This document shows positions 1-64,000 of a stretch of DNA of 64,000 nucleotides, in pieces. A model generated the notes under the pieces. That model had not been told where the DNA came from, ran no database searches, and saw only the letters and a list, made by a program, of their open reading frames with translations. The translations under genes were made by a program, and so were the position numbers. Location: NCBI RefSeq assembly GCF_016735695.1, contig NZ_JAERQD010000033.1, forward strand, positions 1 through 64,000, given 5' to 3'. Position 1 is the first letter of the stretch; the number at the start of each line of letters is the position of its first letter. The stretch is from Microvirga zambiensis WSM3693. Its GTDB lineage: Bacteria > Pseudomonadota > Alphaproteobacteria > Rhizobiales > Beijerinckiaceae.

Positions 1-90
1 ATATAGCCAAGATTGGGAATGATGTCAAGAACAAAGTGAGAACATAACATCACGCTCCCATCCTGCCGCCTCGCCCCTCGTCCCCTCGGC

Positions 91-182
91 GTCATGGCCG
101 CACTTGGTGCGGCCACCCACGTCTTGAGGAACCGCCGCGCTGGATAAGACGTGGGTGCCCGGGACGAGCCCGGGCATGACGG
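91..182. repeat. Palindromic intergenic repeat, family A copy 1
   Basis: Imperfect hairpin unit opening with gtcatggccg, with cacgtctt and aagacgtggg in the middle and closing with gggcatgacg. Close copies lie near 11386, 19575, 23894 and 30259. It fills most of the gap before the Ada-like gene. Nothing else was recognised in bases 1 to 310. Confidence 0.85.
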
Positions 183-310
183 CGAGGGTTGCGGGGATGC
201 CAGCAGAGGGTGTTGGGAGAGGCTGTCATTCCCGATCAGCAACGGCAGACCACCACAGAAATCGGGTGTCGCCCCTCCATCGGGCTCGCTAGGATGGCCT
301 TCAATCAGGG

Positions 311-1228
311 ATGAAAGTCATGCTGAATACATTGCGCGACATCACCATCGAACCGGGCGCCATCACGGTGCCGGACGAGCCGCATTCGGATTACGAGCGG
401 GTGCGGCGGATCATTGCGTTCATCTCGGAGCGCTGGCGCGAGCAGCCTTCGCTGGAGGCGATCGCGGACCATGTCGGCCTCTCCACCACCCATGTGCACC
501 ATCTCTTCCGGCGCTGGGCGGGGCTGAGCCCAAAAGCCTTCCTGCAGGCGCTGACCCTCGACAACGCCAAGGCGCTGCTCTCGGATTCCGCGAGCGTGCT
601 CGATGCCACCTACGAGGTCGGTCTCTCCGGCCCGGCCCGGCTGCATGACCTCTTCGTCACCCACGAGGCGATGACGCCGGGCGACTACAAGGCGGCCGGC
701 GCAGGCCTCGTCATGCGCTACGGCTTCCACCCCTCCCCCTTCGGCGAGGCGGTGCTGATCGCCACCGACCGCGGTCTTGCCGGCCTCGGCTTCGTGGACG
801 ACGGCGACCGGCAGGCGGCGCTTGCGGATCTCACCCGCCGCTGGCCCAAGGCATCTTATGTGGAGGACGAGGCCGCCACCGCCACGCTCGCCCGGCGCGT
901 CTTCAACCCTTCGCAATGGCAGGAGGAGCAGCCCCTGCGGGTCGTGCTCATCGGCACGGATTTCGAGGTCCGGGTCTGGCAGACCCTGCTGCGCATTCCC
1001 CGCGACAGGGCCACCACCTATTCCGACATTGCCCGCCATATCGGCAAGCCCGCCGCCTGCCGGGCCGTGGGTGCCGCGGTGGGCAAGAACCCGGTCTCCT
1101 TCGTCGTCCCCTGCCACCGGGTGCTCGGCCGCTCCGGCGCGCTGACCGGCTACCATTGGGGCCTCACCCGCAAGCAGGCGATTTTGGGCTGGGAGGCAGG
1201 GCAGAGCGCGAGCCGGAAGGCGGCTTAA
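311..1228 (+). CDS. ada: Ada-like methylated-DNA-protein cysteine methyltransferase with AraC-type HTH
   Basis: A suicide repair enzyme that removes alkyl groups from O6-alkylguanine by transfer to its own cysteine. The 305-aa protein has an AraC-type helix-turn-helix at about residues 35-125 (SLEAIADHVGLSTTHVHHLF) and a methyltransferase domain at about 135-292. The active-site motif VPCHRVLG puts the acceptor cysteine at C268. The N-terminal zinc-binding phosphotriester domain of E. coli Ada is absent, so the methyl-phosphotriester switch that activates Ada is missing. Regulation by this protein is therefore uncertain, although direct repair is expected. It ends four bases into the convergent secreted-protein gene. 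The family is certain; the symbol is used for the HTH-methyltransferase fusion. Confidence 0.9.
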   Translation: MKVMLNTLRDITIEPGAITVPDEPHSDYERVRRIIAFISERWREQPSLEAIADHVGLSTTHVHHLFRRWAGLSPKAFLQALTLDNAKALLSDSASVLDATYEVGLSGPARLHDLFVTHEAMTPGDYKAAGAGLVMRYGFHPSPFGEAVLIATDRGLAGLGFVDDGDRQAALADLTRRWPKASYVEDEAATATLARRVFNPSQWQEEQPLRVVLIGTDFEVRVWQTLLRIPRDRATTYSDIARHIGKPAACRAVGAAVGKNPVSFVVPCHRVLGRSGALTGYHWGLTRKQAILGWEAGQSASRKAA

Positions 1229-1623
1229 GGCCCTCTTTCCCCACCGGTTCCGACAAGGCCGAGCCGCAGCCTGATCAGGGCTGCGGCGCCGGGGGGCAGG
1301 ACGGCGCATTGGGTGACATGGAACCAGCTGTTGTCGACCCGCTGGTAGGTCCGGCCGCACCAATGGCCGCCATTCGTCTCGCCGGTATCGTCTGCAAGCG
1401 CGCGGTATTGGATAGTATAGCCCGGCACCTCGACCCAATCTCCGTCGACGAGCATCCATACGCCGGTCGGCGTGACGCGATAGCGCGCCGGCCGGCAATC
1501 CTTGCCGTTGCAGCAGCTGTTGCCCCACGAATCCGTGAGATGCGAGTAGATGTCGTGGGCGGCAGCCGGTTGATTGAGCCCAATCGCAAGAAGGATCGCC
1601 GGGAGGAAAAGCCTGATCGACAT
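1225..1623 (-). CDS. Small secreted cysteine-rich protein, unknown function
   Basis: The 132-aa protein starts with a clear signal peptide (hydrophobic MSIRLFLPAILLAIGL, Ala-X-Ala just before residue 23), so the mature form should be periplasmic. The mature part holds four cysteines (two adjacent in NSCCNGKDC, plus HWCGR and TQCAV), many tryptophans and a phrase GVWMLVDGDWVEVPG. The cysteines could form two disulfides. I recognise no named domain; it resembles short conserved hypothetical proteins of Hyphomicrobiales. It converges on the Ada-like gene with a four-base overlap. Confidence 0.7.
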   Translation of the reverse strand: MSIRLFLPAILLAIGLNQPAAAHDIYSHLTDSWGNSCCNGKDCRPARYRVTPTGVWMLVDGDWVEVPGYTIQYRALADDTGETNGGHWCGRTYQRVDNSWFHVTQCAVLPPGAAALIRLRLGLVGTGGERGP

Positions 1624-1836
1624 GGGCCGCTTCCACAGGGGACAGGTTTGCGGCGCTCATTGGAGCGTCGAAGAAACGCGATGAAACCCCATCCTACCTC
1701 AGGGCGAGGCGGCGGGCACGCGGGAATGGACGAGCCCCTAAGAGCATCCTCGGTTTCGCTACAGGCGGCGGGCGATCTGTGGTAATCTTCTGGCCGCAAC
1801 AGGGGATCCAGGATCCCATGACGGGAGGGCGCCATC

Positions 1837-2577
1837 ATGAAATGGCCGGTCCATCTCCTCTCTGGCATGTTGGTTGCGTTTTCCATTCCAGGTTCCGGAT
1901 ATGCAGGCGAGCTGCACGATGCCGTGCTCGCCGGGAAGGCAGATGCCGTTGAAGCCCTGCTTGTGGCCGGCGCCGACATCAACGATCCGGGGGACCTTGG
2001 ATCGCCTCTTCATCTCGCCGCATTCGACGGCAATGTCGAAATAGCCAAGCTCCTGATCGCCAAACATGCCGACGTCAACGGGCGGCAGGAGCGAGACGGG
2101 TCTTATCCTTTGCATGTGGCGGCCAACTACAATCATCCCGACATCGTGGCGCTGCTCCTGGACAATGGCGCCCGGATCGATGCCCGCGATGCCAGCGAGA
2201 GAACCCCGCTCCTCGTGGTGGCGCGGTTGGGCTATCTCGACGTGGCCAAGCTGCTGTTGGCCAAAGGCGCCGACGTGAATGCACGGAATGCGAGCAGCAT
2301 CACGCCTGTGCACCAGGCCGTCCTGAACGGTAAGATCGACATGCTGAGGCTGCTGCTCGACGCCCGTCCCGATCTTGAAGCCGCAAACCAGAACGGCGAG
2401 ACGCCGCTGCATGTGGCGGCCTGGGTCGGCTCCACGGACGCGATCGAGCTTCTCGCCGCGAAGGGCGCCAAGCTGCAATCGCGGCGGCCGGACGGCCTGA
2501 CGCCGATGCTGGAGGCCCAGGGCAGCCAGCATCCGGAAGCCGCGGACCTCCTGCGCCGGCTCGGAGCGACCGAATAG
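1837..2577 (+). CDS. Exported ankyrin-repeat protein
   Basis: 246 aa with an N-terminal hydrophobic signal (about residues 1-24, ending GYAGE) followed by six to seven ankyrin repeats that fill the rest of the chain. The repeats show the usual pattern, for example SPLHLAAFDGNVEIAKLLI, TPLLVVARLGYLDVAKLLL and TPLHVAAWVGSTDAIELL. Ankyrin repeats bind other proteins, so a periplasmic binding or protective role is likely; the partner is unknown. In other bacteria similar exported ankyrin proteins sit beside catalase or are toxin-immunity proteins, but no such neighbour is present here. The gene stands alone. Confidence 0.85.
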   Translation: MKWPVHLLSGMLVAFSIPGSGYAGELHDAVLAGKADAVEALLVAGADINDPGDLGSPLHLAAFDGNVEIAKLLIAKHADVNGRQERDGSYPLHVAANYNHPDIVALLLDNGARIDARDASERTPLLVVARLGYLDVAKLLLAKGADVNARNASSITPVHQAVLNGKIDMLRLLLDARPDLEAANQNGETPLHVAAWVGSTDAIELLAAKGAKLQSRRPDGLTPMLEAQGSQHPEAADLLRRLGATE

Positions 2578-2610
2578 GAGGCTCGTCCGGCTCCTCCGGA
2601 TGCAGCTATA

Positions 2611-2646
2611 GGCTCCGGGTTCCGCTTACACGGCCCCGGAATGACA
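2611..2646. repeat. Partial family D repeat
   Basis: Only the right arm of the family D unit is present (ctccgggttccgcttac then cggccccggaatgac). It lies between the ankyrin gene and the GIY-YIG gene, and explains the spurious upstream extension of the latter reading frame. Confidence 0.7.
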
Positions 2647-2718
2647 GGGGGAGGGCTTGACGCCGACCGATTGCAACAAGATCCTCTCCTCCGTCCATCG
2701 CATGCAGGGTGGTCCCCG

Positions 2719-3006
2719 GTGGCCTACTACGTCTATATCCTGGCCAGTCGCCGCCATGGCACGCTCTATCTCGGCGTCACCAACGATCTGCCGCGCCGGG
2801 TGAACGAGCACAGAAGCAAGGTTATTCCCGGCTTTTCGGCCGAATACGACGTCACGCGTCTGGTATGGTATGAGACCTACGAGCGCATCGACGAGGCCAT
2901 CACACGGGAAAAGAGCCTCAAGAAATGGCGGCGCGACTGGAAGATCCGCCTCATCGAGGACATGAACCCGGACTGGTCCGATCTGTACCCGCTCCTGAAC
3001 CGATAA
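2719..3006 (+). CDS. GIY-YIG nuclease superfamily protein (UvrC N-terminal-like)
   Basis: Small stand-alone GIY-YIG domain. From the GTG at 2719 it is 95 aa and begins VAYYVYILASRRHGTLYLGV, the first motif (YVYIL...LYLGVT). The conserved R-x3-H (RRVNEHRSK) follows, then ITREKSLKKWRRDWKI. The reading frame is open back to 2641, but that part lies in repeat D, and a GTG start with AGGG upstream matches the family length. Stand-alone members have poorly defined cellular roles; DNA end processing is presumed. The last codons (CTCCTGAACCGATAA) match those of the gene ending at 3684, so the 3' end appears to come from repeat D. Confidence 0.8.
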   Translation: MAYYVYILASRRHGTLYLGVTNDLPRRVNEHRSKVIPGFSAEYDVTRLVWYETYERIDEAITREKSLKKWRRDWKIRLIEDMNPDWSDLYPLLNR

Positions 3007-3017
3007 CCCCCCCCGCC

Positions 3018-3153
3018 GTCATTCCGGGGCGCCGAAGGCGAACCCGGAACCCATAGCCGCCAAGGTTGCAGAACAAGACGGCGAGCGCCCAGCTCTCTTC
3101 GGAAATGTCACGGTTATGGGTTCCGGGTTCCGCTGCGCGGCCCCGGAATGACG
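3018..3153. repeat. Family D repeat, copy 2
   Basis: About 136 bases opening gtcattccggggcgccgaag, with an inner cccagctctcttcgg, and closing ttccgggttccgc...ccccggaatgacgg. It is nearly identical to 3697-3833 and close to 33735-33871. The outer ends are inverted copies of each other. Together with the 3697 copy it brackets the two-gene XRE module. Confidence 0.9.
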
Positions 3154-3259
3154 GCGGGGCCTCCGGGCCGAATTCTCCAAAATAGGAGATTTTTCCAGTG
3201 TTTTGGGGAATTCCATAAAATTGCATATTTGATCTGCCGTCTGGGATGAAGGCGGCTTC

Positions 3260-3487
3260 ATGAGATCATTCGAACCGACGCAGCAGGACAAGCTTTGCAT
3301 GCTGCTCAGGCACGCCCGGAAAAAGGCTGGCCTCACGCAGATCCAACTGGAAAAGCGTCTTCGCACTTATAAAGGCTATGTCAGCAAGTACGAAAGCGGC
3401 GAGCGGGAGCTTACTTTGAGGGAGTTTATCGACATTGCCGAAGCTCTGGGCGTCGATCCCCTCTCCCTCATGAAGTCCAACCAGTGA
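3260..3487 (+). CDS. Small XRE-family HTH regulator
   Basis: 75-aa DNA-binding protein made almost only of an XRE/Cro-type helix-turn-helix (about residues 12-70): LRHARKKAGLTQIQLEKRL, then YVSKYESGERELTLREFIDI. Its stop codon overlaps the GTG start of the next gene (GTGA at 3484-3487), so the two are probably translated together. The pair lies in its own interval between two copies of repeat D. Target unknown. The layout recalls a regulator plus small partner, but no toxin or antitoxin fold is recognisable in the partner. Confidence 0.82.
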   Translation: MRSFEPTQQDKLCMLLRHARKKAGLTQIQLEKRLRTYKGYVSKYESGERELTLREFIDIAEALGVDPLSLMKSNQ

Positions 3488-3684
3488 CAAGATCCTGGAA
3501 ACTCTCCCGCGAAGCCGCGTTATGGCGCCGCCTCGACCCCGTTCAGGCCACCCGGATCATGGCCGATTGCTACGGCGAAGGCGCAGGCGCGGAGGTGCTG
3601 CTGCGGGCGTTCCTGGAGGAGCGGGACAGGAACCCGGTTGCGGTGCGGTTCTGGCTCAGGGTCCATGCCCTCCTGAACCGATAA
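3484..3684 (+). CDS. Hypothetical 66-aa protein coupled to the XRE regulator
   Basis: Starts with GTG inside the XRE stop codon. The 66-aa product has REAALWRRLDPVQATRIMADC, looks mostly helical, and matches no family I can name. The coupling suggests one transcript and perhaps a physical or regulatory partnership with the XRE protein. The last residues LLNR and stop are shared at DNA level with the GIY-YIG gene end, so the natural C-terminus may have been replaced when repeat D arrived. Coding status is probable, not certain. Confidence 0.55.
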   Translation: MTRSWKLSREAALWRRLDPVQATRIMADCYGEGAGAEVLLRAFLEERDRNPVAVRFWLRVHALLNR

Positions 3685-3696
3685 AAACCACCCGCC

Positions 3697-3833
3697 GTCA
3701 TTCCGGGGCGCCGAAGGCGAACCCGGAACCCATAGCCGCCAAGGCTGCAGAACAAGACGGCGAACGTCCAGCTCTCTTCGGAAAAGCCGCGGGTATGGGT
3801 TCCGGGTTCCGCTTACGCGGCCCCGGAATGACG
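3697..3833. repeat. Family D repeat, copy 3
   Basis: Near-identical direct copy of 3018-3153. It begins 13 bases after the stop of the preceding ORF and ends about 50 bases before the dnaK heat-shock promoter. Confidence 0.9.
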
Positions 3834-3884
3834 GTGGGGGGCCTCCGATCGGACGAAATGCCCCAAACAAGGCCTCAACTTCGT

Positions 3885-3916
3885 CTTGCACCCCCCAAAT
3901 CCCCTTCTTATATCAG
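3885..3916 (+). promoter_or_regulatory. Sigma-32 heat-shock promoter of dnaK
   Basis: CTTG (3885-3888), an 18-base spacer, then CTTATATCAG (3907-3916). This fits the alphaproteobacterial RpoH consensus CTTG-N17/18-CYTATNTNNG at every fixed position. Transcription should start near 3922, leaving a leader of about 115 bases before dnaK. No CIRCE element was seen here, so heat control of dnaK is inferred to be through RpoH rather than HrcA. Confidence 0.85.
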
Positions 3917-4038
3917 CGCCAGCATGGGACATGGCTCGGCTTGAGGCGGTCCCGGCATTTCGTCAGCAACATCCAGTAAGCCATGGGCCGGGCTGCTTTT
4001 AGGGCCCGGCGGTCTGCTTGAAAGTGAGGGATCCCGCC

Positions 4039-5955
<1,917 letters not shown>

Positions 5956-5979
5956 TCGATGGCCGCACTTTGAGGAATT

Positions 5980-6011
5980 CGGCACCCGGTTTGATGGCCG
6001 GGTGCCGTTTT
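5980..6011 (+). terminator. Terminator or attenuator after dnaK
   Basis: Perfect 10-bp stem CGGCACCCGG / CCGGGTGCCG with an eight-base loop, followed by TTTT. It lies only five bases before the ATG of the small OmdA-like gene, so it probably reduces rather than abolishes read-through to dnaJ. Confidence 0.85.
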
Positions 6012-6016
6012 CATGA

Positions 6017-6232
6017 ATGGCCGAAAGGCTGGCACCAAGAATGATGGACGTACCGCCCGATATCCGTGATGCTTTGGCTAAAGATGCCGAGGCCCGTCGC
6101 GTCTTCGACAAGCTGCCCCCTTCTCACCGGCGTGAATATCTGCGCTGGATCGAGGAGGCGAAGAAGCCAGAGACGCGATCGAAACGGATCGGCGGCATGA
6201 TGGAGCGACTGACAGCTCCAGGGGGCGCCTGA
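6017..6232 (+). CDS. YdeI/OmpD-associated (OmdA) domain small protein
   Basis: 71-aa protein with the OmdA-type core [40 protein letters not shown] and [13 protein letters not shown]. Proteins with this domain (for example YdeI of enterobacteria) are linked to envelope stress and resistance to cationic peptides; the biochemistry is not settled. The start may be 6017, 6041 or 6044, all ATG in one frame. It sits between the dnaK terminator and dnaJ, with dnaJ beginning one base after its stop, so it is probably co-expressed with dnaJ. Its presence inside the dnaK-dnaJ pair is unusual. Confidence 0.8.
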
Positions 6233-6233
6233 C

Positions 6234-7382
6234 ATGTCCAAGCGCGATTACTACGAGGTTCTCGGCGTTGCGAGAACCGCGACCGACGCGGAGATGAAAT
6301 CCGCCTTCCGCAAGCTCGCGATGCAGTACCATCCGGACCGCAATCCGGGCGATCACGAGGCGGAGGTCAAGTTCAAGGAACTGAACGAAGCCTATCAGAC
6401 CCTCTCCGACGGGCAGAAGCGCGCGGCCTACGACCGTTTCGGCCATGCCGCCTTCGCCAATGGCGGACCCGGCGGCGGCGGACCGGGCTTCGGCGGCGAC
6501 TTCTCAGACTTCATGTCGGACATCTTCGAGAATTTCTTCGGTGATGCCACCGGACGCGGCGGGCGTGGCCGGAGCACCGGCGGACGCGAGCGCGGCGCCG
6601 ACATGCGCTACAACCTCGAGATCTCGCTCGACGAGGCCTTCCACGGCAAGAATGCCGAACTCAAGATCCCGACCTCGATCACCTGCGAATCCTGCTCGGG
6701 ATCGGGCGCGAAGGCGGGCTCCAAGCCCAAGGCCTGCCCCACCTGCGGCGGCGCCGGGCGCGTACGGGCGACGCAAGGGTTCTTCTCCATCGAGCGCACC
6801 TGCCCGAACTGCCACGGGCGCGGCGAGGTGATCGACGACCCTTGCGCAGCCTGCGGCGGCGCCGGCAGGGTCACCCGCGAGCGCACGCTCTCGGTCAACA
6901 TTCCGGCGGGCGTCGAGGACGGCACCCGCATCCGGCTCGCCGGCGAAGGCGAGGCCGGCCTGCGCGGCGGGCCCGCGGGCGATCTCTACATCTTCCTGTC
7001 GATCCAGGCCCACCCGTTCTACCAGCGCGACGGGGCGGACCTGTTCTGCCGCGTGCCGATCTCCATGGTGACGGCGGCGCTCGGCGGCGAGTTCAGCGTT
7101 CCGACGCTCGGCGGCTCCGAGGCCCTCGTGAAGGTGCCCGAAGGCACCCAGACCGGCAAGCAGTTCCGGCTCAAGGGCAAGGGCATGCCGGTGCTGCGTT
7201 CGAGGGACGTGGGCGACCTCTATATCCAGGTTGTTGTGGAAACCCCGCAGAAGCTCACCAAGCGCCAGCGCGAGCTGCTGACGGAGTTCGACCAGGAGTG
7301 CTCGAAGGAAAACCATCCTGAAAGTTCAGGCTTTTTCTCGCGCTTCCGGGAGTTTATCGACGGACTCGGTGGATCAACTTAA
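6234..7382 (+). CDS. dnaJ: Co-chaperone DnaJ (Hsp40)
   Basis: 382 aa, full length. The J domain (residues 1-70) has the HPD motif at H33-P34-D35, which stimulates DnaK ATP hydrolysis. A Gly/Phe-rich linker (about 78-125, [14 protein letters not shown]) follows, then the zinc region with four CxxCxGxG repeats ([32 protein letters not shown]), and the C-terminal substrate-binding domains. All zinc cysteines are present. It is preceded directly by the OmdA-like gene. Confidence 0.98.
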
Positions 7383-7447
7383 CTTGACGGTCGTTTTCAT
7401 TGGGTTCTAAAGAACAACCGTGATCCGCCGCGCAAGGGGCTTCCTCA

Positions 7448-8071
7448 GTGCATCAGTCGTTCCAACGGCCAACCGCCCGGAAAATCCCTCTCAAGAAGGA
7501 TCGCTTCCAGGATGAGGCCCGGTTCCTGCGCTCCTGGCTCGAACGGCCGCTCGTCGTCGGAGCCGTCACCCCCTCCGGCAAGATTCTGGCTCGGACCATG
7601 GCATCCTTCGTGGATCCGCGCATTCCGGGCCCGGTGATCGAGCTCGGCCCCGGCACGGGCCCGGTGACAGATGCCCTGATCCGGCGCGGCGTGGCGCAGG
7701 AGCGCCTCGTTCTAATCGAATACAGCCCCGAATTCTGCCAGCTCCTGAAGCGCCGCTTTCCGAAGGCGACGATCATCCAGGGCGATGCCTACGATCTGAA
7801 AGAGACGCTCTCCGACATCCTGAAGGAGCCGGCCGCGGCGACCGTGTCGAGCCTGCCGCTCTTCACCAAGCCCATGGATCAGCGTCTCGATCTTCTCGAG
7901 GCCGCGCAGGAAGTGATGCATCCGGGCGCGCCCTTCATCCAGTTCACCTATGCGGTGGTCCCGCCGATCCCGGCGCGCTCCAAGAGCTACAAGGCCAGGG
8001 CCTCCAACCGGATCTGGCGCAACCTGCCCCCGGCCCGCGTGTGGGTCTACAACAAGGTCAACCATCCATGA
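7448..8071 (+). CDS. PmtA-like SAM-dependent phospholipid N-methyltransferase
   Basis: 207-aa class I methyltransferase. The SAM-binding loop is [19 protein letters not shown], with the acidic motif II in LVLIEYS and later GDAYDL. It closely resembles the alphaproteobacterial PmtA family, which methylates phosphatidylethanolamine towards phosphatidylcholine; the SSLPLF motif and basic N-terminus ([19 protein letters not shown]) fit membrane association. An rRNA adenine dimethyltransferase is less likely because of the short length. It starts with GTG and its TGA overlaps the pyrF ATG (ATGA), so the two are coupled. Substrate is inferred. Confidence 0.75.
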
Positions 8072-8808
8072 GCGCTGCGATGTCTCTTCCGACGAATCCC
8101 ATTTCCGCAGGAGACATTCGCGACAAGCTCATCATCGGCCTCGACATCCCCTCCGTGGAGGAGGCGCGCGCCGTCGTCACCCGCATCGGGGACGCGGGCA
8201 CTTTCTATAAGATCGGCTACCAGCTCGCCTACGCCGGCGGCTTCGAGTTCGCCCGCGAGCTGATCGGCCAGGGCAAGAAGGTCTTCCTCGATCTCAAGCT
8301 CCACGACATCGGCAACACCGTCGAGGCGGGCGTGCGCTCGGTGGCCAAACTCGGAGCGACGTTCCTCACCGTCCATGCCTATCCGCAGACCATGCGCGCG
8401 GCCGTGGCGGGAAAAGCCGGCACGAACTTGAAGATCCTCGCCGTGACGGTGCTGACGTCCTACGACGACAACGACCTCGTCGAGGCGGGCTATGCGCCGG
8501 TCTCGGCCGCGGATCTCGTCGCCCGCCGCGCGGGACAGGCCCGTGATCTGAACATCGACGGCATCGTCTGCGCCGCGACCGAAGCGCGAAGCGTGCGCGC
8601 CATCGTCGGGCCGGACCGCCTCATCGTCACCCCCGGTATCCGCCCATCCGGCGCGGATGCGGGCGACCAGAAGCGCATCGTCACGCCGGCGGAAGGCATC
8701 CGGCTCGGCGCCGACCACCTCGTCGTGGCCCGGCCCATCGTGAAAGCCGCCGATCCCAAGGCGGCGGTGGAAGCCATCGTGCGCGAGATCGCTGAAACGA
8801 CCGCTTGA
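8068..8808 (+). CDS. pyrF: Orotidine 5'-phosphate decarboxylase
   Basis: Last step of de novo UMP synthesis. 246 aa from the ATG at 8068, which overlaps the preceding stop. The barrel shows [13 protein letters not shown] and the catalytic signature [14 protein letters not shown] with the Asp-Lys-Asp-type charged array. The phosphate-binding end is IVTPGIRP and LVVARPIV. An alternative ATG lies at 8080. Cytoplasmic, functional as written. Confidence 0.97.
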
Positions 8809-8863
8809 CGATCGGCCCCTGCCGCCTTTCGCTGCCACATCCCTAACATGAGAGGAGCGCCTC

Positions 8864-9151
8864 ATGCCCAAAGGCTATGTCATTGCCCGCGTCACCGTCA
8901 CCAATCCCGAGGCTTACGCGGAATACGCGAAGGGCGCGACGGAGGCGATCCGCCAATATGGCGGTCGGCCGCTGGTGCGCGGCGGCGCCTACGAGGCGCT
9001 CGAAGGCGAGGCGCGTGCGCGCAACGTGGTGATCGAGTTCGATTCCGTCGAGCAGGCCAGGACCTACTACAATTCGCCCGAGTATCAGGCCGCCAAGGCC
9101 AAGCGCGAAGGCGCCTGCGTCGCGGAATTCGTGCTGGTGGAAGGAGCGTAA
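8864..9151 (+). CDS. DUF1330 family protein, first of a tandem pair
   Basis: 95-aa ferredoxin-like alpha/beta-barrel protein of the DUF1330 family: MPKGYVIARVTVTNPEAY, then VRGGAYEALEGEARARNVVI and SPEYQAAKAKREGACVAEFV. Function is unknown; related dimeric barrel folds bind small ligands or act as simple enzymes. The ribosome site GAGAGGAGCGCC precedes the ATG. The next gene, three bases after the stop, is a diverged duplicate. Confidence 0.88.
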   Translation: MPKGYVIARVTVTNPEAYAEYAKGATEAIRQYGGRPLVRGGAYEALEGEARARNVVIEFDSVEQARTYYNSPEYQAAKAKREGACVAEFVLVEGA

Positions 9152-9154
9152 GCG

Positions 9155-9457
9155 ATGAAGGGCTATTGGATCGGCCGCGTCGACGTCTCGAACCCGGACG
9201 CCTACCAGAACTACGTGAAGGCGAATGCGGTGCCCTTCGCCAAATACGGCGCCCGCTTCCTGGTGCGCGGCGGCACCTACCGCGTGGCCGAAGGCGGCGC
9301 ACGCGCCCGCAACGTTGTGATCGAATTCCCGTCCTATCAGGCGGCGCTGGAATGCTGGGACTCGCCGGAGTACCAGGCCGCCAAGGCCGAGCGCGACGGC
9401 CACGCGGTGGCGGACATCATCATCATTGAGGGCTACGAGGGCCCGCAGCCGGGCTAA
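9155..9457 (+). CDS. DUF1330 family protein, second of a tandem pair
   Basis: 100 aa, clearly homologous to the upstream copy along its whole length: GYWIGRVDVSNPDAYQNYV, LVRGGTYRVAEGGARARNVV, SPEYQAAKAERDGHAVADII. The conserved core suggests both are active and may form a heterodimer; that is inference. The C-terminal tail EGYEGPQPG is unique to this copy. Confidence 0.88.
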   Translation: MKGYWIGRVDVSNPDAYQNYVKANAVPFAKYGARFLVRGGTYRVAEGGARARNVVIEFPSYQAALECWDSPEYQAAKAERDGHAVADIIIIEGYEGPQPG

Positions 9458-9467
9458 CTTTTCAAAC

Positions 9468-9556
9468 GTCATGGCCGGGCTTGTCCCGGCCATCCCGATA
9501 AGGTGAAGCGTCGCGCTTTTCCAATCGGGATCACCGGCACAAGGCCGGTGATGACG
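9468..9556. repeat. Palindromic repeat, family B copy 1
   Basis: Opens gtcatggccgggcttgtccc, has atcccgat and aatcgggat in the middle and closes ccggtgatgacg. The same unit recurs at 21038 and, rearranged, at 28708. It follows the DUF1330 pair by ten bases. Confidence 0.85.
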
Positions 9557-9566
9557 TAGAGGGTAT

Positions 9567-9661
9567 CATTCCCGGCCGGAGCGCAGCGGAGGGGAAGTGA
9601 ATCCATACGCTGCGCCTGATCGTGGATCCCCTTCCCGGTCCTGCGGACCGCCGGGGATGAC
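9567..9661. repeat. Palindromic repeat, family C copy 1
   Basis: Opens cattcccggccggagcgcag, holds gtggatccccttccc, and closes gccggggatgac. The second copy is at 31008-31104. It lies between family B and dapB. Confidence 0.8.
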
Positions 9662-9741
9662 AGGAGGAGCACGATCCTCAGCGCTTCTCAGCGGCATCCC
9701 GAGCCGCTATACCCGGACCCCGTGACAACAGGAGAGCTGGC

Positions 9742-10557
9742 ATGAGCGAGATGCGACTTGTCGTGGTGGGAGCCGCCGGACGCATGGGGCGCATGCTCAT
9801 CAAAGCGGTCGCCGAGACGGAGGGCTGCACCCTCGTCGGCGCCATCGAGCGCGAAGGCTCGGCCGCTCTCGGCCACGACGCCGGGCTGCTCGCGGGAGTG
9901 GGCCTGCTCGACGTGGACGTGACCGACGATCCGCTGCCCGTCTTCGCCCAGGCCGACGGCGTGCTCGACTTCACGGCGCCCGCCGCCACCACCGCCTTCG
10001 CGGCGCTCGCCGCCCAGGCGCGCATCGTCCACGTGATCGGCACCACGGGCCTGCAGGAAGCCGATTTCACCAAGCTCGAAGCGGCCGCGCGCCACGCGCG
10101 CATCGTCCAGTCCGGCAACATGTCCCTCGGCGTCAACCTGCTCGCGGGCCTCGTGCGCAAGGTCGCCGCGACCCTGGGCGAGGACTTCGACATCGAGATC
10201 CTGGAAATGCACCATCGCATGAAGGTGGACGCGCCTTCGGGCACCGCGCTCCTCCTCGGCGAGGCGGCGGCGGAGGGCCGTCAGATCTCGCTGAAAGATC
10301 GTTCGGTGCGCAGCCGCGACGGGCATACCGGCGCGCGCAATCCCGGCGACATCGGATTCGCGACCCTGCGCGGCGGTACGGTGGTGGGTGAGCATTCGGT
10401 GATTTTTGCGGGCGCCGGCGAGCGTCTGGAGCTCGGACACCGGGCCGAGGACCGCAGCATTTTCGCCCGCGGCGCTGTAAAAGCCGCTCTCTGGGGCTTC
10501 GACAAGAAGCCCGGCTACTACACCATGGCCGATGTTCTGGGGCTCGATCGGCTTTAG
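9742..10557 (+). CDS. dapB: 4-hydroxy-tetrahydrodipicolinate reductase
   Basis: NAD(P)H-dependent reductase of lysine and diaminopimelate synthesis. 271 aa. The Rossmann nucleotide motif is [13 protein letters not shown] at residues 7-19. The substrate region [22 protein letters not shown] holds the catalytic His-His and the Lys of the K-x-D-x-P-S-G-T motif. [10 protein letters not shown] also matches the family. Full length. An AGGAGA ribosome site precedes the ATG. Confidence 0.98.
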
Positions 10558-10565
10558 CGCGTCTT

Positions 10566-10721
10566 CCCTCCCCCTTGCGGGGAGGGATCGAGGGTGGGGG
10601 TCGGAAAGTCAGTACGCTTCACTTGATCTAGTAAGGTACAGGATCAATACAGCCCCTGACTCTGAACCTCGCTCACCCCGTCGCACCACCCCCACCCTAT
10701 CCCTCCCCGCAAGGGGGAGGG
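10566..10721. repeat. Family E inverted repeat between dapB and gpmA
   Basis: A left arm ccctcccccttgcggggagg with gatcgagggtggggg, and a right arm about 80 bases later that is nearly its reverse complement (cccccaccctatccctcccc then gcaagggggaggg). It could form a long stem-loop. A single-arm copy lies at 28633, and a related inverted pair at 27242-27353. Confidence 0.85.
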
Positions 10722-10744
10722 CATCACAGCGGAGAACTTCCAGC

Positions 10745-11365
10745 ATGAACCGCCTTCTTGTGCTTGCCCGCCACGGCCAGAGCGAATGGAACCTCAAGAA
10801 CCTGTTTACGGGGTGGAAGGATCCGGGGCTCACCGATCTCGGCATCGAGGAGGCGCGCAATGCCGGCCGTCGCCTGAAGGAAATGGGCGTGCAGTTCGAC
10901 GTCGCCTTCACCTCCGATCTCGGCCGGGCGCAACGCACCTGCAAGCTGATCCTGGAAGAGATCGGCCAGCCCGATCTCAAGACCATCGCGAACCAGGCCC
11001 TGAATGAGCGCGATTACGGCGATCTCGCGGGCCTCAACAAGGACGATGCCCGCGCCCGCTGGGGCGAAGAGCAGGTCCATGTCTGGCGCCGCTCCTACGA
11101 CGTTCCGCCTCCCGGCGGCGAGAGCCTGAAGGACACGGTCGCCCGCGTGCTGCCCTATTACATCCGCGAGATCCTGCCCCGGGTGATGCGCGGCGAGCGC
11201 GTGCTGGTGGCGGCCCACGGCAATTCGCTGCGCGCCCTCGTGATGGTGCTCGACGGCCTGACCTCCGAGACCATCCCGAGCCTCGAACTCGCCACCGGCA
11301 TCCCGCTGATCTACGACCTCAATGACGACACCACCGTCGCGAGCAAGAAGGTGCTGGAGGGGTAA
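10745..11365 (+). CDS. gpmA: 2,3-bisphosphoglycerate-dependent phosphoglycerate mutase
   Basis: Glycolytic enzyme interconverting 3- and 2-phosphoglycerate. 206 aa from ATG 10745. The histidine-phosphatase motif [10 protein letters not shown] carries the catalytic histidine at about residue 10, and [19 protein letters not shown] holds the second histidine. [14 protein letters not shown] and [16 protein letters not shown] match the dPGM rather than generic phosphatase group. The frame is open far upstream, but only through repeat E, so the longer start is rejected. Confidence 0.95.
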
Positions 11366-11385
11366 CCGTTCCCACATCCTCACAC

Positions 11386-11473
11386 GTCATGGCCGCACTT
11401 GTTGCGGCCACCCACGTCTTGGGAGCCGCAGTGCTGCAAAGACGTGGGTCCCCGGGACAAGCCCGGGGATGAC
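11386..11473. repeat. Palindromic repeat, family A copy 2
   Basis: Opens gtcatggccgcacttgttgc and closes cccggggatgacgg, with cacgtctt / aagacgtgg in the centre. Translated in frame with alkB it gives a false N-terminal extension. Confidence 0.85.
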
Positions 11474-11518
11474 GGCGGAGGGGATGACGCGAACGGCGGC
11501 GGCCTGCAAAATCATATC

Positions 11519-12139
11519 ATGTCCCCCCTCACCCTCGCCCCCGGCCTCACCTACTACCCGGACTATCTCGACCGCCCGGCGCAGGAGCGGCTGCTCCAGA
11601 GCCTGCGCGAGATCACGCGGGATGCACCTCTCTTCACCCCGCGCATGCCGCGCACGGGAAAACCGTTCTCGGTGCGCATGACCAATTGCGGGCGGCTGGG
11701 CTGGGTGTCCGATGTGGACGGCTATCGCTATCAGCCGACCCATCCCGAGACGGGACGGCCCTGGCCCGCCATGCCGGATCAGGTGCTGCGCGCCTGGGAG
11801 GAGTTGAGCGGCTATCCGCACCCGCCCGATGCGTGCCTGATCAATTTCTACGAGCCCTCGGCTCGCATGGGGTTGCACCAGGACAAGGACGAGGAGGAGT
11901 TCGCAGCGCCCGTCGTCTCGCTCTCCCTCGGGGACACGGCCCTCTTCCGCTATGGCGGTATGGAGCGCAAGGATCCGACGAAATCGATCAGGCTCCGCTC
12001 CGGTGACGCGATCGTGTTCGGCGGGCCTGCGCGCCTGATCTATCATGGCATCGACCGGCTGAGTGCGGGCAGCTCGGACCTGCTGCCGCAGGGCGGACGC
12101 CTCAATCTCACCTTGCGCAAGGTGGAGAAGCCGCTTTAG
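11519..12139 (+). CDS. alkB: Alpha-ketoglutarate-dependent dioxygenase AlkB
   Basis: Direct DNA repair by oxidative demethylation of 1-methyladenine and 3-methylcytosine. 206 aa from the ATG at 11519. The Fe(II) ligands are in LGLHQDKDE (H-x-D) and LIYHGIDRL (distal His), with 2-oxoglutarate-binding arginines in RLNLTLRK. CLINFYEPSARM and VVSLSLGDTALFRYGG are family-typical. It has the same role class as the Ada-like protein at 311, but the two genes are about 10 kb apart. Confidence 0.95.
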   Translation: MSPLTLAPGLTYYPDYLDRPAQERLLQSLREITRDAPLFTPRMPRTGKPFSVRMTNCGRLGWVSDVDGYRYQPTHPETGRPWPAMPDQVLRAWEELSGYPHPPDACLINFYEPSARMGLHQDKDEEEFAAPVVSLSLGDTALFRYGGMERKDPTKSIRLRSGDAIVFGGPARLIYHGIDRLSAGSSDLLPQGGRLNLTLRKVEKPL

Positions 12140-12166
12140 CTTCGAAAGATCATTGGAGGGGCATCG

Positions 12167-13105
12167 ATGAGAGCTTTCGCCGCCGCCGCACTAGGACTGC
12201 TTCTGTCGGTGCCGACGGCCTTCGCGGCCGAGCCTGTCTATCCGCCCGCCTCGCGGATCGGCATCGTGCCGCCGGAGGACATGATGGTGTCGAAGCGCTT
12301 TTCCGGCTTCGAGAACCCGGAAAAGGCCGCGGCGATCAATTTCGTGGAAATGCCGGCCGACGCCTATCCGGCGCTTGTCAACGGGCTGACCAAGGACGCC
12401 TTGAAGCGCCAGGGCATGAGCGAGACCTCGCGCGAGAACCTGAAGCTCGGCACGCGGACGGGAATCCTGATCGGCGGCACCATGAGCGGCCCCGTGCAGG
12501 GCCGCAAATGGGTGATGGCGGTCAAGGATCCGGGCGTCACCGCACTCATCATCGCGCAGGTGCGCGGCGGCGCGGACGGATACAGCGAGGCGCAGATGCG
12601 CGATGCCCTGAAAAGCATCGCCTTGCGCGGCCCCGTCTCCATCGACGAGCAGGTCTCGGCCCTGCCCTTCCGTCTCGGCGACAAGGCGGGCTTTCGCCCG
12701 GTGCGGGTGATGTCGGGCAACTCGGTCCTGTTCACCGACGGGCCGGAGGACGTGATCAAGGCGGTGGAGCAGCCCATGTTCATCGTCGCGGCCTCCCTCA
12801 ACGTGCCCGTGCCGCCGGCGGAGCGGCGCGGCCAGTTCGCCCATGCGGCCCTGAACTCGAACCAGATCCTCAAGGACATCAAGGTCGAGCGCTCGGAATC
12901 CTTCCGCTTCCGGGGCCAGGACTGGCACGAGATCGTCGCCAAGGCGGTCGAGACGGAATCCGGCCAGCCGATCATCGTGATGCAGACCATCCGTTTCGAG
13001 CCCGACCGCTACGTGCGCATGGTCGGCCTTACGAGGGTCGAGCAGCGCGACCGGAACCTGCCACGCTTCCGCAACGTCATCGACGGGATCGAGATCAGTC
13101 CCTGA
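12167..13105 (+). CDS. Conserved exported protein of unknown function
   Basis: 312 aa with a clean signal peptide (MRAFAAAALGLLLSVPTAFAA, cut after Ala-21 or so). The mature protein starts EPVYPPASRIGIVPPEDM and lacks cysteines and membrane spans, so a soluble periplasmic location is likely. The end FEPDRYVRMVGLTR then NVIDGIEISP resembles exported hypothetical proteins of Hyphomicrobiales; I know no function. GGAGGGGC precedes the ATG 28 bases after alkB, so it may share the alkB transcript. Confidence 0.75.
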   Translation: MRAFAAAALGLLLSVPTAFAAEPVYPPASRIGIVPPEDMMVSKRFSGFENPEKAAAINFVEMPADAYPALVNGLTKDALKRQGMSETSRENLKLGTRTGILIGGTMSGPVQGRKWVMAVKDPGVTALIIAQVRGGADGYSEAQMRDALKSIALRGPVSIDEQVSALPFRLGDKAGFRPVRVMSGNSVLFTDGPEDVIKAVEQPMFIVAASLNVPVPPAERRGQFAHAALNSNQILKDIKVERSESFRFRGQDWHEIVAKAVETESGQPIIVMQTIRFEPDRYVRMVGLTRVEQRDRNLPRFRNVIDGIEISP

Positions 13106-13117
13106 TCTTGTGGCCTG

Positions 13118-13173
13118 GGCTGAGCATCGGATGGGTCCCAAAAGTGCAAATCCACTTATGGGTCCGATGCTCT
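13118..13173. repeat. Hairpin repeat between convergent genes
   Basis: GAGCATCGGA and TCCGATGCTC form a perfect 10-bp stem. Inside it gggtccc...atgggtcc and aagtg...cactt give further pairing. It resembles the agagcat-type repeats at 33085 and 45102. It lies between the exported protein and the TRIC-like channel and could stop transcription from both sides. Confidence 0.75.
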
Positions 13174-13816
13174 AATCCCGCGCCGGGAAGGCCGGCAGTG
13201 ACCAGCCGCGCAGGATCGCGAGCGCGCGCAGGGTGAAGGCGGCGGCAAAGCCTGCCGTGGCGCAGATGAAGGCATCGAGCCCGGCCGCCAGGAGGCTGAC
13301 CATGACGCCGGCGCCCAGGGCCGCGGCGGTGACGTAGATCTCCTGACGCAGCACGAGGGGCGTCGTTCCGGCAAAGATGTCGCGGATGATGCCGCCGAAG
13401 GTGGCGGTGGTGGTGCCGAGCGCGATGGCGGAGAGGGCCGGCACGCCTGCCGCCAGCGCCTTGCCGGTGCCCGTGACGGCGAAGAGGGCCAACCCCAAGG
13501 CATCGGCCCAGAGAAGCAGGCGGCCCCGGCGCCCGCCCTCCATCATCGCGACCCGCCTGGGGCCGAGGGCGAAGACCAGCTCCGCCACCACGATGCAGAC
13601 GAGCACATCCGTCGGATCCCCGACCCAGAAGACCGGCCGGGTGCCGATCAGCAGATCGCGCAGGGTGCCGCCGCCGACGCCGGTGAGCGTGGCGAGAAGC
13701 GCGAACCCGAACGGGTCCATGCCCTTGCGGGCTGCCATCAGCGCGCCGGACAGGGCGAAGACGGCGACGCCGATGGATTCGAAGGGGATGCGTTGAAGGA
13801 AGTCCACCGAGAACAC
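13172..13816 (-). CDS. TRIC-type (UPF0126/YicG-like) cation channel family protein
   Basis: 214-aa inner-membrane protein with about seven hydrophobic spans and an internal two-fold repeat. GVAVFALSGALMAARKGMDP in the first half is mirrored by LFAVTGTGKALAAGVPALSA in the second, and both carry the glycine-rich GTxRD/GIIRD motif (GVGGGTLRDLLIG, FGGIIRDIFAG). Bacterial TRIC homologues form trimeric monovalent-cation channels; the older name is UPF0126. The start is GTG with GGAG ten bases upstream. Confidence 0.88.
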   Translation of the reverse strand: MFSVDFLQRIPFESIGVAVFALSGALMAARKGMDPFGFALLATLTGVGGGTLRDLLIGTRPVFWVGDPTDVLVCIVVAELVFALGPRRVAMMEGGRRGRLLLWADALGLALFAVTGTGKALAAGVPALSAIALGTTTATFGGIIRDIFAGTTPLVLRQEIYVTAAALGAGVMVSLLAAGLDAFICATAGFAAAFTLRALAILRGWSLPAFPARD

Positions 13817-13831
13817 CTGCCATAAACTCCA

Positions 13832-13938
13832 GCCTCATCCTGAGGGGCCACGAAGTGGCGTCTCGAAGGAGGACCCAGAGCGCACTGGAGACGCCCTCGT
13901 CCTTCGAGACGGCCTGACGGCCTCCTCCGGATGAGGGC
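13832..13938. repeat. Large hairpin repeat, family G
   Basis: Left arm cctcatcctgaggggccacg with gtctcgaaggagg, and right arm tcgtccttcgagacggcctg ending ctcctccggatgagg. The arms are inverted relative to each other. This is a common intergenic repeat type in Hyphomicrobiales. It lies between the channel gene start and the grpE end. Confidence 0.8.
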
Positions 13939-14012
13939 TCCTGGGTGTTCGCTTACAGCATTTTCAGGCGCAGCCGCTACCGCCGCGCCTGTAAATCAGG
14001 CCGATCGGTTCT

Positions 14013-14669
14013 TTACTGAGCCGCCGACGGATTGTCTGCCGCCTCGGAGCCGTTGCCGTTCGCCGCGGCCTTCGGGCCGCCGCGGGACACGCCGACCAGG
14101 GCCGGGCGCAGGACGCGGTCGCCGATGACGTAGCCGGACTGGACCACCTGCAGAACCGTGCCGTTCGGAACCTCCGCATTGGGGATCTCGAACATGGCCT
14201 GATGCAGGTTCGGGTCGAATTTCTGGCCCTGCGGATCGAGCTTCTTGACCCCGTGGCGCTCCAGGTTCTTCAAAAGGTCGCGCTCGGTGAGGTCGATGCC
14301 CTCGATCAGGCCCTTGAAGGCGCCCTCGGCGGTGCGGCTCTCCTCCTCCGGCACGCTCTCGATCGCGCGGCGGACGTTGTCGGCCACGTTCAGCATGTCG
14401 CGGGCGAAATTGGTCACCGCATAGGTGCGGGCATCCGTGATCTCGCGGGCGGTGCGGCGGCGCAGGTTCTCCATGTCGGCCATCAGGCGCAGGAGCTTGT
14501 CCTTCAGATCGGCCTTCTCGGCCTCGAGAACGGCGATCGGATCGGCCTCGGGCGCCGCAGCCGGGGCGGCATCGTTGGCGGGCTCGGCCTGCGGGGCAAC
14601 GTTCGGGTTTTCCGTGTCGTTCGGATTCATGGTCGACCAACTGTGATGGGATGAGAAAGGTTTCGGCAC
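14013..14669 (-). CDS. grpE: Nucleotide exchange factor GrpE
   Basis: Releases ADP from DnaK. 218 aa from a GTG at 14669 that has GAGGA nine bases upstream. A shorter form from ATG 14630 ([10 protein letters not shown]) is also possible but lacks a good ribosome site. A long N-terminal coiled-coil ([40 protein letters not shown]) precedes the beta-wing domain ([35 protein letters not shown]). It starts 24 bases after glnD ends on the same strand, so it is probably co-transcribed with glnD rather than with dnaK or hrcA. Confidence 0.95.
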
Positions 14670-14693
14670 ATATCAGGTTCCTCGGCCCACAAA

Positions 14694-17444
14694 TCAAGCG
14701 CTGCGGCGCTGAAGCGGCTCGGTTTCCTCGGCCTTGAACACTTCGAGGAGGGTGCGGGTGATGGTGGCCTGGCGGCCCGCATGGGTGACTTTGGTGCCCG
14801 TCAGGTCGGTCACGTAGAACACGTCCACCGCTTTCTCGCCGAAGGTGACGATGTGGGCGGAGGCGATGTTGAGGTTAAGCTTCCCCAGCGCCGTCGTGAG
14901 GTCGTAGAGCAGGCCCGGCCGGTCGAGCCCGGAGACCTCGATCACGGTCTGGCGGCTCGACAGGGAATTGTCGATGGTGACCTCCGGCGGCACGTGGAAC
15001 GCCTTCGAGCGCTCCTTGGCGGGACGCTTGCCGTCGACCAGATCGGCGATCTTCACCTCCCCTTTCAGCGCCCGCTCGATCGCCTTGGCGACCCGCTCGG
15101 CCCGGCGCAGCTCGTCCTCGTCCCGATCGAAGGCGCGGGAGAGCACGATGGTATCCAGCGCCACCCCGTCCGTGGTGGTGAAGATCTGGGCGTCGACGAT
15201 GTTGCCGCCGGACGCCGCGCAGGCGCCGGTGACGATGGCGAGCAGGCGCGGATGGTCCGGGGAAAGAATGGTCAGCTCGGTCACGCCGCGGAACTGGTCG
15301 GTCTCGTAGTCCGTCCGCACCGTGTGCCCGGCCTTGTCCGTCTCCCTGAGCAGCCGGGCCTGCTTCGCCCGCCTCGTCTCGTCGGTCTTGAGCCAGTAGC
15401 CGGGGGTGTGGCGGGCGGCGTAGGCCTCGAATTCCGCATCCGTCCAGTCGGGCAGTTCGGCGCGCAGCTGATCCTGCGCGATGCGCACCCGCTCGGAACG
15501 GGCGAGATCCACCGCCCCGCCGCCGAGAAACACCTCGGTTTCCTGGTAGAGGTTGCGCAGGAGCTGCCCCTTCCAGCCGGTCCAGGTGCCCGGGCCGACG
15601 GCCTTGATGTCGGCGATGGTGAGCACGAGCAGGAGCTTCAATCGCTCCATGGTCTGCACCACCTCGGCGAAGCTCTTGATGGTGGCGGGGTCCGAGAGAT
15701 CGCGGCTCTGGGCCGTGTTCGACATGAGCAGATGATACTCGACGAGCCAGGCCACCGTCTCGGTCTCCGCCTCGGTGAGACCGAAGCGCGGGCCCAGCTT
15801 GCGGGCGATGACCGCACCCGCCTCCGAATGATCATGAGGCCGCCCCTTGGCGATGTCGTGCAGGAACACGGCGACGTAGAGCGCCCGGCGGTTGCGGATG
15901 GTGGGAAAGATCGCGTTGGCGAGCGGATGCTCGCTGCCGAGCTGCCCCGCCTCGATCTCCGTCAGCACGCCGACGGAGCGGATCAGGTGCTCGTCCACCG
16001 TGTAGTGGTGATACATGTTGAACTGCATCATCGCGACGATGCGGCCGAAATCCGGAACGAAGCGTCCGAGCACGCCGGTCTCGTTCATGCGCCGCAGCAC
16101 CACCTCGGGCGCATTCCTGGAAGTGAGGATTTCCAGAAACAGCTTGTTCGCCTCCGGATCGTTGCGCAGGTTGTGCCCGATGAGCCTGAGCGAGCGGGTG
16201 GCGAGCCGCGTCGCATCGGGATGGATCGCGAGGTTGTGCCGGTCGGCAAGCCAGAACAGGCGGATCAGGTTGACCGGATCGCGCTCGAAGGCCTCGTCGC
16301 AGGCGACGTTGAGGCGGTTGTTGTCGACGGTGAAGTCGTCACCCACCAGAGCCCCGCCGCGCTGGCGCCGGAAGCGGCCGAACATGCGGTCGAGCATGGG
16401 ACGGCGCTTCGTCTGGCGCGCTTCGAGTTCGGCGCAGACGATGGCGGTAAGATCGCCCACATCCTTGGCGATGAGAAAGTAGGCCTTCATGAAGCGTTCG
16501 ACCGCGGACAGGCCGCCCCGCGGCGTGTAACCGATGCGTTCGGCGATGGTGCGCTGAAGATCGAAGGTCAGGCGCTCCTCGGCGCGGCCGGTCTCGAAAT
16601 GCATGTGGCAGCGTACGCGCCACAAAAACTCCTCGCAGCGCATGAAGAGATTGAACTCTCCTTGCGTGAAGAGGCCTGCCTTCACCAGATCCTTGGGCTC
16701 CTTCACCCGGTAGACGTATTTGGCGATCCAGAACAGCGTGTTGAGATCGCGCAAGCCGCCCTTGCCGTCCTTCACGTTCGGCTCGACGAGATAGCGCGAC
16801 GCGCCCGCTTTGGCGACGCGGGCATCGCGCTCCTTCAGCTTGGCGTCGACGAATTCCGCAGCCGTGGTCGCGACGACCTCCTGGTCGAAGCGCCTCTCCA
16901 GATTGTCGAAGAGCTCCCGGTCCCCGAACAGAAATCGCGCCTCGAGCAGCGAAGTGCGGATCGTCATGTCCCCGTGCGCCTCGCGCAGGCATTCCTCCAC
17001 CGAGCGGGTCGCGTGGCCGACCTTCAGCTTGAGGTCCCAGAGCACGTAGAGCATCGCCTCGACGACGCTCTCGCTCCAGGCGGTCTGCTTGTAGGGCAAG
17101 AGGAACAGGAGATCGACATCGGAGCCTGGGGCCAGGGTCCCGCGCCCATAGCCGCCGGTCGCGGCCACCGCGAGGCGCTCCCCGGCGGAAGGATTTGCCG
17201 CCGGGTAGAGGTGCCGGACCACCGCGTCATGGACGATCTGCACAAGCTCGTCCATGCGCTCGCAGAGAAGGCGGGCGCAGACGAGGCCGTTATTGCTCTC
17301 CTGAAGCTTCTCCTGTGCATCCAGGTGTCCTTGGTCGAGGAGGGCCTTCAGCTCTGGAACAAGTCTGGCGCGCAGATCCGCGGCATCGCGGATCGGCTCG
17401 GAACCGAGGTTTTTCAGAACGCTCTTTGAACTGTGGGCGGACAT
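14694..17444 (-). CDS. glnD: Bifunctional [protein-PII] uridylyltransferase/removing enzyme
   Basis: Senses glutamine and adds or removes UMP on PII proteins, so steering nitrogen control. 916 aa. Domain order: nucleotidyltransferase (GGYGRGTLAPGSDVDLLFLL, with the G-S-x10-D-x-D catalytic set), an HD hydrolase (AVFLHDIAKGRPHDHSEAGA) for deuridylylation, and two C-terminal ACT domains (about 730-800 and 840-905, VSGLDRPGLLYDLTTAL) that bind glutamine. All parts are intact. grpE follows closely downstream. The divergent ssuA-like gene starts 261 bases upstream. Confidence 0.97.
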   Translation of the reverse strand: MSAHSSKSVLKNLGSEPIRDAADLRARLVPELKALLDQGHLDAQEKLQESNNGLVCARLLCERMDELVQIVHDAVVRHLYPAANPSAGERLAVAATGGYGRGTLAPGSDVDLLFLLPYKQTAWSESVVEAMLYVLWDLKLKVGHATRSVEECLREAHGDMTIRTSLLEARFLFGDRELFDNLERRFDQEVVATTAAEFVDAKLKERDARVAKAGASRYLVEPNVKDGKGGLRDLNTLFWIAKYVYRVKEPKDLVKAGLFTQGEFNLFMRCEEFLWRVRCHMHFETGRAEERLTFDLQRTIAERIGYTPRGGLSAVERFMKAYFLIAKDVGDLTAIVCAELEARQTKRRPMLDRMFGRFRRQRGGALVGDDFTVDNNRLNVACDEAFERDPVNLIRLFWLADRHNLAIHPDATRLATRSLRLIGHNLRNDPEANKLFLEILTSRNAPEVVLRRMNETGVLGRFVPDFGRIVAMMQFNMYHHYTVDEHLIRSVGVLTEIEAGQLGSEHPLANAIFPTIRNRRALYVAVFLHDIAKGRPHDHSEAGAVIARKLGPRFGLTEAETETVAWLVEYHLLMSNTAQSRDLSDPATIKSFAEVVQTMERLKLLLVLTIADIKAVGPGTWTGWKGQLLRNLYQETEVFLGGGAVDLARSERVRIAQDQLRAELPDWTDAEFEAYAARHTPGYWLKTDETRRAKQARLLRETDKAGHTVRTDYETDQFRGVTELTILSPDHPRLLAIVTGACAASGGNIVDAQIFTTTDGVALDTIVLSRAFDRDEDELRRAERVAKAIERALKGEVKIADLVDGKRPAKERSKAFHVPPEVTIDNSLSSRQTVIEVSGLDRPGLLYDLTTALGKLNLNIASAHIVTFGEKAVDVFYVTDLTGTKVTHAGRQATITRTLLEVFKAEETEPLQRRSA

Positions 17445-17557
17445 GGAACAACCGTCTGAGAGGAAGTGTTTGACTTATACTCGATCCGCCCTCCGCCCAA
17501 GGGCCGAGCGGCATTATGCGCCTCGATGCTTGGGCCGTTCTTTATAGAAGATAGAGT

Positions 17558-17586
17558 TTGACATAAAAAACGCACGGTTCTATAAA
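17558..17586 (+). promoter_or_regulatory. Strong sigma-70 type promoter of the ABC transporter operon
   Basis: TTGACA (17558-17563), a 17-base spacer and TATAAA (17581-17586) give a near-perfect housekeeping promoter, rare in this high-GC genome. Transcription should begin near 17593, leaving a leader of about 110 bases before 17706. No operator palindrome was recognised around it. Confidence 0.8.
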
Positions 17587-17705
17587 CCGGACACGCGCCG
17601 ATTTGAGCATGCAGATTGCGGGCGCGAAACAAGTGCAGCTAAAGCGCCGGGCGCGCGAAGACCCCAAGGTCCAAGCTCCCATGCGCAGAACATGGGAACG
17701 AACAA

Positions 17706-18674
17706 ATGAGCCTGACCCGCCGCCTTCTGATCGCCGCGTCCCTCGCCACCGGCCTCGCCTCCCTCGCCACCGCCGCTTCAGCGCAGGTGAAGGAAATCCG
17801 CATCGATTACGCCACCTACAACCCGGTCAGCCTGGTCCTGAAGGACAAGGGCTTCCTCGAGAAGGAACTGGAGAAGGATGGCATCACCGTGCGCTGGGTG
17901 CAGTCGCTCGGCTCCAACAAGGCGCTCGAATTCCTCAATGCCGGCTCGATCGATTTCGGCTCGACCGCCGGCGCCGCCGCCCTGATCGGCAAGATCAACG
18001 GCAACCCGATCAAGTCGATCTATGTCTATTCCCGTCCCGAATGGACGGCGCTCGTGACCCGCAAGGATACGGGCATCACCAAGGTCGAAGACCTGAAGGG
18101 CAAGCGCGTGGCCGTGACCCGCGGCACCGATCCGCACATCTTCCTGGTGCGCGCCCTGCAGGAGGCGAAGCTCACCGAGAAGGACGTGAAGCTCGTTCTG
18201 CTCCAGCACCCGGATGGCCGCACCGCTCTCGAGCGCGGCGACGTGGATGCCTGGGCCGGCCTCGATCCGCTGATGGCGGCGGCCGAAGTGGAAGCCGGTG
18301 CCCAGCTCTTCTACCGCAATGCGGGCGCCAACACCTGGGGCGTGCTCAACGTCTCCGAATCCTTCGCCAAGGACAACCCGGCCCTCGTGCAGCGCGTGCT
18401 CAAGGCCTATGAGGAAGCCCGCAAGTATTCTCTCGCCAACAAGGACGAGCTGAAGAAGACGCTCGTGACCTACACGAAGCTGTCCGACGCCGTGATCGAG
18501 CGCCAGCTCGAGCGCACTGAGCTGACCCATTCGGCCATCGGCCAGCCGCAGGCGGATACGATCCTCGCTGCGGGCCTCGCCCTGCAGCAGGCCGGCGTCA
18601 TCACCCCCGACACCAATGTGCGCGCCGCCGTCGATTCCCTGATCGACCGACGGTTCGCCACCGCATCGCGCTGA
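17706..18674 (+). CDS. Sulfonate-type ABC transporter substrate-binding protein (SsuA-like)
   Basis: Periplasmic receptor, 322 aa, with a signal peptide MSLTRRLLIAASLATGLASL ending ASAQ. The NMT1/SsuA fold shows YNPVSLVLKDKGFLEKELEK, LNAGSIDFGSTAGAAAL and WAGLDPLMA. Homologues bind alkanesulfonates, taurine or similar oxyanions; the ligand here cannot be fixed from sequence. It heads a four-gene run (receptor, permease, ATPase, OsmC) under the 17558 promoter. No monooxygenase (SsuD/TauD) is nearby. Confidence 0.9.
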   Translation: MSLTRRLLIAASLATGLASLATAASAQVKEIRIDYATYNPVSLVLKDKGFLEKELEKDGITVRWVQSLGSNKALEFLNAGSIDFGSTAGAAALIGKINGNPIKSIYVYSRPEWTALVTRKDTGITKVEDLKGKRVAVTRGTDPHIFLVRALQEAKLTEKDVKLVLLQHPDGRTALERGDVDAWAGLDPLMAAAEVEAGAQLFYRNAGANTWGVLNVSESFAKDNPALVQRVLKAYEEARKYSLANKDELKKTLVTYTKLSDAVIERQLERTELTHSAIGQPQADTILAAGLALQQAGVITPDTNVRAAVDSLIDRRFATASR

Positions 18675-19552
18675 TGTCTTCATCACGGGAGAGCGCCGTG
18701 ACAGGCGGAGCTACGAGCCAAGCCTGGTCCTCCCATGAGGGTGCCGCCGCTCTCGCGGCCCCTGACTCAACCGAGAAGAGACGCGCCTTCGACTGGCGCC
18801 TCCTTCTCGGCTTTTTGTTGCCCATCGCCATTGCGCTTCTCTGGGAAGCGACCGTTGCCCTCGGCCTCGCTCAAGGGCGCCTCGTGCCGCCGCCGAGCCG
18901 CATCATCGCGACGCTCTGGGGCCTCGCCGAGACCGGTGAACTCTGGACCCATGCCTGGATGACGCTCTGGCGCGTTCTCGTCGGCTTCGTCGTCGGGGCC
19001 GCCGCCGGCATCGTGCTCGGCGCGCTCTCCGGTTCCAGCCAGACCATGCGGCGCCTGCTCGACCCGACCCTGCAGGCGCTACGCGCCATTCCCTCCATCG
19101 CCTGGGTGCCGCTGTTCATTCTCTGGCTCGGCATCTTCGAGGCCTCGAAGGTCGCGCTGATCGCTGTCGGCGTGTTCTTCCCCGTCTATCTCGGCATCGC
19201 GGGCGCGATCCTCTCCGTCGACCGCAAGCTCGTGGAGGTCGGCCATGTGTTCCGTCTCTCGCGCGTGCAGCTTGCCCGCCGCATCCTGCTGCCGGCCGTT
19301 TTGCCGGAGGCGGTGATCGCCCTGCGCTCAGGCCTCGGCCTCGGCTTCATGTTCGTGGTCGCGGCGGAATTCATGGGCGCATCGGAGGGCCTCGGCTACC
19401 TGCTCGTCGACGGACAGCAGATGGGCAAGCCCGACCAGATCCTCGCTGCCATCATCGCCTTCGCGCTGCTGGGCAAGCTCGCCGACAGCCTGCTCGTCGC
19501 CGGCACCAAGCCGTTGGTGCGCTGGCAGGACACGGTGCGGGAGAGGTTGTGA
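18674..19552 (+). CDS. Sulfonate-type ABC transporter permease (SsuC-like)
   Basis: 292-aa inner-membrane permease of the BPD_transp_1 class with about six spans after a 35-residue cytoplasmic tail. The EAA loop that docks on the ATPase is VFRLSRVQLARRILLPAVLP followed by EAVIALRSGLGLG. The ATG overlaps the receptor stop (TGATG), giving translational coupling. GRLVPPPSRIIATLWGL near the N-terminus is typical of SsuC/TauC. Confidence 0.93.
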   Translation: MSSSRESAVTGGATSQAWSSHEGAAALAAPDSTEKRRAFDWRLLLGFLLPIAIALLWEATVALGLAQGRLVPPPSRIIATLWGLAETGELWTHAWMTLWRVLVGFVVGAAAGIVLGALSGSSQTMRRLLDPTLQALRAIPSIAWVPLFILWLGIFEASKVALIAVGVFFPVYLGIAGAILSVDRKLVEVGHVFRLSRVQLARRILLPAVLPEAVIALRSGLGLGFMFVVAAEFMGASEGLGYLLVDGQQMGKPDQILAAIIAFALLGKLADSLLVAGTKPLVRWQDTVRERL

Positions 19553-19574
19553 TGGCGTCTTCACACACTCCGCC

Positions 19575-19662
19575 GTCATCCCCGGCCTTGTGCCGGGGAC
19601 CCACGTCTTTGCAGCATGGCGGTTCCCAAGACGTGGGTGGCCGGAACAAGTCCGGCCATGAC
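19575..19662. repeat. Palindromic repeat, family A copy 3, inside the ABC operon
   Basis: Opens gtcatccccggccttgtgcc and closes ccggccatgacg, with cacgtctt / aagacgtggg inside. It lies between the permease and the ATPase genes, so the operon mRNA would carry this hairpin internally. Confidence 0.85.
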
Positions 19663-19676
19663 GCAAGAGGTGTTCC

Positions 19677-20465
19677 ATGCTGAGCCTCGAACATCTCTCC
19701 AAGACCTATGCCGACGGCACGCGGGCGCTCTCCGACATCAATCTCACGGTGCAGGAAGGCGAGATCGTCTCGCTGATCGGCGGCTCCGGCTGCGGCAAGA
19801 CCACGTTGCTGCGCCTCGTCGCTGGCCTCGACCGGGAAAGCGCCGGGCGCATCCGCCTCGACGGCGAGGTGTTGTCGGGTCCGCATTCGGACATCGGCAT
19901 CGTGTTTCAGGAACCGCGCCTGCTGCCCTGGCTGTCGGTTTTCGACAACATCGCCTTCGGTCTCGACGGGTTGAGCGCCGCCGAGAAGAAGGCGCGCGTG
20001 TCGCATGCGCTCGACAAGATCGGCCTCTCCGAACATGCGGATCGCTGGCCGCGCGATCTCTCAGGCGGCCAGCAGCAGCGCGTGTCGATCGCGCGCGCCT
20101 TCGTCACCAATCCCAAGGTGCTGCTCCTCGACGAGCCGTTCTCGGCGCTCGACGCCTTCACACGCGCGAGCCTGCACGAGCATCTCTTAAGCCTGTGGGA
20201 CGAGACGCGCCCGACCGTGGTGCTCGTCACGCACGACGTGCAGGAGGCCGTGACGCTCGCGGACCGCGCCGTCGTGATGCAGCCGAAGCCTGGCCGCATC
20301 TTCGACGAATTGCCGCTTACCCTCTCGCGTCCGCGCGACAAGACGGGCCTTCCCTTCGAAACCTCCGTGCGCCGCGTCTTGACTGCGCTCGACCATTCCC
20401 TAAAAGCACCTCAGCAGCAGCCCCAGCGCGAACGCGATCGGCAAGCCGCCGCGCTGTGGTGGTAG
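19677..20465 (+). CDS. Sulfonate-type ABC transporter ATP-binding protein (SsuB-like)
   Basis: 262-aa ABC ATPase. Walker A is GGSGCGKTTLLR, the signature LSGGQQQRVSIARAF, Walker B VLLLDEPFSALD and the switch histidine lies in VLVTHDVQEAV. The SsuB/TauB subclass is supported by the neighbours and by GIVFQEPRLLPWLSVFDNIA. It energises uptake with the receptor and permease upstream. The ATG at 19677 follows closely on the family A repeat. Confidence 0.93.
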   Translation: MLSLEHLSKTYADGTRALSDINLTVQEGEIVSLIGGSGCGKTTLLRLVAGLDRESAGRIRLDGEVLSGPHSDIGIVFQEPRLLPWLSVFDNIAFGLDGLSAAEKKARVSHALDKIGLSEHADRWPRDLSGGQQQRVSIARAFVTNPKVLLLDEPFSALDAFTRASLHEHLLSLWDETRPTVVLVTHDVQEAVTLADRAVVMQPKPGRIFDELPLTLSRPRDKTGLPFETSVRRVLTALDHSLKAPQQQPQRERDRQAAALWW

Positions 20466-20487
20466 AAACTCAGCCAAGGACAACATC

Positions 20488-20997
20488 ATGGATGCGACCG
20501 CGCTTCGCGCCCTCCAGGCGCCGTTGAAGGACCAGTACCGCAGCGATCCGAATTCCGCCGTAATCACCCTGAAGGCGCAGGGCACCCTCGACGATCAGCA
20601 CATCGCGTGCAAGGTCGAGACCGGCCGCGCGCTCGCGGTCGCTGGCCTTCATCCGGCCACCGGCGGTTCCGGCGCGGAGCTGTGCTCCGGCGACATGCTG
20701 CTCGAGGCCCTCGTCGCCTGCGCAGGCGTGACGCTGAAAGCCGTTGCGACCGCCCTTGAGATCGACCTGCGTCACGGCGCCGTGAAGGCGGAAGGCGACC
20801 TCGATTTCCGCGGCACGCTCGGCGTCGACAAGACCGCAGCCGTCGGCTTCAGGAACATCCGTCTTTCCTTCGAGGTCGACACGGATGCGCCGCAGGAGAA
20901 GATCGACCAGCTGCTCAAGCTCACCGAACGCTACTGCGTCGTGTTCCAGAGCCTCAACAACAAGCCCGAGCTGAGCGCGACCCTAACGCGGAAGTAG
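20488..20997 (+). CDS. OsmC/Ohr family protein
   Basis: 169-aa OsmC-fold protein: GGSGAELCSGDMLLEALVAC with cysteines C66 and C78, and TERYCVVFQSL near C148, the place of the second redox cysteine. OsmC/Ohr proteins reduce organic hydroperoxides with two cysteines; some members only bind or process organosulfur ligands. It follows SsuB by 22 bases and is likely in the operon. The pairing with a sulfonate-type importer suggests a role in organosulfur handling or in coping with oxidised sulfur compounds (inference). Confidence 0.85.
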   Translation: MDATALRALQAPLKDQYRSDPNSAVITLKAQGTLDDQHIACKVETGRALAVAGLHPATGGSGAELCSGDMLLEALVACAGVTLKAVATALEIDLRHGAVKAEGDLDFRGTLGVDKTAAVGFRNIRLSFEVDTDAPQEKIDQLLKLTERYCVVFQSLNNKPELSATLTRK

Positions 20998-21037
20998 GAT
21001 TGCCTGCTTGCTCGCTCGGTTCGTTGAATTCCTCCAC

Positions 21038-21125
21038 GTCATGGCCGGGCTTGTCCCGGCCATCTCGATTTGATGGGCGCAGCGTCCTTCGTATCGGGAT
21101 CACCGGCACAAGGCCGGTGACGACG
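21038..21125. repeat. Palindromic repeat, family B copy 2
   Basis: Opens gtcatggccgggcttgtccc and closes ccggtgacgacg with atctcgat / tatcgggat in the middle. It lies between convergent OsmC and LpoA-like genes. Confidence 0.85.
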
Positions 21126-21166
21126 TGGTGTGATGATCGGGATAGGTCGAGGACGCTGAAATGACG

Positions 21167-22435
21167 TCAGTTTCCCGCCACCAAGGTTCTTGGCGCGCCG
21201 CTGATTGCAACGGCAGCGCCACCACGGATCTCCTGCACCGTGAGCGAGCGATTGTTGGTGCCGTCCGGGTTGAAGCGGAAGACACCGTCGGCGCCGGCGA
21301 AGCCCGCCGGATTGGTGAGCACCGCCTCGCTGTACCCCTGCCCACCCTGCATCCGCGCGAGCGCTGCGGCGAGCGTCACGGCATCGTAGGAGAGCGTCGC
21401 AAGACGGATCGGATCGGTGTTGAAGCGCGCGCGGTAGCGTTCGGCGAAGGCTTCGAAACCGCGATTGTCGGGGGCGGCGAACCAGCCGCCCTGAAGCGCA
21501 GGAAGCCCAAGCACGCGCGGCTCGTTCCACACGCCGGTGCCGAGCGGCTTGACGCGCATGGGATCGAAGCCCGCCATCTGCAGGGCCTGCGCGACGGCGG
21601 GAAGCCCGTCGCCGTTATCGGGGATGAAGAGCGTATCGGCCTGAGGCGCCGCGCCGCCGATGACATGCGCCATACGCTGCACGCCCACTTGCGGCTGTCC
21701 CGGCGGATAATGCTCGAGGGCGACGAGGCGGATGCCCTGGCGCGAAGCCGCCTGCTGCAGCCGCGCCTCGGCCACGCGGCCGTATTGCGTGTCGGGGATC
21801 AGGGCCGCCATGGAGCGCCGGCCCTGGGATGCCGCGAAAGAAACGATGCGCTCGACCTCCTCCTGCACAAGGAAGCTCAGGAGATAGACGCTCTGGCTGG
21901 CGACGGCCGCATCGGAGGAGAAGCCGATGACGGGCTTAGCCCGCTCGCGCGCCGCCTGCCCCGCCGCCTGGACGGAACCGGAAAAGAGCGGGCCGACGAT
22001 GAGCTCGGCGCCCTCCGCCAGGGCCTGCTGCGCGGCGGCCTGCGCCCCTTCGGGCGTGCCGAGATCATCCTTGACCAGAAGCGTGATGTCGGAGCTCTGG
22101 AACTCGCCGAGCGCCAGCTCGGCGGCGTTGCGCATGCTCTGCGCCACGACGGCCCCCTGCCCCGGCCCGGTCATGGGCAGGATCAGGGCGACCTTGACGG
22201 GTCCGGAGCCGATGCGGTCTCCGCCACCGAGCGGCGCGCCGGGCGGTGGCCCCGCAGCGTAGGCCGGCTCGGTCTGTGCCGGAGCGGAAGCGGGCTGGTT
22301 CGCCTTTCGCGGCGACGAGAACCGGCTCGATCCGACGCATCCGGCAAGGGCGAGCGACCCGATGAGAACCGCAACCCATGCAATGCGGCCCGCAGGCCTT
22401 CTGGCTGTATTCAACCTTACGAGCGCCATCTCCAC
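21167..22435 (-). CDS. LpoA-like lipoprotein, penicillin-binding protein activator
   Basis: 422 aa. The N-terminus has a lipobox (SLALAGC, acylated Cys about residue 33), so it is an anchored lipoprotein. The rest is a periplasmic binding-protein fold of the Leu/Ile/Val type (KVALILPMTGPGQGAVVAQS, ELIVGPLFSGSVQAAGQAAR, DTLFIPDNGDGLPAVAQALQ). In gammaproteobacteria the homologue LpoA activates PBP1a, and its gene lies beside rsmI and yraN, exactly as here. A role in cell-wall synthesis is inferred from fold and synteny. Confidence 0.85.
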   Translation of the reverse strand: MEMALVRLNTARRPAGRIAWVAVLIGSLALAGCVGSSRFSSPRKANQPASAPAQTEPAYAAGPPPGAPLGGGDRIGSGPVKVALILPMTGPGQGAVVAQSMRNAAELALGEFQSSDITLLVKDDLGTPEGAQAAAQQALAEGAELIVGPLFSGSVQAAGQAARERAKPVIGFSSDAAVASQSVYLLSFLVQEEVERIVSFAASQGRRSMAALIPDTQYGRVAEARLQQAASRQGIRLVALEHYPPGQPQVGVQRMAHVIGGAAPQADTLFIPDNGDGLPAVAQALQMAGFDPMRVKPLGTGVWNEPRVLGLPALQGGWFAAPDNRGFEAFAERYRARFNTDPIRLATLSYDAVTLAAALARMQGGQGYSEAVLTNPAGFAGADGVFRFNPDGTNNRSLTVQEIRGGAAVAISGAPRTLVAGN

Positions 22436-22564
22436 CCCCTCTGGAAACAGCTTCAGTCACGGGTGAAGCGTGGCAGCAAAAAGTAAACATTGTTTCCCAT
22501 GCAGGATTTCAGGCCTGACGACCCGGCTTTTGCCGGAATGGGCTTCATGCGACAGTGACCGACG

Positions 22565-23503
22565 ATGAGCCAGAGAATCGACAACCGGACCAAACGGCGC
22601 GAGCCGAACGAACGGGCCGCCACCTTCACCGCCTTCGGCCTTGCCGCCGAAGCAAAGCCCCTCACACCCGGCCTCTATGTGGTCGCGACCCCCATCGGCA
22701 ACCTGCAGGACGTGTCCTTCCGCGCCCTGAACGTGCTCGCCGCCGCGGATGCGGTCCTGGCCGAGGACACGCGGGTGACGAAAACCCTGCTCGCCCATTA
22801 CGGCATCACCACGCCGCTGGTCGCCTATCACGAGCATTCCAACGATGCCGTGCGCGAACGCATGGTCCACAGGATCAGGGAAGGTCAGGCGCTGGCCCTG
22901 GTCTCGGATGCGGGCACGCCGCTGGTGTCGGATCCCGGCTACAAGCTCGTGCAGGCGGCGATCGAGGAAGGACTACCCGTCACGCCGATCCCCGGTCCTT
23001 CCGCCGTGCTCACCGCTCTCGTCGCCTCGGGCCTGCCGACGGACCGCTTCTTCTTCGAAGGTTTTCTGCCGTCGAAGAGCGCCGCACGCCGCACGCGCCT
23101 TGCCGAGATCGGCACCATCCCCGGCACGCTGATGCTCTTCGAGGGCCCGCATCGGCTGCCCGAGATGCTGGTGGACGCAGCCGAGGTGTTGGGCGAAAGG
23201 CAGGCCGTGGTGGCGCGCGAACTGACGAAAATGTTCGAGACGATCCGGCGCGGCACCTTGCCCGAGCTCGCCAGGCAATTCGCCGAGGAAGGCCCGCCCA
23301 AGGGCGAGATCGTGGTGCTGATCGGCGAGGCGACCAAGGAGATGCATGCGGCGGAAGCCGATGCGGCACTCGACGGCAAGCTGGAGGCGGCGCTGAAGAA
23401 CCATTCCATCAAGGATGCGGCGGCGCTCGTCGCAGCCGAACTCGATCTGCCCAAGCGCGAGGTTTATGCCCGTGCGCTAGTGCTCGCGAAAAAGGACGCA
23501 TGA
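22565..23503 (+). CDS. rsmI: 16S rRNA (cytidine1402-2'-O)-methyltransferase
   Basis: Methylates the 2'-OH of C1402 in the ribosomal decoding site. 312 aa, tetrapyrrole-methylase fold: [46 protein letters not shown] and [20 protein letters not shown] are the family signatures. The ATG at 22565 is 130 bases from the divergent LpoA-like gene. The end overlaps yraN (ATGA). Confidence 0.96.
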
Positions 23504-23877
23504 CGAGCGCGCTTCAGCATCGGCAGGCCACCTTCCTGCGCGGGCATCGCGCGGAATGGATCGCGCTGCTGTTTCTTCTCATGAAGGGCTATCGCCCGCT
23601 CGCGCGCCGCTATGCTGCCTCGGGCGGTGAGATCGACCTGATCGTCATGCGCGGCGACACCATCGCCTTCGTCGAGGTCAAGGCGCGCGGCCTCATGGAC
23701 AATGCGCTGACCGCCATCACCGCGCGCAAGCGCCAGCGCTTCTCCCGCGCCGCGCGCGCCTGGCTCTCGCGCAACGATTGGGCCGCGAACAAGACATGGC
23801 GCGCCGATGCGGTGTTCATCGCGACGAGGCGGTGGCCGCGGCACATCGTGAGCGCGTTCGAGCTGGAGATGCGGTGA
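23500..23877 (+). CDS. YraN family (UPF0102) nuclease-like protein
   Basis: 125 aa from the ATG at 23500, overlapping the rsmI stop by four bases. A restriction-endonuclease-like fold with [20 protein letters not shown] (the E-x-D...E-x-K catalytic set of UPF0102). The role is not settled; the constant link with rsmI and the LpoA-like gene suggests a housekeeping nucleic-acid function. Confidence 0.92.
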
Positions 23878-23893
23878 AGGCAGCTTCTGCGCC

Positions 23894-23974
23894 GTCATGC
23901 CCGGGCTTGTCCCGGGTATCCACGTCTTAAAACCGCGTAAGGCGTGGGTGGCCGCAACAAGTGCGGCCATGACG
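23894..23974. repeat. Palindromic repeat, family A copy 4
   Basis: Opens gtcatgcccgggcttgtccc, closes gtgcggccatgacgg. It fills the short gap between convergent yraN and the LysR gene. Confidence 0.85.
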
Positions 23975-23985
23975 GTGGTGATATT

Positions 23986-24858
23986 CTAAGCCGCCATCCG
24001 ATGCCTGTCCGCCACCGCCTCGCGGATGTGGCGTGCCAGCTCCTGCACGACGTGGCTGCCGCCGTCGCGCGGCAGGTAGAGATTGACCATGAAGGGCGGC
24101 AGCGACGGCAGGCCCGATTCAGGCCCGAGGACCTCGAAGCCGCTTGGAATCGTCGAGGCCATCCACGCCATCACCGCGATATCGGCGGCGACCGTTGCCA
24201 CCTGCGCCGATGTATTCGTGACCTCGGAGACCGAGCGCCATTCGATGCCGGCCTTCTGCAGCACCTCGCGGATCGGTGCACGGAAGGCGCAATCCGAGCA
24301 GCCGATGGAAACGGGGAGCGGACGCTGGCGTGCTGCGTCGCCGCCGCGCGCACCGACCCAGACGAGGCGATCCATGACGAGATTCTCGCCGTCGGGATCG
24401 CAGGCCATTTCGGTGGCAAGCACCACGTCGACCTTGCCGCCATAGAGCTTGGAGCGCAGCGACGCGCTGGAACCGCTGTTGAGCGAGATCTGCACGCGCG
24501 GATAGCGGCGCGCGAAATCCTTCAGGAAGGTCGGCAGATAGGTGGTGATGATGTCGCTCGGAATGCCGAGCCGCACCTCGCCCTCGAATTCGGGCGTAGT
24601 CATCTCGGTCCAGATTTCGTCGTTGAGGGCGAGCATCCTTTTCGCCCGTCCGAACAGGCGCTCGCCGGCGGTCGTGAGCTTCATACCGCGCCGGTCGCGG
24701 GTGATGAGCTCCTCGCCGATCGTTTCTTCCAGCCGCTTGATCTGCTGGCTCACCGCAGCCTGGGTCAGGTTGAGAACCCCGGTCGCCGCGGTCATTCCGC
24801 CGGCATCCACCACCGCCACGAAGGCCCTGAGAAGGCTGACATCGAGATTGTGCGCCAT
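23986..24858 (-). CDS. LysR-family transcriptional regulator
   Basis: 290 aa from the ATG at 24858 (GAGG lies six bases upstream; a TTG four codons earlier is less likely). The winged HTH is at residues 5-62 (LLRAFVAVVDAGGMTAATGV, LNLTQAAVSQQIKRLEETIG), followed by a LysR substrate-binding domain starting near residue 90 (GEVRLGIPSDIITTYLPTFL). The effector is unknown. It is divergent from a DUF1127 gene with an AATAA-N7-TTATT box between them, so DUF1127 is its likely target along with itself. Confidence 0.9.
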   Translation of the reverse strand: MAHNLDVSLLRAFVAVVDAGGMTAATGVLNLTQAAVSQQIKRLEETIGEELITRDRRGMKLTTAGERLFGRAKRMLALNDEIWTEMTTPEFEGEVRLGIPSDIITTYLPTFLKDFARRYPRVQISLNSGSSASLRSKLYGGKVDVVLATEMACDPDGENLVMDRLVWVGARGGDAARQRPLPVSIGCSDCAFRAPIREVLQKAGIEWRSVSEVTNTSAQVATVAADIAVMAWMASTIPSGFEVLGPESGLPSLPPFMVNLYLPRDGGSHVVQELARHIREAVADRHRMAA

Positions 24859-24868
24859 GGTCGACCTC

Positions 24869-24885
24869 AATAAGTGATCGTTATT
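24869..24885. promoter_or_regulatory. Putative LysR-type operator
   Basis: AATAA (24869-24873), seven bases, TTATT (24881-24885): an inverted repeat holding the T-N11-A core expected of LysR sites. TATAAT follows at 24891-24896 in the DUF1127 direction without a good -35, as is common for LysR-activated promoters. Confidence 0.55.
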
Positions 24886-24961
24886 CCCAATATAATGAAC
24901 ATTCGTTTCACTTATGCAAGGGCCGAGCGCATCATCTCTTCATCGAACGAGGAGATGAGCC

Positions 24962-25171
24962 ATGACCACCTATTCCACCACCTGCGACTGGACCTCCGAG
25001 AAGCCTGCCGCCAAGCCCTCGCGCATCAAGAGCCTGTTCGCGTCGCTGATGCATGAGATCGAGATCCGCCGGGCCCTGCGCGAGGTCGGAGCCCTCGACG
25101 AGGCTGCCCTGCACGATATCGGCATCAGCGCCGGCAACCTCGAGGACGCCGTCCGCTGCGGCCGGCATTAG
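24962..25171 (+). CDS. DUF1127 small basic protein
   Basis: 69 aa. The DUF1127 core is at the C-terminus: IEIRRALREVGALDEAALHD then IGISAGNLEDAVR. Small DUF1127 proteins of alphaproteobacteria bind RNA and affect phosphate, carbon and sRNA metabolism; those are findings for relatives, not for this one. A strong ribosome site GAGGAGATGAGCC precedes the ATG. Its stop overlaps the convergent lipid kinase by four bases. Confidence 0.88.
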   Translation: MTTYSTTCDWTSEKPAAKPSRIKSLFASLMHEIEIRRALREVGALDEAALHDIGISAGNLEDAVRCGRH

Positions 25172-26049
25172 GCTCCCGTCTTGGGCGCGAAAACGGTCAC
25201 GGCTGCTGGCCGGATCGAGAAATGGGCGGGTGTGCGGGTCACGATCTCGCCATCCGCATTGATGGGCCTAGGCTTGCGGGTGCGGATGTCGAATTCCTGG
25301 GCCCGCACCGCCCTCACCTCTCTCCAGGCACCGTGCTGACCATAGCGGAAGGAGCGCGCCATCAGAGCGAGCTTCCAGGCGCGGTCGAGTTCCAGGCTGT
25401 AGAGATCGAGATGCTGATCGTCGATGGCCGCATCCTTTTCCACCGCATTGCCTCCGCCATAGAAGCGCCCGTTGCCGACCGCGATCTGCAGGGTCCGCAC
25501 GCGCACGGTTTCGGTCTCGCTGGTGATCGTGGCGCGGAAGGGCTTTGCGTGGAACAGAACGTTCAGGGCAACGAGCGCATAGCCGAGACGCCCCCAGCGG
25601 CGCTTGATGTCCCGCGTAAGCTTCTGCGCCAGTTGCGCGGACAGCCCGAGGCTCGCTACGTTGAAGAAGGGCTCGCCGTTGACGATGCCGAGATCGATCT
25701 TGCGGGTGATGCCATCGGCGATCACATCCGCGGCGCCGTCGAGATCGAAGGGAATGCCGAGGGTGCGGGCGAGATCGTTCGCCGTGCCCATCGGCAGGAT
25801 ACCCAAAGGCAGTCCCGCTTCGATCACGCCGAAGGCTGCAGCATTGATGGTGCCATCTCCGCCGCCGACGATGGCGCAATCCACGTTCCCGGCATGCTCG
25901 ACGATGAGCGGCGACAATTCCTCCCGCCGCCCGCATTCCAGATGAACGGGCTCGATATCGTGAGCTTTCAGACGCTCTATGGCGAGGTCGCACTGGGCGG
26001 CGCCGCTGCGGCTCTTGGTATTGACGATCAGAAGGGCGCGGCGTGGCAT
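25168..26049 (-). CDS. Diacylglycerol/lipid kinase family protein (YegS-like)
   Basis: 293 aa. The kinase catalytic domain has the nucleotide loop [16 protein letters not shown] and [19 protein letters not shown], both diagnostic. The second domain ends [11 protein letters not shown]. The family phosphorylates diacylglycerol or related lipids using ATP; the substrate is not clear here. It is divergent from gshB. Confidence 0.92.
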
Positions 26050-26225
26050 GGGCTATCACATGGAAAAGCTTGACGGGGTCCGCAAGGGGCGGAGCACAAG
26101 CGGGGCTGTTCGACAACACCGATCCCCTGCTTTCGTTCATTCCGGTGAAGGCGAGAGTTGCCATCCTGCCGTTTCAGGCCAATAACCCTGCTTCCCCAAG
26201 GTGTCTTGCCAAGGAGGCCCGACCC

Positions 26226-27170
26226 ATGACCCTCACCGTCGCGATCCAGATGGATCATATCCGCAGCATCAAGATCGCCGGCGATACCGGCTTCGCGCTG
26301 CTGCTCGAAGCCCAGCGGCGGGGTCACCGGGTGCTGCATTACACGCCTGACCGCCTTTCCTTACGCGACGGCCAGGTGATCGCCATGGCGGAGACGATCG
26401 AGGCGCGCGATGTCGAGGGCGATCACTTCACCCTGGGCACGCCCGAGCGCATCGATCTGGGAACTGTGGATGCGGTGCTCATGCGCCAGGACCCGCCCTT
26501 CGATCTGGCCTACATCACTGCGACCCATTTCCTCGAGCGCATCCATCCGAAGACGCTTGTGGTCAACGATCCGACCCATGTGCGCAACGCGCCGGAAAAG
26601 ATCTTCGTCACCAAGTTCCCGCACCTGATGCCGCCGACCCTCATTTCCCGCGACAAGGCCGAGATCGAGGAGTTCCGGCGCGAGCATGGCGAGGTGGTGA
26701 TGAAGCCGCTCTACGGCCATGGCGGCGCCAGCGTGTTCAAGGTCGGCCGCGAGGACCCGAATTTCGGCTCGCTCTACGACCTGTTTGCCAACCTCTTCCG
26801 CGAGCCCTGGGTGATCCAGCGCTTCCTGCCGAAGATCACGGAAGGCGACAAGCGCATCATCCTCATCGACGGCGAGGCAGCGGGTGCGATCAACCGCGTG
26901 CCGGCGGTCAACGACATCCGCTCCAACATGGTGCGCGGCGGCGCCGCGAAACCGACCGACCTGACGCCGCGCGAGCGCGAGATCTGCGAGACCATCGGCC
27001 CGGACCTCAAGCGCATGGGCCTCATCCTGGTCGGCATCGACGTGATCGACGGCAACCTCACCGAGATCAACGTGACGGCGCCGACAGGCATCCGCGCCAT
27101 CAAGCGGCTCGGCGGGCCGGATCTGGCGGTGACGGTGTGGGACGTGATCGAGAGCAAGGTGAGGCGGTAG
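26226..27170 (+). CDS. gshB: Glutathione synthetase
   Basis: Joins gamma-glutamylcysteine and glycine with ATP. 314 aa from ATG 26226 (AAGGAGG just upstream). It begins [20 protein letters not shown] as in the family. ATP-grasp features are [36 protein letters not shown] and [15 protein letters not shown]. The longer open frame back to 26043 crosses the region divergent to the lipid kinase and is rejected. Confidence 0.97.
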
Positions 27171-27241
27171 ACACCTGACTGTCATCCCGGACGAAGCGTA
27201 GCGAAGATCCGGGATCGCTATCAGAATGAAACGCGACCGGC

Positions 27242-27353
27242 CCTCTCCCCCCTTGTGGGGGAGAGATGGAGAGGGGGGTGCTGGCGCGTCATTCTGAGAG
27301 GTTGGCGCTCACACCCCCCTCCCTAGCCCTCCCCCACAAGGAGGGAGGGGACT
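27242..27353. repeat. Family E-type inverted pair, flanked by a second inverted pair
   Basis: ccctctccccccttgtgggg with gagagatggagagggggg is mirrored about 60 bases later by cccccctccctagccctccc and ccacaaggaggg. Outside them gtcatcccggac...gatccgggat (27180-27213) pairs with tcccggatcggcttcgccgt...gggatgac (27388-27405). The whole 27180-27405 gap between gshB and hemW is built from nested inverted repeats. Confidence 0.8.
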
Positions 27354-27412
27354 CCCGCGCATTCTCGTCCAACGGTCCCGGATCGGCTTCGCCGTCCGGG
27401 ATGACGTTATGA

Positions 27413-28573
27413 TCAAGCCGCCAGTTCCGCGATCACCGCGTTGAGCACCGGAAAGCCCTTCGGCGTCACGGCGAGGCGTGAGCCGTCGGCCTGGATCAGG
27501 CCTTCCTCCGTGAGAATCCGCAGGCCGCGTTGATTGAGCGTCTTGCCGGTGAAGGCCTCGAAGCGGCGCGGGTCGACACCCTCCTTCAGGCGAAGGCCCA
27601 TCAGCAAGAACTCGTCGCCTTCCGCTTCGGACGTCAGCACCTCCTCGTCGATGATGCCGTGGCCTTCGCGCTCCACGCGTTCGAGCCAGGTTTCCGGGTG
27701 CTTTTCCGTCGCGGTGGCAAGCCGCGCATTGCCGGTCACCAACCGGCCATGGGCGCCGGGGCCGATGCCGGCATATTCGCCGTAGCGCCAGTAGAGCAGG
27801 TTGTGGCGGGATTCGGCGCCGGGCCTGGCATGGTTCGAAATCTCGTAGGCCGGTAGCCCGTGTTTCTCGCAAGTGTCCTGCGTGATGTCGTAGAGCGCGC
27901 GGCCCGTCTCCTCGTCCGGCACCGTGATCTTGCCCGCATCGTAGAGACGCTGGAACCAGGTGCCGGGCTCGATGGTGAGCTGGTACAGCGACAGGTGCTC
28001 GACCGCGTGAGCGATCGCCTGTTCCAGCTCCGCGCCCCAGGCTTGGGGCGTCTGATCCGGACGGGCATAGATCAGATCGAAGGAATAGCGCTCGAAGATC
28101 GAGGCCGCGATCTTCACCGCGCCGAGGGCCTCGTCGACGGAATGCATGCGCCCGAGGCGCTTCAGATCGGGATCGTTGAGCGCCTGCACGCCGAGCGAGA
28201 CGCGGTTGATGCCGGCTGCCCGATAGCCGCGAAAGCGCTCGGCCTCGACGCTGGTGGGATTGGCCTCGAGCGTCACTTCAGCGTTGGAATCGATCGCCCA
28301 AGCGCCGCCGATGGCGTCCAGAATCGCACCGACCGTCTGCGGCCTCATGAGCGAGGGCGTGCCGCCACCGAAGAAGATGCTCGTGACCGTCCGGCCCGGA
28401 ATGCGCGCCGCCGTCTGGGCGATTTCACGCTGGAAGGCGCTAAGAAACCGCTCCTGATCCACCGGCTGGTGGCGGACATGGCTGTTGAAGTCGCAATAGG
28501 GGCATTTGGAGGCGCAGAACGGCCAATGGACATAAACGCCAAAGCCCACATCGCGCGTCGGATGATCGATCAT
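27413..28573 (-). CDS. hemW: Radical SAM heme chaperone HemW
   Basis: 386 aa from the ATG at 28573 (MIDHPTRDVGFGVYVHWPFC). The radical-SAM cluster motif is CASKCPYC followed by DFNSHV. The family inserts heme into respiratory proteins; older annotations call it oxygen-independent coproporphyrinogen III oxidase-like. FFGGGTPSLMRPQTV and NRVSLGVQALND match, and the C-terminal HemN domain closes LNAVIAELAA. The fourth cysteine residue typical of HemN is not present, which favours HemW. Confidence 0.94.
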   Translation of the reverse strand: MIDHPTRDVGFGVYVHWPFCASKCPYCDFNSHVRHQPVDQERFLSAFQREIAQTAARIPGRTVTSIFFGGGTPSLMRPQTVGAILDAIGGAWAIDSNAEVTLEANPTSVEAERFRGYRAAGINRVSLGVQALNDPDLKRLGRMHSVDEALGAVKIAASIFERYSFDLIYARPDQTPQAWGAELEQAIAHAVEHLSLYQLTIEPGTWFQRLYDAGKITVPDEETGRALYDITQDTCEKHGLPAYEISNHARPGAESRHNLLYWRYGEYAGIGPGAHGRLVTGNARLATATEKHPETWLERVEREGHGIIDEEVLTSEAEGDEFLLMGLRLKEGVDPRRFEAFTGKTLNQRGLRILTEEGLIQADGSRLAVTPKGFPVLNAVIAELAA

Positions 28574-28632
28574 GGGGGGTATATGGCAGGTCGGGAGGCG
28601 AACGTCACGGGTGGCGATGTCGCGTTGCAAGC

Positions 28633-28672
28633 TTCCCTCCCCCTTGCGGGGAGGGATCGAGGGTGGGGGTCG
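28633..28672. repeat. Family E single-arm repeat
   Basis: ccctcccccttgcggggagg then gatcgagggtggggg, identical in core to the left arm at 10566. It lies between hemW and a family B copy. Confidence 0.8.
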
Positions 28673-28707
28673 GTAGGTGGGGCGCTGCGCCTCGTAACCC
28701 TCACGAC

Positions 28708-28796
28708 GTCATCACCGGCCTCGTGCCGGTGATCCCGATGCGAGAAGCACGACGCTTCACATGATCGGGATGGCCGGCACAAGGCCGGCCATGACG
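28708..28796. repeat. Palindromic repeat, family B copy 3
   Basis: Opens gtcatcaccggcctcgtgcc and closes aaggccggccatgacg, with gatcccgatg / tgatcgggat inside. The arms are swapped relative to copies 1 and 2. From here to the TetR gene (28797-28984) I see only a short GC-rich leader. Confidence 0.8.
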
Positions 28797-28984
28797 TGGT
28801 GGATGTGACGGGACGGTCTCACCCGGGCGCACAACCCACACCCTCTCCGCAAGGAGGGAAGCGGCGCCCAAAAGATTTCCGGACCTCTTCCTTCACAAGG
28901 TTGTTCACCCCTCAAGAGCCTTCCGTTCTGGCCTCCGCTGCGGCAGAGCCTTAAGATCGGATGTTCAGGAGACAGGAACCCACC

Positions 28985-29641
28985 ATGCGGCATTGGCGCG
29001 GCCCGTTCGACCGGCAGGGCTACCATCACGGCAATCTGAAGGAGGCGCTGATCGAGGCGGCGCAGCGCTTCATTGCCGAGCGCGGGATCGGCGGGTTCAC
29101 CCTGGCCGATGCGGCCAAGCTCGTGGGGGTGACCCCGGCGGCGCTCTACCGCCATTTCCGGGGCCGTGATGCCCTCGTGGCTGAGGTTGCCTTCCGCGGC
29201 TCCGACGAACTCGCCAAGCGCCTCGGGCGGGCTCTGCAGAGCGAAGGCACGGCGCTCGAGCGCTTCACCCGCATGGGCGAGGCCTATCTCGCCTTCGCCG
29301 AGCAGGAGCCGGGCTATTACGCCGCCATGTTCTCCGCCAAGCCGGCGGAGAGCGAGGATTCGTGTGGGCCGTTCTGGGCCAAGGCTGTGAACAGCGGGGG
29401 CAAGCCTGTCGGCAACGCCTTCGATTTCCTGGTCAAAGCCCTCTCGGACACATTCCCGCAAGGTTTCCAGAGCGTGGACGTGCGCTTCATCGCCATCGAG
29501 GTCTGGGCCCTCTCCCACGGCATCGCCACCCTCGACGCCGCCGGCCAGCTACCGAAAGGCCCCGGGCTCCCGGACAAGTACGAACTCCTGCGCGCCGGCG
29601 TCCTCGCCCTCGTCCATGGCGCCCTTAAGGGCAAAGCGTAG
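28985..29641 (+). CDS. TetR-family transcriptional regulator
   Basis: 218 aa from the ATG at 28985 (CAGGAACCCACC upstream; an ATG at 28961 is alternative). The HTH at about residues 14-60 reads GGFTLADAAKLVGVTPAALY RHFRGRDAL, typical TetR/AcrR. The C-terminal part (about 85-200) is a WHG-type ligand domain. It lies 89 bases before the DUF2852 gene, whose promoter region holds a perfect 25-bp palindrome, the likely operator. Ligand unknown. Confidence 0.92.
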   Translation: MRHWRGPFDRQGYHHGNLKEALIEAAQRFIAERGIGGFTLADAAKLVGVTPAALYRHFRGRDALVAEVAFRGSDELAKRLGRALQSEGTALERFTRMGEAYLAFAEQEPGYYAAMFSAKPAESEDSCGPFWAKAVNSGGKPVGNAFDFLVKALSDTFPQGFQSVDVRFIAIEVWALSHGIATLDAAGQLPKGPGLPDKYELLRAGVLALVHGALKGKA

Positions 29642-29693
29642 CCGCTTCCGATTTTTCGCCGCCGATCTCTTGAAAGCGCCAAAATCGATCCGC

Positions 29694-29718
29694 ATGTTAA
29701 TGTTGTTAGCATTAACAT
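29694..29718. promoter_or_regulatory. 25-bp perfect palindrome, likely TetR operator
   Basis: ATGTTAATG (29694-29702), seven bases, CATTAACAT (29710-29718): perfect 9-bp arms. It is AT-rich in a GC-rich region and ends 12 bases before the DUF2852 ATG. Its placement after a TetR gene and directly over the likely core promoter suggests an operator for that regulator. Confidence 0.7.
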
Positions 29719-29730
29719 AGGACCCCATCG

Positions 29731-30210
29731 ATGTCAGATACTGCCTCCGCCGCCTGGAATGCGGGCCCGCACACGGGACCGTGGGAAAACCGGACTCACC
29801 GCCGCTGCGGGCGCAAGCCCGGCCGCGGTCTGGAGATCGTCGGCATCATTCTGGGCTTCATCTTCGTCTGGCCGCTCGCTTTGGCCTATCTGGTGTGGAA
29901 AATGTGTGGATATCCGAAATACGACGAGGCCAAGGCCTTCCTGAATGAGACCTTCGGCCGTGCCAAGGACGACCTCTTCCGCGCCCGCGGCGCCGGCTTC
30001 GGCGGCTTCGCCAGCACCGGCAATGCGGCCTTCGACGATTACCGCCGCAGCGAGCTCGAGCGCCTCGAGGAAGAGCGCCGCAAGCTCGACGAGGAAGCCC
30101 GCGACTTCCGCAACTTCGTCGAGGAACTGAAGCGGGCCAAGGACCGCGAGGAGTTCGACGCCTACATGGCCAAGCGCCGCAGCGCCAACAACGGCCCGAC
30201 GGCCGCCTAA
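29731..30210 (+). CDS. DUF2852 membrane protein with C-terminal coiled coil
   Basis: 159 aa. One hydrophobic stretch (about residues 35-58, GLEIVGIILGFIFVWPLALA) follows the DUF2852 N-terminal motif WENRTHRRCGRKPGR. The C-terminal half is a long charged helix (YRRSELERLEEERRKLDEEA) expected to form a coiled coil. Function unknown in the family. Probably controlled by the adjacent TetR protein through the palindrome at 29694. A hairpin follows the stop. Confidence 0.88.
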   Translation: MSDTASAAWNAGPHTGPWENRTHRRCGRKPGRGLEIVGIILGFIFVWPLALAYLVWKMCGYPKYDEAKAFLNETFGRAKDDLFRARGAGFGGFASTGNAAFDDYRRSELERLEEERRKLDEEARDFRNFVEELKRAKDREEFDAYMAKRRSANNGPTAA

Positions 30211-30228
30211 GACATCCACCGAGTAGCG

Positions 30229-30250
30229 GAGCGCCCTTCGGGGCGCTTCC
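30229..30250 (+). terminator. Terminator hairpin after DUF2852
   Basis: AGCGCCC-ttcg-GGGCGCT with a UUCG tetraloop, followed by TCCC and a few T. The stem is strong but the T run is poor, so termination is likely rather than certain. Confidence 0.65.
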
Positions 30251-30258
30251 CATTCTTC

Positions 30259-30338
30259 GTCATGGCCGGGCTCGTCCCGGCCATCCACGTTTTCAACCCA
30301 GCAAAGACGTGGGTGCCCGCAACAAGTGCGGGCATGAC
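30259..30338. repeat. Palindromic repeat, family A copy 5
   Basis: Opens gtcatggccgggctcgtccc, closes aagtgcgggcatgacg. It lies between convergent DUF2852 and rdgB. Confidence 0.85.
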
Positions 30339-30348
30339 GACGGTGAGG

Positions 30349-30984
30349 CTAGGCTCTCTTCAAGCACCCTGCAGCGAGCTTCACGAAGGCCCGCGCCCGG
30401 TGAGACAGGCCGGACGGCTCCGGCTTCGACCAGTCGATGCCGTGCTTCTCGTCCGACGAAATCTCGCCGAAGGTCTCGGAAAACCCGTCCGGCTGGAACA
30501 TGGGATCGTAGCCGAAACCCTTGTCGCCGCGCGGCGGCCAGACGACCTCGCCGAAGACGCGGCCCTCGAACAGCTCCTCATGTCCGTCGGGCCAGGCGAT
30601 GACGAGGGCCGAGACGAAATGCGCCCTTGGGTCCGTCGCCTCGCGCTTGTCGAGTTCGCGCTTCACCCGCTCCATGGCGGCATAGAAATCGCGCTTCGGG
30701 CCGGCCCAGTCGGCCGTGAACAGGCCCGGTGCGCCATCGAGCGCGTGGACGCAGAGACCGGAATCGTCCGAGAGCGCCGGCAGACCGGTGGCTTTCGCCG
30801 CCGCATGGGCCTTGATGGCGGCGTTCTCGGCGAACATGTGGCCCGTCTCGTCGGGCACGGGCAGGCCGAGCGCGCCGGCCGACACCGCCTCCACCCCGAA
30901 TGGCGCCAGCAGTTCCTGCATCTCGCGCAGCTTGCCGGCATTGTGGGTGGCGATGACGACCTTGCCGGTCAGGGGACGGTGCAT
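30349..30984 (-). CDS. rdgB: RdgB/HAM1 non-canonical purine NTP pyrophosphatase
   Basis: Removes ITP, dITP and XTP from the nucleotide pool. 211 aa from the ATG at 30984 (GGAGAA six bases upstream; a TTG at 31002 is weaker). The phosphate motif is [18 protein letters not shown], the metal region [20 protein letters not shown], and the base-binding end [15 protein letters not shown]. Full length. It lies downstream of rph on the same strand. Confidence 0.96.
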
Positions 30985-31007
30985 ATCAAATTCTCCAGGC
31001 AAACAGT

Positions 31008-31104
31008 GTCATTCCCGGCCGAAGCGCAGCGTAGGGGAAAGGGAATCCACCCACAGGTTCAGCGTTATGGATCCCCTTCCCGCACTTCGTGCGCCGGGGA
31101 TGAC
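31008..31104. repeat. Palindromic repeat, family C copy 2
   Basis: Opens gtcattcccggccgaagcgc, contains tatggatccccttcccgc and closes gcgccggggatgac. It is inserted between rph and rdgB, which in relatives are often adjacent. Confidence 0.8.
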
Positions 31105-31118
31105 ATTAAGGTCGTGCC

Positions 31119-31832
31119 CTAAGCCACGGCCTTCTTCTGAAGTTCCACCAGCTGCGCCACGCCCGCCTTGGCAAGACGCAGCAGGTTCAAAAACTCCTCC
31201 TCGGAGAACGGCTTGCCTTCCGCCGTGCCCTGCACCTCGACGATGCCGCCGGAACCCGTGATCACGAAATTGGCGTCGGTCTCGGCCGCGGAATCCTCGG
31301 CGTAGTCGAGGTCGAGCACCGGCTTGCCCTGGTAGATGCCGCAGGAGATGGCGGCGACGGGCTCGCGCAGCGGGTTGATCGAGATGATCGAGCGGTTCTG
31401 CATCCAGGCGAAGCATTCGTGCAGGGCCACCCAGGCGCCCGTGATGGAAGCGGTGCGGGTGCCGCCATCGGCCTGGATCACGTCGCAATCGACCACGATC
31501 TGCTTCTCGCCGATGGCCGGCAGGTTGACGACGGCGCGGAGCGAGCGGCCGATGAGGCGCTGGATTTCCTGCGTGCGGCCTGAGGGTTTGCCGGAATTGA
31601 CCTCCCGGCGGGTGCGCTCGTGCGTGGCGCGGGGCAGCATGGAATACTCCGCTGTCACCCAGCCGCGTCCGGTGCCGCGCAGCCACGGCGGGCCTCTCTC
31701 CTCCAGCGAGGCGGTGCAGATCACCTTCGTGTTGCCGAAGGAGACGAGGCAGGAGCCCTCCGCATAGCGCGCGACCCCGCGCTCCAGGGTGACGGGACGC
31801 AGTTCGTCGGGGGCGCGATTGGACGGACGCAT
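31119..31832 (-). CDS. rph: Ribonuclease PH
   Basis: Phosphate-dependent 3'-5' exoribonuclease that trims tRNA precursors. 237 aa. [39 protein letters not shown] and [20 protein letters not shown] are invariant family segments; [17 protein letters not shown]-type binding is present as [17 protein letters not shown]. Divergent from hrcA. Confidence 0.97.
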
Positions 31833-31993
31833 GACGGGATTCTCCTTGAAGACTGTGATTCCCCGCCTGTTTGGAGCGCCGCGGCCCTTTGCGCAAGGGT
31901 CGAGCCTTGCCTAAACTCTTTCGGACCCGCACATAATGCTGATGTGCAAGGTCGAATGGCCAAGACTAGAACCCGGAGCGTAGAACCCGTCGG

Positions 31994-33085
31994 ATGCATC
32001 CAACCGGACCCTTTTCTCATCTGTCGGAAGCCCGCGCCATCGCGGAGCTGAATGACCGCTCCAGGGAAATTTTTCGCCAGATCGTCGAGAGCTACCTGAC
32101 GACCGGCGAACCCGTGGGTTCGCGCCATCTCTCGCGCATCCTGCCCATGGCGCTTTCCCCCGCCTCGATCCGCAACGTGATGGCCGATCTTGAAGCGGCG
32201 GGCCTGATTTTCGCGCCCCATACGAGCGCCGGGCGCCTGCCGACGGAGACGGGCCTGCGCTTCTTCGTCGACGCCATGATGGAGATCGGCGACGTCACCT
32301 CCGACGAGCGTGCGCGCATCGAGGCGCAGATGCGCGCGGCCGCCTCCGGCCACACCCTGGAAACGGCCCTGGCCGAGGCCTCGACGATGCTCTCTGGCGT
32401 CTCGCGCGGCGCCGGCGTGGTCGTGACCTCGAAATCCAATGCGCGCCTCAAGCATATCGAATTCGTGCGGCTCGATCCGACTCGCGCCCTCGTGGTGCTG
32501 GTCTCCGAGGACGGCTCGGTGGAGAACCGCCTCCTAGACCTGCCCGCAGGCCTGCCGGCGGGCGCCCTGGTGGAGGCCGGCAACTTCCTCAACGCCCGCA
32601 TCCAGGGCAAGACCCTCGGCGACATCAAGCGCGAGATCGTGGCGCGGCGCGGCGACATGGAGCGCGAGCTCGACGTGCTGACCGCCCGGCTCGTCGAGGC
32701 GGGGCTCGCCACCACGGCAGGGCCTGCGGATTCCCGCCAGCTCATCGTGCGCGGCCAGGCGAACCTTCTCGACGACCTGAAGGCGGCGGAGGATCTCGAG
32801 CGCATCCGCCTGCTCTTCTCCGACCTCGAGACGCAGACCGATGTGATCGATCTTCTGAGCCGGGCCGAGGGCGGCGAGGGCGTGCGCATCTTCATCGGCT
32901 CGGAGAACAAGCTCTTCTCGCTTTCCGGCTCCTCGATGATCGCGGCCCCTTTCCGGGACGGCAGCCAGAAGATCGTCGGCGTTCTCGGCGTCATCGGCCC
33001 GACCCGGCTCAACTATGCTCGGATCGTGCCGATGGTGGACTACACGGCCAAGGTGATCTCGCGCATCCTGGAGAAGGGGCGATAG
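31994..33085 (+). CDS. hrcA: Heat-inducible transcription repressor HrcA
   Basis: 363 aa. N-terminal winged helix (about 15-85: [51 protein letters not shown]), then the GAF-like HrcA domain to the C-terminus ([20 protein letters not shown]). HrcA represses groESL-type operons through CIRCE elements. I found no CIRCE in this window, so its targets are elsewhere. It is divergent from rph; grpE, which often follows hrcA in relatives, is here at 14 kb instead. Confidence 0.95.
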
Positions 33086-33178
33086 AGCATTTTGCGGCGA
33101 AGTGGATCCGGTTCGCCGTCAAAAAATGCGGCAAAGCAAAGAAGAGAGCTGATTCCACGCAAGTGGAAACGGCTCTAG
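33085..33178. repeat. Family F repeat, copy 1
   Basis: agagcattttgcggcgaagt, ggatccggttcgccgtcaaa, aaatgcggcaaagca and ending tggaaacggctcta. Nearly the reverse complement of 45102-45194. It directly follows the hrcA stop. Confidence 0.85.
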
Positions 33179-33236
33179 CGCTCCGACACTTGCAATAAAG
33201 CAGCGATACAAGGAAACCATCCGACGCTCAGGCGTT

Positions 33237-33285
33237 AAACCTCCTGTCCGCGAAAGCGGCCTCTGTTCCCACCCACAGGAGGTTT
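33237..33285 (+). promoter_or_regulatory. Inverted repeat that would sequester the Shine-Dalgarno of the next gene
   Basis: AAACCTCCTGT (33237-33247) is the exact reverse complement of ACAGGAGGTTT (33275-33285), which contains the AGGAGG ribosome site of the TTG-started gene at 33288. Between them CCGC-gaaa-GCGG (33248-33259) adds a small hairpin. If the mRNA starts upstream of 33237, the ribosome site is buried in an 11-bp stem. A near-EcfG promoter (GGAAA 33212-33216, 16 bases, CGTT 33233-33236) would start inside the left arm and partly escape the stem. Confidence 0.6.
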
Positions 33286-33287
33286 CC

Positions 33288-33692
33288 TTGAAGACAGCAA
33301 CGATCCTCGCCAGCGCCGGCCTCATGATGCTCGGCACCATCGGCCTCGCGCAGGCGCAGACCAGCGGCACGCCCGGCTCGCCCTTCCCGAATGCCGCGCC
33401 TCACGAGATCACGACAATCAACGGCATGCCCTGCCGCACCGTCCTCGACCGCGAGAGCAACACCCGCATTCCGGTGCAATGCGCCGCCCCGTCCGGCATG
33501 GTCGGCATGGATCCCATGACCACGGGCAGCGTTCTCGTCACCCCTGCTCCGGGTGCTGCGGTTTCCGGCACCCCCGCCTCCGCCTTCCCGACCGCCGCTC
33601 CGCATGAGATCCGTATGATCAACGGCGTTCCCTGCCGCACCGTCCTGGTTCAGGGCACCGACACGCGCGTCCCCGTGGAGTGCGCCCGCTGA
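33288..33692 (+). CDS. Exported protein with a duplicated cysteine-containing module
   Basis: 134 aa, TTG start chosen because AGGAGG lies five bases before it and the next residues form a signal peptide (KTATILASAGLMMLGTIGLA, cut after AQAQ). The mature protein is two copies of a ~40-residue unit: GTPGSPFPNAAPHEITTING with MPCRTVLDRES, and GTPASAFPTAAPHEIRMING with VPCRTVLVQGT, each ending in IPVQCA or VPVECA. Each unit holds two cysteines. No family recognised. Translation may be controlled by the preceding inverted repeat. Confidence 0.75.
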   Translation: MKTATILASAGLMMLGTIGLAQAQTSGTPGSPFPNAAPHEITTINGMPCRTVLDRESNTRIPVQCAAPSGMVGMDPMTTGSVLVTPAPGAAVSGTPASAFPTAAPHEIRMINGVPCRTVLVQGTDTRVPVECAR

Positions 33693-33734
33693 CGCACCAG
33701 CGTTTCGGTAGTGGCTTAAGTTTGGCCCAACCCT

Positions 33735-33871
33735 GTCGTTCCGGGGCGCCGCAGGCGAACCCGGAACCTATAACCGCTGAAGGTGTAGAAAGAGGCGGCA
33801 AGGATTTCGCGCTCTTCTGAACCGTCGGTGGGTATGGGTTCCGGGTTCCGCTGCGCGGCCCCGGAATGACA
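33735..33871. repeat. Family D repeat, copy 4
   Basis: gtcgttccggggcgccgcag to gcggccccggaatgac. More diverged from the 3018 and 3697 copies but of the same length and order. It lies between the duplicated-module gene and dps. Confidence 0.85.
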
Positions 33872-33958
33872 GGGCGGAGCGAAACTGAGTCACTACCCGC
33901 GTCTCTAAACGATCCTGCAGGACTTGAGGCGTCCGGCTTTCCGGGCGCTTCCAGGATC

Positions 33959-34495
33959 TCAATGACCGGTCCGGTCGGCTCCTCGACTTGCCTCGAACAG
34001 GAACCAGGTGCGCCGCTCGGTTTGGTCGATCCAAACCTCAATCAGGCTCGCCGTCGCAACATCCCCGTGCTTGTCGCAAAGCTCATGGGTCTCGCGCAGG
34101 TTGGCGGCGAAGGCTTTGTTGTCTTCCATAAGCTCGCGCAGCATGTCGGACGGAGGCACGAATTCCGCCTCGTTGTCTTGAACCCGCTGCAGGGCGGCGA
34201 TCTGGCCGATGGAGCGCAGGGTGGTGCTGCCGATCTTGCGCACACGCTCGGCAATGTCGTCCGTGGTGGCGAAGATCTGCTCGGCGTGCTCGTCCAACAG
34301 CAGATGATAGTCGCGGAAATGCGGCCCGCTCACGTGCCAGTGGAAATTCTTGGTCTTGAGATAGAGGGCGAAGGTGTCGGCCAGAAGTGTGTTGAGAGCC
34401 TCCGAAATTGCCGCGACTCCTTCAGGCTTCAGATCGGTCGGCGTGTCGAGAGACCTGACCGCCTTGCGCTGCGGCAGGGAGCGAATCTTGGCCAT
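33959..34495 (-). CDS. dps: Dps-family DNA protection/ferritin-like protein
   Basis: 178 aa, four-helix ferritin-like protein: LYLKTKNFHWHVSGPHFRDY then HLLLDEHAEQIFATTDDIAE carry the dinuclear ferroxidase ligands (H, D/E) of Dps. An N-terminal basic tail (MAKIRSLPQRKAVRSL) could bind DNA. It is expected to oxidise iron with peroxide and shield DNA in starvation. The ribosome site AAGGAGATG lies just before the start. No EcfG-type promoter was found in front of it. Confidence 0.93.
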   Translation of the reverse strand: MAKIRSLPQRKAVRSLDTPTDLKPEGVAAISEALNTLLADTFALYLKTKNFHWHVSGPHFRDYHLLLDEHAEQIFATTDDIAERVRKIGSTTLRSIGQIAALQRVQDNEAEFVPPSDMLRELMEDNKAFAANLRETHELCDKHGDVATASLIEVWIDQTERRTWFLFEASRGADRTGH

Positions 34496-34864
34496 TGGAA
34501 CATCTCCTTGAATGGGAAAAGATGTTTGTTTCTGGGAGCTTGGCGTTTATCCATTTCAGGAACGCGCAGGGAACAACGCTTCACCGGCTAACGCGTTGCG
34601 GAAGACCGTTGGCCCCAGACAGACTCGTCGTCACAGGGCGCATGGTTTGGCAAAATTCGGTTCGGCAGGTTTAAGCGGGCGCGAGGCTCCCTACATGAAT
34701 GCTCAGGCTCGGAACCATGCGAAACCAGGACGTTTGTTCGTCAGCCCGGCCTGAGGACAGGCCTCGATGCAGGCCGGAGCCCGCCGCACAGGCCCTTCCC
34801 TTGGCTTTGGAGGTCTAGGCTGCTAAAGCCCTGCCAACAGATACCGTCCCATTTGTAAGATTAG
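34496..34864. other. Intergenic region between dps and lepA
   Basis: About 370 bases with no gene I trust. A short open frame (34512-34754, +) has no ribosome site or recognisable product. GGAAC-N15-CGTT at 34711-34734 is one base short of the EcfG spacing. A GC-rich inverted stretch (cctgaggacaggcctcg) lies near 34750. Promoters for both flanking genes must be here. Confidence 0.5.
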
Positions 34865-36670
<1,806 letters not shown>

Positions 36671-36692
36671 TCCAGGCCATCTGGCACGGTTC

Positions 36693-36724
36693 AAAGGCCC
36701 AGCTCGCGAAAAGCTGGGCCTTTT
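36693..36724 (+). terminator. Terminator of lepA
   Basis: AAAGGCCCAGCT-cgcgaa-AAGCTGGGCCTTTT, an 11-bp GC-rich stem with T tract (TTTTATTTT). A textbook rho-independent site 23 bases after the lepA stop. Confidence 0.92.
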
Positions 36725-36930
36725 ATTTTGACTTCGCACTGCAGCAACAAAAGCAGGAACATCCCCCTGCCCCCTGAGTTCAATCAGGGCGCGGGGCTTG
36801 AATGTCCGTCATGGTGAATATCGGCAGAACGGCCTCGTTCGAGGCCGGGCTTCCGCACGTTCACGTCCGCATGGGCAGCCCCGTCGACCGCACATCCGAA
36901 CCACAGGATCTCAGCCTCACAGGAGAGCCC

Positions 36931-38166
36931 ATGACTTCGTCCCTGCGGACCACGCTGCCGACCCTTTTCGCGCTGCTTCTCGGCTATGCCCTCATGCAGG
37001 TCGGCAACACCTTGCAAGGCACGCTGCTCAGCGTGCGCGGCAGCATCGAGCAGTTCACGCCCACGGAAATCGGAGCCGTCGGCGCGGCCTTCTGGGCCGG
37101 CATCGTCGTCGGCTCGCTCTATGCCGGACGTGTGATCCAGCAGGTCGGCCATACGCGCACCTTCGCGGCGCTCGCGGCGGTGGCTGCCTCGACCGCATTG
37201 CTGCATCTGCTCGTGATCAGCCCGGCCGTGTGGATCGCCGCGCGCGGGCTCACCGGCTTCTGTTTCGCGGGCCTGTTCATCGCCGTCGAGAGCTGGCTCA
37301 ACGCCTCCGCGAGCGCCCAGACGCGCGGACAGGTGCTCAGCGTCTACGGCATGACGGGACTGGTCGCCGGCATCGGCGGACAGCTGCTTCTGCCGACCGG
37401 CGATCCTTACGGGTACCGGCTGTTCTGCTTCGTCGCGATCCTGATCTCGCTCGCCCTCGTGCCGACCGCCCTGTCGCGGGCGAGCGCGCCGGCCCATGCG
37501 GTGAGCGATACGAAGATCAACCTGATGCAGCTCTACCGGCAATCGCCCTTCGGCGTGGTGGCGGCGGTTCTGTGCGGCATCACCACGAGTTCGTTCTTCG
37601 CACTCGGGCCGATCTGGGCGCAGGAGCGCGGATTGGACACCGCCGAGATCGCGCTCTTCATGACCTTCGGCACGCTCGGCGGCTTTCTCACCACATGGCC
37701 GCTGGGCTTCCTCTCCGACCGCATGGACCGCCGCCATGTGATCATCGGCGCCTCGGGCATGGCGGCGGCAATCCTGCTCGTCCTGATCCACTTCGTGCCG
37801 ATCACGGTGCCGGTCCGGCTCGTCTTCGTATATGTGACCATCTTCGGCGGCAGCGTCATTCCCACCTACAGTATCGTCACGGCGCATGTGAACGACATGG
37901 TCAAGCCCGGCGAGTTCGTGGCCGCTGCGGGCGGATTGCTGATCCTGCAGGGCGTGGGCGCCACCATCGGCCCCGTCATCGCCGGCATGGCGATGACGGA
38001 ATTCGGACGCCTTGGCCTGCTCTATGTGGTCATCATCGCTCAGGCGCTCATGGCGATCTGGGGCGCCTATCGCAGCCTGCAGCGGGCAGCACCTCCGACG
38101 GAGGACAAGGAAACTTTCGTTCCCGAACCTGCCATTCCCGTGGGCACACGGCTGGAGGCGTCCTGA
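36931..38166 (+). CDS. Major facilitator superfamily transporter
   Basis: 411 aa from the ATG at 36931, which has AGGAGAGCCC directly before it; the frame is open to 36802 but that part lacks membrane character. About twelve hydrophobic spans, with the loop 2-3 motif region YAGRVIQQVGHTRTF and loop 8-9 GFLSDRMDRRHV. It resembles the YcaD-like sugar/drug efflux group. Substrate unknown. GGAAC-N16-AGTT at 36756-36780 comes close to an EcfG promoter but has a mismatch in the -10. Confidence 0.87.
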   Translation: MTSSLRTTLPTLFALLLGYALMQVGNTLQGTLLSVRGSIEQFTPTEIGAVGAAFWAGIVVGSLYAGRVIQQVGHTRTFAALAAVAASTALLHLLVISPAVWIAARGLTGFCFAGLFIAVESWLNASASAQTRGQVLSVYGMTGLVAGIGGQLLLPTGDPYGYRLFCFVAILISLALVPTALSRASAPAHAVSDTKINLMQLYRQSPFGVVAAVLCGITTSSFFALGPIWAQERGLDTAEIALFMTFGTLGGFLTTWPLGFLSDRMDRRHVIIGASGMAAAILLVLIHFVPITVPVRLVFVYVTIFGGSVIPTYSIVTAHVNDMVKPGEFVAAAGGLLILQGVGATIGPVIAGMAMTEFGRLGLLYVVIIAQALMAIWGAYRSLQRAAPPTEDKETFVPEPAIPVGTRLEAS

Positions 38167-38176
38167 ACGCCGTTAC

Positions 38177-38956
38177 CTACACGACCAGCGACTGCGCGCC
38201 GTCGATCCACACCGGCGTTCCGGTGATGTGGCGCGCGCGGTCGGAGGCGAGAAACAGCACGAGTTCCGCCACCTCCTCGCTCGTTCCGGGAACATCGCCG
38301 GTCAGCGGAATCCGGTCCTCGTTGAAGTCGGCGACTCCCGCTTCCTGCGTGTGCCGCTTCTCCGTATTGTCGGTGATCGCCGTCTCGATCTTGCCGGGAC
38401 AGACCGCATTCACGCGGATCCTGTGCTTGGCGAGTTCGACCGCCAGCATCTGCACCATCGCCACCTGCCCGGCCTTCGTGGCGGAATAGGCCGTCGCGCC
38501 GGCGCTCGTGAACGTGCGGGTTCCATTGATCGAGGCCGTGACGACGATGGCGCCGCCGCCCGCCTTCTTGAGATGCGGAACGGCGTGATGCAGCGTGAGA
38601 TAGGTGCCGCGCAGATTGATGGCGATGGTGCGGTCCCATTCCGCCGGCTGCAGCTCGTCGATGGGAGCCCAGACGCCGTTGATGCCGGCATTGGCGAAGA
38701 CGATGTCGAGCCTGCCATAGGCCTGCACCAGATCGGCAACGGCCTTTTTCATCTGCCCTTCCTCCGCAACGTCGGCGACGAGCGGGATGGCTTTGCCGCC
38801 CGCGTGCTCGATCTCCTCGGCGGTCTTGCGGATCTCGGCTTCCGTGCGGCTCAGCACGCCGACCGCAGCGCCCTCGCGGGCGAAAAGCAGGGCGGCCGCC
38901 TTGCCGATTCCCGATCCCGCACCGGTGACGAGCGCGACCTTGCCTTGAAGTTCCAT
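38177..38956 (-). CDS. SDR-family NAD(P)-dependent oxidoreductase
   Basis: 259-aa classical short-chain dehydrogenase. Cofactor motif VTGAGSGIGKAAALLF, NAGI in FANAGINGVWAP, catalytic Ser in VTASINGTRTF and the Tyr-Lys pair in AYSATKAG. The end TGTPVWIDGAQSLVV is typical of the 3-oxoacyl-ACP-reductase-like clade. Substrate unknown. It converges with the MFS gene; the gap is ten bases. Confidence 0.9.
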   Translation of the reverse strand: MELQGKVALVTGAGSGIGKAAALLFAREGAAVGVLSRTEAEIRKTAEEIEHAGGKAIPLVADVAEEGQMKKAVADLVQAYGRLDIVFANAGINGVWAPIDELQPAEWDRTIAINLRGTYLTLHHAVPHLKKAGGGAIVVTASINGTRTFTSAGATAYSATKAGQVAMVQMLAVELAKHRIRVNAVCPGKIETAITDNTEKRHTQEAGVADFNEDRIPLTGDVPGTSEEVAELVLFLASDRARHITGTPVWIDGAQSLVV

Positions 38957-39019
38957 GGCGTTGCCTTTCGTTGGGTCCTTGATCCTGAACCTGAGGCAGG
39001 GCCGCTGGTTCCCGCTGCC

Positions 39020-39445
39020 TCAGGCGATGCCGATGCGCCGTCCGGATGAATCGATCACAGGCTCGCCATCCTCCTTCGTGAACTCGCCCAGCTGCGGCGG
39101 CAGGAGGTCGAGCACGGTTTCCGACGGGCGGCAGAGCCTGACGCCGAGCGGCGTGACCACGATGGGGCGTTCGATCAGGATCGGGTGCTCCATCATCGCA
39201 TCGAGCAGGTTCTCGTCGCTGATCGTGGGGTCGTCGAGCCCGAGTTCATGAAAGGGCGTGCCCTTCTTGCGCATCGCGTCGCGGACGCTCACGCCCATCC
39301 GCGCGATGAGCTGGCGCAGGAGAAGGCGCGTCGGCGGGGATTTGAGATATTCAACGATATGCGGCTCGATCCCGGCGTTGCGGATGAGGCCGAGGGTGTT
39401 GCGCGAGGTGCCGCATTGCGGGTTGTGGTAGATGATCACGTCCAT
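39020..39445 (-). CDS. arsC: Arsenate reductase (glutaredoxin-coupled)
   Basis: 141 aa of the ArsC/thioredoxin fold. The catalytic cysteine C11 lies in YHNPQCGTSRNTL, with the family Arg residues in PTRLLLRQLI, VRLCRPSETVLDLL. The glutaredoxin-coupled type reduces arsenate to arsenite. No ars efflux pump or ArsR is nearby, so it may be a stand-alone or have a general stress role. Confidence 0.92.
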   Translation of the reverse strand: MDVIIYHNPQCGTSRNTLGLIRNAGIEPHIVEYLKSPPTRLLLRQLIARMGVSVRDAMRKKGTPFHELGLDDPTISDENLLDAMMEHPILIERPIVVTPLGVRLCRPSETVLDLLPPQLGEFTKEDGEPVIDSSGRRIGIA

Positions 39446-39485
39446 GGCAGATCCCTGAGAGGGGAGAAATTGACGGCGGATGGTG

Positions 39486-40097
39486 TCAGCCGTGGCAGGC
39501 CGCCCTGCCCTGCACCTTCAGCCGCGCGAGCATCCGCTCACTCAGCGCATCATAGACTTCCCGCGTCTCGATTCCAGACAGGGAGAGTTCGAGCACCCAT
39601 GCGTTCGAGAGCGGCACGATCAGCGTCTCGATCGTCATGGCGTGGGAGGCCATTGGCAGATTGGCATCGACCCAGGTCGCGGACCAGCGGGTGGCACCGG
39701 CATCGGTGGACAGGGAGACCGATTGCGCGGGCCGTCCGAGCAATCCCTCATAATCCTGCTGCAGAGCGGCGGCATCGCGGCTGACGAGATCGGGCTGAGG
39801 CAGGCTGCTCAACTCCTCCGCCGAGCGCAGGCCGACCGTAAGAGAGGCGTCCGAGCGAACGGCCTTCAGACCCTCTTCGGTCTGCTGCCATTCTTCCGGA
39901 AGAGACAGGGAGAAGCACAGGTCGGGCGCAGCCTTGCCGGTCACCAGCGTCTGCTGCGCGGCAGCGTTGAACCGCGCCTCGATGGCCTGGTTCGGAACGG
40001 TCGCATCGAGCGGATCGCTGGAGGCATGCGCAAGCGAGGCGCCGGCAAGCCCTGCCAGAACGATGGCCCCTAAAGGCCACGATCGCCACTCCCTCAT
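39486..40097 (-). CDS. Exported protein of unknown function
   Basis: 203 aa from the ATG at 40097, which gives a signal peptide MREWRSWPLGAIVLAGLAGA ending SLAHA. Upstream ATGs at 40109 and 40178 would extend it; the ribosome site GGAGG fits none of them perfectly. The mature protein has one cysteine pair (LCFSLSLPEEW and AACHG) and a fold that I cannot assign. It lies downstream of the TRAP receptor behind a terminator. Confidence 0.7.
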   Translation of the reverse strand: MREWRSWPLGAIVLAGLAGASLAHASSDPLDATVPNQAIEARFNAAAQQTLVTGKAAPDLCFSLSLPEEWQQTEEGLKAVRSDASLTVGLRSAEELSSLPQPDLVSRDAAALQQDYEGLLGRPAQSVSLSTDAGATRWSATWVDANLPMASHAMTIETLIVPLSNAWVLELSLSGIETREVYDALSERMLARLKVQGRAACHG

Positions 40098-40184
40098 GCT
40101 GTGCACCATGGCCTCCAGCCGCCGTGAGCTCTCCATGGCAACGCGCACGAAGCGTAACGGTTGCGTGTCCATGGCCAAGGCCGC

Positions 40185-40208
40185 AAAGGCGGGCCGAAGC
40201 CCGCCTTT
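40185..40208 (-). terminator. Terminator of the TRAP receptor gene
   Basis: GGCGGGC-ttcg-GCCCGCC stem flanked by AAA and TTT, starting four bases after the stop of the leftward TRAP receptor gene. The tetraloop stem is stable and the T run short. Confidence 0.75.
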
Positions 40209-40211
40209 CCG

Positions 40212-41300
40212 TCAGCCGCGGGCACGGGCGCGGATCATGAAGGTGTCATAGGCGTATTCGGCCACCTGGAACCACAGATATTCCTCGTTCCGGAACGCCT
40301 TGTAGCTGTCGTAGAGCTTCTTGAAGTCGGCATTCTTGGACGAGAGATCGTCATAGATCTCGTTGGCCGCCTTGTAGGCCGCTTCCATGATTTCCTGCGA
40401 GAACGGACGCAGCTGCGCGCCGTTGCCGATCAGGTTGCGCAGGGCTGCCGGATTCTTGGCGTCGTACTTGGCCTGCGTGTCCACGTTGACATAGCCCGCA
40501 GCGGCCTGGATAGCCGCCTGATAGCTCTTCGGCAGCTCATTCCATCTCTGCAGATTGATGAACATGTGGATGGCAGGGCCACCCTCCCAGAAGCCGGGAT
40601 AATAGTAGTACGGCGCGACCTTGTTCAGACCGAGCTTGTCATCGTCGTAAGGAGCGACCCATTCGGCGGCATCGATCGTGCCGCGCTCGAGCGAGGGATA
40701 GAGGTCGCCCCCGGCGATCTGCTGCGGCACCACGCCGAGCTTCTGCACGATCTGGCCCGCGAGGCCCGCGATGCGCATCTTCAGGCCCTGCAGATCCTGA
40801 ACGGTCTTGATCTCCTTCCGGAACCAGCCGCCCATCTGCGCGCCCGTATTGCCCGCCGGCAGCGCGTAGACATTATGCTTGGCATAGAATTCGTTGAGCA
40901 GCGCGGTGCCGTTGCCGTGATAGAGCCAGGCATTGGTCTGCCGTGAATTGAGACCGAAGGGCAGATTGGTGCCGATGGCGAAGGTGGGATCCTTGCCCAC
41001 GTAATAATACGAGCAGGTGTGGCCCATCTCCACCGTTCCGCCCGCAATGGCGTCAAGCGCCTGCGGCGTGCCGACGATCTCGCCGGGTGCGAAGGTCTGG
41101 ATCTGGAACTTGCCGTCGGTCGCCTCGGACACGAGCTTGGCGAAGGTCTCGCCGCCGCCGAACAGGGTGTCGAGGGATTTCGGGAAGGCCGATGTCAGGC
41201 GCCAGCGGATCTCGGGGCTCGACTGCGCGATGGCAGGCTTGGCGACACTTCCCGCGGCTGCGCCGAGCGCGGCGGCCTGGAGGAATGCACGGCGTTTCAT
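40212..41300 (-). CDS. TRAP transporter substrate-binding protein (DctP/TakP-like)
   Basis: 362 aa from ATG 41300, which gives a twin-arginine-type signal (MKRRAFLQAAALGAAAGS, ending AIAQS). The DctP family core follows (KFQIQTFAPGEIVGTPQALD, LKMRIAGLAGQIVQKLGVVP). GTIDAAEWVAPYDDDKLGLN is close to TakP of Rhodobacter, which binds 2-oxo acids; the ligand is inferred. The membrane subunits DctQ and DctM are not in the window, so it is an orphan receptor here. An ATG five codons upstream (41315) is possible. Confidence 0.9.
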   Translation of the reverse strand: MKRRAFLQAAALGAAAGSVAKPAIAQSSPEIRWRLTSAFPKSLDTLFGGGETFAKLVSEATDGKFQIQTFAPGEIVGTPQALDAIAGGTVEMGHTCSYYYVGKDPTFAIGTNLPFGLNSRQTNAWLYHGNGTALLNEFYAKHNVYALPAGNTGAQMGGWFRKEIKTVQDLQGLKMRIAGLAGQIVQKLGVVPQQIAGGDLYPSLERGTIDAAEWVAPYDDDKLGLNKVAPYYYYPGFWEGGPAIHMFINLQRWNELPKSYQAAIQAAAGYVNVDTQAKYDAKNPAALRNLIGNGAQLRPFSQEIMEAAYKAANEIYDDLSSKNADFKKLYDSYKAFRNEEYLWFQVAEYAYDTFMIRARARG

Positions 41301-41522
41301 AAGCGTCACTTTCATTCAGATGCGTTTGAGGACGCATGCGAGACAGAAAGTTTCACTGCGATGCTCTCAAACGAACGGTTGAGACGCCCCTATAGCGACC
41401 CCTGCAGAAGAAGGGAGGCCTTCCTGGGCAGGGAGTTCATGCGTTCAGCGCATGCATAGCTCCGCTTTGCGGCGAATCCGCGGGAGACAGCCAAAGAATT
41501 TGTGCGAGTCGGTCTTGCCGCG

Positions 41523-41696
41523 TCAGAAGATCAGTTCACCCGCTCCCCAGGCCAGCAGGATCAGGAGAATGAAGCCGAGGAGGAAGAGGCCGAACAGGAT
41601 CTTGGCGAGGGTCTTCGCACCCGAGGCGACACCGGTGAAGCCGAGAGCGCCTGCGACCAGCGACACGACAAGAAAGATCAGGGCCCATTTCAGCAT
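41523..41696 (-). CDS. DUF1328 small membrane protein
   Basis: 57-aa protein found by reading the leftward strand directly: [57 protein letters not shown]. Two hydrophobic helices around a [11 protein letters not shown] turn make it a DUF1328 (YtjA-like) inner-membrane protein. AAAGGTGCAGGC precedes the ATG. Small DUF1328 genes are often stress-induced; here GGAAC lies at 41756-41760 on the coding strand, but no CGTT follows at the right distance. Confidence 0.88.
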
Positions 41697-41777
41697 GCCT
41701 GCACCTTTGATGGAAACGGTTCAGCTACAGGACATAAGCGCTCAAGCTTGATCCGGTTCCGAAGCCCGCATGCCCGA

Positions 41778-42869
41778 TCAGATGACGACGGTGATCTTTT
41801 CCGCCGCCCGCGTCAGCGCCGTGTAGAGCCAGCGGCTGCGATGCTCGCGAAAGGCATAAGACTCGTCGAAGAGCACGAGATCGTCCCATTGCGAGCCTTG
41901 AGCCTTGTGCACGGTCAGCGCGTAGCCGTAGGTGAACTCGTCCGATTCCTTGCGCAGGACGAAGGGCACCTCCTCCTCCGTACCCTCGAAGAAGGCCTTG
42001 TGCACCGAAACGTCCACGGACCTGCGCCGGGCATCGTCGTCGGGCAGCACATCCATGCGGATGAAGTCGTTGCGGATGCCGCGCAGAGCCTGGATGGACC
42101 AGGTGCCACCATTGAGCAGGCCCTTGGTCTTGTCGTTGCGCAGGCACACCAGCTTCTCGCCCGCCGCCGGCATCGGATCGCGGTAGCCGTTCAGCTCGCG
42201 CAGGCGCGTGTTGTACATTCGCCTGGTCTTGTTGAGGCCGACGAGCACCTGATCGGCTGCCATGACCGCGGCCGCATCGATCTCGCGGCGCCGGATGATG
42301 CGGCTCTCGCCATAGCTGCCGGGCTCGAGACGCCCGCCCTCGCGCACCATCATCGACAGATGGATGATCGGATTGTCCTTGGCCTGACGATGCACCTCGG
42401 TGAGCATCACGTCGGGCTCTCCGTCGGTGAAGAAGCCACCGCCTTTCACCGGCGGCAACTGGGCCGGATCGCCGAGCACCAGAACGGGCTGACCGAACGA
42501 CAGGAGATCGCGCCCGAGCTCTTCATCCACCATTGAGCATTCGTCGATGACGATGAGGTCGGCCTTCGAGGCCGGGCTCTGGCGGTTGAGGACGAATTGC
42601 GGCCCGTTCTCGTCCGACTCCCGTGAGCGGTAGATCATGGAGTGAATGGTGGATGCATCCACGCATCCCTTGGTGCGCAGCACCAGGGCGGCCTTGCCGG
42701 TATAGGCGCCGAAGGCGACCTCGCCGTCCACCGTCTCGGCGATGTGCTTGGCGAGAGTCGTCTTGCCGGTACCGGCATAGCCGAAGAGGCGGAACACCGG
42801 ACTTTCGCCACGGCGGAGCCAATCGGCGACGGCCTTCAGGGCAGCGTCCTGTTGCGGCGACCAGGTCAT
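41778..42869 (-). CDS. RecD-like ATP-dependent DNA helicase
   Basis: 363-aa single-protein SF1B helicase. Walker A is LFGYAGTGKTTLAKHIAE, Walker B LIVIDECSMVDEEL, motif III VLVLGDPAQLPPVKGG, and the UvrD-C2 end FTYGYALTVHKAQGSQWDDL with ALTRA. It is much shorter than RecD and has no exonuclease partners, so it is of the small RecD2/Pif1-like group found widely in alphaproteobacteria. The ATG at 42869 overlaps the EamA gene stop, so the two are coupled. Confidence 0.9.
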   Translation of the reverse strand: MTWSPQQDAALKAVADWLRRGESPVFRLFGYAGTGKTTLAKHIAETVDGEVAFGAYTGKAALVLRTKGCVDASTIHSMIYRSRESDENGPQFVLNRQSPASKADLIVIDECSMVDEELGRDLLSFGQPVLVLGDPAQLPPVKGGGFFTDGEPDVMLTEVHRQAKDNPIIHLSMMVREGGRLEPGSYGESRIIRRREIDAAAVMAADQVLVGLNKTRRMYNTRLRELNGYRDPMPAAGEKLVCLRNDKTKGLLNGGTWSIQALRGIRNDFIRMDVLPDDDARRRSVDVSVHKAFFEGTEEEVPFVLRKESDEFTYGYALTVHKAQGSQWDDLVLFDESYAFREHRSRWLYTALTRAAEKITVVI

Positions 42870-43798
42870 GCGGGTTTCGCCTCGCGATGCAGGGAATAGA
42901 GAAGGCCGACGATGATGCAGAAGCTGCCGAGGAAGACGTAAGGATCGAGCGCCTCGCCGTAGAACTGCCAGCCGACGAAGGCGATCAGCGGGATGCGCAT
43001 GAAGTCCAGCGGAACGACCATGGTCGCATCGCCCCGTCGGTAGGCATTGGTCAGGCAGTAGTGGGAGAGCAGGCCGCCGAGGCAGATGCCGATGAGCGGC
43101 ACCACATGGGACGTCTGAACCTGAAGCCAGAAGGCCCGGCTTACCCCGAGAAGGTTCATGGGCAGCTGCAGCAGGTTCATGAAGAACAGGATCGCGAAGG
43201 TGCTCTCCGTCATCGTGAGGCGTTTCGTCATGATGGCCACGAGAGCGAAGCAGAACGCCACGCCGAGCATGAGGAAGCTGGCCGGCTGCAAGGTTTCCAT
43301 GCCCGGGCGGAGGATGATCAGAATCCCGATGAAGCCGAGAATGACGGCGACGAGACGCCCTCTCGTCATCGTCTCGTTGAGCAGCGGAATCGCCAGCAGC
43401 GCAACCCAGGCAGGCGTGGTGAATTCGAGCGCGAAGACGGTCGCGAGCGGCAGCAGCGTGAGGCCGAAGGCCCATCCGTCCGTGCCCGCGAAATGGAGCA
43501 CGTTGCGCGCAAGGTGGAGCTTGAAGCGCCTCGGTTTCAGGCCCGGCCGCAGCTCCGGTTTGACGAGCGCGAGCAAAAGCAGGATCAGGACGCCGGCGGC
43601 ATTGCGGACGGCCAGCATCTCGAAGATCGAGAAGGTGGACGCAAGAGCCCGCACCGCGATGGCGGTGGCGGAGAAGGCGAGAAGAGCGCCGCTCATCCAG
43701 AGGACGACGGCGAGAATGCTGCGATGGGGCACGGCGGACCAAGCGATGTGAACGTCTCCTCCGATTACCCTGCCTCCTTCATTGCGTGAAGCCTTCAT
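42866..43798 (-). CDS. EamA/DMT-family transporter
   Basis: About 310 aa from the ATG at 43798; the exact start is uncertain, and GGAGGAG at about 43755 might serve a start further in. Ten hydrophobic helices in two EamA halves, for example LLAFSATAIAVRALASTFSI, LLNETMTRGRLVAVILGFIG and VPLIGICLGGLLSHYCLTNA. Drug/metabolite transporter superfamily; substrate unknown. The TGA overlaps the helicase ATG. Confidence 0.87.
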   Translation of the reverse strand: MKASRNEGGRVIGGDVHIAWSAVPHRSILAVVLWMSGALLAFSATAIAVRALASTFSIFEMLAVRNAAGVLILLLLALVKPELRPGLKPRRFKLHLARNVLHFAGTDGWAFGLTLLPLATVFALEFTTPAWVALLAIPLLNETMTRGRLVAVILGFIGILIILRPGMETLQPASFLMLGVAFCFALVAIMTKRLTMTESTFAILFFMNLLQLPMNLLGVSRAFWLQVQTSHVVPLIGICLGGLLSHYCLTNAYRRGDATMVVPLDFMRIPLIAFVGWQFYGEALDPYVFLGSFCIIVGLLYSLHREAKPA

Positions 43799-44299
43799 CG
43801 TCACACGAGGCACAGCGGTGATGACGCACAGGTCAGCTGGGACGCGACGACGTCGGCGATCTCGGCTCGCGAGCGACTCACTCGCACGTGATTCTCGACT
43901 CGTCCGATGGTTCGCAGCCCGCTTCGAGGGCCTGAGAGACAAAAATTTTTCGACTCGGCGAGAAGAGATTTTTGGAGGCGCGAAAACCGCTTTTCGCCCT
44001 CTCCAAGTGGATAGGATTCACGCTGCGATGTTGAACGAGCTTGAAGACGTTCGAATACTCACAAGGACGTAAACGTCATCTTTACGAACACCCTAAGTCA
44101 TTAAAAGATAAGTCGTTTTCTGAACATCCATTACAGCGGTTCATCACATGCACCGAGTGAGATGCGCCTGCGAGGGTGACTCTAACTGCCTCATCTTGAA
44201 CCCGATCTCGCGACTCAGACCTGCAAGCGAAGAGCGTCGTTGCGCTTGAAATATCCACAGAAAAAGTGAGCGATCTACTGTCTACACTTTCCGATAATC
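43799..44299. other. Long intergenic region upstream of the histone-like gene
   Basis: About 500 bases. The left half is GC-rich with a doubtful rightward open frame (43782-44072) rich in Arg and overlapping the EamA start. From about 44050 the DNA becomes visibly more AT-rich (cattaaaagataagtcg) with no gene. The EcfG promoter begins at its right end. I see no other feature. Confidence 0.5.
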
Positions 44300-44324
44300 G
44301 GAACCCCCTTGGTATAACGACGTT
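44300..44324 (+). promoter_or_regulatory. EcfG (general stress) promoter of the histone H1-like gene
   Basis: GGAAC (44300-44304), 16 bases, CGTT (44321-44324), a perfect match to the alphaproteobacterial EcfG consensus GGAAC-N16/17-CGTT. Transcription should start around 44331, about 43 bases before the ATG. Confidence 0.85.
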
Positions 44325-44373
44325 GCCTTGCAAGCGTGACGGTTGCACGCGAAGGCCCTTGAAGGAGGCGGCA

Positions 44374-44991
44374 ATGCCGACAGACACCAAGAACCCGCTG
44401 ACGATGCTGTTCACGGGTGACACAGGTGCGACCAGCACCAAGAAGACCGCGAAGAAGAGCAGCGCACGCCGCTCGTCGACCGCGAAGAAGAGCACCGCCA
44501 AGAAGGCGACTGCCAAGAAGGCCGGAACGAAGACCGCAGCGAAGTCGACCTCGCGGTCGGCTGCGAAGAAGAGCACCGCCAAGAAGACCGCTGCCAAGAA
44601 GACCACGGCGAGGAAGACCACTGCCAAGAAGACGGCAGCCAAGAAAACCACCGCCAAATCGGCAGCGAAGAAGACCACTGCCCGCAAGACGGCAGCCAAG
44701 AAGACCACCGCCCGGAAGACCGCTGCCAAGAAGACGACGGCTCGCTCGGCCGTCAAGAAGTCCTCGGCACGGAAGGCTCCGGCGCGTTCCGCTGCGTCCC
44801 GCTCTTCCGCAAAGAAGACGGCTTCGCGCAGCACCAGCCGCGGCGCGGTGAAGAAGGCCTCCGCCTCCAAGGCTCGCACCACGAAGCGCGCCGCGGCCGC
44901 TTCGAGCCGGACCTCGGCGACGAAGAAGTCGGGCAAGGTCGCCAAGCGGTCTTCGAAGAGCGCTCGCAAGAGCCCTGCGAAGAAGCGCTAG
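44374..44991 (+). CDS. Histone H1-like Lys/Ala-rich DNA-binding protein
   Basis: 205 aa from the ATG at 44374 (GGAGGCGGCA before it). After a short N-terminal segment (MPTDTKNPLTMLFTGDTGAT) the chain is almost wholly Lys, Ala, Thr, Ser and Arg in degenerate repeats such as STAKKATAKKAG, TAAKKTTARKTTAKK and TARSAVKK. It resembles the C-terminal tail of eukaryotic H1 and bacterial AlgP/Hc1-type proteins, which bind and condense DNA. It is preceded by an EcfG promoter, which suggests nucleoid compaction during stress or stationary phase. The repeats are length-unstable in related genes. Confidence 0.85.
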   Translation: MPTDTKNPLTMLFTGDTGATSTKKTAKKSSARRSSTAKKSTAKKATAKKAGTKTAAKSTSRSAAKKSTAKKTAAKKTTARKTTAKKTAAKKTTAKSAAKKTTARKTAAKKTTARKTAAKKTTARSAVKKSSARKAPARSAASRSSAKKTASRSTSRGAVKKASASKARTTKRAAAASSRTSATKKSGKVAKRSSKSARKSPAKKR

Positions 44992-45048
44992 GACCGCCAT
45001 GCCGCAGGCGCCGGGAAGGAGCGATCCTTCATCGGCGCATGCGCATAA

Positions 45049-45078
45049 AAAATCGCCCGGCGAAAGCCGGGCGATTTT
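45049..45078 (+). terminator. Terminator of the histone-like gene
   Basis: AAAATCGCCCGGC-gaaa-GCCGGGCGATTTT, a 13-bp perfect stem with tetraloop followed by GCTTTTT. It is symmetric, so it may also act on leftward transcripts. Confidence 0.93.
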
Positions 45079-45101
45079 GCTTTTTGAGGGGTGAGAGCCT
45101 G

Positions 45102-45194
45102 GAGCTGTTTCCACTTGCGTGGAATCACCTCTCTGCCTTGCTTTGCCGCATTTTTTGACGGCGAACCGGATCCACTTCGCCGAAAAATGCTCTA
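45102..45194. repeat. Family F repeat, copy 2 (inverted)
   Basis: ggagctgtttccacttgcgt through ttttgacggcgaaccggatc to aaaaatgctctag. Almost the exact reverse complement of 33085-33178. It overlaps the last bases of the PRC-barrel gene (stop at 45192-45194). This is the last recognised copy of any repeat family in the window. Confidence 0.85.
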
Positions 45195-45602
45195 GCGGCC
45201 CGTGCTCATCGGGTCGCTGTCGCCCCAGTAGGGCGTGGCGTTGTAGTAGCGGTGGACGTGCTCCTCCCACTCCCGGTCATAGGATGCATCATGCCCTTCG
45301 GCGCTTCGGCGGGGGGCACCCCGCAGCTGATCCTCGGACAGGTTCAGCTCGTAGGCATCCAGCTCCACATTGTACTTCAGGACTCCCCAGGGCAGCGTGT
45401 AGTACTCTTCGCCGAGCCCCATGAAGCCACCGAAGCTCATGACCGCATAGGCGACCTTGCCGGACCGCTTCTCGATCATCACGCGCTCGATGGTGCCGAT
45501 CTTCTCGCCGTCGGAGCGGCGCACCGGTGTCCCTTCGACCTTGTCGCTGGCGATCAGGCTGTGGGTTTCGCGAAGATCACCGCTTTGAGCCGTCGTCTGC
45601 AT
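45192..45602 (-). CDS. PRC-barrel domain protein
   Basis: 136 aa. The PRC-barrel spans about residues 18-95 (GTPVRRSDGEKIGTIERVMI, GKVAYAVMSFGGFMGLGEEY, YTLPWGVLKYNVELDAYELN). The C-terminal tail is charged (EWEEHVHRYYNATPYWGD). PRC-barrel proteins of this soluble type are abundant under stress in Hyphomicrobiales; their role is unknown. A perfect EcfG promoter lies before the gene at 45637-45662. The stop overlaps repeat F, so the C-terminus (STGR) is probably shaped by the repeat. Confidence 0.88.
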   Translation of the reverse strand: MQTTAQSGDLRETHSLIASDKVEGTPVRRSDGEKIGTIERVMIEKRSGKVAYAVMSFGGFMGLGEEYYTLPWGVLKYNVELDAYELNLSEDQLRGAPRRSAEGHDASYDREWEEHVHRYYNATPYWGDSDPMSTGR

Positions 45603-45636
45603 TGTCTCGCTCCTTCCTCTGTCAGGATCCTACAGC

Positions 45637-45662
45637 AACGCATGTGCGGAAAAGGCGGTTCC
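45637..45662 (-). promoter_or_regulatory. EcfG (general stress) promoter of the PRC-barrel gene
   Basis: On the leftward strand GGAAC (45662-45658), 17 bases, CGTT (45640-45637), a perfect EcfG consensus match. The ATG is 34 bases beyond the -10, which leaves a leader of about 25 bases with AAGGAGCGAG as ribosome site. Confidence 0.85.
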
Positions 45663-45719
45663 TTGACCGCGGCACCAGGGATTTCCAGGCTTTCCGGCAT
45701 CCCGCCAAGCGCTGCCATA

Positions 45720-45745
45720 GGAACCCCCTTCAGGACCCTCACGTT
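45720..45745 (+). promoter_or_regulatory. EcfG (general stress) promoter of the SDR gene
   Basis: GGAAC (45720-45724), 17 bases, CGTT (45742-45745). Back to back with the PRC-barrel promoter, so one small region drives two genes in opposite directions under the same sigma factor. Confidence 0.85.
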
Positions 45746-45789
45746 GATCCACGTTTCGTGAAGCCCTGAGGAACGGGAAGGAGAATGCC

Positions 45790-46959
45790 ATGGCTTTTCG
45801 CCAGAAGCCGGTCGAGGAACAGGTGATCGTCATCACCGGCGCATCCAGCGGGATCGGCCTTGCGACGGCGCATGCGTTCCGTGCGCGAAGAGCCAGGGGC
45901 CTGGTTCTCGTCGCCCGCAACGAAGAGGCTTTGCGCAGCATCGCCGATGAGCTCAGCGGCGGCCGCACCTATGCGATCGCGGTGGCCGCGGATGTCAGCC
46001 GGCACGAGGATCTGGAAAGGGTGGCCAACATGGCCATCGACACCTTCGGCGGCTTCGACACCTGGGTGAACGACGCGGCTGTGGCTCTCTATGGCAGCGT
46101 CGCGGAGATCCCGATGAAGGATCAGCGGCAGCTCTTCGACATCAACTACTGGGGCGTCGTCGACGGCTCGATGATCGCAGCGGATCATCTGCGCCATAAC
46201 GGCGGCACCATCGTCAATGTCGGCAGCGTGCTGTCCGAGCGCGCCATGATCCTGCAGACCCAATACTCGGCTTCCAAGCATGCGGTGAAGGCCTTCACCG
46301 ACGGGCTGCGCATGGAACTCGAGAGCCAGGGCGCTCCGGTTTCCGTCACGCTCATCAAGCCATCCTCCATCGACACGCCTTACGTCGAGCATGCCCGCAA
46401 CTATCTCGACCGGGAAACGGCCGTTCCGCCACCGGCCTACGATCCGCATCTCGTCGCGAAGGCCATCGTCTTCGCGGCGGAGCACCGGCGCCGGGAGATC
46501 ACGATCGGCTTCGGCGGCTGGGTGATCGGCGCGATGGGCAAGGTCGCGCCCCGCCTCGTGGACAAGGCCATGGAATGGACGGGCCATGGCTCGCAGACGA
46601 CGGACCACCCCGAGCGCCCGGCCATGCGCGACAATCTCTATCAAGCGCGTGAGGACGGCGACATCTATTCGTCCCTGCCCGGCGAGCCGCGCAAGACCAG
46701 CCTGCTGCTCGAAGCGCAGCTCCATCCCTTCCTGTCCGCTGCAATCCTGGCAGGCATCGCGGCCGGAGTCGCGGCGTTGTTTGTCACTCCTTGGATGGTA
46801 GGCGCTCGCCGTCCGCGCAGAGAAGTCAGGCGGCGGCCGATTTCGCGCTACCAGCACACCATAAGGCGCAGCGGCAACGGGCATGACAAGCACACCTTCG
46901 GACCAGGGCATGTGAGCCAGCGCGTCGCAAGCGAAGGCCGTTCACAACCGAGGCATTGA
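45790..46959 (+). CDS. SDR-family oxidoreductase with C-terminal membrane helix
   Basis: 389 aa. The dehydrogenase domain covers about residues 8-260: VIVITGASSGIGLATAHAFR (cofactor), WVNDAAVALYG in the NAG position, catalytic Ser in NVGSVLSERAM and YSASKHAVKAF as Tyr-Lys. A hydrophobic helix near 315-340 (LSAAILAGIAAGVAALFV) could anchor it, followed by a basic Arg-rich tail. The EcfG promoter at 45720 places it in the general stress regulon. Substrate unknown. Its size and anchor set it apart from the 259-aa SDR at 38177. Confidence 0.88.
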   Translation: MAFRQKPVEEQVIVITGASSGIGLATAHAFRARRARGLVLVARNEEALRSIADELSGGRTYAIAVAADVSRHEDLERVANMAIDTFGGFDTWVNDAAVALYGSVAEIPMKDQRQLFDINYWGVVDGSMIAADHLRHNGGTIVNVGSVLSERAMILQTQYSASKHAVKAFTDGLRMELESQGAPVSVTLIKPSSIDTPYVEHARNYLDRETAVPPPAYDPHLVAKAIVFAAEHRRREITIGFGGWVIGAMGKVAPRLVDKAMEWTGHGSQTTDHPERPAMRDNLYQAREDGDIYSSLPGEPRKTSLLLEAQLHPFLSAAILAGIAAGVAALFVTPWMVGARRPRREVRRRPISRYQHTIRRSGNGHDKHTFGPGHVSQRVASEGRSQPRH

Positions 46960-47063
46960 CGAGATGGCGGGAGCGGGCCGCTCGGCCCCCCCCTTTCCAA
47001 GAGCGACAAGATGGCCGCGGCGGGCGCGTTCCGAACTTGGCGGATGCACGCTAGCCTTGTCCG

Positions 47064-47975
47064 ATGAACACGATTCGCTGCCTTGCCATCACTCTTGCTC
47101 TCCTTGCCGGCGGGACGGCCTCCGCCCAGGACAAGGGCACGCTCGATCCGAAGCCCCTGCCGCCTCTCGCCAATCCGGGCGATCCGAAATTGGCGGCGAA
47201 GGAATTGTTCGGGCGACGTGCCACACCGGCCGATCTGAGCTCGCGCTCGATCGGTGGCTATGCCCGCGGCTGTGTCGCAGGTGCGGCGGCAATCCCGATC
47301 GATGGCGAGAACTGGCAGGTGATGCGCCTGTCCCGCAACCGTAATTGGGGCCATCCGCGGATGATCGACTTCCTGCAGCGTTTCGCGACGCGGCTGCCCG
47401 CAGTGAACGGCTGGCCCGGCCTTCTCGTCGGCGATATCTCGCAGCCGCGCGGCGGGCCGATGATCACGGGCCATGCCTCGCACCAGATCGGGCTCGATGC
47501 CGACATCTGGCTCACCCCGATGCCCGATCGCCGGCTCTCACGTGCCGAGCGGGAGGAGATGTCCGCCACCAATGTGGTGCGTAGCGACTGGCTCGACATC
47601 GATCCCTCCCGTTGGACGCCGCAGCACACGGCCCTGATCCGCGCCGTGGCGTCGGAACGCGGCGTTGCCCGCATCTTCGTGAACCCGGCGATCAAGAAGG
47701 CGCTCTGCCGGGAAGCCGGAGCAGACCGGGGATGGCTCACCAAGGTGAGGCCGACCTGGGGCCACAATTACCACTTCCATATCCGCCTCGCCTGCCCCGC
47801 CGGCGAGGCCGGCTGCTCCGATCAGGATCCGCCTCCGAACGGCGATGGCTGCGGCCCGGAGCTGGCAGCATGGTTCACGCCGGAGATGCTGCATCCGAAG
47901 CCCGGAAAGCCCCGCCCGCCCCTGACGATGGCCCAGCTGCCCACCGAGTGCCGCCGGGTTCTCGATGCGCCCTGA
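47064..47975 (+). CDS. mepA: Penicillin-insensitive murein endopeptidase
   Basis: Periplasmic metallo-endopeptidase cutting D-Ala-mDAP cross-links in peptidoglycan. 303 aa with a signal peptide (MNTIRCLAITLALLAGGTAS). The LAS-family zinc motifs are GHASHQIGLDADIW (H-x6-D) and WGHNYHFHIRLACP (H-x-H). Cysteines (ARGCVAG, CREAG, LACPAGEAGC, GDGCGPEL, TECRR) likely form disulfides. Full length. The stop is followed by a bidirectional terminator. Confidence 0.95.
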   Translation: MNTIRCLAITLALLAGGTASAQDKGTLDPKPLPPLANPGDPKLAAKELFGRRATPADLSSRSIGGYARGCVAGAAAIPIDGENWQVMRLSRNRNWGHPRMIDFLQRFATRLPAVNGWPGLLVGDISQPRGGPMITGHASHQIGLDADIWLTPMPDRRLSRAEREEMSATNVVRSDWLDIDPSRWTPQHTALIRAVASERGVARIFVNPAIKKALCREAGADRGWLTKVRPTWGHNYHFHIRLACPAGEAGCSDQDPPPNGDGCGPELAAWFTPEMLHPKPGKPRPPLTMAQLPTECRRVLDAP

Positions 47976-47994
47976 GCGGCCTTTAAAATGAAAA

Positions 47995-48026
47995 AGCGGC
48001 CCGGACCTCACTGGGTCCGGGCCGCT
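47995..48026. terminator. Bidirectional terminator between mepA and msrA
   Basis: AGCGGCCCGGACC and GGTCCGGGCCGCT form a 13-bp perfect stem with a six-base loop, preceded by AAAA and followed by CTCTTC. It lies between two convergent genes and can serve both. Confidence 0.85.
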
Positions 48027-48047
48027 CTCTTCGTCGAGCAGGACGAA

Positions 48048-48707
48048 CTATTCGGCAGCGACCCCGACGCCGATCTGGCACGACACGCCGGTGCCACCCA
48101 GACCGCAATAGCCGTTCGGGTTCTTCGCCAGATATTGCTGGTGATAGTCCTCGGCGAAGTAGAACGGGCCGGCATCGCGGATTTCGGTCGTGACCGGTCC
48201 GTAGCCCTTTGCGGCAAGCGCCTGGCCATAGGCCGCCTTCGACGCCTCGGCCGCCTGCCGCTGCGCCTCGTCGAACACGTAGATGCCGGAGCGGTATTGC
48301 GTGCCGGTATCGTTGCCCTGGCGCATGCCCTGGGTCGGGTCGTGGTTCTCCCAGAACGTCTTCAGCAGCGTCTCATAGGAGATCTTCTTCGGGTCGAAGA
48401 CGACCAGCACCACCTCGTTGTGGCCCGTCAGGCCCGAGCAGACCTCCTCGTAGGTCGGGTTCGGCGTCGTCCCGGCGGCATAGCCCGCGGCCGTGACCCA
48501 GATGCCGTCGCCCAGCTGCCAGAACTTGCGCTCGGCACCCCAGAAGCAGCCGAGGCCGAAGACGGCCTTCTCCATGCCCTCCGGATAGGGCGGCAGGATC
48601 GGATTGCCATTGATGAAGTGCCGCTCGGCGGTGGGGATGGGGCTCGACCGGCCCGGCAGAGCCTCGGCGGCACTGGGCAGGTCCAATCGTTTGCGGAAGT
48701 TGAACAT
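48048..48707 (-). CDS. msrA: Peptide-methionine (S)-S-oxide reductase MsrA
   Basis: Repairs oxidised methionine in proteins using thioredoxin. 219 aa. The catalytic Cys is in [13 protein letters not shown] (about C53), and the resolving cysteines near the C-terminus are in [36 protein letters not shown] and [14 protein letters not shown] are invariant. Cytoplasmic, no signal peptide. Confidence 0.97.
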
Positions 48708-48794
48708 GGGGGATCCCTCGCGTGACCCCGGTTATGTAAGCACTGCCCTTGGCTTGCGGGAGAGGCTGCTCGCGTCACCTTCCCGTGAAGGTGT

Positions 48795-49115
48795 TCAGCG
48801 CTCGGCGAGGTACCCGATCGGCTCCAGCGGCTTCTGCCCGATCCACATGAGCAGGACTCCGATCACGAAGCCAGTGAGCGAGGCTGGCATCTGCAGGAAA
48901 GAGGTCACGATCGGGTCCCACAACCAGGGGTAACCGCGCTGGGCAACTGCCCCCTCAAGACCCGCCACGCCGCCCGGAACCAGCACGCCTATGACTTTAC
49001 CAATAGTCGCAAACGATACATCGTTGTTGACGATGCACCATGTTCCATCGATCACCAACCCGATAAATCCCGCCGCGATGAGCAGGAGGCCAAGGCTACG
49101 CGCAACGAATTTCAA
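48795..49115 (-). CDS. Small membrane protein, unknown function
   Basis: 106 aa from a TTG at 49115, chosen because AGAGAGG lies seven bases before it and the chain then starts at the first membrane helix (KFVARSLGLLLIAAGFIGLV). Three hydrophobic segments in all, the last FLQMPASLTGFVIGVLLMW. A longer frame back to 49223 lacks membrane or ribosome-site support. Similar short proteins are common in Hyphomicrobiales; function unknown. Confidence 0.72.
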   Translation of the reverse strand: MKFVARSLGLLLIAAGFIGLVIDGTWCIVNNDVSFATIGKVIGVLVPGGVAGLEGAVAQRGYPWLWDPIVTSFLQMPASLTGFVIGVLLMWIGQKPLEPIGYLAER

Positions 49116-49317
49116 GGAGATACCTCTCTGAACAGAGAGGAAAATATGTAGTGCGTTTTGTCGCAATGGCAAAGGCGATTCAGACGTATTTCTCTCAAGA
49201 TCAGTCTTGCCTTTTGCCCTCATTTAGAGATACACGGGCGCTCCGCAGACACCGCGGACGACCCTCTCACGGCAGAATGTGAGTTCAAGGGTCGCTGAGT
49301 CCCCTGGGGCTCGCGCT

Positions 49318-49407
49318 GGAGGGGTGGCCGAGTGGTTGAAGGCGCACGCCTGGAAAGTGTGTATACGGGAAACCGTATCGCGGGTTCGAATCCCGCTCCC
49401 TCCGCCA
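49318..49407 (+). tRNA. tRNA-Ser(GGA)
   Basis: 90 nt with encoded CCA. Acceptor arm GGAGGGG pairs with TCCCTCC. The D arm is TGGCCGAGTGG, the anticodon arm contains CTGGAAA with GGA, a long variable arm (TATACGGGAAACCGTA) marks class II serine tRNA, and the T arm is CGGGTTCGAATCCCG. Reads UCC/UCU codons. The gene content changes from core to accessory to its right. Confidence 0.97.
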
Positions 49408-49612
49408 TTCATCAAGCCGCTGAAAATCCAAGCTTTCTTGATTTCTGACGTTCCTCACAAGTACCGGCATTCATTAAGGTATTGCGGTATAACTATTCTC
49501 TGTGCCCTCTCTATAAGGCGGTCGTGACGGTAATTTCACCTCCGATATTGGGCGCCTCCTCCGCCCCCAAACCACCCAGTCCGGTTGCGGGACGAGCGGC
49601 TCCTTCTGCACA
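49408..49612. other. Spacer after tRNA-Ser
   Basis: No gene or repeat of families A-G. Lower GC than the left part of the window (ttcattaaggtattgcggta). I searched by eye for a second copy of the tRNA 3' end to the right and did not find one. Confidence 0.5.
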
Positions 49613-49641
49613 AATCCTGCAGAACAATCCTTAAATCCTGC
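49613..49641 (+). promoter_or_regulatory. Direct repeats, possible OmpR-type regulator binding site
   Basis: AATCCTGC at 49613-49620 and 49634-49641, 21 bases apart (two helical turns), with a related AATCCTTA at 49626-49633 between them. Such phased direct repeats are typical of OmpR/PhoB-family sites. The regulator gene of that family is in the same transcription unit (51416), suggesting autoregulation. Confidence 0.5.
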
Positions 49642-49688
49642 GCAAAGTTTGGGGTCTCCGTGCAAAGCGGTCTGCCAGCTTTGCCGGC

Positions 49689-49886
49689 ATGAACTCATCC
49701 ATCCAGTCGCCTCCCGGTTTGCCCACCCGCCTTCTGAAAGATGGCTGGTGGCTCTCTCAAGAGGATAACAAGCCGACAGCCGTCATCCTTCCCTTTCCTC
49801 GAAGGCAGAGGGACAGGGCTGAAGGGAACAAGAACTCGGATGGGATCGCAGTTCACTCCTCGCAAAGACAGGCTGATTTCCCATGA
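49689..49886 (+). CDS. Small protein upstream of the DUF4173 gene
   Basis: 65 aa beginning MNSSIQSPPGLPTRLLKDGW. No family recognised; the chain is polar with WWLSQEDNKPTAVILPFPRR. Its TGA overlaps the ATG of the DUF4173 gene (ATGA at 49883-49886), which argues that it is translated and coupled. No clear ribosome site, so it could instead be a leader peptide. Confidence 0.5.
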   Translation: MNSSIQSPPGLPTRLLKDGWWLSQEDNKPTAVILPFPRRQRDRAEGNKNSDGIAVHSSQRQADFP

Positions 49887-51406
49887 CCACTGCCCTGAAG
49901 CCTCTGGCCAATCTGGCCCAATCTACCTTCAGCACAAAGCTAGCTCTGGCCCTCTTGGTCGCGGCGTTCGGCGACTGGCTCTTCTACGATCATGATGTCG
50001 GCATTTCGCTGGTAATCTTCCTGATCATTCTTGCCGGCGGCGCATGCCTCGTGAGCCCGAGACGTGATCGTCGCAGCCTATTGATCGCAACCATCCTCTT
50101 GACCTTCGCGCTCCTGCCACTTCTGGAAGCCACCGGCATCGCCGCCATCTTCTTCGGTGTTTTGGGAACAGCTCTGGCGGCGGTTGTCGTAACCGGAGGG
50201 ATCCCCCGAGGATGGAACACTCTAGCCGCCTCGGCCCAAAGGCTGCTCCTCATCGGGGCGCTCCAGCTCATCCCTGATTTTATCCAGGCCAGACGAGAAG
50301 CCCAAAGCCAAGGTCGCAAGTGGCTACGATTGGAGGCAATGGCAGGGTGGGTTGTCCCTGTCCTATGCTGCGCCGTCTTCGTCGCTCTGTTTGCCTCAGC
50401 CAATCCGTTGATCGAACAATGGTTGTCCGTATTCGATCTGTCCCGGCAGAGCTGGGAAGTCGATGTCGCGCGGATGGTCGTCTGGATCATTCTGCTCGCT
50501 GTTATCTGGCCTTTCCTGTCGGTGCGCCTGTGCGAGAAGCCACTGATCAAACAGGGCCTGCTGGAGGCCGAAGCGCCAAATATTACAGGCAGCATTCTCT
50601 TCGGACCGGGAGCCATCCTGCGGTCGCTCGTTGTTTTCAATCTGCTGTTCGCCGTGCAATCCGGCCTCGACGCCATATATCTGTGGGGCGGAGCGGCGCT
50701 GCCTGAGGGCATGACCTATGCCGCTTACGCGCATCGCGGCGCCTACCCCCTGATCATCACCGCGCTCTTGGCCGCCGGTTTTGTGCTGGCTGCCATGCGC
50801 CCTCGCGGGGCCGGTGAGCAATCGCCTGTCATCCGGCGGCTGGTTTATCTCTGGGTCGCGCAGAACGTCCTGCTCGTGATCTCCTCGATCCTGCGCCTCG
50901 AACTGTATGTGGCCACCTACTCCCTGACCCTGCTCCGCGTGGCTGCCTTCGTTTGGATGCTGCTCGTGGCCGTCGGTCTCATCCTCATCATGGCTCGCAT
51001 CGCCCTGAGGCGCTCCAACGGCTGGCTTGTGGGTGCCAATGTGCTTTCCCTCGCTCTCACTCTCTATGCTTGCAGCTTCGTCAACTTCGCGGCCGTGATC
51101 GCAAACCACAACCTGTCCTACAAGCGCGAGACTACGCCAGGCGTCACATCGATCGACACTTACTACATCTGGACACTGGGTCCGCACAGCATCCCCGCCG
51201 TCGACCGCTACATCGCCCGCAAGCTTCTCGCAGCTTCGGACCACCTTGTCCAATGGCGTAACCGCACCGTTGTCGCCCATAGCGAGCGCATGAAGGATTG
51301 GCGGGCCTGGACTTTCCGCGACCTGCGCCTGCAACACTATCTCACCGGACCAATGGATGGTAAAGCAGCAGTCTCCACGACGATCGAACAGCCCATCATC
51401 CCATAG
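49883..51406 (+). CDS. DUF4173 polytopic membrane protein
   Basis: 507 aa with about twelve hydrophobic helices. The DUF4173 signature is YLWGGAALPEGMTYAAYAHR then GAYPLIITALLAAGFVL. The C-terminal ~120 residues are soluble (DTYYIWTLGPHSIPAVDRYI, YIARKLLAASDHLVQWRNR). Function unknown. It heads a three-gene unit with an OmpR-type regulator and a histidine kinase, so it may sense or transport the signal they read, or be their target. Confidence 0.85.
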   Translation: MTTALKPLANLAQSTFSTKLALALLVAAFGDWLFYDHDVGISLVIFLIILAGGACLVSPRRDRRSLLIATILLTFALLPLLEATGIAAIFFGVLGTALAAVVVTGGIPRGWNTLAASAQRLLLIGALQLIPDFIQARREAQSQGRKWLRLEAMAGWVVPVLCCAVFVALFASANPLIEQWLSVFDLSRQSWEVDVARMVVWIILLAVIWPFLSVRLCEKPLIKQGLLEAEAPNITGSILFGPGAILRSLVVFNLLFAVQSGLDAIYLWGGAALPEGMTYAAYAHRGAYPLIITALLAAGFVLAAMRPRGAGEQSPVIRRLVYLWVAQNVLLVISSILRLELYVATYSLTLLRVAAFVWMLLVAVGLILIMARIALRRSNGWLVGANVLSLALTLYACSFVNFAAVIANHNLSYKRETTPGVTSIDTYYIWTLGPHSIPAVDRYIARKLLAASDHLVQWRNRTVVAHSERMKDWRAWTFRDLRLQHYLTGPMDGKAAVSTTIEQPIIP

Positions 51407-51415
51407 GAGACAGGA

Positions 51416-52117
51416 GTGGCACATCGGATCCTTGTCGTCGATGACGACCCGCACATCCGCGAGGTTATCTGCTTTGCTCTCGAAAAGGGGGGCATGACAA
51501 CCTCGGTTGCCCGGGATGGCAGGGAGGCGCTCAACCGCTTTCGAGAGATCCGCCCAGACCTGATCGTCCTCGATGTCGGCATGCCCGAGATGGATGGGTT
51601 GGAGATCTGCCGTCAGATTCGGAAGGCCTCCGATACCCCGATCCTGTTTCTCTCAGCCCGTGATGAGATCGATCGCATTCTCGGCTTGGAGATCGGGGGC
51701 GACGATTACGTCACCAAGCCTTTCAGCCCAAGGGAGCTCGTGACTCGCGTCAATGTCATCCTCAGGCGCAGCGCTGCGAAGAGAGAAGCATCGGCACCTG
51801 AAGCCAAGCTCCTATCACAGGGCCGCCTATCGATGGATCCACTTGGTCATAGCGTGATATTCAACGGATCTCCTGTCACGCTCACAGCGATCGAGTTCAC
51901 GATCCTAAAGAGTTTCCTCACTCGGCCTGGAATTGTGCTGACGCGTGAGCAGATTATGAATGCCGCCTACGACATTCAGATCTACGTATCTGACCGGACA
52001 ATCGACAGCCACATTCGGAATATCCGAGCGAAATTCGCAGCAGCAGGTTGTGCGAGTATCGTCGATACGGTTCACGGAGTCGGTTTTATGTTGGGCCTTT
52101 GCGAGAGTGCCAAATGA
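51416..52117 (+). CDS. OmpR/PhoB-family response regulator
   Basis: 233 aa, GTG start preceded by AGGAGACAGGA. The receiver has the acidic pair D9-D10, phospho-acceptor D53 in LIVLDVGMPEMDG and the conserved Lys in GDDYVTKPFSPRELV. A winged-helix effector domain follows (about 135-230: VTLTAIEFTILKSFLTRPG, VSDRTIDSHIRNIRAKF). It is coupled to the kinase by an ATGA overlap and lies ten bases after DUF4173. The direct repeats at 49613 are its likely site. Confidence 0.94.
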   Translation: MAHRILVVDDDPHIREVICFALEKGGMTTSVARDGREALNRFREIRPDLIVLDVGMPEMDGLEICRQIRKASDTPILFLSARDEIDRILGLEIGGDDYVTKPFSPRELVTRVNVILRRSAAKREASAPEAKLLSQGRLSMDPLGHSVIFNGSPVTLTAIEFTILKSFLTRPGIVLTREQIMNAAYDIQIYVSDRTIDSHIRNIRAKFAAAGCASIVDTVHGVGFMLGLCESAK

Positions 52118-53700
52118 CGAGCAAGGTTGCAGCCAAGTGGCGGCCAACCCTCGGAATGATCGTGTTTGCGGTCCTCGTGATGGTCCTAGCACTTCCCCTC
52201 GTCAGTCTGTTCTTCTTTCGGCTTTATGAGAACGAGCTCGTCCGCCAAACCGAAGCTGAGCTGATTGCACAAAGTGCCGCACTCGCTGCAATCTTCGGGC
52301 AGGAGGTGGAGAAGATGCCTGACGCAAACTTATTGTTTGGTGCAACGGCTCCTCCCGTGCAATCAGGGTATGACGATTTTAGCCGCTTCCTGCAGCCCTC
52401 TCTCGACCTGGCCAGCGACAATGTGCTGGGTCCAAGGCCGGACGCGGCCCCGGCCCTCCGACCGCCCGCGGTCTCTTTGATGACGATCGGTCAACGTCTG
52501 CAGGGGATTGTTCAACAGACACAATCCATAACCCTGGCAGGCTTCAGATTGCTCGACCCCCAGGGTGTGGTCATTGCAGGTCGTGATGAAGTAGGTTTGT
52601 CTCTGAGCCACATTGAGGAAGTAAAAGCCGCTCTTCAAGGGCGCTACAAAGCGGTCCTGCGCACGCGTATCTCCAACGAGCCGCCGCCTCCGCTTTATTC
52701 CCTCAGCCGAGGCACGAGTATTCGCGTCTTCACGGCCATGCCTGTTATCGTGCGGGATCACGTGGCAGGCGTGATCTATGCATCCCGCACACCGAACAAT
52801 ATCATCAAGCATATATACGACCAGCAGCGTAAACTGATCCTTGCCGGACTATCGGTTCTCGGAGCAACACTGATCATCGGACTGATTTTCTCGCGTGCCA
52901 TCACAAGGCCGATCCATGCTCTGGTCGCGCGAACGGTTGAGGTGGGCCATGGCAGGCGTGAAGCGCTGCAGCCGCTTGCTCATCATGGAACCCGGGAAAT
53001 CGCGCTCCTATCTCAAAGCTTCATCGACATGGCCCGGCGCCTCCATGATCGCTCAGACTATATCGCGACGTTTGCGGCCCATGTGACGCACGAACTCAAG
53101 ACACCCCTGACTTCAATTCAGGGTGCGGCGGAGCTATTGCGGGATGACGTCGTTGCTACATCAGGCTCCATGACGCCTCCTGAGCGGCTCCGCTTCCTCG
53201 ACAACATCGTTGCCGACACCTCTCACTTAACGCTCATGCTTCGTCGACTGCGTGAGCTCGCCCGTGCTGAAAATCCACCTGTAGGAGGGCAGACGACTCT
53301 TTCGACAGTTGTTACTGAAATTCTAAGTAAGTTCCCGAGCTTGAACATCCAAGCCGATGGATCGATTGACCGCCGTGTTGCGATGTCTGCGGAGAACCTG
53401 TCTATCGTATTCTCCCATCTTGCAGATAATTCCATTCGCCATAAGGCGGGTACCCTCCGGATATCCGCATTCGTATCCAATCAGATTGTTGTCATCTCGG
53501 TACATGACAATGGAGAGGGCATATCTAAGGCCAATCAAACTAGAATCTTTGAGGCGTTTTTTACGACACGCCGGGAGTCGGGCGGAACGGGGATGGGCCT
53601 CGGCATTGTCCAAGCGATGCTACAAGCACATCACGGATCAATCAGACTCTTGCCTGCCGGGAAAGGCGCTGCCTTTGAGATCCGACTGCCCGAGGCATGA
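52114..53700 (+). CDS. Membrane sensor histidine kinase
   Basis: 528 aa from the ATG overlapping the regulator stop. A first membrane helix (about 15-37, MIVFAVLVMVLALPLVSLFF) is followed by a ~200-residue periplasmic sensor, a second helix (LILAGLSVLGATLIIGLIFS) and HAMP. The HisKA box is HVTHELKTPLTSI with phospho-His H326. ATP-binding boxes are SHLADNSIRHKAG (N), HDNGEGISK (G1) and GTGMGLGIVQAML (G2). It resembles the sensor group that reads envelope or acidic signals in Hyphomicrobiales, but the stimulus is unknown. Confidence 0.93.
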   Translation: MTSKVAAKWRPTLGMIVFAVLVMVLALPLVSLFFFRLYENELVRQTEAELIAQSAALAAIFGQEVEKMPDANLLFGATAPPVQSGYDDFSRFLQPSLDLASDNVLGPRPDAAPALRPPAVSLMTIGQRLQGIVQQTQSITLAGFRLLDPQGVVIAGRDEVGLSLSHIEEVKAALQGRYKAVLRTRISNEPPPPLYSLSRGTSIRVFTAMPVIVRDHVAGVIYASRTPNNIIKHIYDQQRKLILAGLSVLGATLIIGLIFSRAITRPIHALVARTVEVGHGRREALQPLAHHGTREIALLSQSFIDMARRLHDRSDYIATFAAHVTHELKTPLTSIQGAAELLRDDVVATSGSMTPPERLRFLDNIVADTSHLTLMLRRLRELARAENPPVGGQTTLSTVVTEILSKFPSLNIQADGSIDRRVAMSAENLSIVFSHLADNSIRHKAGTLRISAFVSNQIVVISVHDNGEGISKANQTRIFEAFFTTRRESGGTGMGLGIVQAMLQAHHGSIRLLPAGKGAAFEIRLPEA

Positions 53701-54229
53701 TCCATCGGTCTCCAGATGCTTCTCTTGTCGTATCGTCGGGCAAGATTGAAGACGACGCCGCTCTGCGCAGCTAGCACTAAGTGGATCCGATCTACCGCCA
53801 TCGCATCCGGCTTTTTCAGAACGCCTAAAAGGTGATCGACCAGAGACGGCTGTTTAGCTTGAGACCGGTGCGATGACTGCGGCTCCGAGAGTGTCATCCG
53901 GACCACCGCTCATGCGCTGCAGCAGCGTCACCACCTCGCTGTGGAACACCTCCAGACCCAGCTCAAGGGTCATCCGCACTGCCTCCGTCTCCGCTCCGCC
54001 CTCAGCGCAAGTGAGCGACCCGTGCGAGGGTGACCGCCGTGTCGAGCCGCCGGCTCGCGGCCCGTAAGCTTTCGGCGATGATGAGTCCGCTGCCCGTGTC
54101 TGTCTCCGCGTCGTTGGCGGCTCCATGGATGCGTGCCGGCGAGCAAAAGTCGAGCGCAATGAGAGCAAGAACAGTGCTTTCTTCGAGGCCCTTTTGTCCT
54201 ATTGTGATCAGGACCAGCTGAAGTGGCTA
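53701..54229. other. Decayed or unassigned region
   Basis: About 530 bases with no convincing gene. On the leftward strand two short open stretches lie in different frames (about 54168-53854 and around 54190-54020, LIIAESLRAASRRLDTAVTL); neither has a clear start, ribosome site or family. This looks like the residue of one or more broken genes. No transposase motif was identified. Confidence 0.45.
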
Positions 54230-54385
54230 TTTCCGGGGCGTCTTCATCAGCTCGTCCAGCATCTCATGCGGATCAAAGCCGATGATCTCGGCCAGATCCA
54301 GGAGCTCGACCACATCGATCCGGCGCAGCCTGTTCTCCATGCAGGCGATCTGCGGCTGACACTTGCCCAGCGCCTTTAGGTCGAG
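54230..54385 (-). pseudogene. Remnant of an XRE-family HTH gene
   Basis: The leftward frame ends with KALGKCQPQIACMENRLRRI and DVVELLDLAEIIGFDPHEML, the second half of an XRE helix-turn-helix (compare YVSKYESGERELTLREFIDI in the intact gene at 3260). The preceding half (AGLTQ helix) is missing in all frames; the reading frame runs into unrelated sequence. A 5' deletion is the simplest explanation. Confidence 0.6.
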
Positions 54386-54617
54386 CCAGTAGCCGCATCC
54401 ACCCAATACCGATAATGCCGCCGAAAACGACGCCCTCACCGAATCGAGCCGCCCTAGCGGCTGATACTCGCGTTTGAACCATGACGTCGTTACTCTCATA
54501 AACCGGTTGTGAGAAGTTCGCGGCAAACGCCGTCTTCCGGGTGACTTCGAATAGGCAAGGCCTAGCCGGGCAGGACAAGCCTGTTGAGGTTCGCATCTCG
54601 ACCGGTGACCTTTGTGA

Positions 54618-55157
54618 TCAATGGATCGCGTCTTGGACGCTAGGCCCCAGAAGTGCCGGCGCAATCTGCTGGGCGATCAACATGGCTTGCTCGACATGCT
54701 GCTCTTGATAGGCCCCTTCACTATCAAGCAGGTTCACCGTTCCAAGTAACAGCCCACCGAAAACGACCGGCAAGTTCATCACGCTTCCCAAACCAAGGCT
54801 CGTGATCGTCTCGTGATCGGGAAACAGCGGTGCGAACTCAGCAGGGGTTTTCGCAAGAAACGGCTTCATCTCAGCGCGCACACGCTGAGTGTGCGCATTC
54901 GGTAGCATCGGCTTACGACCGCCAACAGGATAGATAGTGATGTTCGTCGAGTATATGCGCTCGACCTCAAGTCCGCCGCTCAACATCTGCGTTACGGTAT
55001 AAAGACGATGTCCGACTGTTTTGGCAAAGGCTTCTCCCGCGGCTTCGAGCGTCGCACCGGGCTGATTTGGTGCAGCCCAAGCTCGCTGCACTCCTAGAGC
55101 AACCTGTAGAATATCAGACATTTGCTTGTCATATGGGCTTTTCACAGCTTGGTTCAT
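54618..55157 (-). CDS. GAF-domain protein
   Basis: 179 aa, one GAF domain from about residue 30 to 170: LEAAGEAFAKTVGHRLYTVT, SLGLGSVMNLPVVFGGLLLG, TVNLLDSEGAYQEQHVEQAM. No output domain, so it may bind a small molecule alone or act as free-standing sensor; such stand-alone GAF proteins occur in Hyphomicrobiales (some are free methionine sulfoxide reductases, but the catalytic cysteine set is not seen). Divergent from the LysR gene across a 436-base gap. Confidence 0.85.
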   Translation of the reverse strand: MNQAVKSPYDKQMSDILQVALGVQRAWAAPNQPGATLEAAGEAFAKTVGHRLYTVTQMLSGGLEVERIYSTNITIYPVGGRKPMLPNAHTQRVRAEMKPFLAKTPAEFAPLFPDHETITSLGLGSVMNLPVVFGGLLLGTVNLLDSEGAYQEQHVEQAMLIAQQIAPALLGPSVQDAIH

Positions 55158-55508
55158 TGATGCAGCTCCGCGCAGAGCGAGGTGGGTATCTCAGGCTTAA
55201 GCGCACAATAGTGTACTTCACCCTGAACGCACTATGACATAGGCTGACGTACGGACAGAGCCTGCAAGAGCATTTTTTGACATGTCCTTTGGATGCAGCG
55301 CCTAAAACGAGCAGGCATGCTATCACCGACACGTCAGCCTCAACAAAGCAGCGTCGTGATGTTGAGTTTAGGCATCTCCTCCGCATCTTGAGCAGGTCAC
55401 TCTCAGCCTAAGTATCCTGAAGGTGAGCAATTTTAGTTCGCCTTACCACCCCTCGCGACGTTTTCCATCCCTAAGAGGGCAATCCGCAGGCAGAAGCTCG
55501 CGCCTCGA
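55158..55508. other. Intergenic region between GAF and LysR genes
   Basis: About 350 bases without a gene. It contains the upstream region of the GAF gene (catatgggcttttcac near 55130-55150) and a moderately AT-rich stretch. No operator palindrome was found. Confidence 0.45.
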
Positions 55509-55538
55509 TTGACATTTACTGCTCATGCTGCTTGTAAT
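55509..55538 (+). promoter_or_regulatory. Sigma-70 type promoter of the LysR gene
   Basis: TTGACA (55509-55514), 18 bases, TGTAAT (55533-55538). Transcription would start near 55545, which rules out the upstream ATG at 55525 and supports a start at 55594 or 55606. Confidence 0.65.
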
Positions 55539-55593
55539 TATATTACTTTTGACGGCCCTCCCCCAGGCAGCCTTTAGCGCGGTACTGTTGAGT

Positions 55594-56619
55594 ATGCCGA
55601 ACCGCATGAAACCCTTTGAACCTGACCAGCGGAACCTCGTTCGCTCTCCCCTCGACAACGAGAACATCCTCAGCGGTCAGTTCTGGGGCGAGTTGCGCGT
55701 CTTTTTGGCCGTCGCGAAAGCCAAATCCTTCAATCGCGCGGCTGAGATCCTCAACACCAGCCATCCCACAGTCAGCCGCCAGGTCCGGCGACTTCAGGAC
55801 CTGATGGGATCGCAACTCTTCGTGCCGACCCAGAACGGAGTGAAGCTAACGCCGAAGGGGCAAGCTCTCGCTCAAGCCCTAACCGCACTCGATCATTCGC
55901 TTTTTGCACTGACCAACGACCTCAGGGCAGAAGGCAAAGACGCGGAAGGCGTTGTCCGAGTCAGCATCACAGATGGCCTGAACACCTTCTTTGTGGCTCC
56001 CGCCGTTTCAATCTTTGCGGCGGAGCACCCCAAAATTCAGCTTCATCTCAAGAGCCCAGCCAACGTCGTCAGCCTTCGGGACAATCAGACCGATATGATG
56101 ATCGGTTTCAGCCCCATCGAGGCGGCGGACATCACGATGCAGGAGCTGGGATATCTTCACTTCATCCCCATCGTTGCGAGGTCCTACATTCAGCAGCACG
56201 GCATCCCAACTCGGTCGAACTTGGCACAGCACTTCTTCCTGCAGTCCGAGTTTTACACGGCAAAGACCGGCTTATGGGGCAACTGGAACCGCGCCGTCGA
56301 GCAAGGTCAGATTGCGCATTTCTGCGACAATTCCATGGCCTATGGGATGCTCGTCAAAGCGGGGCTCGGTGTTGGGCTGCTCGGGAGCTATACGATCCTT
56401 GAGCCCAATGCCGTGCCGCTGGAATTGGACGTGAAAGTATCCGTGCCGCTCTACGCCCTTGTTCTTACCGAACGCCTGAATGCGCGGCCTGTCCGCTTAG
56501 TCTTTGACTGGCTGTGTGAAATGTTTGGCCCGGCGAATCCTTGGTTTAGCCCCAGGCTCCGGCTTGACCCGCCGCAGAGCCGGTTCGACACCGGCATCAA
56601 GCTGCTCTTCAACCTGTGA
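55594..56619 (+). CDS. LysR-family regulator with C-terminal extension
   Basis: 341 aa from ATG 55594 (or 55606). The HTH is at about residues 32-90 (ELRVFLAVAKAKSFNRAAEI, LNTSHPTVSRQVRRLQDLMG), then a substrate-binding domain from about 112. LysR proteins normally stop soon after a segment like VFDWLCEMF; here about 30 further residues follow (NPWFSPRLRLDPPQSRFD). This tail is read through sequence that also encodes the end of the convergent small gene. The target and effector are unknown. Confidence 0.87.
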   Translation: MPNRMKPFEPDQRNLVRSPLDNENILSGQFWGELRVFLAVAKAKSFNRAAEILNTSHPTVSRQVRRLQDLMGSQLFVPTQNGVKLTPKGQALAQALTALDHSLFALTNDLRAEGKDAEGVVRVSITDGLNTFFVAPAVSIFAAEHPKIQLHLKSPANVVSLRDNQTDMMIGFSPIEAADITMQELGYLHFIPIVARSYIQQHGIPTRSNLAQHFFLQSEFYTAKTGLWGNWNRAVEQGQIAHFCDNSMAYGMLVKAGLGVGLLGSYTILEPNAVPLELDVKVSVPLYALVLTERLNARPVRLVFDWLCEMFGPANPWFSPRLRLDPPQSRFDTGIKLLFNL

Positions 56620-56859
56620 GGCCTTGCGCTGAAGGCAATGCCTGCTGATGCTTTCCGAGATCCTGATGTAGGTATTGCCTGCATCCTCGAACAGTTCCGC
56701 CATCTCGAGTGTTACCCCCTCTCCCTCAAACAGCATTTTCTGGAACGCGGCGGGGTGCAGGGTGACCACCTGCTCAAGGTAATTTCGAAAAAAGTCCATG
56801 ATGGTGGCTGCGTCGGCGTGCTTCAAATCGGGAAGGCTTGGAACGGTGGCAGTGCTCAT
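56497..56859 (-). CDS. Small acidic protein coupled to a GNAT gene
   Basis: 120 aa from the ATG at 56859, which overlaps the GNAT stop (ATGA). The first 75 residues look like a folded helical protein (TIMDFFRNYLEQVVTLHPAA, VTLEMAELFEDAGNTYIRIS); the last ~41 are basic and low in structure (RRVKPEPGAKPRIRRAKHF) and lie in the 123-base overlap with the LysR gene. No family recognised. It probably acts with the GNAT protein. Confidence 0.65.
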   Translation of the reverse strand: MSTATVPSLPDLKHADAATIMDFFRNYLEQVVTLHPAAFQKMLFEGEGVTLEMAELFEDAGNTYIRISESISRHCLQRKASQVEEQLDAGVEPALRRVKPEPGAKPRIRRAKHFTQPVKD

Positions 56860-57437
56860 GATTCTACCACCTCGAACTCGGACTGCGCGTCCCAATAGCC
56901 CTCAATCCGAAACAAGATCGTAGCGTCGGTTTCCGGCGTAATCGCATTCTGCGGCGGGGACAGATCCTTGACGAGTTCGATGAGGGGCTCGCCGTGCCCT
57001 TCAAAGTGGACAGGTTCCTTACCGGGAGCAGGCTTGAACCCGAGCATCCTCTGCCACAGGCGGGCATAGATCGGCTTGGCATGGGTGATCACACGATCAT
57101 AGCCCTTGCGGCTGATATGCTCGAAGATGAACTCGGCGCAGCGTTTGATGACCCTGGGATCGCGCCATGCCTTACGGAAGCTGGTCCGCTCCATCTTGGC
57201 GAAGTCCTTGAACCAGCGGATCCGCGCGGTGCCGACCGGCTCATTCCCAGCGTAAACGATGATGTGCGTTGCCTGGTAGTCGTTCCCGTCATAGGTCTGA
57301 CGAGCCGCCACGCCGTGTTCTTCCATGAAGCAGATTGCCCGAATCGCGTGGGCATGAAGAAGCTGCTCAGGCGTCGTGACCACCTCGACCCTGATGAGGT
57401 TGTCCTGCCGGTTAACGTCGGATGGCGTCTGCTGCAT
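56856..57437 (-). CDS. GNAT-family N-acetyltransferase
   Basis: 193 aa from the ATG at 57437 with GGAGAGG seven bases upstream. The GNAT core is at about 15-130: LHAHAIRAICFMEEHGVAAR, THIIVYAGNEPVGTARIRWF (beta-4 with the acetyl-CoA arm), FAKMERTSFRKAW and GYDRVITHAKPIYARLWQRM. The substrate is unknown. An autoinducer-synthase relation was considered because the GNAT and LuxI folds are alike, but the LuxI-specific residues are missing. It is coupled to the small acidic protein gene. Confidence 0.8.
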   Translation of the reverse strand: MQQTPSDVNRQDNLIRVEVVTTPEQLLHAHAIRAICFMEEHGVAARQTYDGNDYQATHIIVYAGNEPVGTARIRWFKDFAKMERTSFRKAWRDPRVIKRCAEFIFEHISRKGYDRVITHAKPIYARLWQRMLGFKPAPGKEPVHFEGHGEPLIELVKDLSPPQNAITPETDATILFRIEGYWDAQSEFEVVES

Positions 57438-57555
57438 GAATTTGCCTCTCCAGACCAATAGTTTTTCGTGTCGTTCAATGAGCACAGGTGCCTGGAGGCT
57501 TTGTAGACGCTAAGATGTGGGGCGGTTGTTCACCAGCGTTGAACGGAAGAGGGTT

Positions 57556-57765
57556 ATGCACCCAAGCAATGATCATAGGACTGCCACCTTAGCTGAGCTA
57601 TGTCAGGAAGCCGTGCAACGTTATGGCGACGACTGGGGGCGGATCCGGGCCTATGTGGCTGAGCGCATCGCTCACTTGCCCAGTGAGGACCGTAAGAGGC
57701 TGATCGAGGACATCGATCGGCTTCTGTCCTTCCATGCCCCGTCCCGCCCGAGCGTCCTGCACTGA
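57556..57765 (+). CDS. Hypothetical 69-aa protein
   Basis: From the ATG at 57556, preceded by GAAGAGGGTT. Sequence HRTATLAELCQEAVQRYGDD, WGRIRAYVAERIAHLPSEDR, KRLIEDIDRLLSF looks all-helical. I know no function. It lies 24 bases before the XRE gene on the same strand and probably shares its transcript. Confidence 0.65.
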   Translation: MHPSNDHRTATLAELCQEAVQRYGDDWGRIRAYVAERIAHLPSEDRKRLIEDIDRLLSFHAPSRPSVLH

Positions 57766-57788
57766 GCGCGGGTAGGGCTAAGGGGCCA

Positions 57789-58172
57789 ATGAAGAAGTCA
57801 CCGAACGATGCTGACCGTCATATCGGCAGCCGAATGAGAGCAAGGCGGACGTCCATCGGGATGAGTCAGGAAAAGCTGGGCGGCATGCTCGGCCTGACTT
57901 TCCAGCAGGTCCAGAAATACGAGAAGGGGATGAACCGCGTCGGCGCGGGCCGCCTGCTGGATATAGCGGCGATCCTGAAGGTGTCGGTTGCTTACTTCTA
58001 CGAGGGCCTACCGGAAGACAATCGCGAGGCCAGTCCCGAGGACAATGCGGCCACGTTGCTTCTTGCGACGACGGAAGGGCAGCGACTCATCAAGGCGTTC
58101 TCGACGATTACAAACCCTCAGCTTCGTCGCAAGGTCGTCGATCTCGTGGAAGTAATTTCCGCCCCTCAATAG
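57789..58172 (+). CDS. XRE-family HTH regulator
   Basis: 127 aa. HTH at about 10-65: IGSRMRARRTSIGMSQEKLG, GMLGLTFQQVQKYEKGMNRV, GAGRLLDIAAILKVSVAYFY. This is the common Hyphomicrobiales type with a C-terminal tail ending TNPQLRRKVVDLVEVIS that probably dimerises. Relatives include SinR-like repressors of motility or polysaccharide genes. The target is unknown; the T2SS operon ends 378 bases to the right on the other strand. Confidence 0.88.
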   Translation: MKKSPNDADRHIGSRMRARRTSIGMSQEKLGGMLGLTFQQVQKYEKGMNRVGAGRLLDIAAILKVSVAYFYEGLPEDNREASPEDNAATLLLATTEGQRLIKAFSTITNPQLRRKVVDLVEVISAPQ

Positions 58173-58549
58173 TTTCAACTTTCGCAGCCTCCAATAGGCT
58201 GACGGATGAGAGAAACTCGTTCGGAACATGCACAAACGTACTCGAATTCGATAAGGTGAATCTTGCGGCAATATTGCGACGAGTCAAATTCGTTCAAGCG
58301 TGGCGCAAAGCAACTGTTTCCTCGGCGCAATTCGCATAAGTCACACTGTGTTACGAACCGGATGCAGGTGCCTTATACTGACAGTAAAACGCGATCGTTA
58401 TCATGGCCGACATTACGTTGCGAAGCATTCGTTAAGTCCGATATGAACATCAAACTTATATAGTATACTCCCTGCAAATCTATCATGAATCTGCCATATA
58501 CATATGTCAGCGCTAGATACGCCTACGCAAAATTAATCTTCTCGTGCCA
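58173..58549. other. AT-rich gap between XRE and gspK
   Basis: 377 bases, strikingly AT-rich for this window (aacttatatagtatactccc; catgaatctgccatatacat). The two flanking genes converge. No terminator hairpin, repeat unit or gene was recognised. Confidence 0.5.
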
Positions 58550-59368
58550 TTACTCTGTCACATCCCGCCAAAATACGACACGGACCGCGTTGGCCGACGG
58601 GTTGTAGGCAAGAAGGGCCTCCCTTTTTACCGTAACACCCTCGGACTTTGCTTCAGCACGAGCGCGATAGATTGGCCGGGTGCCCCCCAAGAGAGACCCA
58701 AAGCGCGTCACAAAGGGCGAGAGATCGGAATGCGCCCGGCGAGCGCTGGCTTGTACGAGCAGCTCCGCTTCACCAGGCTGCAGACCAGGCACATTCCGAA
58801 GTACGATTGCAGGCGCGGACTTTGGATCGACACCTCGAAGATTTGTCCAGACTGTGAAAACCGCTTCTAGATCGCGGGCCAGTCGCCCAACACGATCGGA
58901 AGGCTCGAGAAGACCACGCACGGAATCCAGGTACTCACCGGCACGGCGCATCTCAGCCAAGCGCCGTAGCATCCTATCGGTCTTGGCACTGTTTTCCACT
59001 GCCGCTTTCAAGACGTTGGCCACAAGAGCGGAATCACCCGCGTTCAAATCGACCTTGCTAGCTTCGGGAGCCACCGAAACGGTCACCTCCTGACCTGCAA
59101 TCTTCCAGCGAACCGGCACGGAGAAGTCAGACAAAAAATCATCATTTGTCACTTCGATCATCGCAATGATGCGCGTCAGACCAGCATCGGCAAGCGCGAT
59201 AGCCTGCGTCAGTCGCCGTTCGGTTGCGGCGCTCGACCGATGCGCACGAACGGAAATGGTCAGAGAAATGAGGGTTGCCGATATGATACCAATTACGACC
59301 AGCACCGATAGCAGAACGAAGCCTTCGTTCATGCCCGAGCTCGTCGGTTTCCGATCAAGGGACGTCAT
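58550..59368 (-). CDS. gspK: Type II secretion minor pseudopilin GspK
   Basis: 272 aa from the ATG at 59368, overlapping the preceding gene by 14 bases. The prepilin site is MNEG^FVLLSVLVVIGII at about residue 17; position +5 is Ser, not Glu, as expected of GspK, which caps the pseudopilus tip. The GspK domain follows: VDLNAGDSALVANVLKAAVE, ILRNVPGLQPGEAELLVQAS. Last gene of the operon, whereas gspK usually sits between gspJ and gspL. Confidence 0.88.
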   Translation of the reverse strand: MTSLDRKPTSSGMNEGFVLLSVLVVIGIISATLISLTISVRAHRSSAATERRLTQAIALADAGLTRIIAMIEVTNDDFLSDFSVPVRWKIAGQEVTVSVAPEASKVDLNAGDSALVANVLKAAVENSAKTDRMLRRLAEMRRAGEYLDSVRGLLEPSDRVGRLARDLEAVFTVWTNLRGVDPKSAPAIVLRNVPGLQPGEAELLVQASARRAHSDLSPFVTRFGSLLGGTRPIYRARAEAKSEGVTVKREALLAYNPSANAVRVVFWRDVTE

Positions 59369-59798
59369 TAGGAGAATCCAAAGGAACATCGACGTGATGG
59401 CCGGCACTCTCAAGTCGAATCCGGCGGGGCTCGACAATCGTGATCTGCCATCCGTTTACATCACCTCCCTCTTCGACACGCAATGTCGATCCATCAAGCT
59501 CTATTACTGCAACTTGTCGCTCAGTAGTGAGCACGATTCCCAGAAGTCGTATATTCGGCCTGGAGCTGGAAGCAGATGACGATGAATTTGGCTCGGAGAG
59601 GATTGGCTTCGTGCGGAAGAGCGACCGATCCAGCTCAGGCACATCCGGCCTGAAGCCGGGCGCCGGTAGAGAAACAGGGTTTCTCTTGTACGTCGCATGA
59701 TCCGAACCGGGAATGAATTGCAGCTCACTAGCGAGTGCCCAGAATGCCGCAAGAAGCGCAAGGTTTGTCACAATGAGCACTATCCGCGTCAGTCTCAT
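59355..59798 (-). CDS. GspC/GspN-like inner-membrane protein of type II secretion
   Basis: 147 aa with one N-terminal membrane helix (RIVLIVTNLALLAAFWALAS) and a small periplasmic domain of the HR/PilP type (IRLLGIVLTTERQVAVIELD, GSTLRVEEGGDVNGWQITIV). This matches GspC homology regions, which contact the secretin; some alphaproteobacterial operons call the same protein GspN. There is no PDZ domain. It lies between gspM and gspK with short overlaps. Confidence 0.7.
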   Translation of the reverse strand: MRLTRIVLIVTNLALLAAFWALASELQFIPGSDHATYKRNPVSLPAPGFRPDVPELDRSLFRTKPILSEPNSSSSASSSRPNIRLLGIVLTTERQVAVIELDGSTLRVEEGGDVNGWQITIVEPRRIRLESAGHHVDVPLDSPNDVP

Positions 59799-60349
59799 GG
59801 TGTCGGTCTTCCATCTGCTGGAATGCCGCGATAGACGAGGATGGAGGCGATCAGACCTACTCCGAGCGGCTCGGTATCGCGATCGGAGGAAGGTCTAAGT
59901 GCAATGCGAAGGCTGTCCAGGAAAATGGCTGGAGGTCCAGTCTCCAGAGCCTTTACAAAACCCCCAATGTTCTTGTCGGCGACGGTGATATGGAGGCTAC
60001 CGCGAACGGTTGGGGGCGCATCTCCTGTCGAATTTGTCGTGAAGGAAATCGACTGTACTTCTGCTTGGTGATTCTCAGCAATTGATCGGATGATCGCCTC
60101 CAAGCGAGACGCTGCTTCGGCTTCACTTGCGATCAGAAGGCCTGATTGTGGATCGGGCCCAGCTGCCAATGCTCGCTTCATCTCTTGGTTATCGTGAGGG
60201 GCTACGCTTTGCGCGCGCAACTCTACCAAGCGAGCATGTGTCGATCTCAGATCATCGCGGCGGTCCGCTCCTGCCTTCGCGAGGATCAAGGCAATGGCCA
60301 AGAGAAGGATCGCTGCAGATGCGAGAAGCGCAGGTCGCCAACGCTTCAT
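59795..60349 (-). CDS. gspM: Type II secretion protein GspM
   Basis: 184 aa: short cytoplasmic tip, membrane helix (PALLASAAILLLAIALILAK), then a periplasmic ferredoxin-like domain (ASRLEAIIRSIAENHQAEVQ, GGFVKALETGPPAIFLDSLR). This is the GspMb/PilO-like type that pairs with GspL at the assembly platform. Four-base overlaps at both ends. Confidence 0.8.
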   Translation of the reverse strand: MKRWRPALLASAAILLLAIALILAKAGADRRDDLRSTHARLVELRAQSVAPHDNQEMKRALAAGPDPQSGLLIASEAEAASRLEAIIRSIAENHQAEVQSISFTTNSTGDAPPTVRGSLHITVADKNIGGFVKALETGPPAIFLDSLRIALRPSSDRDTEPLGVGLIASILVYRGIPADGRPTP

Positions 60350-61398
60350 GACCTTATCCTGTCGGTCTCGAAGATTACCGTAACGATTCCCTGGTCGGTT
60401 GGCGGCTCAATCCTTAAGTTCCGAAACACAGGAATGTGGCGAAGCCCGCTCAAGGTTACCTCCGGGTCCGCGCCGGAGAGATCGATCCGTCCTCTCACCT
60501 CATCTATCTCCAATGCCTGAATCAGAACGTTCTCGGGCAAGTGCCGACCAAGTGCGGCAAGGATCTCATATACGCCGACCTCTCTTGCGAGCCTTTCTGA
60601 CACAACTGCCTGACGAGTAGAGAAACTCGCATAGGCTGCTTGCAGCGCCTCAGCTTGACGAAACTGTGCCAGCTCGGTCCGAAGGAGCCCTTCAGCCTCC
60701 GTGAGCTTTTGGGACAGAACCGTAACCCTCAGTGAGCCGAGAAGAAGGGCCAATAAAAGCGCTGTGATGGCTAGCGCTCCGTCAATTGTACGGTTTTTCC
60801 GAAGACGAGCGAGTTTAGGTGTCGAAAGTGCCACTACCTGATTGGACGCCATGTCAAGAATCAGGTGGTCTGCCGGGAACCCGGTAGCGGCGACGCGGGC
60901 GAGTAGCGGGTCGACCTTTGCCTTGCGCGCATAAGTGAGGAGAATTCTGGCATGTTCCGCCTGGACTTCGTCCACGCGTCCTTTCACATAAACCTCGTCA
61001 GCATCGAAGGGACTCCATGAAGAGAGCCCATAGCCGATAGCCTCCGACAGATTCGTCAGTGCAGCTCTGGGAAGCGTGATGGCTTGGGCTAAGGTCAGCT
61101 CCGGAGGCAGCTCTAGGATGATTGGTCTTTCATTGGCAGTCCTTGCGAGTCGACGGAAAGGCGCCTCAGGCTGCCAGGAACTGCTTTCCTCTCGCCAATG
61201 GACGCGTGTTACCTTCTTCCAATACGGGACATAGAGATCCGCAGAAAACCCTCCCGATACCGGGCGGATGATGATGTGCGTCGAACCCCAAGGTGGAAGG
61301 CGCGCTGATACAGTTCCCAAGATCGGACCCCAGATGCCTCTCCACTTCGACAGCGCGGCGCGTAGCCAACTGCTCCTTCTCCGTGCGGGCGCATTCAT
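60346..61398 (-). CDS. gspL: Type II secretion protein GspL
   Basis: 350 aa from the ATG at 61398 (ATGA overlap with gspJ). An actin-like cytoplasmic domain (PIILELPPELTLAQAITLPR, ALTNLSEAIGYGLSSWSPFD) precedes a membrane helix near 220-240 (ALAITALLLALLLGSLRVTV) and a PilN-like periplasmic domain (GVYEILAALGRHLPENVLIQ). GspL links the ATPase GspE to the membrane platform. It is longer in family members that recruit GspE strongly, but the layout is normal. Confidence 0.85.
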   Translation of the reverse strand: MNAPARRRSSWLRAALSKWRGIWGPILGTVSARLPPWGSTHIIIRPVSGGFSADLYVPYWKKVTRVHWREESSSWQPEAPFRRLARTANERPIILELPPELTLAQAITLPRAALTNLSEAIGYGLSSWSPFDADEVYVKGRVDEVQAEHARILLTYARKAKVDPLLARVAATGFPADHLILDMASNQVVALSTPKLARLRKNRTIDGALAITALLLALLLGSLRVTVLSQKLTEAEGLLRTELAQFRQAEALQAAYASFSTRQAVVSERLAREVGVYEILAALGRHLPENVLIQALEIDEVRGRIDLSGADPEVTLSGLRHIPVFRNLRIEPPTDQGIVTVIFETDRIRS

Positions 61399-62069
61399 CG
61401 TTCCTGCCCTCTCGGCGCGCAACCAGCCTGTTGCGAGTTGCGCAGACAAGCGACTGACAGGTCCGCTTCAATGGGAATAACGACAATCCATGGCATCGCT
61501 TCTTGCTTAAACCGGATCACGAGTCGCAATGCGCTCAACTGTCCGTCATCGGCATGCCATCGTGGCTGCCACGCTTGTGTCCCAGAGATCGTGCCTTTCA
61601 GCCGGTCGAGAACACGCGGCAGATAGGCGAATGTCAGTTCGGCTATGTCTTGCGCAAGAATCTTGCGATGCACCTGCCTCGCATCATCAACCCACGAAAG
61701 AACCGCGTCGGATCCTGCGCGCCCGACATCCCGCCGCAAATGGAAAGCTGAAAGCTGCGGAAGACCTATAGCCGGCAGCCCGTTCGACATTACCTGTATC
61801 TCATGCTCATCGCCTGAGATGGACGATTTTGGTGAAGGTCCTGGAAAGACGGACGGAGCGCGTTCCACAAGAGCGCGGAGCACACGTTCCAGCACAAGGA
61901 CACCCTCGTGTTCTCTCTCCCGATGAGTGGTTTCGACACGGGAGTATTCGGCGAATCTCACCAGTCCGATCAGCACAGATCCGGCAAGCCCAGCTACGAC
62001 GATGGCCATAAGAAGATCAACCAGTGCGAAACCTGCAGCCCTGTCGGTATTCCGGCATTGAGCCGTCAT
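61395..62069 (-). CDS. gspJ: Type II secretion minor pseudopilin GspJ
   Basis: 224 aa. Prepilin site AAG^FALVDLLMAIVVAGLAG at about residue 13. Position +5 is Asp rather than the conserved Glu; this residue helps assembly by pairing with the +1 amino group, so the swap is notable though chemically mild. The GspJ-type body ends with SALRLVIRFKQEAMPWIVVI. It begins in a four-base overlap with gspI. Confidence 0.83.
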   Translation of the reverse strand: MTAQCRNTDRAAGFALVDLLMAIVVAGLAGSVLIGLVRFAEYSRVETTHREREHEGVLVLERVLRALVERAPSVFPGPSPKSSISGDEHEIQVMSNGLPAIGLPQLSAFHLRRDVGRAGSDAVLSWVDDARQVHRKILAQDIAELTFAYLPRVLDRLKGTISGTQAWQPRWHADDGQLSALRLVIRFKQEAMPWIVVIPIEADLSVACLRNSQQAGCAPRGQER

Positions 62070-62458
62070 CTTGGCATCCTCTTCAGGGAGACGACTTCTA
62101 TTGAGATTGTCTTGCGCATAGCAGGCATCAAACGGACCTGGACCTGTAGTAGGGCCGGATTCGTCGCTGTCATGTATCCGTCTGCCGGCGTGAACGGCGT
62201 TACTTGAACGGACCAGATACCGCCGTCACCGAAAACTCCCGAAAGTGTGCCGACCTTGAGCGGGAGATCGCGACCGATCCGCGCAAGAATTGTCCGCGCT
62301 TCAATAGCTGCCGAGATATCGGCATGAGCCTCTGCCTGCGCTCGTCGGTTCGTTGCGATCAGCATCATAAGGGCGGCCGTTGCGCCTGCCAGGATCGTGA
62401 GGGCGATGAGTGCTTCAAGCAGGGTAAAGCCGGCTTGGCGCCCGTCAGGGATGCGCAT
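62066..62458 (-). CDS. gspI: Type II secretion minor pseudopilin GspI
   Basis: 130 aa. Prepilin site QAG^FTLLEALIALTILAGAT with Glu at +5. The body is a small GspI-type domain (GIWSVQVTPFTPADGY, VSLKRMP). GspI nucleates the tip complex with J and K. Overlaps gspH by 14 bases. Confidence 0.87.
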   Translation of the reverse strand: MRIPDGRQAGFTLLEALIALTILAGATAALMMLIATNRRAQAEAHADISAAIEARTILARIGRDLPLKVGTLSGVFGDGGIWSVQVTPFTPADGYMTATNPALLQVQVRLMPAMRKTISIEVVSLKRMPR

Positions 62459-62894
62459 GATGGATCGCCCCCGTAAGCCAATCGAGCTGATGCACGGAAG
62501 AATAGATGCCAGACCGGATGGTGAACTTTGCGCCCGAGCCAGTTCCGTCAGGCAGGAACGTCACCGTCTGAATCGGGGTAGGTGAACCGTGCCCCATTTC
62601 AAAGCTCCATAGGGTGCCCGTCGGCAATGCAAGCCAACCGCCATCGAGAAGGCGGTAGCGTCCTGCAGCAGGATCGAAGTCGGCCCATGTCATGCGCCCC
62701 TCGCGCCTTGCTTGGGCACGCAGATTGGTCAGGGTACTTTCAAGCCAAGCCCCGGCTCGGACGAACCTGATCCGATCGCGCACACTGGGCAATCCAATCG
62801 CAGCCGCCAATCCGACAAGAGAGAGGACCGTTAGAACGACGAGCACTTCAAGCAATGTGAATGCGGATTCAGAGTTCCGACCAGCTCGCCACAT
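62445..62894 (-). CDS. gspH: Type II secretion minor pseudopilin GspH
   Basis: 149 aa from the ATG at 62894 with AGAGAATCAGG just before it. Processing site ESA^FTLLEVLVVLTVLSLVG: Glu +5 is kept, but the residue before the cut is Ala instead of the almost invariant Gly. The GspH/FimT body follows (LESTLTNLRAQARREGRMTW). Overlaps gspG by 26 bases. Confidence 0.86.
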   Translation of the reverse strand: MWRAGRNSESAFTLLEVLVVLTVLSLVGLAAAIGLPSVRDRIRFVRAGAWLESTLTNLRAQARREGRMTWADFDPAAGRYRLLDGGWLALPTGTLWSFEMGHGSPTPIQTVTFLPDGTGSGAKFTIRSGIYSSVHQLDWLTGAIHHAHP

Positions 62895-63345
62895 CCTGAT
62901 TCTCTTTCTCGCCTCCGGCGATCCCGTCGGCCCCGAAGCTGAGCAAGTCATACTCGCCGTGCTCTCCTGGTGCTCTGTAGTGATAAGGCCGGCGCCAAGG
63001 GTCCGTCAGAACAGCCCTGCTTCGCAGGTACGGGCCACGCCAGTTGGAACTGCCGGCAGGTGCCTGGAGCAAAGCCTGTAAGCCCTCCGCCGTGGAGGGA
63101 GCGCGGCCGACGTCAATGCGGTAGAGGTCGAGCGCCGTCATCAGCTCCTGCACCTGCAGCCGCGCCGTATCGCTTTTGGCACGGTCGAGATACCCCATAA
63201 GCTGGAAGGACCCGAGCGTGGCCAAAAGCCCTAGGATTACCATTACCACCAGAATCTCAAGGAGTGTCATCCCGCTCCGGTCCTGACGGATGAGGCTCGA
63301 CGCCAGACTAACGTGGAGGCGGCGTAAGATGTCGTGAGGCTTCAT
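62869..63345 (-). CDS. gspG: Type II secretion major pseudopilin GspG
   Basis: 158 aa. A longer-than-usual leader (about 25 residues, MKPHDILRRLHVSLASSLIR) precedes the site RSG^MTLLEILVVMVILGLLA, with Glu +5. The calcium-binding C-terminal loop is seen in DPWRRPYHYRAPGEHGEYDL then LSFGADGIAGGE. GspG builds the pseudopilus shaft. Overlaps gspF by four bases. Confidence 0.93.
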   Translation of the reverse strand: MKPHDILRRLHVSLASSLIRQDRSGMTLLEILVVMVILGLLATLGSFQLMGYLDRAKSDTARLQVQELMTALDLYRIDVGRAPSTAEGLQALLQAPAGSSNWRGPYLRSRAVLTDPWRRPYHYRAPGEHGEYDLLSFGADGIAGGEKENQDVASWSEL

Positions 63346-64000
63346 TGGCTTGCAAGCTCGTTGATACCCAGAATGGTGGACAGCATGGCGTAAACGATCA
63401 CACCGGCGATGATGCCGAAGCCGATGGTGAGGAGTGGTGTCAGCATGGCGGTCATCGCTTTCAGCTGCCGCGTGGCGCGCGCTTCATGCAGGCCGGCGGC
63501 TCGCTCAAGGGCAGCAGCGAGGCCACCCGTCCTTTCTCCGACACGGATCAGACCGATGGCGTCCTCCTGCAGCACTTGACTTGCGGCAATCGCATCGCCG
63601 ATCGCGGCCCCGGAAAGGACAGAATGGTGGGCCGCCTCAAGGCCACTCCGCATTCGACGGTTGGAAACGGTTTGAAATGCCATCAGCATTGCCGCTGGCA
63701 GAGCGATGCCTCCGCTTAAGAGTGCGCTCAGCGTCCTAGCGAAACGACCGGTTTCAATCACTCTTACGAGAGGACCAAACACCGGCGCCGCCAGAATCAT
63801 GGCATCGAGTCGGGCACGCGCCGCGGGCGTGACGATCAGGAGGGCGGCCACTAAAATCAGGAGAGCGCTGACACCGAACAACGCAATGCCGTAATCTCGG
63901 AGGGCATGGCTGACGGCGAGAACCAGTCTCGTTACCGCTGGAAGACGGTCCTCTCCGCCCTCGCCGATCAGACCTTCGAGATTGGGCACAACGACAAGCA
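63342..64000 (-). CDS. gspF: Type II secretion inner-membrane protein GspF, partial
   Basis: C-terminal two thirds of GspF, about 219 residues visible; the frame is open to the window edge, so the true start lies beyond 64000. LVVVPNLEGLI matches the junction after the first GspF domain. GRFARTLSALLSGGIALPAA, IRVGERTGGLAAALERAAGL and the end TIGFGIIAGVIVYAMLSTIL are family-typical. gspE and gspD would be expected just outside the window. Confidence 0.9.
   Translation of the reverse strand, partial: LVVVPNLEGLIGEGGEDRLPAVTRLVLAVSHALRDYGIALFGVSALLILVAALLIVTPAARARLDAMILAAPVFGPLVRVIETGRFARTLSALLSGGIALPAAMLMAFQTVSNRRMRSGLEAAHHSVLSGAAIGDAIAASQVLQEDAIGLIRVGERTGGLAAALERAAGLHEARATRQLKAMTAMLTPLLTIGFGIIAGVIVYAMLSTILGINELASQ

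Follow-up and report, generated by a model that had tools for sequence, protein, structure and literature searches.

Conserved EcfG-type promoter motifs at three neighbouring genes of Microvirga

The switch formed by PhyR, NepR and the sigma factor EcfG is well established, and the EcfG/RpoE2/SigT regulon of alphaproteobacteria is the closest described system for the three neighbouring Microvirga genes presented here. The Microvirga genome shares with that regulon its GGAAC-N16/17-CGTT promoters near start codons and a PhyR-NepR-EcfG locus that carries motifs of its own. It differs in that three such promoters occur within 1.45 kb, one of them at a gene for a histone H1-like protein, and in that this locus is known from sequence alone.

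Genes of two of the families concerned, PRC-barrel proteins and short-chain dehydrogenase/reductase (SDR) proteins, appear in the sections of published accounts considered here. In Sphingomonas melonis, PRC-barrel gene #1478 is placed under EcfG and printed with a GGAAC motif (PMC6599016). In Sinorhizobium meliloti, SMb20522 (PRC-barrel) and SMa0187 (SDR) are listed under both RpoE2 and RpoE6; the former is printed with a GGAAC motif, and the printed sequence of the latter lacks GGAAC (PMC6180224). PRC-barrel genes of Mesorhizobium loti are listed as heat-induced (PMC3989490), and the consensus given for Methylobacterium extorquens is GAAC-N16,17-C/GGTT (PMC4814048). The likeness of the Sphingomonas and Sinorhizobium genes to those of Microvirga is one of family, PRC-barrel or SDR; the divergent pairing of the two genes in Microvirga does not feature in the sections of those accounts considered here. 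Because PRC-barrel and SDR genes are already EcfG/RpoE2 targets elsewhere, the Microvirga trio for the most part adds a further example to a known regulon. For an H1-like gene in an EcfG regulon we found no report in the open-licence literature, which is weak evidence of absence. The closest described counterpart of its product is the chlamydial histone homologue Hc2 (HctB), which is likewise lysine/alanine-rich, repetitive and basic. The Microvirga protein differs from Hc2 in scoring under the curated cut-offs, in having a conserved N-terminus of its own (MPTDTKNPLTMLFTGDTGATS in the window) and in the stress-type promoter of its gene.

We consider it highly likely, judging from the comparisons below, that the three genes are members of the Microvirga general stress regulon governed by PhyR, NepR and the sigma factor EcfG. 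Under stress, phosphorylated PhyR would capture NepR, and an EcfG-type sigma factor would thereby be freed to direct RNA polymerase to the three GGAAC-N16/17-CGTT promoters; the H1-like protein, the PRC-barrel protein and the SDR oxidoreductase would then be made together. Three poorly characterised proteins are placed in this regulon with strong comparative support.

The three genes and their products

The window, meaning the whole 64 kb stretch of DNA that was analysed, comes from contig C184; the assembly totals 7.36 Mb in 257 contigs. The earlier note had placed exact motifs at 44300, 45637 (leftward) and 45720, and a pattern search of the window confirmed all three. The H1-like gene has its motif at 44300..44324 on the forward strand with a spacer of 16, the PRC-barrel gene at 45637..45662 on the reverse strand with a spacer of 17, and the SDR gene at 45720..45745 on the forward strand, again with a spacer of 17. 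The distance from the end of the motif to the ATG is 49 nt for the H1-like gene (ATG at 44374), 34 nt for the PRC-barrel gene (45602) and 44 nt for the SDR gene (45790). The PRC-barrel and SDR promoters do stand back to back, in an intergenic gap that was given as about 190 bases and measures 187 bp (45603-45789).

The H1-like gene (44374..44991, forward strand) encodes a lysine/alanine-rich protein of 205 aa. The role in DNA compaction ascribed to it earlier is suggested by this composition but not by profile searches, in which the curated cut-off of HC2 (PF07382) is not reached (37.5 vs 40 bits) and two further profiles also score below theirs (41.4 vs 135 and 37.1 vs 80 bits). On composition, this lysine-rich product probably binds DNA. 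The PRC-barrel gene (45192..45602, reverse strand) encodes 136 aa that match PF05239 at 53.7 bits, over a cut-off of 21.2. The SDR gene (45790..46959, forward strand) encodes an SDR family oxidoreductase of PRK07109 type with 389 aa, which exceeds the cut-offs of PF00106 (140 vs 26.6 bits) and NF005495 (353 vs 264 bits). Its translation contains TGASSGIG and YSASK, which conform to the TGxxxGIG and YxxxK patterns of the family, and a C-terminal hydrophobic segment is apparent by eye. The predicted roles would be nucleoid protection and a redox or detoxifying activity that may be located at the membrane.

An apparent intrinsic terminator, recognised by eye as an inverted repeat (GCCCGGCGAAAGCCGGGC) with a T run, lies between the H1-like and PRC-barrel genes at 45040-45085 of the window. 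Genes for a murein endopeptidase (Peptidase_M74; 47064-47975) and MsrA (48048-48707) adjoin the locus, both lacking an exact motif.

Conservation, genomic position and regulators

The three promoter motifs are the only exact matches to GGAAC-N16/17-CGTT in the window. Shuffled versions of the window gave an expectation of 0.78 matches, and three or more occurred in 5 of 100 shuffles, so the count by itself is only marginal and position and conservation must decide. The same holds for the genome as a whole, where 145 exact matches compare with 122 for the reversed pattern; such totals are near background, and the number of exact motifs was therefore not accepted as proof. Both of these counts favour the alternative that the motifs are chance matches and that transcription starts from ordinary promoters.

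The position of the matches speaks against chance. Promoter position was defined as lying outside genes with a start no more than 250 nt downstream, an overlap of up to 30 nt with a called start being allowed, and 101 distinct matches of the 145 were examined using a simple codon-based gene caller of our own. Fifty-three of these 101 were in promoter position, as compared with 18 of 303 matches to 36 permuted motifs in the same sequences, the latter being kept without de-duplication; since the stretches had been selected for having the motif, only these fractions are comparable and not the totals. The remaining matches were inside genes (23/101) or in neither class (25/101), and 236 of the 303 permuted-motif matches were inside genes. 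Twenty of the 53 proteins downstream of promoter-position motifs were scanned, of which 17 match Pfam and three match nothing; the matches include Ku, two DUF892 proteins, a HisKA_2/HWE-type kinase and four response regulators.

Conservation within the genus argues in the same direction. A search with the SDR protein retrieved 37 loci, comprising 33 from Microvirga and four distant ones in other phyla. Thirty-two of the Microvirga loci are complete, with 69-83% identity; the 33rd record (L063), a fragment, begins within the SDR gene and does not enter the counts. Across the complete loci the exact motif is present at the H1-like gene in 32/32, at the PRC-barrel gene in 32/32 and at the SDR gene in 31/32, the sole exception (L061) having GGACC for GGAAC with CGTT kept. 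The sequence around the PRC-barrel and SDR motifs has diverged, with mean pairwise identities in Microvirga of 0.68 and 0.59 in the spacers and of 0.44 and 0.55 in the leaders, respectively; the figure of 0.44 is rough, because the end of the PRC leader was set at the first ATG found 15-60 nt past the motif. We count retention of both motif elements amid diverged spacers and leaders as support for EcfG promoters and against chance. The rows of this identity comparison had been picked by motif, which makes a motif count among them circular, and the counts used are those from the SDR-fetched loci and from a second set fetched by a different part of the cluster, the conserved block at the H1-like gene.

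In this second set of 17 Microvirga loci the H1 site is present by selection, and some genomes overlap the SDR-fetched set, so that not all are independent. The PRC-barrel gene has the exact motif in all 17, a further point against chance. The SDR gene has it in 13 of 17, including one locus (L265) whose SDR keeps the motif though only 35% identical to that of the window, as though another SDR gene had taken its place; in the other four (L266, L272, L275 and L276) the SDR is absent beside the H1-like and PRC-barrel genes. In genome G070 an endopeptidase gene directly follows the PRC-barrel gene. Taken with the positional enrichment, these results make chance matching very improbable, and it is very probable that all three sites are genuine promoters of EcfG type. 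The "small stress cluster" of the earlier note stands in so far as the motifs are conserved at all three genes, but it is not a fixed unit: the SDR gene with its motif occurs in 13/17 loci only, and two other genera have the PRC-SDR pair without this H1-like gene.

The genome encodes the PhyR, NepR and EcfG-type sigma factor that an EcfG regulon requires. Genes for PhyR (PF22233, PF22029), NepR (PF18557) and an ECF sigma factor lie side by side on contig C202, with phyR divergent from nepR-ecfG and motifs back to back between phyR and nepR. We infer that the three genes of the window depend on EcfG. A point against this reading is that at least four EcfG-like sigma genes are present among the proteins scanned. 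Also to be set against it are the exact matches inside genes, the Microvirga loci without the SDR gene, the mismatch in the SDR -35 element of L061, and the PRC-barrel and SDR homologues described below that lack the motif. NepR-like matches in the genome number 11, of which eight exceed the cut-off and one has an internal stop (loci L068-L075 and L135). The reading of the three sites as EcfG stress promoters is thus upheld by conservation, genome-wide position and the PhyR-NepR-EcfG locus, but such control of PRC-barrel and SDR genes was already known elsewhere.

The phyR-nepR-ecfG locus on C202 (L135:6088-11394) is bordered by a further PRC-barrel gene and a further SDR gene; both have an EcfG motif upstream, and they echo the PRC-SDR pair of the window.

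The control region of the H1-like gene

The control region of the H1-like gene is, unexpectedly, conserved beyond the needs of EcfG recognition, a feature that the earlier note had overlooked, and it is the part of the locus most worth following. It was compared across 84 source loci, with one site each and none failing, which gave 47 distinct sequences. None of these departs from GGAAC or CGTT. In the spacer, either C or G occurs at three earlier positions, and a single change is seen in the last 12 (TTGGTATAACGA). Within the spacer, TGGTATAAC (44310-44318) is unchanged in 46/47 sequences. Conservation extends to an upstream element at 44252..44299 on the forward strand (TATCCACAGAAAAAGTG ... 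TCTACACTTTCC ...), whose ten-column conservation means are 0.89-0.93 in the 47 sequences, as compared with 0.50-0.74 further upstream; in 33 genomes the 50 nt upstream of the promoter have an identity of 0.88. This element includes the invariant TATCCACAG, which may resemble a DnaA box. Downstream, the leader (44325..44373, forward strand, including the Shine-Dalgarno sequence) is 49 nt long in 33/33 genomes and has a mean pairwise identity of 0.98, against the 0.44 and 0.55 of the PRC-barrel and SDR leaders.

The constraint continues into the coding sequence. At conserved residues, the same codon is kept in 0.90 of genomes near the start of the H1-like gene (19 codons), vs 0.70 in the SDR gene (79 codons) and 0.76 in the PRC-barrel gene (84 codons), a difference with a Mann-Whitney p of 1.5e-5. 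This comparison used 33 H1, 33 SDR and 32 PRC rows, one PRC row having failed the search words. The block as a whole is present in 47 of 48 Microvirga genomes, the one miss (G227) being an assembly of 780 contigs that is 92% complete. Among 199 genomes of the family it matched 10, all of the same genus, and at the sensitivity of that search none outside it.

The near-invariant spacer, leader and first codons suggest either a nested second promoter or another regulator. Because part of the spacer, the leader and the upstream element are over-conserved for an EcfG promoter, a second layer of control on the H1-like gene is probable.

The extended -10 promoter motif of housekeeping type is TGnTATAAC. 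Such a promoter, nested within the EcfG spacer, could provide basal transcription, with the EcfG promoter adding induction under stress, and it would explain the near-invariance of the last 12 spacer positions. The single change in TGGTATAAC among the 47 sequences falls on the position that the extended -10 motif leaves free, and the composite of EcfG motif and TGGTATAAC occurs once in the genome. Of 30 examined occurrences of TGNTATAAY (54 in the genome), 11 are in promoter position, vs 1 of 17 for seven control words at the same loci. The word is not enriched genome-wide, however (54 vs 88 for the reversed control), and 6 of the 30 examined occurrences are inside genes. Inspection by eye revealed no good -35 partner, one change in 47 sequences is a thin basis, and a nested promoter would not account for how strictly the leader and first codons are conserved. 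On balance we regard nested promoters as rather unlikely.

Another reading is that a further regulator binds this control region, or that it includes a post-transcriptional site for a small RNA or RNA-binding protein over the leader and first codons. The leader identity of 0.98, the codon retention near the H1 start and the conserved upstream element, which lies outside the expected EcfG transcript, support this reading. Against it stand the occurrence of the block as a single full copy in the genome, the lack of excess RNA fold stability in the leader (z from -0.9 to 0.7) and an Rfam search whose five matches, with E up to 1, all fall far below the gathering scores, none of them in the leader. 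We regard a further regulator or post-transcriptional site as quite possible, if somewhat short of likely.

Beside the EcfG promoter, which we retain as the main reading of this site, the conserved parts could also form one composite element, specific to the genus and about 190 bp long, consisting of an AT-rich upstream site, a housekeeping extended -10 promoter nested in that EcfG promoter, and a constrained leader running into the first codons. We put this forward as a speculative and distinctly unlikely arrangement; if true, it would couple nucleoid compaction to growth state as well as to general stress.

Several other accounts of the block were rejected. A repeated element was dismissed, since the 23 further matches in the genome (E <= 10) are all short, with E from about 0.05 upwards. 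A structured RNA leader, with the hairpin GCCTT..GCGTG..CACGC..AAGGC drawn by eye, was discarded on the fold z values and the sub-threshold Rfam families, and the predicted fold differs between variants, with L085 breaking a pair. A possible upstream open reading frame of 8 codons (GTG..TGA) within the leader has no visible ribosome-binding site, and its start codon is changed in 1 of 47 sequences. Nor can the H1-like protein start further upstream and read through the leader, given the 2-nt insertions in L277 and L085.

PRC-barrel and SDR homologues outside Microvirga

Many members of the order have the stress motif at their PRC-barrel genes of this type. A PRC match was found in 92 of 199 genomes of the order, and the best loci of 29 other genomes in the order were inspected. 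GGAAC-N16/17-[CG]GTT is present upstream of 19 of these 29 homologues, in 17 of them with CGTT; 10 are without it, and on the opposite strand the motif was found at 6 of 29. Permuted patterns gave a mean of 0.14 over 348 patterns, with a highest count of 8, which we think comes from a pattern that overlaps the real motif by a one-base shift.

SDR homologues from the family outside Microvirga numbered 17, of which seven have the exact motif upstream, or eight if [CG]GTT is allowed, leaving nine without. The divergent PRC-SDR pair with an exact motif on both sides was found for three of the 17 (L139, L140 and L141), in which the SDR is 66, 61 and 59% identical to that of the window. The genomes concerned represent two genera, G036 and G074 belonging to one and G077 to another.

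The surroundings of these homologues vary. In L139, the slot beside the PRC-SDR pair is occupied by a different gene (L139:123-869), the product of which matched nothing in a Pfam scan and has a basic lysine/serine-rich tail; this gene has an EcfG motif of its own. In L141 an endopeptidase gene (Peptidase_M74) again lies 3' of the SDR gene. In one further genus (L142:1522-3949 and L144:1492-3961), the homologue of the window's SDR gene directly precedes the Ku and LigD genes of end joining.
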